Shown: positions 1 through 33,717 of the stretch, piece after piece | Position numbering within the stretch: the stretch's first letter is position 1 | Layout: every line of letters starts with the position of its first letter | Assembly: GCA_016871175.1 (NCBI GenBank) | Contig: VFZL01000043.1 | Coordinates: 1 to 33,717, forward strand | Direction: 5' to 3' | Length of the DNA: 33,717 nucleotides | Source: Acidimicrobiia bacterium | Lineage (GTDB): Bacteria > Acidobacteriota > Vicinamibacteria > Vicinamibacterales > CAVVIG01 | The notes under the pieces: generated by a model | What the model saw: only the letters and a program-made list of their open reading frames with translations | Told to the model about the DNA's origin: nothing | The model's database searches: none | Made by a program: the position numbers and the translations under genes

Positions 1-250
1 TCCGTCCCCCGGCCCAGGTCCGAGCGGCGTTTGCGGTCAGGCCCGCAGCCTGATTACCATCAACGCGCTGTCCAATCCCCGTGCCGCGGTACAGCAGGTA
101 GTTCAGCCGAGCCGGCAGTCGGCGGACGAACAGCCTGAACACCGCCCGATCACGCATCTGCTCATCGAAGTACGCCTGGAGCATCGTCAAGGCGTACAAG
201 TCGGTGAGTAGAACGCGGCTGAAACACGGAGATGGAGAATCGGCCTGCAT
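1..250 (-). pseudogene. pncB: Nicotinate phosphoribosyltransferase, 5' fragment with frameshift
   Basis: Reading from an ATG at 250 toward the left edge gives a nicotinate phosphoribosyltransferase N-terminus: a LLTDLYALTMLQAYF segment followed by VFRLFVRRLPARLNYLL. This is the family's usual opening (TDLY.LTM..AY...VFSLFVRRLP..NYLL). The enzyme makes nicotinate mononucleotide in the NAD salvage pathway. Directly after NYLL, near position 91, the frame stops matching. The next frame reads AARGLDSAL, which resembles the family's following AAGLDSAL, and soon meets a stop. I read this as a frameshift, so the fragment is probably non-functional. The start lies 148 bases downstream of the pncA stop on the same strand, which fits a former pncA-pncB salvage operon. 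The rest is cut off by the window edge. A sequencing indel is the alternative. Confidence 0.6.
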
Positions 251-397
251 CGTTGCGGGTCTGGAATAGTCTGAACACGCGCCGTGTGTGATCGCTCGCC
301 CGAGGCGCTTCTCAGCGACAGCCCGAATGCGCCACTCCGGCCCCTAAACTCAAGCGTACTCCGATTTCCAGACGAGCGGGGACACGTTGCCGCCGCT

Positions 398-1015
398 TCA
401 GTTGCCGTGCTCTTTCAGGCGCGCGTTGGAGCGAGCGACGGCACCCCGCATCCGCATCTGCTTCACCGCCTCAGCACTGTCCTGGGGGTCGACCCCAGCC
501 GTCGCGTCCTCGAGCAGCGTGGCGCACAGTCCAGCTGCGAGCGCATCCAGCACCGACTGCTTGACGCAGTAGTCGGTCGCCAACCCGGCAACGTAGAGGT
601 GTCCGACCCCGTGTTGCCGGAGGTCGTCTAGGAAACGCGCACCGTCCGGAGTCCGTCCCTCGAATGCCGAATACCCGTCGGCGGTCGGGTCCGTCCCCTT
701 GCTGATGACCACGGTTCCCAGCGGCAGCTTGAGCCGGGGGTGGAACTGCGCCCCGACCGAGTTCTGCACGCAGTGCGGCGGCTACTTCCCGCCGCCGTGC
801 CGAAAGTGCGTCGTTTCTGGCGGATGCCAATCCCTCGACGCGTACACCGCGAGTCCGGCCCGCTCAGCCTGTTCGAGGTAGCCGTTCACCACGGGAACAA
901 TACGATCTCCCTCGGGCACGGCCAAGGCGCCCCCGCCACAGAAGTCCCGCTGAACATCCATAACAAGCCGACAGCGGTGTCGTCGTCGACCGCATGCGTG
1001 TCGGAACGGGAGCAT
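398..1015 (-). pseudogene. pncA: Nicotinamidase (isochorismatase fold) with in-frame amber codon
   Basis: This gene encodes a nicotinamidase, which hydrolyses nicotinamide to nicotinate in NAD salvage. The family residues are present: Asp in DVQRDF, the metal-binding DWH in SRDWHPPETTHF, Lys in VISKGTD, and the nucleophile Cys in GLATDYCVKQSV. The reading frame is continuous from 1015 to 398 except for a TAG at 784-782, between HFRHGGGK and PPHCVQNSVGAQFHP. Homologues have WPPHCVQ here, so one change from TGG (Trp) to TAG explains the break. Clear homology starts only at about 967 (LVMDVQRDF). The first few residues of the ATG-started frame up to 1015 come from the antisense of the groEL fragment, so the native start and promoter are missing. 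Two independent defects favour a pseudogene. Confidence 0.8.
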
Positions 1016-1209
1016 TCGGCTTCGACGCGGGCAAGGGCACTTATGTCGACCTCGTAGACGCGGGCATCATGGACGCCACGAAGGTGATCCGCATCGCGCT
1101 CGAAAACGCCGTCTCGGTGGCAGGAGTGCTGCTCTTGACCGAGGCCACGTTGACCGAGGTCCCCGAGCCCGCGAGGAAGGCCCGGGGGGAGCCCGCGGAG
1201 ATGGTGTAG
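964..1209 (+). pseudogene. groEL: GroEL chaperonin, 3'-terminal fragment
   Basis: The plus-strand frame from 964 reads [16 protein letters not shown], then [36 protein letters not shown] and [15 protein letters not shown], and stops at 1207-1209. This is the equatorial-domain C-terminus of GroEL (homologues: GFDA..G.YVDLV.AGIIDPTKVVR.AL.NA.SVA.LLLTTEA). A stop lies immediately upstream at 961-963, and about 450 upstream residues of the usual 540 or so are absent. The homology begins within a few bases of where antisense pncA homology begins, so the two form a recombination junction. A fragment of about 81 residues cannot fold as a chaperonin subunit, and I see no start or ribosome-binding site suited to it. 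Confidence 0.8.
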
Positions 1210-1372
1210 ACCCGGCATGGGGGCTGCTCGTTCACCAGGGGGCAAGGCGACTCACACGCGCCACTTCGATTCCGATTCCCGTAGCCCGCTCCGTTACACT
1301 GAGCCCGTACGGCTGGCGCGGCGTCCGCCGGGTTTCGGTTGACATTTGCCTGGCTGCCGATGGGAGCTCAGT

Positions 1373-1488
1373 GTGAAATGCCTGATGTTCGACACCCGCG
1401 CGTACGATCGCGAGGCTTTCGAGCTCGCGCGCGGATCATGCACGGCTTCGGCTGCCAGCTCCTCGGCTTTGATGTGCCACCAGGGTGA
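1373..1488 (+). pseudogene. D-2-hydroxyacid (D-lactate) dehydrogenase remnant with internal deletion
   Basis: A GTG at 1373 with GGAG about eight bases upstream opens VKCLMFDTRAYDREAFELA, which resembles LdhA-type D-lactate dehydrogenase N-termini (MK.AVFDTKPYDRE.FE). At about 1428 the frame shifts, and the next frame reads ARIMHGFGCQLLGFDVPPG before a TGA at 1486-1488. That second piece matches the segment after the NAD-binding GxGxxG of the same family (A.IM.GFGC.LL.YD). Roughly 140 codons that should separate the two pieces are missing. The breakpoint lies in the alternating string GCGCGCG, which may have served as microhomology. The product would be a dead peptide. Identification rests on two short matches in the correct order. 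Confidence 0.5.
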
Positions 1489-1590
1489 TCCGATCGGGCT
1501 GATCCGTGGCCGTGGTCCGGGCGTCCGATTGCGGAGTGGGGGGACAGGCCCTCGACTGAGCTCGGCGTTCGGGGTCTGGAGGGCGCCGGT

Positions 1591-2907
1591 TCAGGGGTTG
1601 AGACGTTCACCGGGCGGCTCGCGACTCTCGATCACGAACCGTCGACCCTTCACTTCGAATCGTGGCAGCGACCCGAGAGGGACGGCGGCCACCGGGATGG
1701 TCAAGCCAAAGGCTTGACGGAGCTGCGAGGTCAACCGCGCGCAGACCGCGGCCTCGTCACCAGTTGGCGTGACCTCGATCTGCACTGCCAGAGATGACAG
1801 CGACTCTTGTCGCCGAACCACGGCTCGAAACTCCATGATCTCGCCGAACTCGCGCACCACCGACTCGACAGCCGCAGGGAAGACATTGACGCCGCGGACG
1901 TTCACCATGTCGTCCACACGCGCGAGGACGCCGCCTTCGAGCCTCGCGAACGTGCGACCGCACGCGCACGGCTCGCGGCGGCGGACGACCACATCGCCCG
2001 TGCGATAGCGAATCACCGGATGCGCGACGCGACCGAGATTGGTGATCACCAACTCGCCGCGCTCTCCGTCGGCGACCGATCGGTCGGACCCGGGCTCGAG
2101 CACTTCGCAGATGTACTCCGCTTCGTTCAGGTGCAGAAACCCCGGTGCGTCCCAGCACTCGAAGCTGACCGGTCCAACTTCGGTCAACCCGTGGTGATCG
2201 ATCACACGAGCCCGCCACGCGTGCTCGATCCGTCGGCGCGTCGGCACGATGCTTCCGCCGGGCTCGCCGGCCACGATGATGACGCGGACACCGGCCGAGG
2301 CGAGCCATCCCGGCGACTGCGCTTCCGCCACGTCGGCCAACCGGAGCGCGTACGTGGGCGTGCAACAGACCACGCTCGGTTTCGTCGCGTCGATCATCGC
2401 CAGGCGGAGCTCGCTCGACATACCGCCGCCCGGAATCACGTGCAGGCCCGCCTGGGCGCCGGCCTCGAAACCGGCCCAGAAGCCCAGGAACGGGCCGAAG
2501 GAGAACGGAAAGAACACGCGCTCGCCCGGAGGCACGCGCGCGGCGCGATACACGGCCTTCCAGCAGTCGAGCATCCACTGCCAGCTCTCGTTGGTGTCGA
2601 TCCACCGGAGCGGCGTCCCGGTCGTCGACGACGTCTGGCAGTAGCGGGTGTACTGGTCGACGGCGTAGGTCAGTGCCGTCCCCCACGGCGGGTTCGTGGC
2701 TTGATCGGCGACGAGCTCGGCTTTCGTCGTGAAGGGCAAACGGGCCAGATCGTCAGGACACCGCAAAGACGCCGCAGTCACGCCAGCGCCTTCGAGCTTC
2801 CGGGTGTAGAACGGGTTGCGGCCCTGCAGTGCGGCCAGGAGCTCTCGCAGCCTTGCGATTTGACGCGCGTGAAGCGCGTCACGGTCGAGACGTTCCTCGG
2901 GGAGCAT
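1591..2907 (-). CDS. Phenylacetate-CoA ligase family (PaaK-like) acyl-CoA ligase
   Basis: This is a 438-residue adenylate-forming CoA ligase of the PaaK family, which activates an aromatic or related carboxylic acid to its CoA thioester through an acyl-AMP. What shows this: the N-terminal part with RNPFYTRKL, the phosphate-binding CQTSSTTGTPLRW, the RYRTGDVVV motif followed by the Cys-rich ...PCACGRTFARLEGG stretch typical of PaaK, and a C-terminal half containing MVNVRGVNVFPAAVE. Length matches the family (about 430-440). A longer in-frame extension to 3057 exists, but the ATG at 2907 overlaps the stop of the upstream thioesterase gene (TGATG) and gives the normal PaaK N-terminus. The coupling suggests that the two enzymes act on the same acyl-CoA. 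The substrate cannot be read from sequence. Confidence 0.88.
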   Translation of the reverse strand: MLPEERLDRDALHARQIARLRELLAALQGRNPFYTRKLEGAGVTAASLRCPDDLARLPFTTKAELVADQATNPPWGTALTYAVDQYTRYCQTSSTTGTPLRWIDTNESWQWMLDCWKAVYRAARVPPGERVFFPFSFGPFLGFWAGFEAGAQAGLHVIPGGGMSSELRLAMIDATKPSVVCCTPTYALRLADVAEAQSPGWLASAGVRVIIVAGEPGGSIVPTRRRIEHAWRARVIDHHGLTEVGPVSFECWDAPGFLHLNEAEYICEVLEPGSDRSVADGERGELVITNLGRVAHPVIRYRTGDVVVRRREPCACGRTFARLEGGVLARVDDMVNVRGVNVFPAAVESVVREFGEIMEFRAVVRRQESLSSLAVQIEVTPTGDEAAVCARLTSQLRQAFGLTIPVAAVPLGSLPRFEVKGRRFVIESREPPGERLNP

Positions 2908-3365
2908 CACACCTTCGGATCCGGTGCGACGGCGAAGCGCGCGGCGATCGATTCGGGAATCGGCGTCGCCTCCATCGCCCCCTCTGGGGTCCGGCGCACA
3001 CAAGCGATGGTCAAGGAGCCAGTGGCGACGACCCGACCCTCGCAGCTCACCACGCACCCGTAGCGCATCGACCGTCGTCCGATCGCCGCCACGCGAAGAT
3101 GAACCTCGAACTCATCCTCGAACCGCAGCGGCGACTTGAAGTCGAAGGACATCGACACGCGGGGAAACCCGACCTCGCTCGCCACCGGAGCAATGCTGAG
3201 TCCGGCGGCCCGCCACAGCGCGTGCTCGGCTTCCTCCATGTACCGAGCGAACCAGCTGAAGTGCACGATGCCGATCGAGTCGACCTCGTAGAAATTGACG
3301 CGACGGCGCAACCGGCACTCGGACTGTGGTGCGGGCGACTGAAGCGCGGCTGCGACGGTAGACAT
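2907..3365 (-). CDS. Hotdog-fold acyl-CoA thioesterase (4HBT family)
   Basis: This 152-residue protein has the 4-hydroxybenzoyl-CoA thioesterase signature near residues 24-45: VNFYEVDSIGIVHFSWFARY, followed by MEEAEHALW. The family's catalytic Asp corresponds to the D in EVDSIGIVH. Members hydrolyse aromatic or short acyl-CoA thioesters in the cytosol. The ATG at 3365 (MSTVAAAL) is chosen because upstream residues do not fit the fold. The stop at 2909-2907 overlaps the start of the PaaK-like ligase, so the pair is translationally coupled. Making and cleaving a CoA ester in one operon could be proofreading, or the thioesterase could act on a later pathway product; this is inference. The gene diverges from the tetR gene at 3543, leaving 177 bases for both promoters. 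Confidence 0.82.
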   Translation of the reverse strand: MSTVAAALQSPAPQSECRLRRRVNFYEVDSIGIVHFSWFARYMEEAEHALWRAAGLSIAPVASEVGFPRVSMSFDFKSPLRFEDEFEVHLRVAAIGRRSMRYGCVVSCEGRVVATGSLTIACVRRTPEGAMEATPIPESIAARFAVAPDPKV

Positions 3366-3498
3366 AGTCCGGTCAGCGCGTCGCCACCAGCAGGAGCCCG
3401 ACGAGCCCACTTGCGGCAGCTCGGGCGAGCGGTGACAGGGGCCTGACGGCCGCGTGGAGGGCTGCCAGAGTGCGCGTTCGCATGCAACACCCGAGTAT

Positions 3499-3540
3499 AG
3501 CCGCTTGACAATTATAAATTAACGAGTGACCATTTATTTC
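3499..3540. promoter_or_regulatory. AT-rich divergent promoter/operator region
   Basis: A sharply AT-rich island lies between the divergent thioesterase and tetR genes in otherwise GC-rich DNA. It contains TTGACA at 3505-3510 and the near-palindrome AATTATAAATT just after it. On the minus strand TATACT lies at 3494-3499. No plus-strand -10 box at ideal spacing is evident. The segment from about 3521 to 3539, immediately before the tetR start, is a loose inverted arrangement that could bind the regulator. Autoregulation and control of the exporter operon from here are inferred. Confidence 0.35.
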
Positions 3541-3542
3541 CG

Positions 3543-4277
3543 ATGGGTCGCCCGGCGAAATCCGACGGTCGTCAGACACGCGCGGCGGTGATGCGGGCGG
3601 CCCTGGATCTCTTCGCCCAGAAGGGCTACTTCGGCACCAGCCTGCGCGACATTGCCACGGCCATCGGCGTCCGCGAGAGCGCGCTGTACAACTACTTCTC
3701 GAGCAAGGAACAGCTCTTCGAGGCGCTCATCGCCAACGCGTCCGAGGAGCGCGTCGAGGCCTTGGCGGCGCTGACCGACGCCCCCATCACCGACGCCCGC
3801 GGGCTCCTGGAGCGCATCGTCCTCAGCGCGCTCGAGATGTTTCGACGCCCGTCTCAGGAGCAGCTGTTTCGCATCCTGATGGCGGACGGCGTCCGCCTGA
3901 CGCGAAGTGGGCGAATCGACCTGATGGAACGCCTCAGCGCCGGATGGGCGCTCGGGCGAGACCTCATGCGGCGACTCACGCGCGAGGGGTGGCTCGAGCC
4001 TGCCGACCCGGACATCTTGCTCATGGCGTTCAGTGGTCCTCTGCACGTGTGGCGACAGTTGAACGCCATCGGAGCCGAGCACCCGGCTCTGAACGACCCT
4101 GCCGCATTTGCCCGCGCGCATGTCGCGCAATTCCTCCACGGCGCTGGCGCTCGTCGTCTCGCGACTCGTCGAGTGGGTGACGCTCGGCGCGACCTTCGCC
4201 GCGCCCCGTCTCGCGTCGCGGCCGTCAATCGACGTTCGCCTTCTGCGTCGCGCGCACCGAAGCGCCGGCGTTCGTGA
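3543..4277 (+). CDS. TetR/AcrR-family transcriptional regulator
   Basis: This 244-residue repressor has an N-terminal TetR helix-turn-helix at about residues 12-58, including AALDLFAQKGYFGTSLRDI and VRESALYNYFSSKEQLFEAL. The C-terminal ligand domain is all-helical and specific to this protein. It is the first gene of the exporter operon and ends within a few bases of the membrane-fusion gene start. This is the same pairing as CecR (YbiH) with YbhGFSR in Escherichia coli, so it probably senses an exported compound and represses the pump. The last 40 or so residues after QFLHGAGA are Arg/Ala/Ser-rich and unlike a TetR tail. Family members usually end near residue 200, so the tail may be a read-through caused by an old frameshift. 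Confidence 0.88.
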   Translation: MGRPAKSDGRQTRAAVMRAALDLFAQKGYFGTSLRDIATAIGVRESALYNYFSSKEQLFEALIANASEERVEALAALTDAPITDARGLLERIVLSALEMFRRPSQEQLFRILMADGVRLTRSGRIDLMERLSAGWALGRDLMRRLTREGWLEPADPDILLMAFSGPLHVWRQLNAIGAEHPALNDPAAFARAHVAQFLHGAGARRLATRRVGDARRDLRRAPSRVAAVNRRSPSASRAPKRRRS

Positions 4278-4282
4278 TATCC

Positions 4283-5539
4283 ATGGCGACTCCTTCAGAG
4301 ACTCCCCGCCCCGCCGCACTCCCACCTGACACTCGAGCCACCGAGAGAAGTGGAGGCAAGCGGCGTCCGTTGATCCTGCTCCTCGTGCTCGCACTCGGCG
4401 CCGCCGGCTACTACGGCTACCGTCAGTTCTTCACGCATCGGGCGCCCGCAGGCATCATCGAGTTGAGTGGGCGCATCGAAGGCGATCAGGCCAAGCTGGC
4501 ACCGCGCATCTCCGGACGCATCCTCGAGATCAAAGTCCGCGAGGGCGACAGCGTGAACGCGAACGATGAGATTGCCGTGTTGGACGACGATCAGGTCCGT
4601 GCGCGCGAGGCTGCCGCGCGGGCGGCGCTCGCCCAGGCGGAGGCGCGCGCCGCCGGCGTACGTGGACAGATCGCAGTACTTCGGGAGCAGCTGCTCCAGA
4701 CGCAATTGCAGACCGAGCAGGCCAAGGTCGACTCGGGCGGACGCGTCCGACAGGCGGAAGCCGAGCTGGCCGCCGCCGAGGCACAGCTCGCACAGCAGGA
4801 GGCGTCGTATCAGCTGGCGCTCTTCGACAAGGAGGCCTACACACGGCTGGCGCAAAGCGGCGCCGTGTCCGAGCGACAAGGCAAACAGGCCGTGTCCACC
4901 GCTGATCAGCAGGCCTCAGCCGTCGCGTCCGCACAGCGCCGGGTGGAAGCAGCCCAGGGCGCGCTTGCCACGGCCCGCGCGAACCTGGCGAATCCGAACA
5001 TTCGGGCCGCCGAGGTGGCGGGCGTCCAGCGTCAGCTCGCGCAGCAGAACGCCGAGGTCATGAGCGCGATGGCGCTGATCGAACAGGCTCGTGCGCAGCT
5101 CGAGGAGGCTCAAGCCAATCGGCACGACCTCATCATCCGGGCGCCGTTCGCCGGCACCGTCGTCACGCGCGCCGCCGAACCGGGCGAGATCGTCACGGCG
5201 GGTACACCGATCGTGACCTTGGTCGATCTGGCCGCAGTGTACCTTCGCGGCTACGTGCCCGAGGGGCAGATCGGCGCGGTGAAAGCGGGTCAGCCCGCCC
5301 GGATCTTCCTGGACTCCAGCCCGGAGGCGGCGATCGACGCCATTGTGTCGCGCATCGATCCACAGGCGACGTTCACGCCCGAAAACACCTATTTCCGCGA
5401 CGATCGGGTCAAGCAGGTCGTCGGCGTCAAGCTGCTGGTCAAGGGAGCGATCGGCTTCGCGAAGCCAGGGATGCCCGCCGATGGCGAGATCCTCGTGTCC
5501 GGCAGCGGCTCGTGGCCCCAGACAGGTCCCCGCCCGTGA
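4283..5539 (+). CDS. HlyD/YbhG-type periplasmic membrane-fusion protein
   Basis: This 418-residue adaptor links an inner-membrane ABC exporter to an outer-membrane channel. One membrane anchor spans about residues 29-46. It is followed by a split biotinyl-lipoyl-like half (SGRIEGDQAKLAPRISGRI), a long coiled-coil hairpin rich in Ala, Gln and Glu over about residues 95-280, the second lipoyl half (IRAPFAGTVV...PGEIVTAGTPI), and a beta-barrel segment ending TYFRDDRVKQVVGVKLLVKG, as in YbhG. Start choice: a GTG at 4274 overlaps the tetR stop, but the ATG at 4283 (MATPSETP) is preferred. No strong Shine-Dalgarno supports either. The stop overlaps the next start (GTGA). Confidence 0.9.
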   Translation: MATPSETPRPAALPPDTRATERSGGKRRPLILLLVLALGAAGYYGYRQFFTHRAPAGIIELSGRIEGDQAKLAPRISGRILEIKVREGDSVNANDEIAVLDDDQVRAREAAARAALAQAEARAAGVRGQIAVLREQLLQTQLQTEQAKVDSGGRVRQAEAELAAAEAQLAQQEASYQLALFDKEAYTRLAQSGAVSERQGKQAVSTADQQASAVASAQRRVEAAQGALATARANLANPNIRAAEVAGVQRQLAQQNAEVMSAMALIEQARAQLEEAQANRHDLIIRAPFAGTVVTRAAEPGEIVTAGTPIVTLVDLAAVYLRGYVPEGQIGAVKAGQPARIFLDSSPEAAIDAIVSRIDPQATFTPENTYFRDDRVKQVVGVKLLVKGAIGFAKPGMPADGEILVSGSGSWPQTGPRP

Positions 5540-7509
5540 GCAGCGCCTCGGCCCTCCTCGCTCCTGAAGCTGGACACGATACGTCGCCCGCGATCCGAGT
5601 CCACGGCCTCCAGAAGCACTACGGCGAGGTGGAGGCGGTCCGCGGTGTGTCGTTCGAGATCCGCCCTGGCGAGATCTTCGGCCTGATCGGACCCGATGGT
5701 GCCGGCAAGACGTCGACGTTCCAAATTCTGGCTGGCGTGATGGAGTCGAGCGGTGGGACGGTGAACGTCTACGGTCGTCCTGCCCGCGACATGCGGGCGC
5801 AGACCGGCTATCTGACGCAGACCTTCAGCCTCTATCCCGATCTCACCGTCCTCGAGAACATCCGCTACATCGGCGATCTGCGGCGAACGCCGCGCGCGGA
5901 GATCGACAAGCGCGGATTCCACTACCTGCGGATGTTCAACATGGAGCGGTTCCCCGATCGGCTCGCAGGTCGTCTGAGCGGGGGGATGAAGCAGAAGCTC
6001 GCGCTCGCGTGTGCGTTGGTTCCGGAACCGCGCGTGTTGCTGCTCGACGAGCCCACGACTGGCGTGGACCCTGTGTCACGGCGAGAGTTCTGGGACACGC
6101 TGGCCCACCTGGCGGTGGATGGGCTGACCGTGCTCGTCGCGACGCCCTACTTGGATGAAGCGGAGCGGTGCCATCGGGTGGCCTTGATGTTTCGCGGCGA
6201 AATCCACCAGGTCGGCACGCCGGCCGAACTCCGAGCCAGTGTGTGCGCAACGCGCCTCGAGGTCCGTACGACGAGGGCGCTCGGTGATGCGGAACGGATT
6301 CTGGCGGCCGACAGCGGATTGGACCGCCCCATCATCGACGTGCAGCGATTCGGCGATCGCTTGGACGTGCTCGTCCGCGATCCGGACCGCACGGAGGCGA
6401 GCGTCCGTCAGCGCTTGACGGCGGCCGGACTCGACATCGAGGAGATCCGCCACGATGCGCCGCTGCTCGAGAACACGTTCGTCGCGCGGCTCCACGCACT
6501 CGGCGAGGTGCCCCAACACCCCGACTTCCCTGGCCAACATGCTCACCACGACCTCATCGGCCAGGTGGCGATCGGTGCGACGCAACTCGTCAAGGACTTC
6601 GGCAGCTTTCGCGCCGTCAATCACGTCAGCCTGCAGGTCCAGTACGGCGAGGTCTACGGATTGCTCGGCGCCAACGGCGCCGGCAAGACGACGACGATCA
6701 AGATGCTGTGCGGCCTGCTCGACCCGACGCACGGGTCGGTCGTACTCGCCGGCGCGTATCGAAAGATCCGTACGTCCGCGGTCCGGCAGCGCGTCGGGTA
6801 CATGTCGCAGAAGTTCTCGCTCTACGAGGATCTGTCGGTGGAGGAGAATCTGCGGTTCTTCGCGGGCGTATACGGCGTCCCGGAGGACGAGCGCGACGGC
6901 AAGATTCAGTGGGTGCTCTCGTTCGCCCACCTTGAGGGCCGCGAAGACCGGCTCGTCGGGAGCCTGCCGGGCGGATGGAAACAGCGCGTGGCACTCGGCG
7001 CCGCCATCTTGCACGAGCCCACCGTGCTCTTCCTGGACGAGCCGACGTCAGGCGTCGATCCGGTGGCACGGCGCACGTTCTGGAGCTTGATCAATCGGTT
7101 GGCTGACGCCGGCACGGCGATTCTCATCACGACCCACTACCTGGAGGAGGCTGAACAGTGCAATCGTCTCGGCTTCATGGTCGCCGGCGAGCTCGTCGCT
7201 GAAGGCACGCCGACCGGGATCAAGGCCCGCCAACATGGTCGCCTCCTCGAGCTGCACGTCAACAAGCCCCAGTTCGCGGCCGATCGCTTGAAGACCGTGA
7301 TGGACCGCTGGCGCGTGTCGCTCTTCGGCGACCGCCTGCACATCATCCTGCCGCGCGACCCGTCAGCCGAGCGGACGCTGCACGAGGCGCTGGCGCGTGA
7401 AGGTGTCGACGTGCAGTCGCAACGCGAATCGCGCTTCTCTCTCGAGGACGTCTTCATCAGCGTCGTCGAACGTGCGCGGCTGGAAGGCAAAGTGGCGCTG
7501 AACGACTGA
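5536..7509 (+). CDS. ABC exporter ATPase with two nucleotide-binding domains (YbhF-like)
   Basis: This 657-residue protein is two ABC ATPase domains in tandem, powering the two permeases downstream. Domain 1: Walker A GPDGAGKTS (about 52-60), Q-loop LTQTFSLY, signature LSGGMKQKL, Walker B VLLLDEPTTGVDP. Domain 2: Walker A GANGAGKTT (about 378-386), MSQKFSLY, signature LPGGWKQRV, Walker B VLFLDEPTSGVDP and H-loop TTHYLEEAE with His534. In domain 1 the H-loop position is Pro (ATPYLDEAE, residue 204), so that site may hydrolyse poorly or only bind ATP. The GTG at 5536 is chosen because it overlaps the previous stop by four bases; a GTG at 5512 is the alternative. The domain order and neighbours match YbhF. 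Confidence 0.92.
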   Translation: MSSASALLAPEAGHDTSPAIRVHGLQKHYGEVEAVRGVSFEIRPGEIFGLIGPDGAGKTSTFQILAGVMESSGGTVNVYGRPARDMRAQTGYLTQTFSLYPDLTVLENIRYIGDLRRTPRAEIDKRGFHYLRMFNMERFPDRLAGRLSGGMKQKLALACALVPEPRVLLLDEPTTGVDPVSRREFWDTLAHLAVDGLTVLVATPYLDEAERCHRVALMFRGEIHQVGTPAELRASVCATRLEVRTTRALGDAERILAADSGLDRPIIDVQRFGDRLDVLVRDPDRTEASVRQRLTAAGLDIEEIRHDAPLLENTFVARLHALGEVPQHPDFPGQHAHHDLIGQVAIGATQLVKDFGSFRAVNHVSLQVQYGEVYGLLGANGAGKTTTIKMLCGLLDPTHGSVVLAGAYRKIRTSAVRQRVGYMSQKFSLYEDLSVEENLRFFAGVYGVPEDERDGKIQWVLSFAHLEGREDRLVGSLPGGWKQRVALGAAILHEPTVLFLDEPTSGVDPVARRTFWSLINRLADAGTAILITTHYLEEAEQCNRLGFMVAGELVAEGTPTGIKARQHGRLLELHVNKPQFAADRLKTVMDRWRVSLFGDRLHIILPRDPSAERTLHEALAREGVDVQSQRESRFSLEDVFISVVERARLEGKVALND

Positions 7510-7517
7510 GGCTGGTC

Positions 7518-8627
7518 ATGGCTCGCATCCTCGCTCAGACGAAAAAGGAGCTGACGCAGCTCGGCCGAGATCGGATGGCGCTGGCGCTCGCGCTGGTGCT
7601 GCCGCTCTTCCAGCTGCTGCTCATGGGGCTGTCGATCAACATGGTGGTCCGAGATCTCCCGCTTGTCGTGCAGGACCTCGACGACTCCTCCAGCTCACGC
7701 GCGCTGGTGGACGGGTTCCGAGGATCGCTGACGTTCCGGATCGAACCGTGGCCGACCGATCGGCGCCCTGAAGAAGCGCTCACCGCGAATCTGGCGCGCG
7801 GCGTGCTGATTATCCCGGAGGACTTCGGCCGCGATCTGGTCCGCGGCGTCGATGTGCCGGTGCAGTTGCTCGTCGATGGGTCAGATGCCAATACGTCTCG
7901 CCTGCTGGCCGGCTACGCCACCGGGGTCGCTGGCGGCTTCAACGCGTCGCACGGCCCCAGCGGGCCCCAGCAGGCCGTCGTGCGCACGGCGTTGCGCCTG
8001 TGGTACAACCCCAGCCTCTCCTCCCGGAGGTTCTATGGCCCGGGCATCTTCGTCATGGGCCTCTCGATGTTCCCCCCGCTCCTTGCCACGCTCGCGATGG
8101 CACGCGAGGGCGAGCGGAAGACCATCCTCCAAGTCTACGTCTCGAATATCTCTGCGTTCGAACTGATTCTCGGCAAGGTGCTCGCGTTCATGGCCGTGGC
8201 GCTGGCGGAGGGTGTGGTGCTCCTCCTCGCACTCTTCGCGCTCTTCGACGTCCAGTTCGCAGGGGACCCGACGCCGTTCCTGGTCTCGACCGTGCTCTAC
8301 ACGTTCTGCGTGGCGTCGTTCGGCACGATGGTCGGCGCGGCGATCCCCAATCAGGCAGCGGCGATGCAAACGGTGATGTTCGGGGGCTTTCTCCTCGTGT
8401 TCATGCTGTCGGGTCTGATGTTCCCCTTGAGCAACGTTCCATCCGGGTTGCGGTGGCTCTCCAATCTCGTGTGGTCTCGCTATTACATCGAGATCGTACG
8501 GGACGTGTTCCTCCAGGGAGGCGGTTGGACCGCGGTCTGGCACAAGGTGGCCATCATCGGAGGCATCGGCTCGCTGTTCTTCGCGATGGCGTGGCGCCGA
8601 ATGCGCCGGATGCAGCTCGAAGCGTGA
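7518..8627 (+). CDS. ABC-2 family exporter permease (YbhS-like)
   Basis: This 369-residue inner-membrane subunit has the ABC-2 permease pattern. An N-terminal KELTQLGRDRMALALALVLP segment leads into the first membrane helix, then comes a large extracytoplasmic domain of about 140 residues (VVQDLDDSSSSRALVDGFRG onward, with LVDGSDANTSRLLAGY). A cluster of five hydrophobic helices fills the C-terminal half, including FMAVALAEGVVLLLALFALF and MQTVMFGGFLLVFMLSGLMFP. It is encoded eight bases after the ATPase and thirteen before a second, related permease, so the transporter core is probably a heterodimer of permeases driven by the double ATPase. Confidence 0.9.
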   Translation: MARILAQTKKELTQLGRDRMALALALVLPLFQLLLMGLSINMVVRDLPLVVQDLDDSSSSRALVDGFRGSLTFRIEPWPTDRRPEEALTANLARGVLIIPEDFGRDLVRGVDVPVQLLVDGSDANTSRLLAGYATGVAGGFNASHGPSGPQQAVVRTALRLWYNPSLSSRRFYGPGIFVMGLSMFPPLLATLAMAREGERKTILQVYVSNISAFELILGKVLAFMAVALAEGVVLLLALFALFDVQFAGDPTPFLVSTVLYTFCVASFGTMVGAAIPNQAAAMQTVMFGGFLLVFMLSGLMFPLSNVPSGLRWLSNLVWSRYYIEIVRDVFLQGGGWTAVWHKVAIIGGIGSLFFAMAWRRMRRMQLEA

Positions 8628-8640
8628 GGCCGGAGACGCC

Positions 8641-9807
8641 ATGACCCACTGGTTCAATCGATGGATCTCGCACCGGTTCCTGGCGCTCGTGCAGAAGGAG
8701 CTCAATCAGATCAGGCGCGATCGGCGGATCATGATGTCGCTCATCCTGCCGCCGATCATGCAGCTGATGCTCTTTGGCTCGGTCATGAACCCCGAAGTCG
8801 CCAACGTCAACCTGGGCATCGTCGACTACAGCCAGTCGCCACAGAGCCGTGACCTGATTGCCGCGCTCACCCAGAGTGGCAGCTTCACGCTCTACGACGC
8901 GTATCCGTCCGCCGACGATCTCGGCGAGGACCTGCGCCAAAGCGTCGTTGACGCCGGCATCGTCATCCCAGGCGAGTTCGCTCGCGATCTCACACGCGGT
9001 CGGCCGACGACGATACAGGTGTTGTTGAACGCCATGAACTCGAATACCGCGGCGATCAGTCAGGGGTACGTCGCTGGGGTCGTCGCCGGATTCAACCAGA
9101 CGCGGGCGTCGACGGTGCAGCCGGCGATGGCATCGGTCGGTGACGCCCGCCCCATGGGTTGGGGACGCGCGCTGCTCCGGTCGACGCTGCTCTACAACCC
9201 CGGCGGGATCACCACATGGTACTTGGTGACCGGCCTCTTCGGCACGCTGCTCATCATGAACGGCACCATCACGGCGTCGACGACCATGGTGAAGGAACGC
9301 GAGGCGGGGACCCTCGAGCAGCTGCTCATGACGCCCGCGGCCATCTCCGAGATCATCGTCGCGAAGATTGCGCCGCCATTCTTCCTGCTGGGCATCACGG
9401 CGTCGGTGGCCATCGCGGTGATCCGGCTCTACTTCCAGGTTCCGTTCCACGGGAGTGTGCCGCTGGTCGTGATCTCATCCGCGTTGTGCCTGCTGTGCGG
9501 AATCGGCATTGGCACGGCCGTCGCGACGATCACGAAGTCCGCGCAGCAAGCGCAACTCACGACCTTCTTCATCTCCCCCCCGCTGATGTCACTGTCCGGC
9601 GCGATCACACCAGCCGAGGCGCTGCCGGAATGGCTGCGGCCATGGACGGCGGTGAATCCCGTCTACCACTTCGGCGTGATCACACGCGCGAGCTTGATCA
9701 AGGGCAGCGGATTCGCGGACCTCTGGGTCAACGTGCTGGCGCTGACGGCCTTTGCGTTGGTGCTGGTGTCCATCAGCGTGTGGCGTTTCCGCAAACAACT
9801 GACGTAG
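8641..9807 (+). CDS. ABC-2 family exporter permease (YbhR-like)
   Basis: This is the second ABC-2 permease, 388 residues, paralogous to its upstream neighbour. Both begin with a KEL.Q..RDR segment and share the extracytoplasmic pattern (here IVDYSQSPQSRDLIAALTQS and LLNAMNSNTAAISQGYVAG). The EREAGTLEQLLMTPA motif before the helical core is the hallmark of ABC-2 exporters of this type. C-terminal helices include TFFISPPLMSLSGAITPAE and a final span near residues 360-380. GGAG lies a few bases upstream of the ATG. The gene ends with TAG, one of several genes in the window that show TAG is an ordinary stop here. Confidence 0.9.
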   Translation: MTHWFNRWISHRFLALVQKELNQIRRDRRIMMSLILPPIMQLMLFGSVMNPEVANVNLGIVDYSQSPQSRDLIAALTQSGSFTLYDAYPSADDLGEDLRQSVVDAGIVIPGEFARDLTRGRPTTIQVLLNAMNSNTAAISQGYVAGVVAGFNQTRASTVQPAMASVGDARPMGWGRALLRSTLLYNPGGITTWYLVTGLFGTLLIMNGTITASTTMVKEREAGTLEQLLMTPAAISEIIVAKIAPPFFLLGITASVAIAVIRLYFQVPFHGSVPLVVISSALCLLCGIGIGTAVATITKSAQQAQLTTFFISPPLMSLSGAITPAEALPEWLRPWTAVNPVYHFGVITRASLIKGSGFADLWVNVLALTAFALVLVSISVWRFRKQLT

Positions 9808-9828
9808 AGACAAGGAACACGATCTGCG

Positions 9829-11253
9829 ATGAACCGACTGCCGATCGCCGCAGCGCCTGGCTCCGCGCCCCAATCCTTCTGCACCGGCATGGCGGCCCCT
9901 CTGGTCATTCTCATCGCCCTGGCGGCGTCGCCCGCCGCTGGCCAGGCACGTACGCCAGGTGTCAGGCCGCCACTGGCGAATCGCACGCTCACGCTGGACG
10001 AGGCCATCCAGATGGGCGTCGAGCACAATCTCAGCGTCATCAACGGGCGCGAGGGGGTTCGCTTCGCGCAGGGCCAGCGCCGCACGAGCCGTGCGCCGCT
10101 CCTCCCGAGCGCGTTCCTGGACGTCACGGATACTCAGCAACAGCTCAACCTCGCGGCGATGGGCTTTCGGTTCGATATGTCGGCGTTTCCTGGGTTCCAG
10201 TTGCCGAGCGTGGTCGGCCCGTTCAACCAGTTCGATCTGCGTGCACGCTTCTCGCACACGGTCTTCGATCGGGCGGCGATCAACAGCTATCGCGCGGCTG
10301 GAGAGTCGCTGCGCGCGAGCGAGCTCAGCGCAGACGATGAGCGGGATGCGGTAATCCTGGCCGTGGGCGCCGCCTACCTGCAGGCCATGGCCGCACGGGC
10401 GCTCGTAGACAGCGGCCGGACGCAACTCGACACGGCCAACGCACTGCTCAAGCAGACCCAACAGCGCCGCGCCGTGGGCCTCGTGGCGCAAGTGGACGTG
10501 GACAGGAGTCAGGTGCAGGTGCTCCAGCAGGAGCAGCGCCTCATCGCGCTCCAGAACGACTTCGCCAAGCTGAAGATCGACCTGGCGCGCCTGATCGGCG
10601 CGCAGCCAACGGACCAGTACGCCCTCGAAGACGCCCTCCCCTTCACTGCAGGGCCGCCGCTCGACGTCGACGCGGCGCTCGAACAAGCGCGGGCACAGCG
10701 GCCCGATCTCAGAGCCGCCGACGCGGAGGTCCGCGCCGCCGAGCAGGAGCTGAACGCAGCGCGTGCGGCACATCTGCCCACGGTCCGCCTCAACGGGGAC
10801 TACGGCGTCCTCGGCCCAAACCCGGCTGACGCGCGCCGGACGTTCGCCGTGTCCGGAACCGTTCGTGTGCCGCTCTGGCAGGGGGGCCGGGTGGAAGGGC
10901 AGATCCAGCAGGCCCAGGCGCAGCTCGCGCGTCGGCAAACGGCCCACGATGACCTGCATGCACAGGTCGAGGCGGAGATTCGCAAGGCGCTCCTCGATAT
11001 GTCATCGCTGGCGGCGCAGGTGGCAGTGGCGGAACGCAATCTGGCCGTCACGCGAGAAACCCTCGACCTCACGCGACAACGCTTCGAAGCGGGCGTCAGC
11101 GACAACGTCGAGGTCGTCCAGGCACAGGAGTCGGTGTCGACGGCGGCGTTCGATCACATCAACAGTGTATTCGGGCACAGCGTCGCAAGACTCAGTCTGG
11201 CCCGCGCGCTGGGCAACACGCGTGAACGGCTTCGGTCCTTCCTCGGTCCCTAA
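9829..11253 (+). CDS. TolC-type outer-membrane efflux channel protein
   Basis: This 474-residue outer-membrane factor has a signal peptide (hydrophobic APLVILIALAASPAAG, probable cleavage after the AAGQA region). Two homologous halves each begin with the efflux-protein pattern: LTLDEAIQMGVEHNLSVING in the first half, and LDVDAALEQARAQRPDLRAADAEV in the second. It also has long Ala/Gln-rich helices and the motif ARRTFAVSGTVRVPLWQGGR. Such proteins trimerise into the channel through which periplasmic adaptors deliver substrate. It sits 21 bases after the second permease with AAGGA upstream, so the operon encodes adaptor, pump and channel together, and export probably goes directly to the outside. 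Confidence 0.92.
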   Translation: MNRLPIAAAPGSAPQSFCTGMAAPLVILIALAASPAAGQARTPGVRPPLANRTLTLDEAIQMGVEHNLSVINGREGVRFAQGQRRTSRAPLLPSAFLDVTDTQQQLNLAAMGFRFDMSAFPGFQLPSVVGPFNQFDLRARFSHTVFDRAAINSYRAAGESLRASELSADDERDAVILAVGAAYLQAMAARALVDSGRTQLDTANALLKQTQQRRAVGLVAQVDVDRSQVQVLQQEQRLIALQNDFAKLKIDLARLIGAQPTDQYALEDALPFTAGPPLDVDAALEQARAQRPDLRAADAEVRAAEQELNAARAAHLPTVRLNGDYGVLGPNPADARRTFAVSGTVRVPLWQGGRVEGQIQQAQAQLARRQTAHDDLHAQVEAEIRKALLDMSSLAAQVAVAERNLAVTRETLDLTRQRFEAGVSDNVEVVQAQESVSTAAFDHINSVFGHSVARLSLARALGNTRERLRSFLGP

Positions 11254-11291
11254 GGCCGAGAGGCCCCACGTCAGGGCCGGGCTATACTCGA

Positions 11292-11855
11292 ATGGTGCCC
11301 CGGCATTCGGTCAGCTCGGCGTTGGCGTCCATCGAGCTGCCGGACTCGGACGGTGTGCAGTGGCGTCTGGGCTCGCTCTGGGAGACCGCGCCGGCGGTGG
11401 TCGTGTTCCTGCGCCACTATGGTTGACTGTTCTGCCGAGAGCACGCCGCGCAGTTGCGCGCACGCGAACGCGACATTCGAGCAAGCGGTGCGAACATCGT
11501 GGCAATCGGTCTCGGGGACCGGCACTACGCGCGGATGTTCCGCGAGGACGTGGGGATCTCGTTTCCACTCCTGATCGACGAAGACCGCAAGGCCTATGCT
11601 GCCGCCGAGCTGAAATCGGCGAGCGTGTGGGGTCTGTTCAGACGCGAGACCGCGGCGCACAGACGGCGAGCGAGAGCCGGCGGGTATCGACAGGGCAAGT
11701 TGGGCAAGAACCCGTTCCAGCTCGGCGGGACGTTCGTGTTCGGCCCCGGGAATGTGGACCGCTATGCACATGTCAGCCAGTCGACCGGGGACAACGCACC
11801 AATCGACGAGCTCCTGCGCGCGCTCCAGGCCGCCCTACCCACTGTCGATCGCTGA
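11292..11855 (+). CDS. SelU/AhpC-TSA_2 peroxiredoxin-like protein, candidate selenoprotein (in-frame TGA)
   Basis: The reading frame from the ATG at 11292 is open to a TGA at 11853-11855, apart from one internal TGA at 11424-11426. Read through, it gives 187 residues of the AhpC-TSA_2 (PRXL2/SelU) thioredoxin-fold family: VVVFLRHYG-x-LFCREHAAQL, then VAIGLGDRHYARMFREDVG, FPLLIDEDRKAY, and the C-terminal QLGGTFVFGP...RYAHVSQSTGDNAPIDELL. The internal TGA is codon 45, exactly where homologues carry the first Cys of the CxxC redox motif; the second, Cys48 (TGC), is intact. Cys to Sec at this position is the known pattern in thioredoxin-fold selenoproteins. A SECIS-like hairpin follows. The TolC gene ends 38 bases upstream and an S9 peptidase gene starts 13 bases downstream. 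Without Sec insertion, translation would give a 44-residue fragment. The alternative is a nonsense mutation. Confidence 0.6.
11427..11469 (+). promoter_or_regulatory. SECIS-like stem-loop just downstream of the in-frame TGA
   Basis: Bacterial SECIS elements lie inside the coding region right after the UGA, with a small apical loop containing G and U about 16-37 bases on. Here CGCGC (11447-11451) pairs with GCGCG (11456-11460) around the loop AGTT, whose G is 27 bases past the TGA. A lower stem pairs GTTC-T-GC (11429-11435) with GCGAAC (11464-11469), leaving one bulged T, recalling the bulged U of the fdhF element. The interior loop is large and asymmetric, and the region is GC-rich enough for chance hairpins. 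Folding was done by eye only. Confidence 0.35.
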
Positions 11856-11868
11856 GGTGGAGGGTCTG

Positions 11869-13859
11869 ATGCGTGACCGGCTGACAGCCTTCCTCCGTGC
11901 GACCATCCTGGCGACGTTTGGTCTCGCCGCCGTCACCTCAAGTACCGCCGCACAGTCCGAAACGATCGCGCCCGGCCCGACGCTCGTCGCCGAGGGCATC
12001 CCCTCCATCCCCGCCTCGCTGGCGGCCGACGTGCGCCGCTACGCGGAATCGCGCGGCGCCGCGCTCGAAGACTGGCATCCCATCCGTCGGGAGCTGCTGA
12101 TTGCCACCCGCTTCGCCAACTCGAATCAGATCCACGCGGTGAAGGCACCGGGCGGCGCTCGAACGCAGCTCACCTTCGCAGACGAGCCGATCACCACCGC
12201 GACCTATCAGCCACCGAGGGAAGATACTTCGTCTTCGCCAAGGACGTCGGCGGAAACGAATTCGACCAGCTCTATCGCTACGACGTGCACACGGGCCAGA
12301 CCACGCTTCTGACCGACGGCGGACGCTCACAGAACCGGGATGTGTTGTGGAGCCGGAGGGGCACGCGCATCGCCTACAGCTCGACCCGTCGTAACCGATC
12401 CGACCGTGACATCTACGTCATGGATCCCATGATGCCCACGAGCGACCGGCGCGTCCTGCAGGTCACCGGCGGGGGCTGGCAGCCGCTCGCCTGGTCACCC
12501 GATGAATCGAAGCTCCTCGTGCAAGAGGAGGTGTCTGTTGCGCAGAGCCGCCTGGTTCTGGTCGATGTTGCAACGGGTGACACGACGGCGCTCACGCCGC
12601 GCGACGAACCGGTGGCTTATTGGGCTGCCGCGATGAGCGCCGATGGCCGGGGCGTGTATGTGACGACGAACAAAGACAGCGAGTACCAGCGACTCGCCTA
12701 CCTCGATCTCGCCACCAGGGCGCTCACGCCGCTGACAGTGGACATCCCGTGGGACATCGATCGCATCGAGCTGTCACACGACGGGCGCACGCTGGCGTTC
12801 GTCGCAAACGAGGCAGGCGTCTCGACGCTCCACCTGCTCGATACCGCGGCGCGAACGCATCGGAGAGTGTCCTAGGTTCCGACTGGAGTGATCGACTCGA
12901 TGAAGTGGCATCGAGCCCTGCACGAGCTCGCCGTCACGCTCAGGTCGGCCCGCTCGGCTGGGGATGTGTACTCGTACGCGCCAACGACCACACAGCTCAC
13001 ACGCTGGACGGAAAGCGAGCTGGGCGGCCTCGTCCCGGCGACCTTGTCCGTCGCGGAGCTCGCGCGGTGGCGATCCTTCGACGAACGAGAGATCACCGGC
13101 TTCTACTATCGGCCGCCGTCGCGCTTCACCGGTAATCGGCCGGTGCTCATCAATATCCACGGAGGTCCCGCGGAGCAGTCGTTACCCGTTTTCCTCGGCC
13201 GCAGCAACTACTTCGTGAACGAGCTCGGCGTCGCGATCATCTATCCCAATGTCCGCGGGCCCTCCAGCTACGGCAAAACCTTTCTCACCCTCGACGATGG
13301 GACGAAGCGCGAGGATGCAGTCAAGGACATCGGCGCACTCCTCGACTGGATTCGTACACGGCCCGAGCTTGACGCCGATCGCGTGATGGTGGCGGGTGGC
13401 AGCTACGGTGGGTATCTGGTGCTGGCCGTGTCCACGACGTACAGCGATCGCATTCGATGCGCCCTCGATGTCGTTGACATCTCGAACTTCAATACCTTCC
13501 TCAAGAACACAGAGAGCTATCGGCGGGACCTGCGCCGCGCCGAGTACGGCGACGAACGCGACCCGGCGATGGCCGCCTTCTTCGAGCGGACGGCGCCGCT
13601 GAACAACGCCGGCAAGATCACCAAGCCGCTCTTCGTGGTCCAGGGGGGAAATGATCCGCGTGTGCCGCGCACTGAGTCTGAGCAGATGGTGACGCGGGTC
13701 AAACAGAACGGCACCCCCGTCTGGTATTTGATGGCATCAGACGAGGGTCACGGGTTCGCGAAGAAGGCGAACGTCGACTTTCAGTCCTTCGCCACGGTTG
13801 TCTTCATGAAGGCTTATCTCCTGGGTGACGCCCCTCTCGCCGCTCCGGGTAAGCCCTGA
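11869..13859 (+). pseudogene. Secreted S9 prolyl-oligopeptidase-family peptidase, one frameshift and one amber codon
   Basis: A signal peptide (ATILATFGLAAVTSSTAAQS) is followed by a TolB/WD40-like beta-propeller (SPDESKLLVQEE, LSHDGRTLAFVANEAG) and a C-terminal alpha/beta-hydrolase domain of an S9 peptidase. The catalytic residues are all present: Ser in GGSYGGYL (codon at 13401), Asp in GGNDPRVP (13653) and His in DEGHGF (13749). The gene is broken twice. At about 12212 one base is missing, so that TATYQPP continues as EGRYFVFAKDVGGNEFDQLY only in another frame. At 12873-12875 a TAG interrupts RRVS-x-VPTGVIDSMKWHR in the same frame. GGTGGAGGG precedes the ATG. The intact active site and otherwise clean frames mean the damage is recent or is sequence error. 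Full length would be about 663 residues, normal for the family. Confidence 0.85.
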
Positions 13860-14185
13860 CCGCACCTATTGACCCAGCGGCGGCCGTCGGAACGAGCGTG
13901 CTGGCTCGTCAGCCGGAAGCACTTGCCTGCGCTGGCGCTGCGAGGGATACTCCGAGGCGGAGTCGACGCCGGATCACTACGTGTTGAACGGGGAGCGCAG
14001 CGCGCCGAGACATGTTGAACATCGCCGCCCCACGATGGGGCCATTGGCACAACAGCATGGAAACCGACGACCTCACATACGTCGCCGCGGCCGAACCGAT
14101 GGCCCCCGTGAGCCTGGCCCACGACTTCCTGCTTCGTCCGCGCGCATTTCAGGAGGCCGCCTTGGCGGTCTGACGCGAACGAGAC
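13860..14185. other. Intergenic stretch without a recognisable gene
   Basis: No frame here shows a protein pattern that I recognise. It holds a small perfect hairpin, GCCCCA-CGA-TGGGGC at 14027-14041, and GTTGAAC twice (13983-13989 and 14014-14020), spaced 31 bases apart. Neither has a T-tract or other terminator features. It separates the S9 peptidase from the glycosyltransferase operon and presumably holds that operon's promoter, but no -35/-10 pair is convincing. Confidence 0.5.
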
Positions 14186-15505
14186 ATGCGCATCCTCTCG
14201 ATCACGGCTGGCGCGGCTGGCATGTACTGCGGCAGCTGCTTTCGCGATAACGCGCTCGCAATCGAGTTGCTCGCACGTGGGCAGGAGGTATCGCTCGTGC
14301 CCATCTACACGCCGACGCGGACCGATGAGCAGAACGTCAGCGATTCGCACGTGCTCTTCGGCGGCATCAGCGTCTACCTCCAGCAACATGCATCGCTCTT
14401 CCGCAAGACCCCGCGGTTCCTCGACCGGTTGTGGGACTCGCCGCGCGTGATTTCCACCTTCAGCAAACGGGCCGTTCAGACCGATGCCCGGATGCTCGGC
14501 GACCTGACGGTCTCGATGCTCGAGGGCGAGCACGGCGTCATCCGCAAGGAGTTCGAGAAGCTGGTGGATTGGATTCGTGACGAGCCGGCGCCGGACATCA
14601 TCAACATTCCGAACTCCATCCTCATTGCGCTCGCTGAGCCGCTCGGTCGCGAGTTTGGCCGGCCGGTCTGCTGCACCCTCCAGGGCGAAGAGCTCTTCAT
14701 CGACGGCTTGCCACCGGTTCACCGAGAGAAGGCGTTGTCGCTCATCCGGCGACAGGTGCAGTATGTCGACCGCTTCATCGCCGTGAGCGACTACTGCGCA
14801 CGGTTCATGGGCGAGCTGCTTCAGATTCCCGCCGATCGGATGGCCACCGTGCCACTTGGGATCAACACGACGGGTTACGGCCCGCACGCGCCGAATCCGG
14901 ACATCTTCACCGTCGGCTACTTCGCGCGCATCGCCCCCGAGAAGGGGCTCCACCTCCTGGCCGAAGCATATGTCCACTTTCGCCGTCGCATCGGGAACGC
15001 ACGCGCACAGCTTCGCGCGGCGGGCTACTCGGCCCCGGGCCGCTCGCCCTACTTGGATGGCATTAGGCAGAGTCTGCAAAGGGCCGGGTTGGCACACGAG
15101 TTCATCTACGAAGGCGAGGTCGACAGGAACCAAAAGCTCGACTTTCTTCGCAGCCTCGACGTCCTCTCAGTACCGGCGACGTACGACGAACCGAAGGGAC
15201 TCTTTCTCATCGAGGCCATGGCGTCCGGCGTGCCGGTCGTTCAACCACGCCGCGGTGCGTTCATCGAAACGGTCGAGAGCACTGGTGGTGGAATCCTGGT
15301 CGACCCCGATAGCGCGGAGGCACTCGGAGACGGCCTGCACCGGCTCTGGTCTAACCGAACGCTGCGCCAGTCACTCGGGACTCGTGCCGTTGCGGGCGTT
15401 CAAGAGCACTACACCATCGCTCGGTCCACCTCCCACCTGCTCGAAGTGTACGACTCGGTGGTGCGCGATCAGGCCGGACGCCCGCTCCAGACCGCCCGAA
15501 GGTAA
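14186..15505 (+). CDS. GT4-type glycosyltransferase
   Basis: This 439-residue GT-B fold glycosyltransferase has the unusual N-terminal motif GMYCGSCFRDNALA in place of the common Gly-rich loop. Further motifs are CCTLQGEELFIDGLP, AVSDYCARFMGELL, VPLGINTTGY, GYFARIAPEKGLHLLAEAY, and the donor-binding E-x7-E block in DEPKGLFLIEAMASGVPVV. Such enzymes transfer a sugar from a nucleotide-sugar donor; the acceptor cannot be told from sequence. It starts a tight run with a LolD-like ATPase (18 bases later) and an FtsX-type permease. This pairing could serve envelope glycolipid or lipoprotein assembly, but that is inference. The ATG is preceded by only a weak GAG. Confidence 0.88.
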   Translation: MRILSITAGAAGMYCGSCFRDNALAIELLARGQEVSLVPIYTPTRTDEQNVSDSHVLFGGISVYLQQHASLFRKTPRFLDRLWDSPRVISTFSKRAVQTDARMLGDLTVSMLEGEHGVIRKEFEKLVDWIRDEPAPDIINIPNSILIALAEPLGREFGRPVCCTLQGEELFIDGLPPVHREKALSLIRRQVQYVDRFIAVSDYCARFMGELLQIPADRMATVPLGINTTGYGPHAPNPDIFTVGYFARIAPEKGLHLLAEAYVHFRRRIGNARAQLRAAGYSAPGRSPYLDGIRQSLQRAGLAHEFIYEGEVDRNQKLDFLRSLDVLSVPATYDEPKGLFLIEAMASGVPVVQPRRGAFIETVESTGGGILVDPDSAEALGDGLHRLWSNRTLRQSLGTRAVAGVQEHYTIARSTSHLLEVYDSVVRDQAGRPLQTARR

Positions 15506-15523
15506 TCCGCAGGTCAACCGTCG

Positions 15524-16225
15524 ATGCTAGAGGTCTCGCATGTCAGCAAGGTCTACCCCACGCCCAGAGGTCCTCTCTCGATTCTGGAGGACGTGAGCCT
15601 GTCGCTGAGCCCCGGTGATGCCGCCGCGATCACCGGACCCTCGGGCAGCGGGAAGAGCACGCTGCTCTACCTCCTGGGCGCGCTCGAGCCACCCACGAGC
15701 GGTACCATCACACTTGGTGGACAGAATCCGTTCGCGCTCAGCCCAGCGGAAGTCGCCGAGTTCCGCAATCAGCAAATCGGATTCGTCTTCCAGGATCATT
15801 GCCTTCTTCCGCAGTGCTCGGTTCTGGAGAACGTCCTCGTGCCGACGCTGGTCAGCCACCCAGCCGCCTCTAGTGACCGTCAGGGATCCGGTGGCACCGA
15901 CCGCGATCGCGCTCGACAACTCATCGAGCGGGTTGGGCTCTCCCCGCGGATGGAGCATCGGCCGGCTGAGCTCTCCGGGGGCGAAAAACAGCGCGTGGCG
16001 ATCGCCCGGGCGCTGATTCTCCAGCCACGTCTCATTCTGTGCGACGAGCCGACAGGAAACCTCGATCCCGAAACCGCCTCGACGGTATCGGCACTCCTGC
16101 TCGAGCTGCATCGCCAGCAGCAGACGATCCTAATCGTCGTCACGCACAACGCGGCGCTCGCAGCGCAGTTCCCGGTTCGCTTAGAGCTACGAGCGAAGCA
16201 TCTGCTACCCTGTCAACACCCGTGA
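15524..16225 (+). CDS. ABC transporter ATPase (LolD/MacB type)
   Basis: This 233-residue stand-alone ATPase has Walker [10 protein letters not shown] (about residues 39-47), Q-loop [10 protein letters not shown], signature LSGGEKQRV, Walker [14 protein letters not shown] and H-loop VVTHN. The DEPTGNLD form and the [10 protein letters not shown] segment are typical of LolD, FtsE and MacB ATPases that work with FtsX-fold permeases. The stop overlaps the permease's GTG start (GTGA), so the pair forms one complex. Such systems act by mechanotransmission at the inner membrane, extracting lipoproteins or driving periplasmic events, rather than moving solutes across the membrane. Confidence 0.92.
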
Positions 16226-19200
16226 CGTCCTGGCGACTCGTCTGGCGCAGCGTGATTTACTACTGGCGCACGAACCTCGCCATCGTGCTGGGTGTCGCCA
16301 CCGCCGTCGCGGTGTTGGCCGGTGCCTTACTCGTCGGCTACTCGGTCCGCGCCAGCCTTGCCGATCTGGTCAATCGCCGTCTTGGTTCGACCGACGCCAT
16401 CGTCGCCTCCCCACTCTTCTTCCGAGAGCGGCTCGCTGAACACCTGACGGCTGACGAGCGGTTCCAGAGCGTGTTCAGGGCAGCGGTGCCGCTCGTGGTC
16501 GCGGAAGGCGTGGTCACGGCGCAAGAGAGCGGCCGGCGCGCGAGCCGCATCAAGGTCTATGGCGTCGACGAGCGCTTCTGGCGCTTCCACGGTGTGACAC
16601 CTGTCTCTCTTGACGATCGTGAGGTCGCGGTCAGCGAGGCGCTGGCGCGCGAAATCCAGGTGCAGCCAAACGCGGCGGTTCTCGTGCGCGTACAGCGCCC
16701 ATCGGACATCCCGCTCGAATCGCTCCACGGTCGCAAGGACGATGTCGGACGAACGCTTCGGCTGACGACGCGTCGCATTCTCGACGTATCCGCGCTCGGT
16801 GAGTTCTCGCTGGACGCGCAGCAGGGAGAGGTCACAGCGGCGTTCATCCCACTCGACCGCCTGCAGGAGGCGCTGGAGGTTGGCGACCGCGCCAACACCA
16901 TCCTCGTGGCTCGGGCAGACCGTGGCACCGCGCCGAACGACATCGGCGTGACGGGCGACTCGATCCTGCGCGATGCAGTCGAGCCGGAGGACGTTGGCCT
17001 GACCATCCGCCCGTCGGACGATGGCCGAGAGGTGATCGTCAATGGTGCGGCCGGCCTTCTTGACGACCAGCGGGCGGCCGCCGTCCGGGCGTCGTCCCAG
17101 ACCGGCAGCGCGCGGCGGGAGGTATTCACGTACCTGGCGAACACGCTCCACGTCGGCGAACACCAAGTGCCGTACTCCCTCGTGACCGGGCTCGATCTGT
17201 CAACGCTTGGAGCCGGCGTCGCAGTCGGCGCCAGTGCTAACGGAATACCCCCGATCGTGCTGAATGCATGGGCTGCGAAAGAGCTGTCCGCGCAAACGGG
17301 CGACGCTCTGTCGATGGAGTACTACCTCTGGCAGGACCAGGGGCAGCTTGTGACCAAGACTGCGGATTTCCGGGTCGCCGGCATCGTGCCGATTGAGGCC
17401 GGCAATCGCGATCTCGCGCCCTCGTACCCTGGCATCAGCGATGCCACGAACCTGGCCGACTGGGATCCGCCGTTCCCATTGGAGCTTCGTCGCGTGCGAC
17501 CCGTGGACGAAGCGTACTGGGACGATCATGGGACAACGCCGAAGGCGTTCGTGGCGATTGAAACCGCCAAGCAGCTGTGGGCCTCACGATACGGCTCGGT
17601 CACAGCGATCCGAATCGGCCGCTCCGCCGATGAACCGATCGAACAGGCAGTGAACCGGGTCCGGTCTGGACTGCGGACCGCGATCACGCCGGCGACATTC
17701 GGCCTGGCGGTACGAGACATCCGCGGTCAGAACCTGTCGGCTTCCCAAGGCGCCACCGACTTCGGTGAGTACTTCATCTACTTCAGCTTCTTCCTCGTTG
17801 TCTCGGCGCTCGTCCTCGTGGTGCTCTTCTTCCGACTCGGCGTCGAGCAGCGGATCCGCGAGGTCGGTCTGCTTCGCGCCACCGGCCTCTCCCCCGGCGC
17901 GATTCGGCGCTTGTTCGTGACCGAGGGCGTGTTGCTCGCCGCGGTCGGCAGCGCTTTGGGCCTCGGTGGCGCGGTCGCGTACGCCGCAGGCCTCATCAAG
18001 GCGCTGACCACATGGTGGGTCGATGCCGTCGGCACGACTGAGCTGTCGCTGCACGTGTCGTTGCCGATGCTCCTGGCAGGGGCGGTTGGCGGCGTGCTCG
18101 CGGCGGTGGTCTGTATCTGGTGGACGCTGCGCGGACTGCGACGGGTCTCGGAACGAAGCCTCCTCGCCGGCGACCTCGCGGCGGCCGTCGGCCCATCGCC
18201 CACCACGCGCTACACGAGGATGGCAGCCGTGGGCTTGGCGACCCTTGGCGTGGTCCTGACGATCCTCGCGGGGGTGAAGATGCTCGCTCCAGCGGCTGGA
18301 TTCTTCGGCGCGGGAGCCTCGTTGCTTGCGTCCGCGTTGATCGCAGCGGGCATAGCGCTGCAGCGTCCCGCTCGGCGTGACATCAGCGGCCACGGCTGGA
18401 TGCCGGTCATGCATCTGGCCGCCAGGCAGGCTGCGCATCGTCCTGGCCGAACGGTGCTGACCATGGCCGTATTGGCGTGTGCCACGTTCATCCTCGTCAC
18501 GGTCGATGCGTTTCGTCGAGAGGGGCACTCCGGCACCTACGAGCGGTCGGGCGGCACGGGTGGCTACCAGCTCATGGTGCGGACCTCGCTCCCGATGGTG
18601 CACGATCCCACCTCGGAAGCGGGCCGGGAAGAGCTGAACCTGTTGTCGCTCGATCCGTCGACGACACTCGAGCCGCTGCGCATCCGCCCAGGTGACGACA
18701 CGAGCTGTTTGAATCTGTATCAACCGAAGAACCCTCGGATTGCAGCACCACGCGATGAGTTCCTCAGGGAAGGACGCTTCACGTTTCAGTCTTCGCTCGC
18801 CACGACGGACGAGGAAGAAGCCAACCCGTGGCTCCTTCTGAATCGCGTCGAGCCAGACGGCGCGATCCCGGTGATCGGGGACGCCAACTCCATGACGTAC
18901 GTGCTCCACCGATCCGTCGGAGATGAATTCGAGCTCGACAACGGCGGAACACCGGTGAGGCTCCGGTTCGTGGCCGCCCTGAGCGACAGCATCTTTCAGA
19001 GCGAGGTGCTGATGTCGTCCGCCAACTTCCGGCGGCTGTTCCCGGACCAGCCGGGGTATCAGATGCTGCTCGTGCAGGCGGCAGGCGATCTGCAGAAGGT
19101 CGCCGCCGATATCGAGCAAGGGCTTGGCGACACGGAAGCGGATGCGTTCGACACAGGGCAGTACTTGGCTTCGTTCCATCGCGTGGAGAACACGTACCTC

Positions 19201-19575
19201 ATGACGTTTCAGACGCTGGGCGGCCTTGGACTGCTGCTCGGCACAGTTGGCCTTGCCACGGTGCTGCTGCGCAACGTGCTCGAGCGGCGTCGAGAGCTGG
19301 CGTTGCTGTCGGCGGTCGGCTATCGTCGGTTGCACTTCGTGGTCATGGCCGCGGCCGAGAACTTGCTCGTGGTGCTGGGAGGCCTCGGTGCGGGCGCGAT
19401 CTGCGCGGCCATCGCGATAGCACCGGCCCTGGCCGAACGCGGGGGCAGGCTGCCGCTCTCGACTGGGGCATTGTTGCTGCTGGGCTCGGTGTTCGTCGTC
19501 GCAATGCTCTCGTCCCTCGCAGCCATGGCGGCGGCGACGCGCTCCCCGTTGCTAGACGCCCTGCGGTCGGAGTGA
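16222..19575 (+). CDS. Large FtsX-type ABC permease (two FtsX domains)
   Basis: This 1117-residue permease partners the ATPase just upstream. A membrane helix near residues 14-36 (AIVLGVATAVAVLAGALLVGY) is followed by a large periplasmic region of about 470 residues. The first FtsX core has helices around YFIYFSFFLVVSALVLVVLF plus the cytoplasmic REVGLLRATGLS coupling segment. Next come a middle cluster of helices, a second periplasmic region, and a C-terminal FtsX core with ELALLSAVGYRRLH. The GTG at 16222 is chosen because it overlaps the ATPase stop; an in-frame extension to 16039 lies inside the ATPase gene. LolC/E proteins are about 400 residues with one FtsX core, so this is the fused double form seen in macrolide-exporter-like permeases. 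No frameshift occurs over 3.3 kb. Confidence 0.9.
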   Translation: MTSWRLVWRSVIYYWRTNLAIVLGVATAVAVLAGALLVGYSVRASLADLVNRRLGSTDAIVASPLFFRERLAEHLTADERFQSVFRAAVPLVVAEGVVTAQESGRRASRIKVYGVDERFWRFHGVTPVSLDDREVAVSEALAREIQVQPNAAVLVRVQRPSDIPLESLHGRKDDVGRTLRLTTRRILDVSALGEFSLDAQQGEVTAAFIPLDRLQEALEVGDRANTILVARADRGTAPNDIGVTGDSILRDAVEPEDVGLTIRPSDDGREVIVNGAAGLLDDQRAAAVRASSQTGSARREVFTYLANTLHVGEHQVPYSLVTGLDLSTLGAGVAVGASANGIPPIVLNAWAAKELSAQTGDALSMEYYLWQDQGQLVTKTADFRVAGIVPIEAGNRDLAPSYPGISDATNLADWDPPFPLELRRVRPVDEAYWDDHGTTPKAFVAIETAKQLWASRYGSVTAIRIGRSADEPIEQAVNRVRSGLRTAITPATFGLAVRDIRGQNLSASQGATDFGEYFIYFSFFLVVSALVLVVLFFRLGVEQRIREVGLLRATGLSPGAIRRLFVTEGVLLAAVGSALGLGGAVAYAAGLIKALTTWWVDAVGTTELSLHVSLPMLLAGAVGGVLAAVVCIWWTLRGLRRVSERSLLAGDLAAAVGPSPTTRYTRMAAVGLATLGVVLTILAGVKMLAPAAGFFGAGASLLASALIAAGIALQRPARRDISGHGWMPVMHLAARQAAHRPGRTVLTMAVLACATFILVTVDAFRREGHSGTYERSGGTGGYQLMVRTSLPMVHDPTSEAGREELNLLSLDPSTTLEPLRIRPGDDTSCLNLYQPKNPRIAAPRDEFLREGRFTFQSSLATTDEEEANPWLLLNRVEPDGAIPVIGDANSMTYVLHRSVGDEFELDNGGTPVRLRFVAALSDSIFQSEVLMSSANFRRLFPDQPGYQMLLVQAAGDLQKVAADIEQGLGDTEADAFDTGQYLASFHRVENTYLMTFQTLGGLGLLLGTVGLATVLLRNVLERRRELALLSAVGYRRLHFVVMAAAENLLVVLGGLGAGAICAAIAIAPALAERGGRLPLSTGALLLLGSVFVVAMLSSLAAMAAATRSPLLDALRSE

Positions 19576-19588
19576 CACGAGGAGTGAG

Positions 19589-20944
19589 ATGACCATCCGA
19601 GACGATCGAAGCCGTCGAGCACGGGTCCAGGCCAGCCCCGTCCTGGCCACGTGGGTGGCGACCGTATGTATCGCTGCCGCGCTCACTTGGGCTCACACGA
19701 TCCGGTCGGTGGCGCAGACTCGGCCTGAGCAGCCGGCGACTGACGTGTCGGTCCATTTGGTGCCGGTCGAGGGCGAGGCAGCGAAGCACTGGTCACGCTG
19801 GCGTGGACCTTCCGGCCAGGGTCTCGTTTCAGGCAGCGGATACCTCGACCGCTGGTCGGCGACCGAGAACGTTCGATGGAAAGCCCAGATACCGGGCGCC
19901 GGCAACTCTTCGCCGATTGTCTGGCGAGATCGGATCTACCTCACCACGGCCCGCGACAACGGTCGCCGCTTGTCGCTCATCGCGTTCGATCGCGCGAGTG
20001 GCAAGCTGGTCTGGGAAGTGTACGCGCCCGCGGGCGCCGACGATCGCGCGCATCCGAAAAACGGTCATGCATCGGGAACACCGGCCACCGATGGTGAGCG
20101 GATCTACGTGTCGTTCGGCAGCCGCGGCCTCTTCGCGTTCGATCCGAACGGTCAGGTCGTCTGGCAACGAGCGGTAGGCGACATCGCCAACTACCACGGT
20201 CCGGCGGGCTCGGTGCTGCTGCACCGCAACCGGGTGATCCTCTATCAGGACCACGACCGGGGAGGCTTCATCGCCGCGTTCGATGCCAGAACAGGGGCCC
20301 AGGTGTGGCGGATGCCACGCCCACAATCGGTGGGATGGGGCACCCCGATCGCCGTTCGCGTGGGCGACCACGACGAGATCATTGTCAACGGACAGTCTCA
20401 CGTGATGGCCTACAACCCGGATACCGGAGCGGAGCTGTGGCGTTGCCGAGGCATGAGCTTCGAGGTGATTCCGACACCGGTTGTCGGCTACGGACTCGTG
20501 TTCTGCTCCTCGGGTCGAGCGGGACCCACGCTGGCCATCCGACCTGGCGGACGAGGCGACGTCACCGAAAGCCACCTGGCCTGGAGCACGCCGCGAGGAT
20601 CGCCGTTCGTCCCCTCACCCATCCTGTACCAGGACGTGCTCTACACCATCAACGACATGGCCAGCATCGTCACGGCTTTCGAGGCGCGAACCGGCAAGGT
20701 GTTCTGGCAAGGCCGGCTGGGGCAAGCCCAACGGGAAGGCTTCTCCGCGTCGCCGGTGGCCGTGGACGGCAAGGTGTTCTTCACCAACGATCAGGGCGAC
20801 ACGTTCGTCCTCAAAGCCGGCGCGACGTTCGAGCTCTTGCACGTCAACGTGATCGGCGAGCGTACTCTTGCGTCCCCCGCACTCGTCGACGGCACGTGGT
20901 ACATCCGCACTGACCGACAGCTGATGGCCATCGGCCCGTCTTGA
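19589..20944 (+). CDS. Exported PQQ-type (Trp-docking) beta-propeller protein
   Basis: This 451-residue protein has an N-terminal hydrophobic signal or anchor (TWVATVCIAAALTWAH) and then repeated propeller blades carrying the A-x-D-x-x-TG-x-x-x-W pattern: IAFDRASGKLVWEVYA, AFDARTGAQVWRMP, AYNPDTGAELWRCRG and AFEARTGKVFWQGR. The opening HWSRWRGPSGQG occurs in the PQQ-like propeller family common in Acidobacteriota and Planctomycetota. These proteins resemble quinoprotein dehydrogenases but mostly lack assigned activity, and many may be scaffolds like BamB. It starts 13 bases after the permease with GAGGAG upstream, so it may be the extracytoplasmic partner of that ABC system. This is inferred from position only. 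Confidence 0.85.
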   Translation: MTIRDDRSRRARVQASPVLATWVATVCIAAALTWAHTIRSVAQTRPEQPATDVSVHLVPVEGEAAKHWSRWRGPSGQGLVSGSGYLDRWSATENVRWKAQIPGAGNSSPIVWRDRIYLTTARDNGRRLSLIAFDRASGKLVWEVYAPAGADDRAHPKNGHASGTPATDGERIYVSFGSRGLFAFDPNGQVVWQRAVGDIANYHGPAGSVLLHRNRVILYQDHDRGGFIAAFDARTGAQVWRMPRPQSVGWGTPIAVRVGDHDEIIVNGQSHVMAYNPDTGAELWRCRGMSFEVIPTPVVGYGLVFCSSGRAGPTLAIRPGGRGDVTESHLAWSTPRGSPFVPSPILYQDVLYTINDMASIVTAFEARTGKVFWQGRLGQAQREGFSASPVAVDGKVFFTNDQGDTFVLKAGATFELLHVNVIGERTLASPALVDGTWYIRTDRQLMAIGPS

Positions 20945-21071
20945 GTCCGTCAGAGTTGGAGTGGTTGGTCGAGTGGGGGCTTGTCGCGCGAGCGCGCCAC
21001 GCGTTGGTGGCATGGACCCACTCCGACTCGAATGCTTCGCAAGGACAGACAGGAGCCCGTATGATCAATCG

Positions 21072-22265
21072 ATGAACGTCGGTCGCCGGCGAGCGCTCTT
21101 GACGATGGTCTCTGCGGGCGCCTGGCTGTCCATCGAACGATGGCTCGATGCAGCATCGCGAGCCCAACCCTCGCGGACACAAGACAAGCGTCTCGTCGGC
21201 GCACGCCTGGTCAGGACCCTGCCCCTCGGGCGACTGGACCGTCGTCCGAGGCCTCCGATGCACACACTGCTCGGGGCGGGGCTCGACGGGCGGCAGTTCA
21301 CGGATCTCTCGACCCTGTCATCGGAGACGCTTCTCACGCCGACGGCGCGTTTCTACATTCGAACGGCCGCGCCATCGAGGCTGCCAGAGGCGTCTAGGTG
21401 GCTCGTGACGATGGGCGGAGGCGGGCGCGCGGAGCATGCGCTCAGGCTGGATGAACTGCAGGCGCAGGCTCGACCGATGGGCGTGCACCTCCTCGAGTGC
21501 GCCGGTAACAATGACCCGGCCAACTTCGGGCTTCTCAGCGCGGCGGCGTGGGCCGGAGTGCCAATAGGGTGGGTGCTGGATCGGTTCGCCGCCGACTCCC
21601 AGTTCAGACGAGTCCGCGTGACAGGGTTCGATGACGAGCAACCCTCGACCACCTCTGTCCCTGGGGCGGCGTGGATCTTCACACGTGAAGAGCTCGAGGA
21701 GCGCGGCGCGTTCTTGGCAACCATGATGAACGGTGAGCCGCTCACGGCCCATCATGGCGCACCGATCAGGCTGGTCGTACCCAACTACTACGGCTGCAGT
21801 GCCATCAAATGGGTCACGCGCATCGACGCCGTGTCGAACGACGAACCGGCGACGACACACATGCGGGAGTTCTCGACGCGCACGCACCAGGTTGGGATGC
21901 CTAGCCTCGCACGCGAATACGAGCCGCCCGTGATCGACCTCGCGGCCACGCCCGTCCGCGTCGAGGAATGGGCCACGTCGGACGACCGGGGCGCCGAGCG
22001 GCGGCTGTACCGGGTGGTCGGCATCCGCTGGGGTGGATCAGCACGGCGCGTCATGCTGACCATCCGCTTCAGCCATCGCGAGCCGTTCGTGCCGGTGGAC
22101 GAATGCGCTGACGCCGACTCGACGCCGTCGTGGAGCTTGTGGTCGCACGTGTGGACACCGTCAGAACCGGGGCGCTATCAGATCGCCCTTCGGGCGACCG
22201 ATCGTGCGATTCGGACGCGGCGCTTGGACGTGTACTACTACACGCGCGAAGTCGACGTCGGCTGA
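21072..22265 (+). CDS. Tat-exported sulfite-oxidase-like molybdopterin enzyme
   Basis: This 397-residue protein starts MNVGRRRALLTMVSAGAWLS, a Tat-type leader (twin Arg before a hydrophobic run). The sulfite oxidase fold follows: the molybdenum-ligating Cys143 in HLLECAGNNDPANFG, then PIRLVVPNYYGCSAIKWVTRI, and a C-terminal dimerisation domain with YRVVGIRWGG...SLWSHVWTPSEPGRYQIALRATD. The family includes sulfite dehydrogenases and many oxidoreductases of unknown substrate. There is no heme motif (CxxCH), so electrons must leave through a separate carrier. The ATG at 21072 is chosen over an upstream in-frame start at 20961 because it places the Tat motif at the N-terminus. It follows the propeller gene by 127 bases. 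Confidence 0.88.
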   Translation: MNVGRRRALLTMVSAGAWLSIERWLDAASRAQPSRTQDKRLVGARLVRTLPLGRLDRRPRPPMHTLLGAGLDGRQFTDLSTLSSETLLTPTARFYIRTAAPSRLPEASRWLVTMGGGGRAEHALRLDELQAQARPMGVHLLECAGNNDPANFGLLSAAAWAGVPIGWVLDRFAADSQFRRVRVTGFDDEQPSTTSVPGAAWIFTREELEERGAFLATMMNGEPLTAHHGAPIRLVVPNYYGCSAIKWVTRIDAVSNDEPATTHMREFSTRTHQVGMPSLAREYEPPVIDLAATPVRVEEWATSDDRGAERRLYRVVGIRWGGSARRVMLTIRFSHREPFVPVDECADADSTPSWSLWSHVWTPSEPGRYQIALRATDRAIRTRRLDVYYYTREVDVG

Positions 22266-22321
22266 TGACCGCCGACCTCGACGGGCTGCTACTCTCGCCG
22301 CAACGCCTGCGCCCACAGTCA

Positions 22322-22342
22322 CCGCCTCGCGTGAAGAGGCGG
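22322..22342 (+). terminator. Hairpin without T-tract after the molybdoenzyme gene
   Basis: CCGCCTC and GAGGCGG form a perfect seven-base stem around a seven-base loop, 57 bases after the molybdoenzyme stop and 27 before the next ATG. No run of T follows, so intrinsic termination is doubtful; it could instead sit in the leader of the DUF4159 gene. Confidence 0.3.
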
Positions 22343-22368
22343 GTCCGGACCTCGCGTAAGATCACCCC

Positions 22369-23199
22369 ATGGCAGCCGTGAGACTACCCCGGCGACTCGC
22401 GCCGGCCTGCCTTGCCGCGCTCGTCGTCACGATTCTGGCCGTGGTCGCCTCGGCTCAGGGGCGGCGATTCGGCCGGTTCGGCGGTGAACGCCCCAACTCA
22501 GAGCTTGTTCACGAGAACCCGACCTACGATGGCCGATTCGTGTTTCTCCGCGTGAACTACCAAACCGCGCCTGGAGGATTCTGGTACGGGGGCCTCCCGG
22601 CGTGGGCGCACGGCTATCCGCTTGCGGAACAGAACCTGCTCCGGATCCTCAAGGAGGTGACCTTCATCGACCCGAGGCTTGACGGCGTGGCCAGTATCAG
22701 CTTGGACAGCCCCGAGTTGTTTCGGTATCCGCTCGCCTATCTGATCGAGGTCGGCTGGTGGGAGATGAGCGACGCAGAGGCCACCAACGTCCGAGCGTAC
22801 CTGGAGAAGGGTGGCTTCATTCTGGTCGACGATTTCAAGGTGCGTGGGTGGGGCGGCGGCATGGGCGGCGGCGGCTGGGACGTGTTCGCCGACAACATGC
22901 GCCGTGTCATGCCCCAGGGCCGCTTCTACGATCTCGATGTGACGCACCCGATCTTTCACTCGTTTTTCGAGATCCCGTCATTCGACATCATCCCGCAGGC
23001 TTACAACGCCGGACGGCCGGTGTTCCGCGCCCTCTTCCAGGACAACGATCCCTCGAAGCGAATGCTGATGATGATCAACTACAACACGGACGTGTCGCAG
23101 TTCTGGGAGTGGTCCGCGCGAGGATTCCGACCGGTGGGCGAGACGAACGAGGCGTACAAGCTAGGCGTGAACTACCTCATGTACGCGATGACCCACTGA
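22369..23199 (+). CDS. Secreted DUF4159-domain protein
   Basis: This 276-residue protein has a signal peptide (CLAALVVTILAVVASAQG) and one DUF4159 domain. Segments seen in this family include FVFLRVNYQTAPGGFWYGG, AEQNLLRILKEVTFIDP, the block YLIEVGWWEMSDAEATNVR followed by KGGFILVDDF, and HPIFHSFFEIPSF. The family has a flavodoxin or glutamine-amidotransferase-like fold and no proven reaction. A Gly-rich insert (GWGGGMGGGGWD) lies in the middle. It is convergent with the DUF6152 gene, with 148 bases between their stops that hold no recognisable gene. Confidence 0.85.
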   Translation: MAAVRLPRRLAPACLAALVVTILAVVASAQGRRFGRFGGERPNSELVHENPTYDGRFVFLRVNYQTAPGGFWYGGLPAWAHGYPLAEQNLLRILKEVTFIDPRLDGVASISLDSPELFRYPLAYLIEVGWWEMSDAEATNVRAYLEKGGFILVDDFKVRGWGGGMGGGGWDVFADNMRRVMPQGRFYDLDVTHPIFHSFFEIPSFDIIPQAYNAGRPVFRALFQDNDPSKRMLMMINYNTDVSQFWEWSARGFRPVGETNEAYKLGVNYLMYAMTH

Positions 23200-23347
23200 C
23201 TCGGTCGCTGGCCGCCGAGTCGTTGGAGGTGGTGAGCGGGTCGTCGCCGCAACCTCGGGCGTCAACACCGTGTTTCGCCGAGCGCGGCGGCAGGGTTCGA
23301 CCTCTGGTCCAAACCACGCGCCGCCGCCTCAAGTCGACGGGGCCGGC

Positions 23348-23788
23348 CTAGCGCCCGGGCTCTGTCGGGTCTCGCCCGTCGCGTGGCGCGCCGGTGCCCG
23401 AGGACCCGACAAACAACTTCTTCCCGTCGGGCAGCGTGAGGTCACGACCGTTGGCGCGGTTGGACCCATCCTTGGCCTGATAGCCTTCGACCGAGATTTC
23501 GGTGCCGGCGACGAGCGAGTTGCGGGTGATACCGCGCCGCGCCAGGGTGTTCGGCGTGCCACCCTCGACCATCCACACTTCCGAGGCGCCGCCCGCTTTC
23601 TTGACCTCGACATGGATCCAGGCGTGGGGGTTCACCCACTCCACCTTGACCACCTTCCCCTTCAGTGAGATTGGCCGATTGGCATCGAATTCCGCTGAGA
23701 ACGCGTGATGCGCCGCGACGCGCATTCCACCACTCACAACTGCCATCGCCACACCGATCGTCAGCGCGAACGCTTTCAAGTTCCGCAT
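23348..23788 (-). CDS. DUF6152 family secreted protein
   Basis: This 146-residue secreted protein has an N-terminal signal (ALTIGVAMAVVSGGMRVAAHH) and the DUF6152 pattern AHHAFSAEFDANRPISLKG, then VEWVNPHAWIHVEV and TEISVEGYQAKDGSNRANGR. The function of the family is unknown. It forms a small beta-rich domain and in Acidobacteriota and alphaproteobacteria is often found beside PQQ dehydrogenases. Here it is the last gene of a four-gene minus-strand run and starts 21 bases after its neighbour's stop. The stop is TAG. Confidence 0.82.
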   Translation of the reverse strand: MRNLKAFALTIGVAMAVVSGGMRVAAHHAFSAEFDANRPISLKGKVVKVEWVNPHAWIHVEVKKAGGASEVWMVEGGTPNTLARRGITRNSLVAGTEISVEGYQAKDGSNRANGRDLTLPDGKKLFVGSSGTGAPRDGRDPTEPGR

Positions 23789-23809
23789 CGCCCTACCCCT
23801 TCTTGAGTT

Positions 23810-24628
23810 CTAGTTCGACTTCTTGCGCAAATGCCCGTACATCAGTTCTTCGACGAACTCGACGCACTTGTATTCGAGTAGCTGAACATTCCTTTCGAGC
23901 CGGCGATAGAGCGGCATGCTGATCTTCCAGGGCCGCGTAAACACCTTCGGATCCGTGATCGTCGCTTCGTACAGGAGCGCATCAGGACTGGTCGCGGTGT
24001 AGCGCTCGGTGACCGTCAACTCCTCGCTGTGGTGGTTGCCTGCGCGATCGAACCAGGTCGCATCGTTGAAGCTATTCACATCAACGACGAGCGTTTCACC
24101 CTCCCACCGACCGAGTGAGTGGCCCATCCAGGTTTCAAAGGGAGCCTCGGACTTCGAGTTCATGTAGACCGTGCGTGTCGCGCTGGCGAACTCGTACGCC
24201 AGCAGGATGTGCGACGGCGTCTGCACGATCTGGAAGGGATACGGCATGTAGGTCGCCCGCGGGACGCCCGGCGAATAGCACTTGATCTCAGGGTCCGAGG
24301 TCAACCAATTCTGGGCGTTCTGCCTCTTCTTCTCGAGCGCTTCAGGCTTGTAGGGAATCTCATTGCCCTCGACGACGCCGAGGCCGCCGGGGACGCTGAA
24401 CGCGGCGCCGAGGGAGAAGACCGGACCCTGCCGGGCGGCGTGATCCTGGAGATCCCAATTGGCGGTATTCATCGCCTGCCAGATCCCATTCAAGTTGGGC
24501 TTCCCGTCAGGCGCGCGGGGTGCACGGAACGTCCGGGGAGCCTGTCCCTCCGTGGGCTGGCTGGTCAGCGAAAGCGTGGCAGCAATCGCCACGGCAACGA
24601 CGAGGGGGGTGGTAAGCCAAAGTTTCAT
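23810..24628 (-). CDS. Conserved secreted protein of unknown function
   Basis: This 272-residue exported protein starts MKLWLTTPLVVAVAIAATLS; the ATG at 24628 overlaps the upstream stop (ATGA). I recognise the general pattern PDGKPNLNGIWQAMN, SLGRWEGETLVVDVNSFND and VTERYTATSPDALLYEATI as a family seen many times in Acidobacteriota and some proteobacteria without assigned function. It is rich in beta strands, with no metal or heme motif and no obvious catalytic triad. Its place between a lipocalin-like protein and DUF6152, downstream of a PQQ dehydrogenase, suggests a shared role in handling a hydrophobic or aromatic substrate in the periplasm. This is inference from context. Confidence 0.75.
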   Translation of the reverse strand: MKLWLTTPLVVAVAIAATLSLTSQPTEGQAPRTFRAPRAPDGKPNLNGIWQAMNTANWDLQDHAARQGPVFSLGAAFSVPGGLGVVEGNEIPYKPEALEKKRQNAQNWLTSDPEIKCYSPGVPRATYMPYPFQIVQTPSHILLAYEFASATRTVYMNSKSEAPFETWMGHSLGRWEGETLVVDVNSFNDATWFDRAGNHHSEELTVTERYTATSPDALLYEATITDPKVFTRPWKISMPLYRRLERNVQLLEYKCVEFVEELMYGHLRKKSN

Positions 24629-25167
24629 CGGTACTTGTCCCATTGGAGCCGGCCCACGATACGCTCGCCGTCTTTAACCGTCAAGAACAGCGAATTGCCG
24701 TCGGGCGAGAACTCGAAATAGCGGGTCAGGTCCGATCCCACCATGTTCGGGTTGACCGCCCCCTGCACATGGTGTGTGACCGAACGCTTCACCGGGTCGA
24801 TATCGTACGCGCCGAAATACGAGATGAAATTCGAGCAGGCCGTCGCGCGCTCGTGCTCCGTGGGCGGCGTACTTGCAAACCGCTTGTGGTTTTCACGCAT
24901 GAGCTGCGCCGACATCCGACCCGCGCCATCATAGCTGATCTGGCCGACGGTGTACGGCAGCACCGTCTCTTTTCCCGCCTGGTCGTAGCTGCGGTACCAG
25001 ACCAGACGGTAGCTTCCCACCAACTGCCCGCGAATCTTTTCCACGTCAGCCGATTGCGCCATCATGCTCGGAGCCGTCGCCGCGATCGCCGCGATGGCGA
25101 CCGCCCCCGCCATCCCGCGCCACCTGCGCCGCACGAACGCAACCGCCGCTGGTCTGTCAGCCCTCAT
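24625..25167 (-). CDS. Secreted lipocalin-like domain protein
   Basis: This 180-residue protein has a signal peptide (MAGAVAIAAIAATAPSMMAQ) and a lipocalin-like (Lipocalin_5) beta-barrel: QLVGSYRLVWYRSYDQAG, VGQISYDGAGRMSAQLM, and a closing SLFLTVKDGERIVGRLQW. Such small barrels bind hydrophobic molecules, and some act as isomerases or hydrolases. The stop overlaps the next gene's ATG, and the PQQ dehydrogenase ends 31 bases upstream, so the genes are co-transcribed. The ligand is unknown. Confidence 0.78.
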   Translation of the reverse strand: MRADRPAAVAFVRRRWRGMAGAVAIAAIAATAPSMMAQSADVEKIRGQLVGSYRLVWYRSYDQAGKETVLPYTVGQISYDGAGRMSAQLMRENHKRFASTPPTEHERATACSNFISYFGAYDIDPVKRSVTHHVQGAVNPNMVGSDLTRYFEFSPDGNSLFLTVKDGERIVGRLQWDKYR

Positions 25168-25198
25168 ATACTCGGCTCCACGCTTTCAGCTCTCCGTC

Positions 25199-27172
25199 CT
25201 AATGCAAACTATACGCCAGGAGCTCGGCCGGATGCTCCCGTCCGCCGATCGCCAAGACCACGTACTGCTTGCCGTTGTACACGTAGGTCATGGGTGCCCC
25301 GGTCGCCCCGGCGCCCATCTCCGTCTCCCAGACCGTGGCGCCGGTCGCCTTGTCGAGCGCCCGGAACTTCGTGCCTCCACCCAGCTGTGGAATCCGGACG
25401 TTCACCTGATCGCCGTCCGGCGCGAACAGCAAGGTCTTCGTCACGAGAAGCGCTCCACGGGAGGCATGGCCGAGCGGCGGGAGCTTCAGGTGCGCGATGG
25501 CGGGATGGTCGCGCGGACCATCCCCGTTCGGGACCATCCACACCTGTTCACCCCGATTGAGGTTGAACGCCGTAATGCGACCGTACGGCGGCTTGAAGAG
25601 CGGCAAGCCCCGCGGACCCATCAACAGCTCGCGCGTCGAGGCACGGTACTGCAGGTTGGTCTGTTTGGGGTCACCGGGAACCAGATTCGCGACGAATGGA
25701 TTGGTCATCGACGGGACGTAGAAGTAGCCGGTCTCCGGATCGAACGCCGCGCCAGTCCAGTTCGCGCCGCCCACTGACCCAGGCAGTTGAACCGTGCCTT
25801 TGGTGCCGCCTGGGTTCTGGCTCACGACCGACGGCGGCGTGAAGATCGGACCGTATTGATACTTCTTCAGAATCTCGACGGCCTCGGCGCGCAGCTCCGG
25901 CGTGAAGTCGATGAGATCATCGATCGTCACGCCTTGGCGGTCAAAAGCCGGTGGCTTGGTGGGGAACGGCTGCGTGGGAGACGGCTTCTCGCCGGGGACC
26001 GTCGATGTCGGCACCGGTCGTTCCTTAATGGGCCATACCGGTTGACCGGTCGTCCGATCGAGCACGTAGGTAAACGCCTGTTTCGTGACCTGGGCCACCG
26101 CCTTCACCCTTCGACCGTCTACGGTGATATCGACTAGGATCGGTGACGCCGGATTGTCGTAGTCGAAGAGATCGTGGTGCACCGTCTGGAAATGCCAGAC
26201 GCGGCGTCCCGTCATCGCGTCGAGGCACACGATGCTCGACGTGTAGAGATTCGCGCCGGGCCGATGGCCCCCGAACATGTCGTTGGTGGCGCCTGACGTG
26301 GGCAAATACACGTACCCGAGCTCATCGTCTGCGGAGAACGGCGCCCAGATGTTGCCGGCGCCGATGAACCGCAGGACGCTGAGATCCTCCCAGGTCTTCG
26401 CGCCGGGATCGTCCTCGGTGGGAATCGGACGGAATCGCCACCGCAGGCGACCGGTCCGGACGTCGAAGGCGCGGACCTCGCCGACGTCGCCCTCCTTCTT
26501 CGTCGCAGAATCTTGATCGGGCATCGAGGAGCCGACGATGACGACGTCGCGCACGACGACGGGCGCGGCGTTCCACAAGAACCGCCCATTGACCGCGAGA
26601 TCGACACCGCCTCCAGTGCCGAATGTCCGGATCGGCTCACCCGTCTTGGGGTTCAGTGCGTACAGGGTCGTCTTGTAGTAACTGAACAGCCGAGCGTCGG
26701 CGCCCGCCCCCCAGAAGGCGACGCCTCGCAGCGCGCCGCCGAGACCGGGATTGCCGGCGGCCTCCTCGGTGGCCTTCTGCGTCCACACCGTGCGACCCGT
26801 CGCCGGGTCGAAGGCCTCGACCAGACCGACGGCATTGGTCGCGTAAAGCAAGCCGCCGACCATCAGAGGCGTTGAGCGATAGTTGCTCGAGAGACGCAGT
26901 TTGGGATTGGCGGCAAGGAAGTCAGGCGCAATCTGCGGACGTCGCCAGGCCACGCGGAGCTGCCCGACGTTCGACCGATTGATCTGATCGACGGGCGAGT
27001 ACTTCGTAGCGTGATTGTCACCCGCGTAGTACCGCCACTCGCGATCCGGCGGGTGCGGCGTGCCCTGAAAACTCTGCGCGGAGGGCCACACTGCGACGCC
27101 CACGAACGCCACAGCAAGGATCAACCGCCACACCACGTCCCGCGTTCGCGCCTTCAATCTGTCTCCACCCAC
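25199..27172 (-). CDS. PQQ-dependent dehydrogenase (quinoprotein, no heme domain)
   Basis: This 657-residue periplasmic quinoprotein has a signal or anchor (LILAVAFVGVAVWPSAQ) and then an eight-bladed propeller: EWRYYAGDNHATKYSPVDQI with NRSNVGQLRVAW following, AFDPATGRTVWTQKA, ALNPKTGEPIRTFG, CLDAMTGRRVWHFQ, VLDRTTGQPVWPIKE and ALDKATGATVWETEMG. The family oxidises alcohols or sugars with PQQ. No CxxCH motif occurs, so it is not a quinohemoprotein and must pass electrons to quinone or a separate cytochrome. A GTG at 27172 is taken as the start; a TTG at 27157 with GGAG just upstream is an alternative. It heads the four-gene operon ending with DUF6152. Members near such genes in acidobacteria often lack a characterised substrate. 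Confidence 0.9.
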   Translation of the reverse strand: MGGDRLKARTRDVVWRLILAVAFVGVAVWPSAQSFQGTPHPPDREWRYYAGDNHATKYSPVDQINRSNVGQLRVAWRRPQIAPDFLAANPKLRLSSNYRSTPLMVGGLLYATNAVGLVEAFDPATGRTVWTQKATEEAAGNPGLGGALRGVAFWGAGADARLFSYYKTTLYALNPKTGEPIRTFGTGGGVDLAVNGRFLWNAAPVVVRDVVIVGSSMPDQDSATKKEGDVGEVRAFDVRTGRLRWRFRPIPTEDDPGAKTWEDLSVLRFIGAGNIWAPFSADDELGYVYLPTSGATNDMFGGHRPGANLYTSSIVCLDAMTGRRVWHFQTVHHDLFDYDNPASPILVDITVDGRRVKAVAQVTKQAFTYVLDRTTGQPVWPIKERPVPTSTVPGEKPSPTQPFPTKPPAFDRQGVTIDDLIDFTPELRAEAVEILKKYQYGPIFTPPSVVSQNPGGTKGTVQLPGSVGGANWTGAAFDPETGYFYVPSMTNPFVANLVPGDPKQTNLQYRASTRELLMGPRGLPLFKPPYGRITAFNLNRGEQVWMVPNGDGPRDHPAIAHLKLPPLGHASRGALLVTKTLLFAPDGDQVNVRIPQLGGGTKFRALDKATGATVWETEMGAGATGAPMTYVYNGKQYVVLAIGGREHPAELLAYSLH

Positions 27173-27232
27173 GTCCGCCCCTCAGTAGGCCCTGGCGCCG
27201 AGCACTGTACGCGCGGGCCGTGTCGACGTCAA

Positions 27233-27263
27233 TTCAGCCCCCAGCTGTCTTCAGCCCCCAGCT
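27233..27263. repeat. Short tandem direct repeat
   Basis: TTCAGCCCCCAGCT occurs twice, at 27233-27246 and 27250-27263, with a 17-base period. It lies between the divergent starts and ends of the PQQ dehydrogenase and serine hydrolase genes. It is too short to assign a function. Confidence 0.6.
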
Positions 27264-27277
27264 CTCCTTCGCTCCCA

Positions 27278-28660
27278 CTAACGGCTGGCCGAGGCACGCG
27301 GCGCCGGCCCAGGGGCGGCAGACGTCTGACGCAAACGTCCACTGATGGTGCGGCCCGCGGGTAGCGGCTGCGGCGGACCGAGAATGGCCTGGTACGTCAA
27401 CGTTTGAAACAGTGGCGCCACGGTCGGATTGGGATACTTCTGCACCATCATGATGGCCACCAGCTTCTCCTTGGGGTCGATCCAGAAATTGGTGCCGTAG
27501 ATGCCGCTCCACCCATACATGCCGACCGAGCCGTTCATCTGGCTGTCACCAAGGTCGGTCACGACGCGGAAGCCCAGGCCGAATCCGGATCCCGGACCGC
27601 CTTCCACCCCATGGAGATCCTCAGTGTGGCTCACCCGCATCGCGTCCACGGTCTTCGGGCTGAGCAACCGGACGCCGTCCAATTCACCTCCATTCAGCAG
27701 CATCTGCGCGAAGCGCACGTAGTCGCTGGCCGTCGATGCCAGTCCGGCGCCACCGGAGAAGTACCTCTTGGGCGCCTTGTAGTACTGCACGGGCGACATG
27801 GAGGTATTGCCGAACTGCTCCGGATCCTTCATGGGCCGAATACCACCGTTTCCGTCAGGAGAGTACACCGTGGCGAAGCGGGCCCACTTCGCATCGGGGA
27901 CGTCGAACGCCGTGTCGACCATCTTGAGCGGCGTGAAGATTCGGTCACGAAGGAACACGTCGAACGGCATTCCGGACGCAATCTCGACCAGCCGCCCGAG
28001 CACATCGATGCCGAGACTGTAGTGCCACTCCGCGCCTGGCTGGCTGAGCAGCGGCGCCTTGGCCATCCGCTCGACGTTGTCGGCGATCGTCCCTTCCGTG
28101 ACGGTCAACCCGTCGGACACGCTGCCGCGTCGGTAGGCTTCGCCCACCGGACCCGAATCGGCGAAACCGTAGCTGAGGCCGGATCGGTGAGTGAGGAGGT
28201 CGCGCACGGTCATCTGGCGACGAACCGGTTCGAACGTGACCGTGGTGCCGTCGCCCTTGACGGCCACGCGCGTCTCACGAAACGCGGGGATGTACTTCGA
28301 CACTGGATCGGTCAGCGCGAGTCTCCCCTCTTCGACGAGCATCATTACCGCCACGCTCGTCACCGGCTTGGTCATCGACGCAATCCGGAAGATCGTGTCG
28401 GTCTTCATCGGCTTGTTGCTCTCGACGTCCTGAGAGCCGTACGCCTTCAAATCGATCAGCTTCCCATCGCGCGCGAGGAGGGTGACGATGCCGCCGGCCT
28501 CCTTCCGGGTGATGAAATCCTGCATTCCGGAATGCAGGCGTTCCAACCGCGCAGACGACACGCCGACGGCCTCTGGCGTGGCAACGGGAAGCGGCTGGGC
28601 CGTCACCGTCCAGGCGCCAAGCACCACGCCTGCCGCACAAACGCTTGCCCATCGTGTCAT
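27278..28660 (-). CDS. Secreted class-C beta-lactamase-fold serine hydrolase
   Basis: This 460-residue protein has a signal peptide (WASVCAAGVVLGAWTVTAQP) and the serine beta-lactamase/transpeptidase fold. The SxxK nucleophile motif is SMTK in FRIASMTKPVTSVA, a Tyr motif lies in AEWHYSLGIDVLG, and a GWSG-type stretch replaces the usual KTG. TVRDLLTHRSGLSYGF is typical of the family. Members are esterases, D-aminopeptidases or beta-lactamases, and the EstB-like esterases are most similar in layout. The ATG at 28660 is preceded by AAGGAGT. A Pro/Arg-rich tail (last 30 residues) looks disordered. It is paralogous to the hydrolase at 31107-32396. Confidence 0.9.
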   Translation of the reverse strand: MTRWASVCAAGVVLGAWTVTAQPLPVATPEAVGVSSARLERLHSGMQDFITRKEAGGIVTLLARDGKLIDLKAYGSQDVESNKPMKTDTIFRIASMTKPVTSVAVMMLVEEGRLALTDPVSKYIPAFRETRVAVKGDGTTVTFEPVRRQMTVRDLLTHRSGLSYGFADSGPVGEAYRRGSVSDGLTVTEGTIADNVERMAKAPLLSQPGAEWHYSLGIDVLGRLVEIASGMPFDVFLRDRIFTPLKMVDTAFDVPDAKWARFATVYSPDGNGGIRPMKDPEQFGNTSMSPVQYYKAPKRYFSGGAGLASTASDYVRFAQMLLNGGELDGVRLLSPKTVDAMRVSHTEDLHGVEGGPGSGFGLGFRVVTDLGDSQMNGSVGMYGWSGIYGTNFWIDPKEKLVAIMMVQKYPNPTVAPLFQTLTYQAILGPPQPLPAGRTISGRLRQTSAAPGPAPRASASR

Positions 28661-28683
28661 TCGAGACTCCTTGAAGTTGGTCA

Positions 28684-28772
28684 TTGGTCGTTACTCGTTT
28701 CGTCCTCGGTCGCTGGTCGACGGGTCGTGTGTCGATGGTCGATGGTCCACAGTTGATTGTCAGGGGTCGAAG
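28684..28772. repeat. Degenerate heptanucleotide repeat array (GGTCGNT)
   Basis: GGTCG-like pentamers recur with a spacing of seven (once eight) bases: starts at 28708, 28715, 28723, 28730, 28737 and 28744, with looser copies at 28686 and 28765. The array lies in the gap upstream of the serine hydrolase and runs into the 3' end of the next minus-strand gene. It resembles the short tandem heptamer repeats known from intergenic regions of some bacteria. Confidence 0.6.
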
Positions 28773-29290
28773 ACCAAGTCGTATGTGATGTCGCCGAGGC
28801 CGGGTATCTCGTATGCGAACTCGAATCGTCGCGGCAACAGCGTGGCGATATCGATCCACAGCGTTTGTTTCGCGCCGACTTCAGAACGCGGCGGTGTGGC
28901 CGGCGCGCGGAGGCCGCGGAGGCGCCAGGCCGGAGCCGACTGCAGGCCGATGTCCTCGACCGGCACGGTTCCGCTCAGGGTGACGAACAAAACGTCGCGG
29001 CCACGATCGTCGACCGGGCTGGATGTCGTCCCGTCGGTCACCCGCAGACGGCGTCCTTCGATGGCCTGATTGGTGTGGTGGATGAGGGCCATCAGCTCGT
29101 CTGGCGCCAAAGCCGCAGGCTCGGCCAAGCGCGACCGTAGCGCAGCCGTAGCGGAGCCCGTCTCCTGGGCGACAAACGGCGGCGCCGCCAAGAGTCCGCT
29201 CACTAGCACGGTGACCCAGGGGGCTCGCCCCCCCCGAAACGCGAGCCACGCTAGGCGCGAGTCACTCTTTCGAGCACGTCCGGCCATCAT
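28760..29290 (-). CDS. Small secreted protein of unknown function
   Basis: This 176-residue protein has a basic N-terminus and one hydrophobic run (APWVTVLVSGLLAAPPFVAQ), consistent with a signal peptide. The rest has a helical segment (RSRLAEPAALAPDELMALIH) and beta-strand-rich stretches ending in LLPRRFEFAYEIPGLGDITYD, which resembles the outer-surface domains of lipid-binding LolA-like or outer-membrane lipoprotein-sorting folds. That resemblance is weak. No cysteine lipobox and no catalytic motif are visible. It lies 99 bases upstream of the serine hydrolase on the same strand and might be co-transcribed. Confidence 0.65.
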   Translation of the reverse strand: MMAGRARKSDSRLAWLAFRGGRAPWVTVLVSGLLAAPPFVAQETGSATAALRSRLAEPAALAPDELMALIHHTNQAIEGRRLRVTDGTTSSPVDDRGRDVLFVTLSGTVPVEDIGLQSAPAWRLRGLRAPATPPRSEVGAKQTLWIDIATLLPRRFEFAYEIPGLGDITYDLVFDP

Positions 29291-29469
29291 CAGGGTAATC
29301 TGCAGTGTAGCTCGGGAGCGCGCGTGCCGAGAACAAGACGGGCGACGCGTCCGGCTTTCACGCCGACGCGGTTCGAGGTCGAGGCTCGGGGCGGGGTCGT
29401 GGGGACGTGCGGCCCGTTAGAGACCGAGCCGGGGCATGGGGCAACGCCCTACGTTGGGAAGGAGCTCGC

Positions 29470-31068
29470 GTGCTGAAAAAGATTCTCATCGGAGCGGCGC
29501 TCGCCCTCATCCTGCTCTTTGCGGGCGTCTTCTTCTTGGCAAAATCGGCGCTCACCGGCGAGGCGGTTCGAATCGCGCTGGCCGCCCAGGTGGAGAAGGC
29601 TATCGGTCAGCCAGTCTCGATTGGCGCGCTCCACGTGTCAGTCATGCCACGCTTGACCTTGACGTTGGGCAACGTGACGCTGGGGAAACCGGCACGCATG
29701 ACGGTCGATGATCTTCGGGTGGGCACAGACTTCGGAGCCCTATTCTCCAGACGCATCGAACACGCGAGCCTTCACCTGACGGGCGCCCGGATCGAGCTGC
29801 CCTTGCCAACCTTGACCATCGCGAGCTCGCCGGCGCCACCCTCGGATGCGGAACCCTCGAAGCCGCCGGTCGAGCTCGTGTCGATTGACGAGATCGTGCT
29901 GAGCGACGTGCAGGTCGTGAGCGGCGGGCGGATGCTGCGTGTTGACATCGAGCTCGTGCCCAAAGGGACGACCGCGGTGCAGATTCGACGTATCGCGCTG
30001 GCGGCCGATGACACCACGATCAACGTCACCGGACAGATTACCGACGTGAATGGCCCCGTGGGTGAGCTCGCGATCAAAGCGGGCAAGCTGAACCTGGACC
30101 GTTTACTGGCGTTCGTGAACGACTTCACCGCGGGCGCAGGCCTTGCCTCGGTGGCCGGTGGATCGGGCGCCACGCCCTCGTCATCCACGGCCTCGGGACC
30201 GCCATCGACGATGGACGTCGTGCTCTCGCTCGACGCCGAGAGCGCGACGATGGGAGGTCTCACCCTGAGCGCCTTATCTGGGAAGGCCACGGTGACGGGA
30301 CACGGCCTGACGTTGAATCCGGTGTCATTCGGAATCTTTGGCGGGGAATACCAGGGTTCCCTCGGGCTTACACCGGGCCAGACGCTGCGGTTCAAGGGGA
30401 GCGCCACGCTGTCCAATATTGACGTCGTCGCGGCCGCCCGGTTCGGCGGCAGCCCAGACACGATCACCGGGCGGCTCTCAGGCAAGCTCGATTTCGCCGA
30501 CAGCGGGTCCGATCCGTCCGTCGTGATGAAGACCACGACGGGCAGGGCCCGGGTCGATATCACCGATGGCGAAATCAGGAACTTGGGCCTGGTGAGCGCG
30601 GTGGTGGCGGCGACGTCCATGCGCGCAGGGGCACTGAGTCAGGCCGTGTCGACGGCGAAGTCTGGATCAAAGGACGAGCCGTTCGGCCGACTCGGCGCGA
30701 CGCTCGACAGCCGTGGCGGGAATATCAGCACGAACGACCTGTCCTTCGAGTCCCGTGATCTTCTGCTGAATGCGCAGGGCGTCATTGGGCTCATCGCGTC
30801 GACGGCGGATCTGAAAGGTCGTGTACAACTGTCGGACGAGCTCTCCAGGCAGGCCGGGAGCGATCTCGTCAAGTTCACACAGGACCAAGGCCGGGTCACC
30901 CTGCCGGTGACGGTGTCCGGCAGCCTCGACTCACCACATGCACGGGTGGATGTCGGCAACATGGCCAAGCGCGCGCTGCAAAACGCCGTGAACGAGCAGA
31001 CGGATCGCGCGAAAACGCAGGCCACCGAGGCCGTCAAGAAACGCCTCGGGGGACTCTTTGGTCGATAA
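29470..31068 (+). CDS. AsmA-family (bridge-like lipid transport) protein
   Basis: This 532-residue protein starts with a GTG at 29470, preceded by a strong AAGGAG at 29459-29464; the longer frame from 29407 is rejected on that ground. One N-terminal membrane helix (ILIGAALALILLFAGVFFLA) is followed by an AsmA N-terminal domain with PVSIGALHVSVMPRLTLTLG. A long beta-rich periplasmic region ends in the AsmA C-terminal domain: TTGRARVDITDGEIRNLGL, KDEPFGRLGATLDSRGG, and LKGRVQLSDELS. AsmA proteins form long hydrophobic grooves thought to carry phospholipids toward the outer membrane. The C-terminal helix (ALQNAVNEQTDRAKTQATEA) is typical. A hydrolase gene follows 38 bases later. Confidence 0.88.
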   Translation: MLKKILIGAALALILLFAGVFFLAKSALTGEAVRIALAAQVEKAIGQPVSIGALHVSVMPRLTLTLGNVTLGKPARMTVDDLRVGTDFGALFSRRIEHASLHLTGARIELPLPTLTIASSPAPPSDAEPSKPPVELVSIDEIVLSDVQVVSGGRMLRVDIELVPKGTTAVQIRRIALAADDTTINVTGQITDVNGPVGELAIKAGKLNLDRLLAFVNDFTAGAGLASVAGGSGATPSSSTASGPPSTMDVVLSLDAESATMGGLTLSALSGKATVTGHGLTLNPVSFGIFGGEYQGSLGLTPGQTLRFKGSATLSNIDVVAAARFGGSPDTITGRLSGKLDFADSGSDPSVVMKTTTGRARVDITDGEIRNLGLVSAVVAATSMRAGALSQAVSTAKSGSKDEPFGRLGATLDSRGGNISTNDLSFESRDLLLNAQGVIGLIASTADLKGRVQLSDELSRQAGSDLVKFTQDQGRVTLPVTVSGSLDSPHARVDVGNMAKRALQNAVNEQTDRAKTQATEAVKKRLGGLFGR

Positions 31069-31106
31069 ACTCGGACGTGAATCTGCGACACGGAGGTCGC
31101 GACGTG

Positions 31107-32396
31107 ATGAAGCGCGCGCTATTCAGTGCAGTAGCCAGGCTGAGCACGATGGCGCTCCTGGCTGCCATGCTCGGTTCTGAGGCGGCGATTCGGGCCCAAA
31201 CGGGCGGCGTGGCACCCACGGCCCGCATGGCAACGATAGACGCGGTGCTGCGACAGGCCGTGGAACGCGGCGATGTACCGGGCGTGGTTGCGGTCGCCAC
31301 GAGCCGAAGCGCCGTCCTGTACACCGGCGCGTTCGGCAAAGCCAGCGTGTCCAACGATCTCATCATGGCGCCTGACACGATCTTCCACATCGCGTCGATG
31401 ACCAAACCGGTGACCTCGGTCGCAGCCATGCAGCTCGTCGAACAAGGCAAGATCGCGCTCGACGATCCGGTGTCGAAGCGTCTCAAGGCATTCGAGCGGG
31501 TCGCCGTGGTGCGCACCTTCGATGAGGCCTCGGGCGCATACACGGTGTCACCGGCCTCGACGCCGATTACGATCCGGCACTTGCTCACCCATACCTCGGG
31601 CTTGGGCTACGGCTTCACACATCCCACGGTTCGAGACTTCAAGGCAAAGGACGGCGAAACGTTCGACGTGGGGCCGCTCATATCAGAGCCGGGAACGGAG
31701 TGGTTGTACGGGACGTCGACCGACTGGGTGGGACGGCTCGTCGAGACGGTGTCCGGGAAATCGCTCGACGCGTATTTTCGCGATCACATCTTCCGACCGC
31801 TCGAGATGGTCGACACGGGGTTCAATGTCCCCACCGAGTCGCAGGGGCGTCTCGTCAACGTCTGGCAGCGTGACGACAAGGGCGGATTGACCGAGCAACC
31901 TCGCCAGCTTCCAGCCCCGGTGACGCAGTACAACGGCGGCGGTGGGTTGTTTTCGACGGCGATGGACTACACCGGATTCGTGCGGATGTTCCTGGGCAAC
32001 AGCCAGGATCTGGGCGGTGGACCCAATCCGGGCCCCCGCATCCTGTCGGCCGCCAGCCTAGCCGAGATGACGCGCAATCACATCGGTGCGTTGAACGCTC
32101 GCGCCCTCCGCACTGCGCAACCCGCCCGCAGCCGAGACTTCTCCTTCATCCGAGATGGACGGGATAAGTGGGGGCTGGGGTTCCTGATTCGCACCGACGC
32201 CGAGCCGGGTCTGCGATCGGCCGGCTCGGTGAGCTGGGGCGGGATCAACAACACCTACTTCTGGATCGACCGCACGCGGGGGATTGGCGGCGTCATCCTG
32301 ATGCAACTCCTACCGTTCGCGGACGCGAAGTCACTGGCGCTGGCTGAGGCATTCGAGCGAGCGGTGTACAGCACCGCCGGCGGACCCGGTCAGTAG
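31107..32396 (+). CDS. Secreted class-C beta-lactamase-fold serine hydrolase (paralogue)
   Basis: This 429-residue protein has a signal peptide (STMALLAAMLGSEAAIRAQT) and the same fold as the hydrolase at 27278-28660. The nucleophile motif is SMTK in FHIASMTKPVTSVA; the Tyr motif is in WLYGTSTDWVGRLVE; SVSWGGINNTYFWID holds the position of the KTG-like triad. The ATG at 31107 lies about eleven bases after GGAGG; the GTG at 31077 is less likely. It follows the AsmA gene with 38 bases between and may be co-transcribed. Substrate unknown: esterase, peptidase or lactamase. Confidence 0.9.
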   Translation: MKRALFSAVARLSTMALLAAMLGSEAAIRAQTGGVAPTARMATIDAVLRQAVERGDVPGVVAVATSRSAVLYTGAFGKASVSNDLIMAPDTIFHIASMTKPVTSVAAMQLVEQGKIALDDPVSKRLKAFERVAVVRTFDEASGAYTVSPASTPITIRHLLTHTSGLGYGFTHPTVRDFKAKDGETFDVGPLISEPGTEWLYGTSTDWVGRLVETVSGKSLDAYFRDHIFRPLEMVDTGFNVPTESQGRLVNVWQRDDKGGLTEQPRQLPAPVTQYNGGGGLFSTAMDYTGFVRMFLGNSQDLGGGPNPGPRILSAASLAEMTRNHIGALNARALRTAQPARSRDFSFIRDGRDKWGLGFLIRTDAEPGLRSAGSVSWGGINNTYFWIDRTRGIGGVILMQLLPFADAKSLALAEAFERAVYSTAGGPGQ

Positions 32397-32430
32397 ACGT
32401 TCACGACGGTTAGGGCCCGTGAGAAAGTGT

Positions 32431-32772
32431 TTAGTGTCCGCCAAACACCTGAAAGCCTCGCTTGCGGAGGCTCTCGGCGAGGTAGCGCTCCATCTGCTTG
32501 GCACGGGCGTATGTCATCGGATTGAGGTGCGCGTAGAGACGCGGGACTAGTCGCTCACCGAACTTGCGGACCACCCGGGAGGCCTTGCGTCCGGCTTTGT
32601 GGTTCGCGAACCGCGCTTCTGGAGAAAGGCCGGTCATTCCGACGTAGTAGCCGGCACGCCCGTCTCCGGCAGGGTTTCGGAGGTACACGACGTACACCGA
32701 GTGACGGCCCCGGCGGGCGGTCGAGCGTGTCCGTGCGACGGCGTCAGAAGGAGGCGTACTCGCCGATGACAA
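32431..32772 (-). CDS. GIY-YIG domain small nuclease-like protein
   Basis: This 113-residue protein has the GIY-YIG layout in a reduced form: SVYVVYLRNPAGDGRAGYYV then GMTGLSPEARFANHKAG, so GIY is VYV and YIG is YYVG, with Arg in EARFANH and a C-terminal AKQMERYLAESLRKRG. Stand-alone domains of this type are often nucleases or DNA-binding relics from mobile elements. The only start in the frame that keeps the whole domain is a TTG at 32772, which overlaps the end of the 55-residue membrane protein gene by 29 bases. It is convergent with the serine hydrolase, with 34 bases between. Confidence 0.6.
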   Translation of the reverse strand: MSSASTPPSDAVARTRSTARRGRHSVYVVYLRNPAGDGRAGYYVGMTGLSPEARFANHKAGRKASRVVRKFGERLVPRLYAHLNPMTYARAKQMERYLAESLRKRGFQVFGGH

Positions 32773-32911
32773 GGCCGGCGTAAATGGCTAAAAGGCACCC
32801 CACGATGATGAACACGACCAGCGAGATGATGGCCCCGCGTCCCATGACATGAACATCACCATGAATATCGTGGTGATGGGCCGGGTCGTTCGGATGTGCC
32901 GCAGTGGACAT
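32744..32911 (-). CDS. 55-residue membrane protein with His-rich N-terminus
   Basis: An ATG at 32911 opens a 55-codon frame that ends with TGA at 32746-32744. It begins MSTAAHPNDPAHHHDIHGDV and contains one clear membrane helix (AIISLVVFIIVGCLLAIYAG), followed by LVIGEYASF. The HHHDIHGD pattern and a single helix resemble small membrane subunits that accompany heme-copper oxidases, but I cannot name the family. GGATC a few bases upstream is a weak ribosome-binding site. The hydrophobic pattern and good start make it likely to be real. Confidence 0.6.
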   Translation of the reverse strand: MSTAAHPNDPAHHHDIHGDVHVMGRGAIISLVVFIIVGCLLAIYAGLVIGEYASF

Positions 32912-32931
32912 TGGTAGATCCTACTGGTCTC

Positions 32932-32950
32932 CAGTCGGCCGGGCCGACTG
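32932..32950. other. Perfect hairpin next to intron domain V
   Basis: CAGTCGGCC (32932-32940) and GGCCGACTG (32942-32950) form a nine-base inverted repeat. GGTCT at 32926-32930 and its complement AGACC at 32961-32965 extend it loosely. On the minus strand it lies just 3' of the group II intron domain V, where domain VI would be expected; alternatively it is a transcription terminator of the small membrane gene's upstream region. Confidence 0.4.
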
Positions 32951-32971
32951 AGTGAAAGCAAGACCCCCGTT

Positions 32972-33004
32972 CAAACCGTGCATGCGGATTTCCCGCACAC
33001 GGCT
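32972..33004 (-). ncRNA. Group II intron domain V (orphan 3' end)
   Basis: On the minus strand, 33004 to 32972 reads as a domain V: it begins AGCCGTG with the catalytic AGC triad, has an upper TGCGG stem with GAAA-type loop, a two-base bulge TG, and closes with CACGGTT. The pairs include the conserved G-U near the base. This matches bacterial group II intron domain V (AGCCGUAUGCGG..., CGUACGGUU). No reverse transcriptase gene lies upstream on this strand before the DUF481 gene, so this is the 3' end of an ORF-less or degenerate intron. Confidence 0.75.
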
Positions 33005-33300
33005 GACCAGATGGTCTTCAGGTCGAGGCATGCACGCTCCCCGGAGAGCGAAGTGGGCCGCGCAGGCGAGGGAGCCCAAGGGTTTCAAAGAAGGGGCGAG
33101 TCCACCTGGCGGCTCGACCAGCGGTCAAACGAGACCCTGCGCGCGTGCGGAGCAGGCCGCGGAGTCGTCGCTCGACGTACTGGAGATGAACAGCGATAAG
33201 CAGACGATGACCCGTCTGTTTCGTCACGACGCGACATGTGCCGAGTCTACACGGACATCGACCCGTCTGTCTCGCCCTTCACACGCTGGCGCAGAGAGCC
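33005..33300. other. Gap without a gene, possible degenerate intron body
   Basis: No frame here shows a recognisable protein. If the domain V belongs to a group II intron, its body on the minus strand would occupy this stretch, beginning just after the hairpin at 33301-33326. It is about 300 bases, too short for the usual domains I-IV plus a reverse transcriptase, so the intron is either ORF-less and reduced or cut by deletion. Confidence 0.4.
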
Positions 33301-33326
33301 GGTGAGCCCCGCGGGCGGGGCTCACC
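33301..33326 (-). terminator. Strong hairpin after the DUF481 gene
   Basis: GGTGAGCCCCGC and GCGGGGCTCACC form a perfect twelve-base inverted repeat with two bases between, 13 bases after the DUF481 stop codon on the minus strand. No T-tract follows. It is suited to be a terminator, and class C group II introns insert just downstream of such hairpins. Confidence 0.55.
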
Positions 33327-33339
33327 CAGTCGCGCCGGT

Positions 33340-33600
33340 CAGATCTTGTAGACCACGGCGAGGAGCGTGGCGAGGTCGTTCTTCTTGAGCGTCGGAAGCG
33401 GCGGATTGTTCTTGTAGACGTCGAGGACTTCGAACTTGAGTTGCGTGCGGGTGGACACGGTCACGGCGATCCCTGCGCCGATCGTGTACAGCGAATCCTC
33501 GAAGTCCTTCGTCTTCCAGAGGCCCGTGAAGGATTGGGTGAGCGTAGCTGTCGGGGTCAGCCGGTGCTGCAGCTTCTCACCAAATGTGACGGATGTGTCC
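33340..33600 (-). pseudogene. DUF481 outer-membrane protein, 3' fragment cut by an insertion sequence
   Basis: The minus-strand frame ending with TGA at 33342-33340 encodes the last eighty or so residues of a DUF481 (YdiY-like) beta-barrel: VTFGEKLQHRLTPTATLTQS, LYTIGAGIAVTVSTRTQLKF and a final LLAVVYKI, with the aromatic-plus-hydrophobic C-terminus of outer-membrane proteins. The preceding barrel strands and signal peptide are absent: beyond about 33600 the sequence turns into an insertion-sequence end. The exact junction is not visible by eye. The rest of the gene may lie beyond the element, outside this window. Confidence 0.65.
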
Positions 33601-33622
33601 CGAATCTTGTGGAAAAAGGAAG

Positions 33623-33687
33623 ATGGCGTAACCTCCTGCTGACCTAACCAGATCGCCGTTGACAGCGGCGACGGAGGATTACGCCAT
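33623..33687 (+). promoter_or_regulatory. Leader hairpin covering a ribosome-binding site and start codon
   Basis: ATGGCGTAACCTCC (33623-33636) pairs with GGAGGATTACGCCAT (33673-33687), leaving one bulged A. Between them TCGCCG (33653-33658) pairs with CGGCGA (33666-33671). The right arm of the outer stem contains the GGAGG Shine-Dalgarno sequence and the AT of the ATG at 33686. In RNA made from outside the element both would be hidden, a device known from several insertion sequences to block translation from read-through transcripts. Confidence 0.5.
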
Positions 33688-33717
33688 GCAGGAGACTAGC
33701 ACAGGCCCCGCCACCAT
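33686..33717 (+). CDS. Start of a truncated gene at the window edge, probably a transposase
   Basis: An ATG at 33686 with GGAGG eight bases upstream opens MQETSTGPAT, cut off by the window edge after ten codons. The position beside a broken gene, the leader hairpin and the fact that the assembly stops here (repeats break contigs) suggest an insertion-sequence transposase. The family cannot be read from ten residues. Confidence 0.4.
   Translation, partial: MQETSTGPAT

Follow-up and report, generated by a model that had tools for sequence, protein, structure and literature searches.

A bacterial PRXL2/SelL-like redox protein with a predicted selenocysteine in a UxxC motif

The window analysed here is a stretch of 33,717 nucleotides, contig C43 of a 4.44 Mb genome (G000) that is 96.8% complete. 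Between an efflux cluster and a broken peptidase gene lies a frame interrupted by TGA, which an earlier note, written from the letters of the DNA alone, had put forward as a candidate SelU-type selenoprotein gene of bacteria. The features that matter for the argument are as follows.

9829..11253, + strand: outer-membrane efflux protein (OEP) gene of an ABC efflux cluster, with 38 nt between its end and the selenoprotein gene
11292..11855, + strand: gene for a predicted selenoprotein of 187 aa, Sec being residue 45, in the SelL-related / PRXL2-like (AhpC-TSA_2) redox family (homologues, tree, AlphaFold model)
11424..11426, + strand: in-frame UGA, predicted Sec45, opening the UxxC motif (75 of 80 related loci likewise have TGA here)
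11433..11435, + strand: codon of Cys48, the putative resolving Cys of UxxC (conservation, alignment to human PGFS)
11447..11460, + strand: bacterial SECIS-like hairpin, CGCGC / loop AGUU / GCGCG, 5 bp, loop 25 nt after the UGA
11869..13859, + strand: S9 peptidase gene, separate from the selenoprotein and disrupted (frame shift, TAG)

The frame starts with ATG at 11292, and its single internal stop is the TGA at 11424-11426 (codon 45); 142 open codons follow, up to the terminal TGA at 11853-11855 (codon 188). The coordinates and motif given in the earlier note (44 open codons, TGA at codon 45, then 142 codons) proved exact. With TGA read as U, the translation runs ...VVVFLRHYGULFCREHAAQL..., giving the motif FLRHYG-U-LFCREH, and GC at third codon positions is 0.89 upstream of the TGA and 0.78 downstream. 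The statement that homology continues on both sides of the TGA holds for two families, PF00578 (AhpC-TSA; 44.9 bits, residues 10-108) and, with the read-through protein, NF040769 (122.2 bits against a cut-off of 120, residues 12-177), both of which span the TGA, but not for PF13911 (AhpC-TSA_2), whose over-cut-off match (67.5 bits, residues 54-163) lies wholly downstream. A six-frame search of the genome with NF040769 scored the window at 113.4 bits, below the cut-off of 120; our guess is that this is probably due to the TGA not being read as Cys in such a search.

The upstream efflux cluster comprises TetR, HlyD, ABC-ABC, two ABC-2 permeases and the OEP. Downstream, the lesions that had been noticed in the S9 peptidase gene are a TAG at 12873 and, before it, a shift of the reading frame somewhere between about 12200 and 12310. 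As this in-frame stop is TAG rather than TGA, the peptidase is ruled out as a second selenoprotein. Crude ORF calling and blastp clustering of 74 parsed loci plus the window revealed no conserved neighbourhood (the largest cluster held 4 loci), so both the efflux cluster and the S9 peptidase are taken as incidental, and the selenoprotein gene is, from its sequence surroundings, best seen as stand-alone. A scan of 9700-12000 for sigma-70-type promoters found none (0.1 expected), and two terminator-like sites within the gene, at 11538-11555 and 11713-11732, are taken as chance occurrences (0.9 expected).

In 80 related loci drawn from GTDB genomes, the codon at the Sec position is TGA in 75, TGC in 4 and a Gly codon in 1 (L087). 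Seventy of the 75 TGA loci were parsed by script and five were read off translations; Cys accounts for 4 of 74 parsed rows. The hosts are mostly named as Acidobacteriota, with further loci in Actinomycetota, Planctomycetota, Myxococcota/Deltaproteobacteria, desulfobacteria, Armatimonadota, Chloroflexota and one archaeon. A separate set of 49 rows, which takes in the window itself and one gene seen twice, reads UxxC in 37, UxxU in 3 and CxxC in 9. Some genes occur in both collections; L025 is the window itself, and L046 and L082 are one gene (G394). The mixture of TGA and TGC/TGT that the earlier note had proposed looking for at this codon is present in both collections, and its argument that a TGA would be unlikely to fall on this very codon by chance is borne out by the recurrence of TGA there. 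Searching 396 genomes of the phylum with NF040769 gave matches over the cut-off in 36 genomes; among the 40 such matches listed, 32 have an in-frame TGA (3 of them two) and 8 are stop-free. The window gene is one of many such genes and no isolated case. Two loci depart from the common pattern in other ways: L134 has a frame change after the TGA, and L150 is UxxA, without the resolving Cys.

A tree was built from 116 of 123 proteins, leaving out L082, L122, L136, L151 and three sequences identical to another row. The window falls in a 40-row clade (support 95/90) within a 47-row clade (100/98), all rows of which are Sec forms, and at least 8 changes between Sec and Cys are required on the tree (over starred branches). 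Its nearest row is L103, at 64% identity. Judged by its neighbours, the organism of the window is probably an acidobacterium. Three rows of the same tree, L045, L048 and L056, are UxxU, with two TGA codons three codons apart, a SelL-type motif. G025, a genome from the same genus as that of the window, carries two other TGA-bearing paralogues (L026 and L037, 32% and 29% identical to the window protein). A close orthologue of the window gene was looked for in G025 and none was found, which suggests gene transfer or differential loss.

AlphaFold2, run on 46 aligned window and locus proteins with Sec entered as Cys, returned a model with pLDDT 95.1 and pTM 0.90, in which residue 45 stands directly before helix 46-57. 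In the alignment of these 46 proteins (A3), R41, H42, G44, residue 45, R49, F83 and D167 are invariant and Cys48 nearly so (at least 90%); all 46 match NF040769 at E <= 0.001. The best solved structural match is human prostamide/prostaglandin F synthase (PGFS), which we take to be PRXL2B, in its C44S/C47S form (Z 22.3, rmsd 1.6 over 159 residues); the wild-type chain gives Z 18.1 over 140 residues and a profile match at E 2.5e-21 over positions 16-176. The motif cysteines of PGFS, 44 and 47 (Ser in 9usa), align with Sec45 and Cys48. Typical peroxiredoxins carry the motif PxxxTxxC around the peroxidatic residue; the window protein has FLRHYGULFCR in its place. Membership of the PRXL2/AhpC-TSA_2 fold family is supported by the PF13911 match and by a predicted fold of PRXL2 type with UxxC at the N-end of a helix. 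With the PRXL2 family (SelU, or PRXL2A, and PGFS) the protein shares the PF13911 domain and the PGFS profile match, but it is bacterial and has a bSECIS-type hairpin inside the coding frame. It also passes NF040769, 'SelL-related redox protein', though close to the cut-off. The label 'SelU-type' is thus only loosely right: the kinship with the PRXL2 fold stands, but NCBIfam files the protein as SelL-related and its nearest structure is PRXL2B/PGFS, so that on sequence it would more precisely be called a PRXL2/SelL-like Prx.

SelL itself is described, in the accessible parts of PMC3316567 and PMC2397514, as carrying two Sec two residues apart that form a diselenide bond. The window protein is likewise Prx-like with Sec first in the motif, and three relatives are even UxxU; its own motif is, however, UxxC (ULFC), which differs from that of SelL proper. 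Review tables and a GOS table list bacterial 'Prx-like' selenoproteins (PF00578, UxxC/UxxU), WP_010940744.1 being one of the catalogued proteins, and the entries of the review tables seen include 'AhpC/TSA family' selenoproteins (PF13911/cd02970, UxxS). Compared by table entries, these catalogued proteins have the same Pfam domains and a like Sec motif, although the PF13911 entry is UxxS where the window has UxxC.

What such a protein would do is constrained by the fold to thiol-redox chemistry, and a role as a thiol-dependent peroxide or disulfide reductase is likely from these sequence relationships. Structures of PrxQ/Bcp, AhpE and ResA are also strong matches to the window protein, and for this reason the fold cannot pick between peroxidase and disulfide reductase. 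We lean towards peroxide reduction as the main activity. That Sec is inserted but serves mainly a disulfide reductase or isomerase, or an enzyme dedicated to a particular substrate, for instance a lipid endoperoxide (the name of PGFS points that way), is a substantial if minority possibility: the nearest solved fold is that of the human synthase and ResA thiol-disulfide oxidoreductases match as well, but the strong matches to PrxQ/Bcp, AhpE and ResA together leave the fold indecisive, and no conserved gene neighbourhood hints at a substrate.

The remaining alternatives concern the TGA itself, and one of them, that it is a nonsense lesion in a decaying pseudogene, takes its appeal from the adjoining S9 gene with its frame shift and TAG. 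Constraint beyond the TGA speaks against it. In 106 of 110 TGA rows, at least 110 codons follow the TGA without any stop, and the other four are three UxxU rows, in which the second UGA ends the count, and one row cut by a contig end; the further lesions that the earlier note had suggested looking for in TGA-bearing relatives are, as far as stops go, lacking in those 106 rows. With a Nei-Gojobori script applied separately to the stretches up- and downstream of the TGA, the window against L103 gives dN 0.298 and dS 1.179 upstream and dN 0.354 and dS 1.131 downstream; against L071, dN/dS is 0.306/2.622 upstream and 0.388/1.311 downstream. Across eight pairs of relatives, the ratios for the part after the TGA range from about 0.06 to 0.37. 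In one of these pairs, L111/L126, the 42 codons before the TGA give dN 0.102 and dS 0.101, a ratio of about 1 and no sign of constraint there. Downstream dN is well under dS in the window and in all eight pairs, the 188 codons of the window gene hold no other lesion, the same TGA recurs in related loci and throughout the clade of 47 rows, and the genome has the Sec machinery described below. A pseudogene is, on all these counts, very improbable.

The earlier note had also proposed looking for that machinery: selA, selB, selC and selD were all found, each over its family cut-off. tRNA-Sec lies on C15 (74.6 bits against a cut-off of 47 for RF01852; ARAGORN calls it tRNA-SeC with anticodon tca), and selA (504 bits), selB (340 bits including a neighbouring stretch, cut-off 242) and selD (379 bits, cut-off 125) adjoin one another on C29, all in the same direction. 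The selD gene (L020, G000:C29:36649-37569) has its own in-frame TGA, in AAGUAAKL. A second Prx/ResA-like gene on C30 (L038, G000:C30:46396-46722) contains a TGA within WUPYC, followed by a hairpin of 7 bp, and likely encodes a second redox selenoprotein of the genome. The Sec genes together with the TGA codons in selD and L038 indicate that UGA is very probably translated as Sec in several of the organism's genes.

The models differ in how well they discriminate. In 14 control genomes, RF01852 found matches at E <= 0.001 in all 14, over the cut-off in 5; the selB and selD models matched in all and exceeded the cut-off in 2, and the SelA model matched in 2. In the window's genome the second over-cut-off match of RF01852 is a tRNA-Ser. 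Across the family, 22 of 27 genomes had tRNA-Sec matches over the cut-off; since a score of around 50 bits may also come from a tRNA-Ser, these counts are left out of the argument. Of 50 genomes whose copy has the TGA, 48 gave a SelA match, compared with 11 of 22 with the stop-free form, a comparison of 72 genomes classed mostly from match tables, with codons read for fetched loci only, and, since the genomes are related, no test of independent events. The two TGA-form genomes with no SelA match, G129 and G429, are drafts of 91% and 75% completeness. Genomes with selA beside a stop-free form of the protein include G132, G190, G298 and G369.

For bacterial SECIS elements, the available portion of PMC13188914 gives limits of a 3-9 nt loop with G in its first two positions, a stem of 4-16 bp, a distance of 16-37 nt from the UGA and an MFE of at most -7.5. 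The window hairpin falls within these limits (AGUU with G second in the loop, 5 bp, 25 nt), with a marginal energy: the bare hairpin has -7.5 kcal/mol, exactly the limit of the model, and fragments of 18 to 24 nt that hold it have -8.6 to -8.8 kcal/mol. Within its own sequence it does not stand out. The window MFE does not favour the hairpin over shuffles (z 0.87, -0.17, 1.21), 34% of other codons of the gene match or beat it, and it pairs with a probability of 0.02-0.04 in a context of -30..+90 nt and of 0.59-0.89 in three shorter contexts. As far as sequence can tell, the window hairpin is therefore marginal on its own, and support comes from relatives.

In these, hairpins lie in the register of the window, the longest stems having 7 bp, and other subfamilies have the hairpin displaced from that register. 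The hairpin score differs between 40 TGA and 9 Cys rows (one-sided Mann-Whitney p 9e-5, the rows being related). A simplified, unbulged bSECIS model fits 88 of 110 TGA rows compared with 1 of 13 Cys rows; these rows are likewise related, and a few of them are repeats. In a fixed register with a 7-bp stem, 68% of cells pair in distinct Sec rows and 50% in Cys rows, and offset 9 ties this for the Sec rows (68% paired, 62% in Cys rows). Covariation was assessed in an alignment, A1, of 23 of the 40 Sec rows, picked for an AG-type loop in the window's register and hence not an unbiased sample. There, pairing holds in 94.6% of stem cells, and 32 cells are changed on both sides, each value being reached by 0 of 500 shuffles, and slid versions of the alignment reach at best 67.3% pairing. 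The 5 pairs with double changes and the 11 further pair types are not above shuffles (reached by 131 and 194 of 500, respectively); these two of the five measures, the ones that fail, are also those least fooled by relatedness. The loop sequence alone is no independent evidence, because part of it lies in the codons of the well-conserved Gln54-Leu55.

These relatives also bear on the possibility that the TGA is a sequencing or assembly error for TGC or TGT. The contig is a draft and Cys forms do occur elsewhere in the family, but TGA recurs in many other assemblies, and most of the TGA assemblies have a SECIS-like hairpin that 12 of the 13 Cys rows lack, so that an error is scarcely credible. 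Either error or decay, then, is a very unlikely source of the TGA. Equally improbable is termination at the UGA with the downstream part made separately, or misreading of the UGA as another residue: an ORF with a TTG start does exist at 11454-11855, but its product would have neither the N-terminal strands nor the UxxC motif, the window gene shows dN smaller than dS before as well as after the TGA, the non-TGA rows are Cys save one Gly, and the Sec machinery is present.

Taken together, we regard selenocysteine at codon 45 as highly probable from sequence, a judgement carried chiefly by the conservation of the TGA, by the constraint beyond it and by the Sec genes. The earlier proposal of a bacterial Sec form thus stands, with Sec genes in the genome, a conserved TGA, Cys homologues and a SECIS-like hairpin in relatives. 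We infer insertion of Sec in the organism, together with the chemistry, substrate and partner, along the following lines. SelB and Sec-tRNA(UCA) would bind the hairpin downstream of UGA 45 so that Sec is inserted, and the terminal UGA, codon 188, would end translation normally. The product would be a thioredoxin-fold, peroxiredoxin-like thiol oxidoreductase with Sec as the attacking residue: Sec45, at the N-end of helix 46-57, would attack a peroxide or disulfide, Cys48 would resolve it as a selenenylsulfide, and a thioredoxin-type partner would reduce this bond.

The kind of protein is already known from the Prx-like UxxC/UxxU tables, from SelL and from NF040769, and the window gene is an additional member. 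For Acidobacteria, the part of PMC1794560 available to us counts 4 selenoproteins of 3 families, and a search of the open literature, which leaves most subscription papers outside, found no paper that names the family or treats it in Acidobacteriota. Gene-calling software for which TGA always means stop would presumably close the frame at codon 44 or open it beyond the UGA, and the enzyme may in this way easily be lost from annotation, here and in relatives. The family offers a large natural set of switches between Sec and Cys with an in-frame SECIS, and with it human PGFS gains bacterial relatives that use Sec and are accessible to biochemistry. A broader proposal is that Sec is the old, normal state of a stand-alone bacterial PRXL2/SelL-like enzyme in Acidobacteriota, Actinomycetota, Planctomycetota, Myxococcota and desulfobacteria, with at least 8 swaps between Sec and Cys and with UxxU among the Sec forms, and that this enzyme may be the source lineage of eukaryotic SelL, SelU and PGFS. 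As a joint claim we consider it speculative and rather unlikely to hold in full. For many named relatives, assembly titles hint at soil or peat (palsa, bog, depths in cm); by comparison, SelL, known from fish, invertebrates and marine bacteria, is said in the accessible text of PMC2397514 to be restricted to aquatic organisms.
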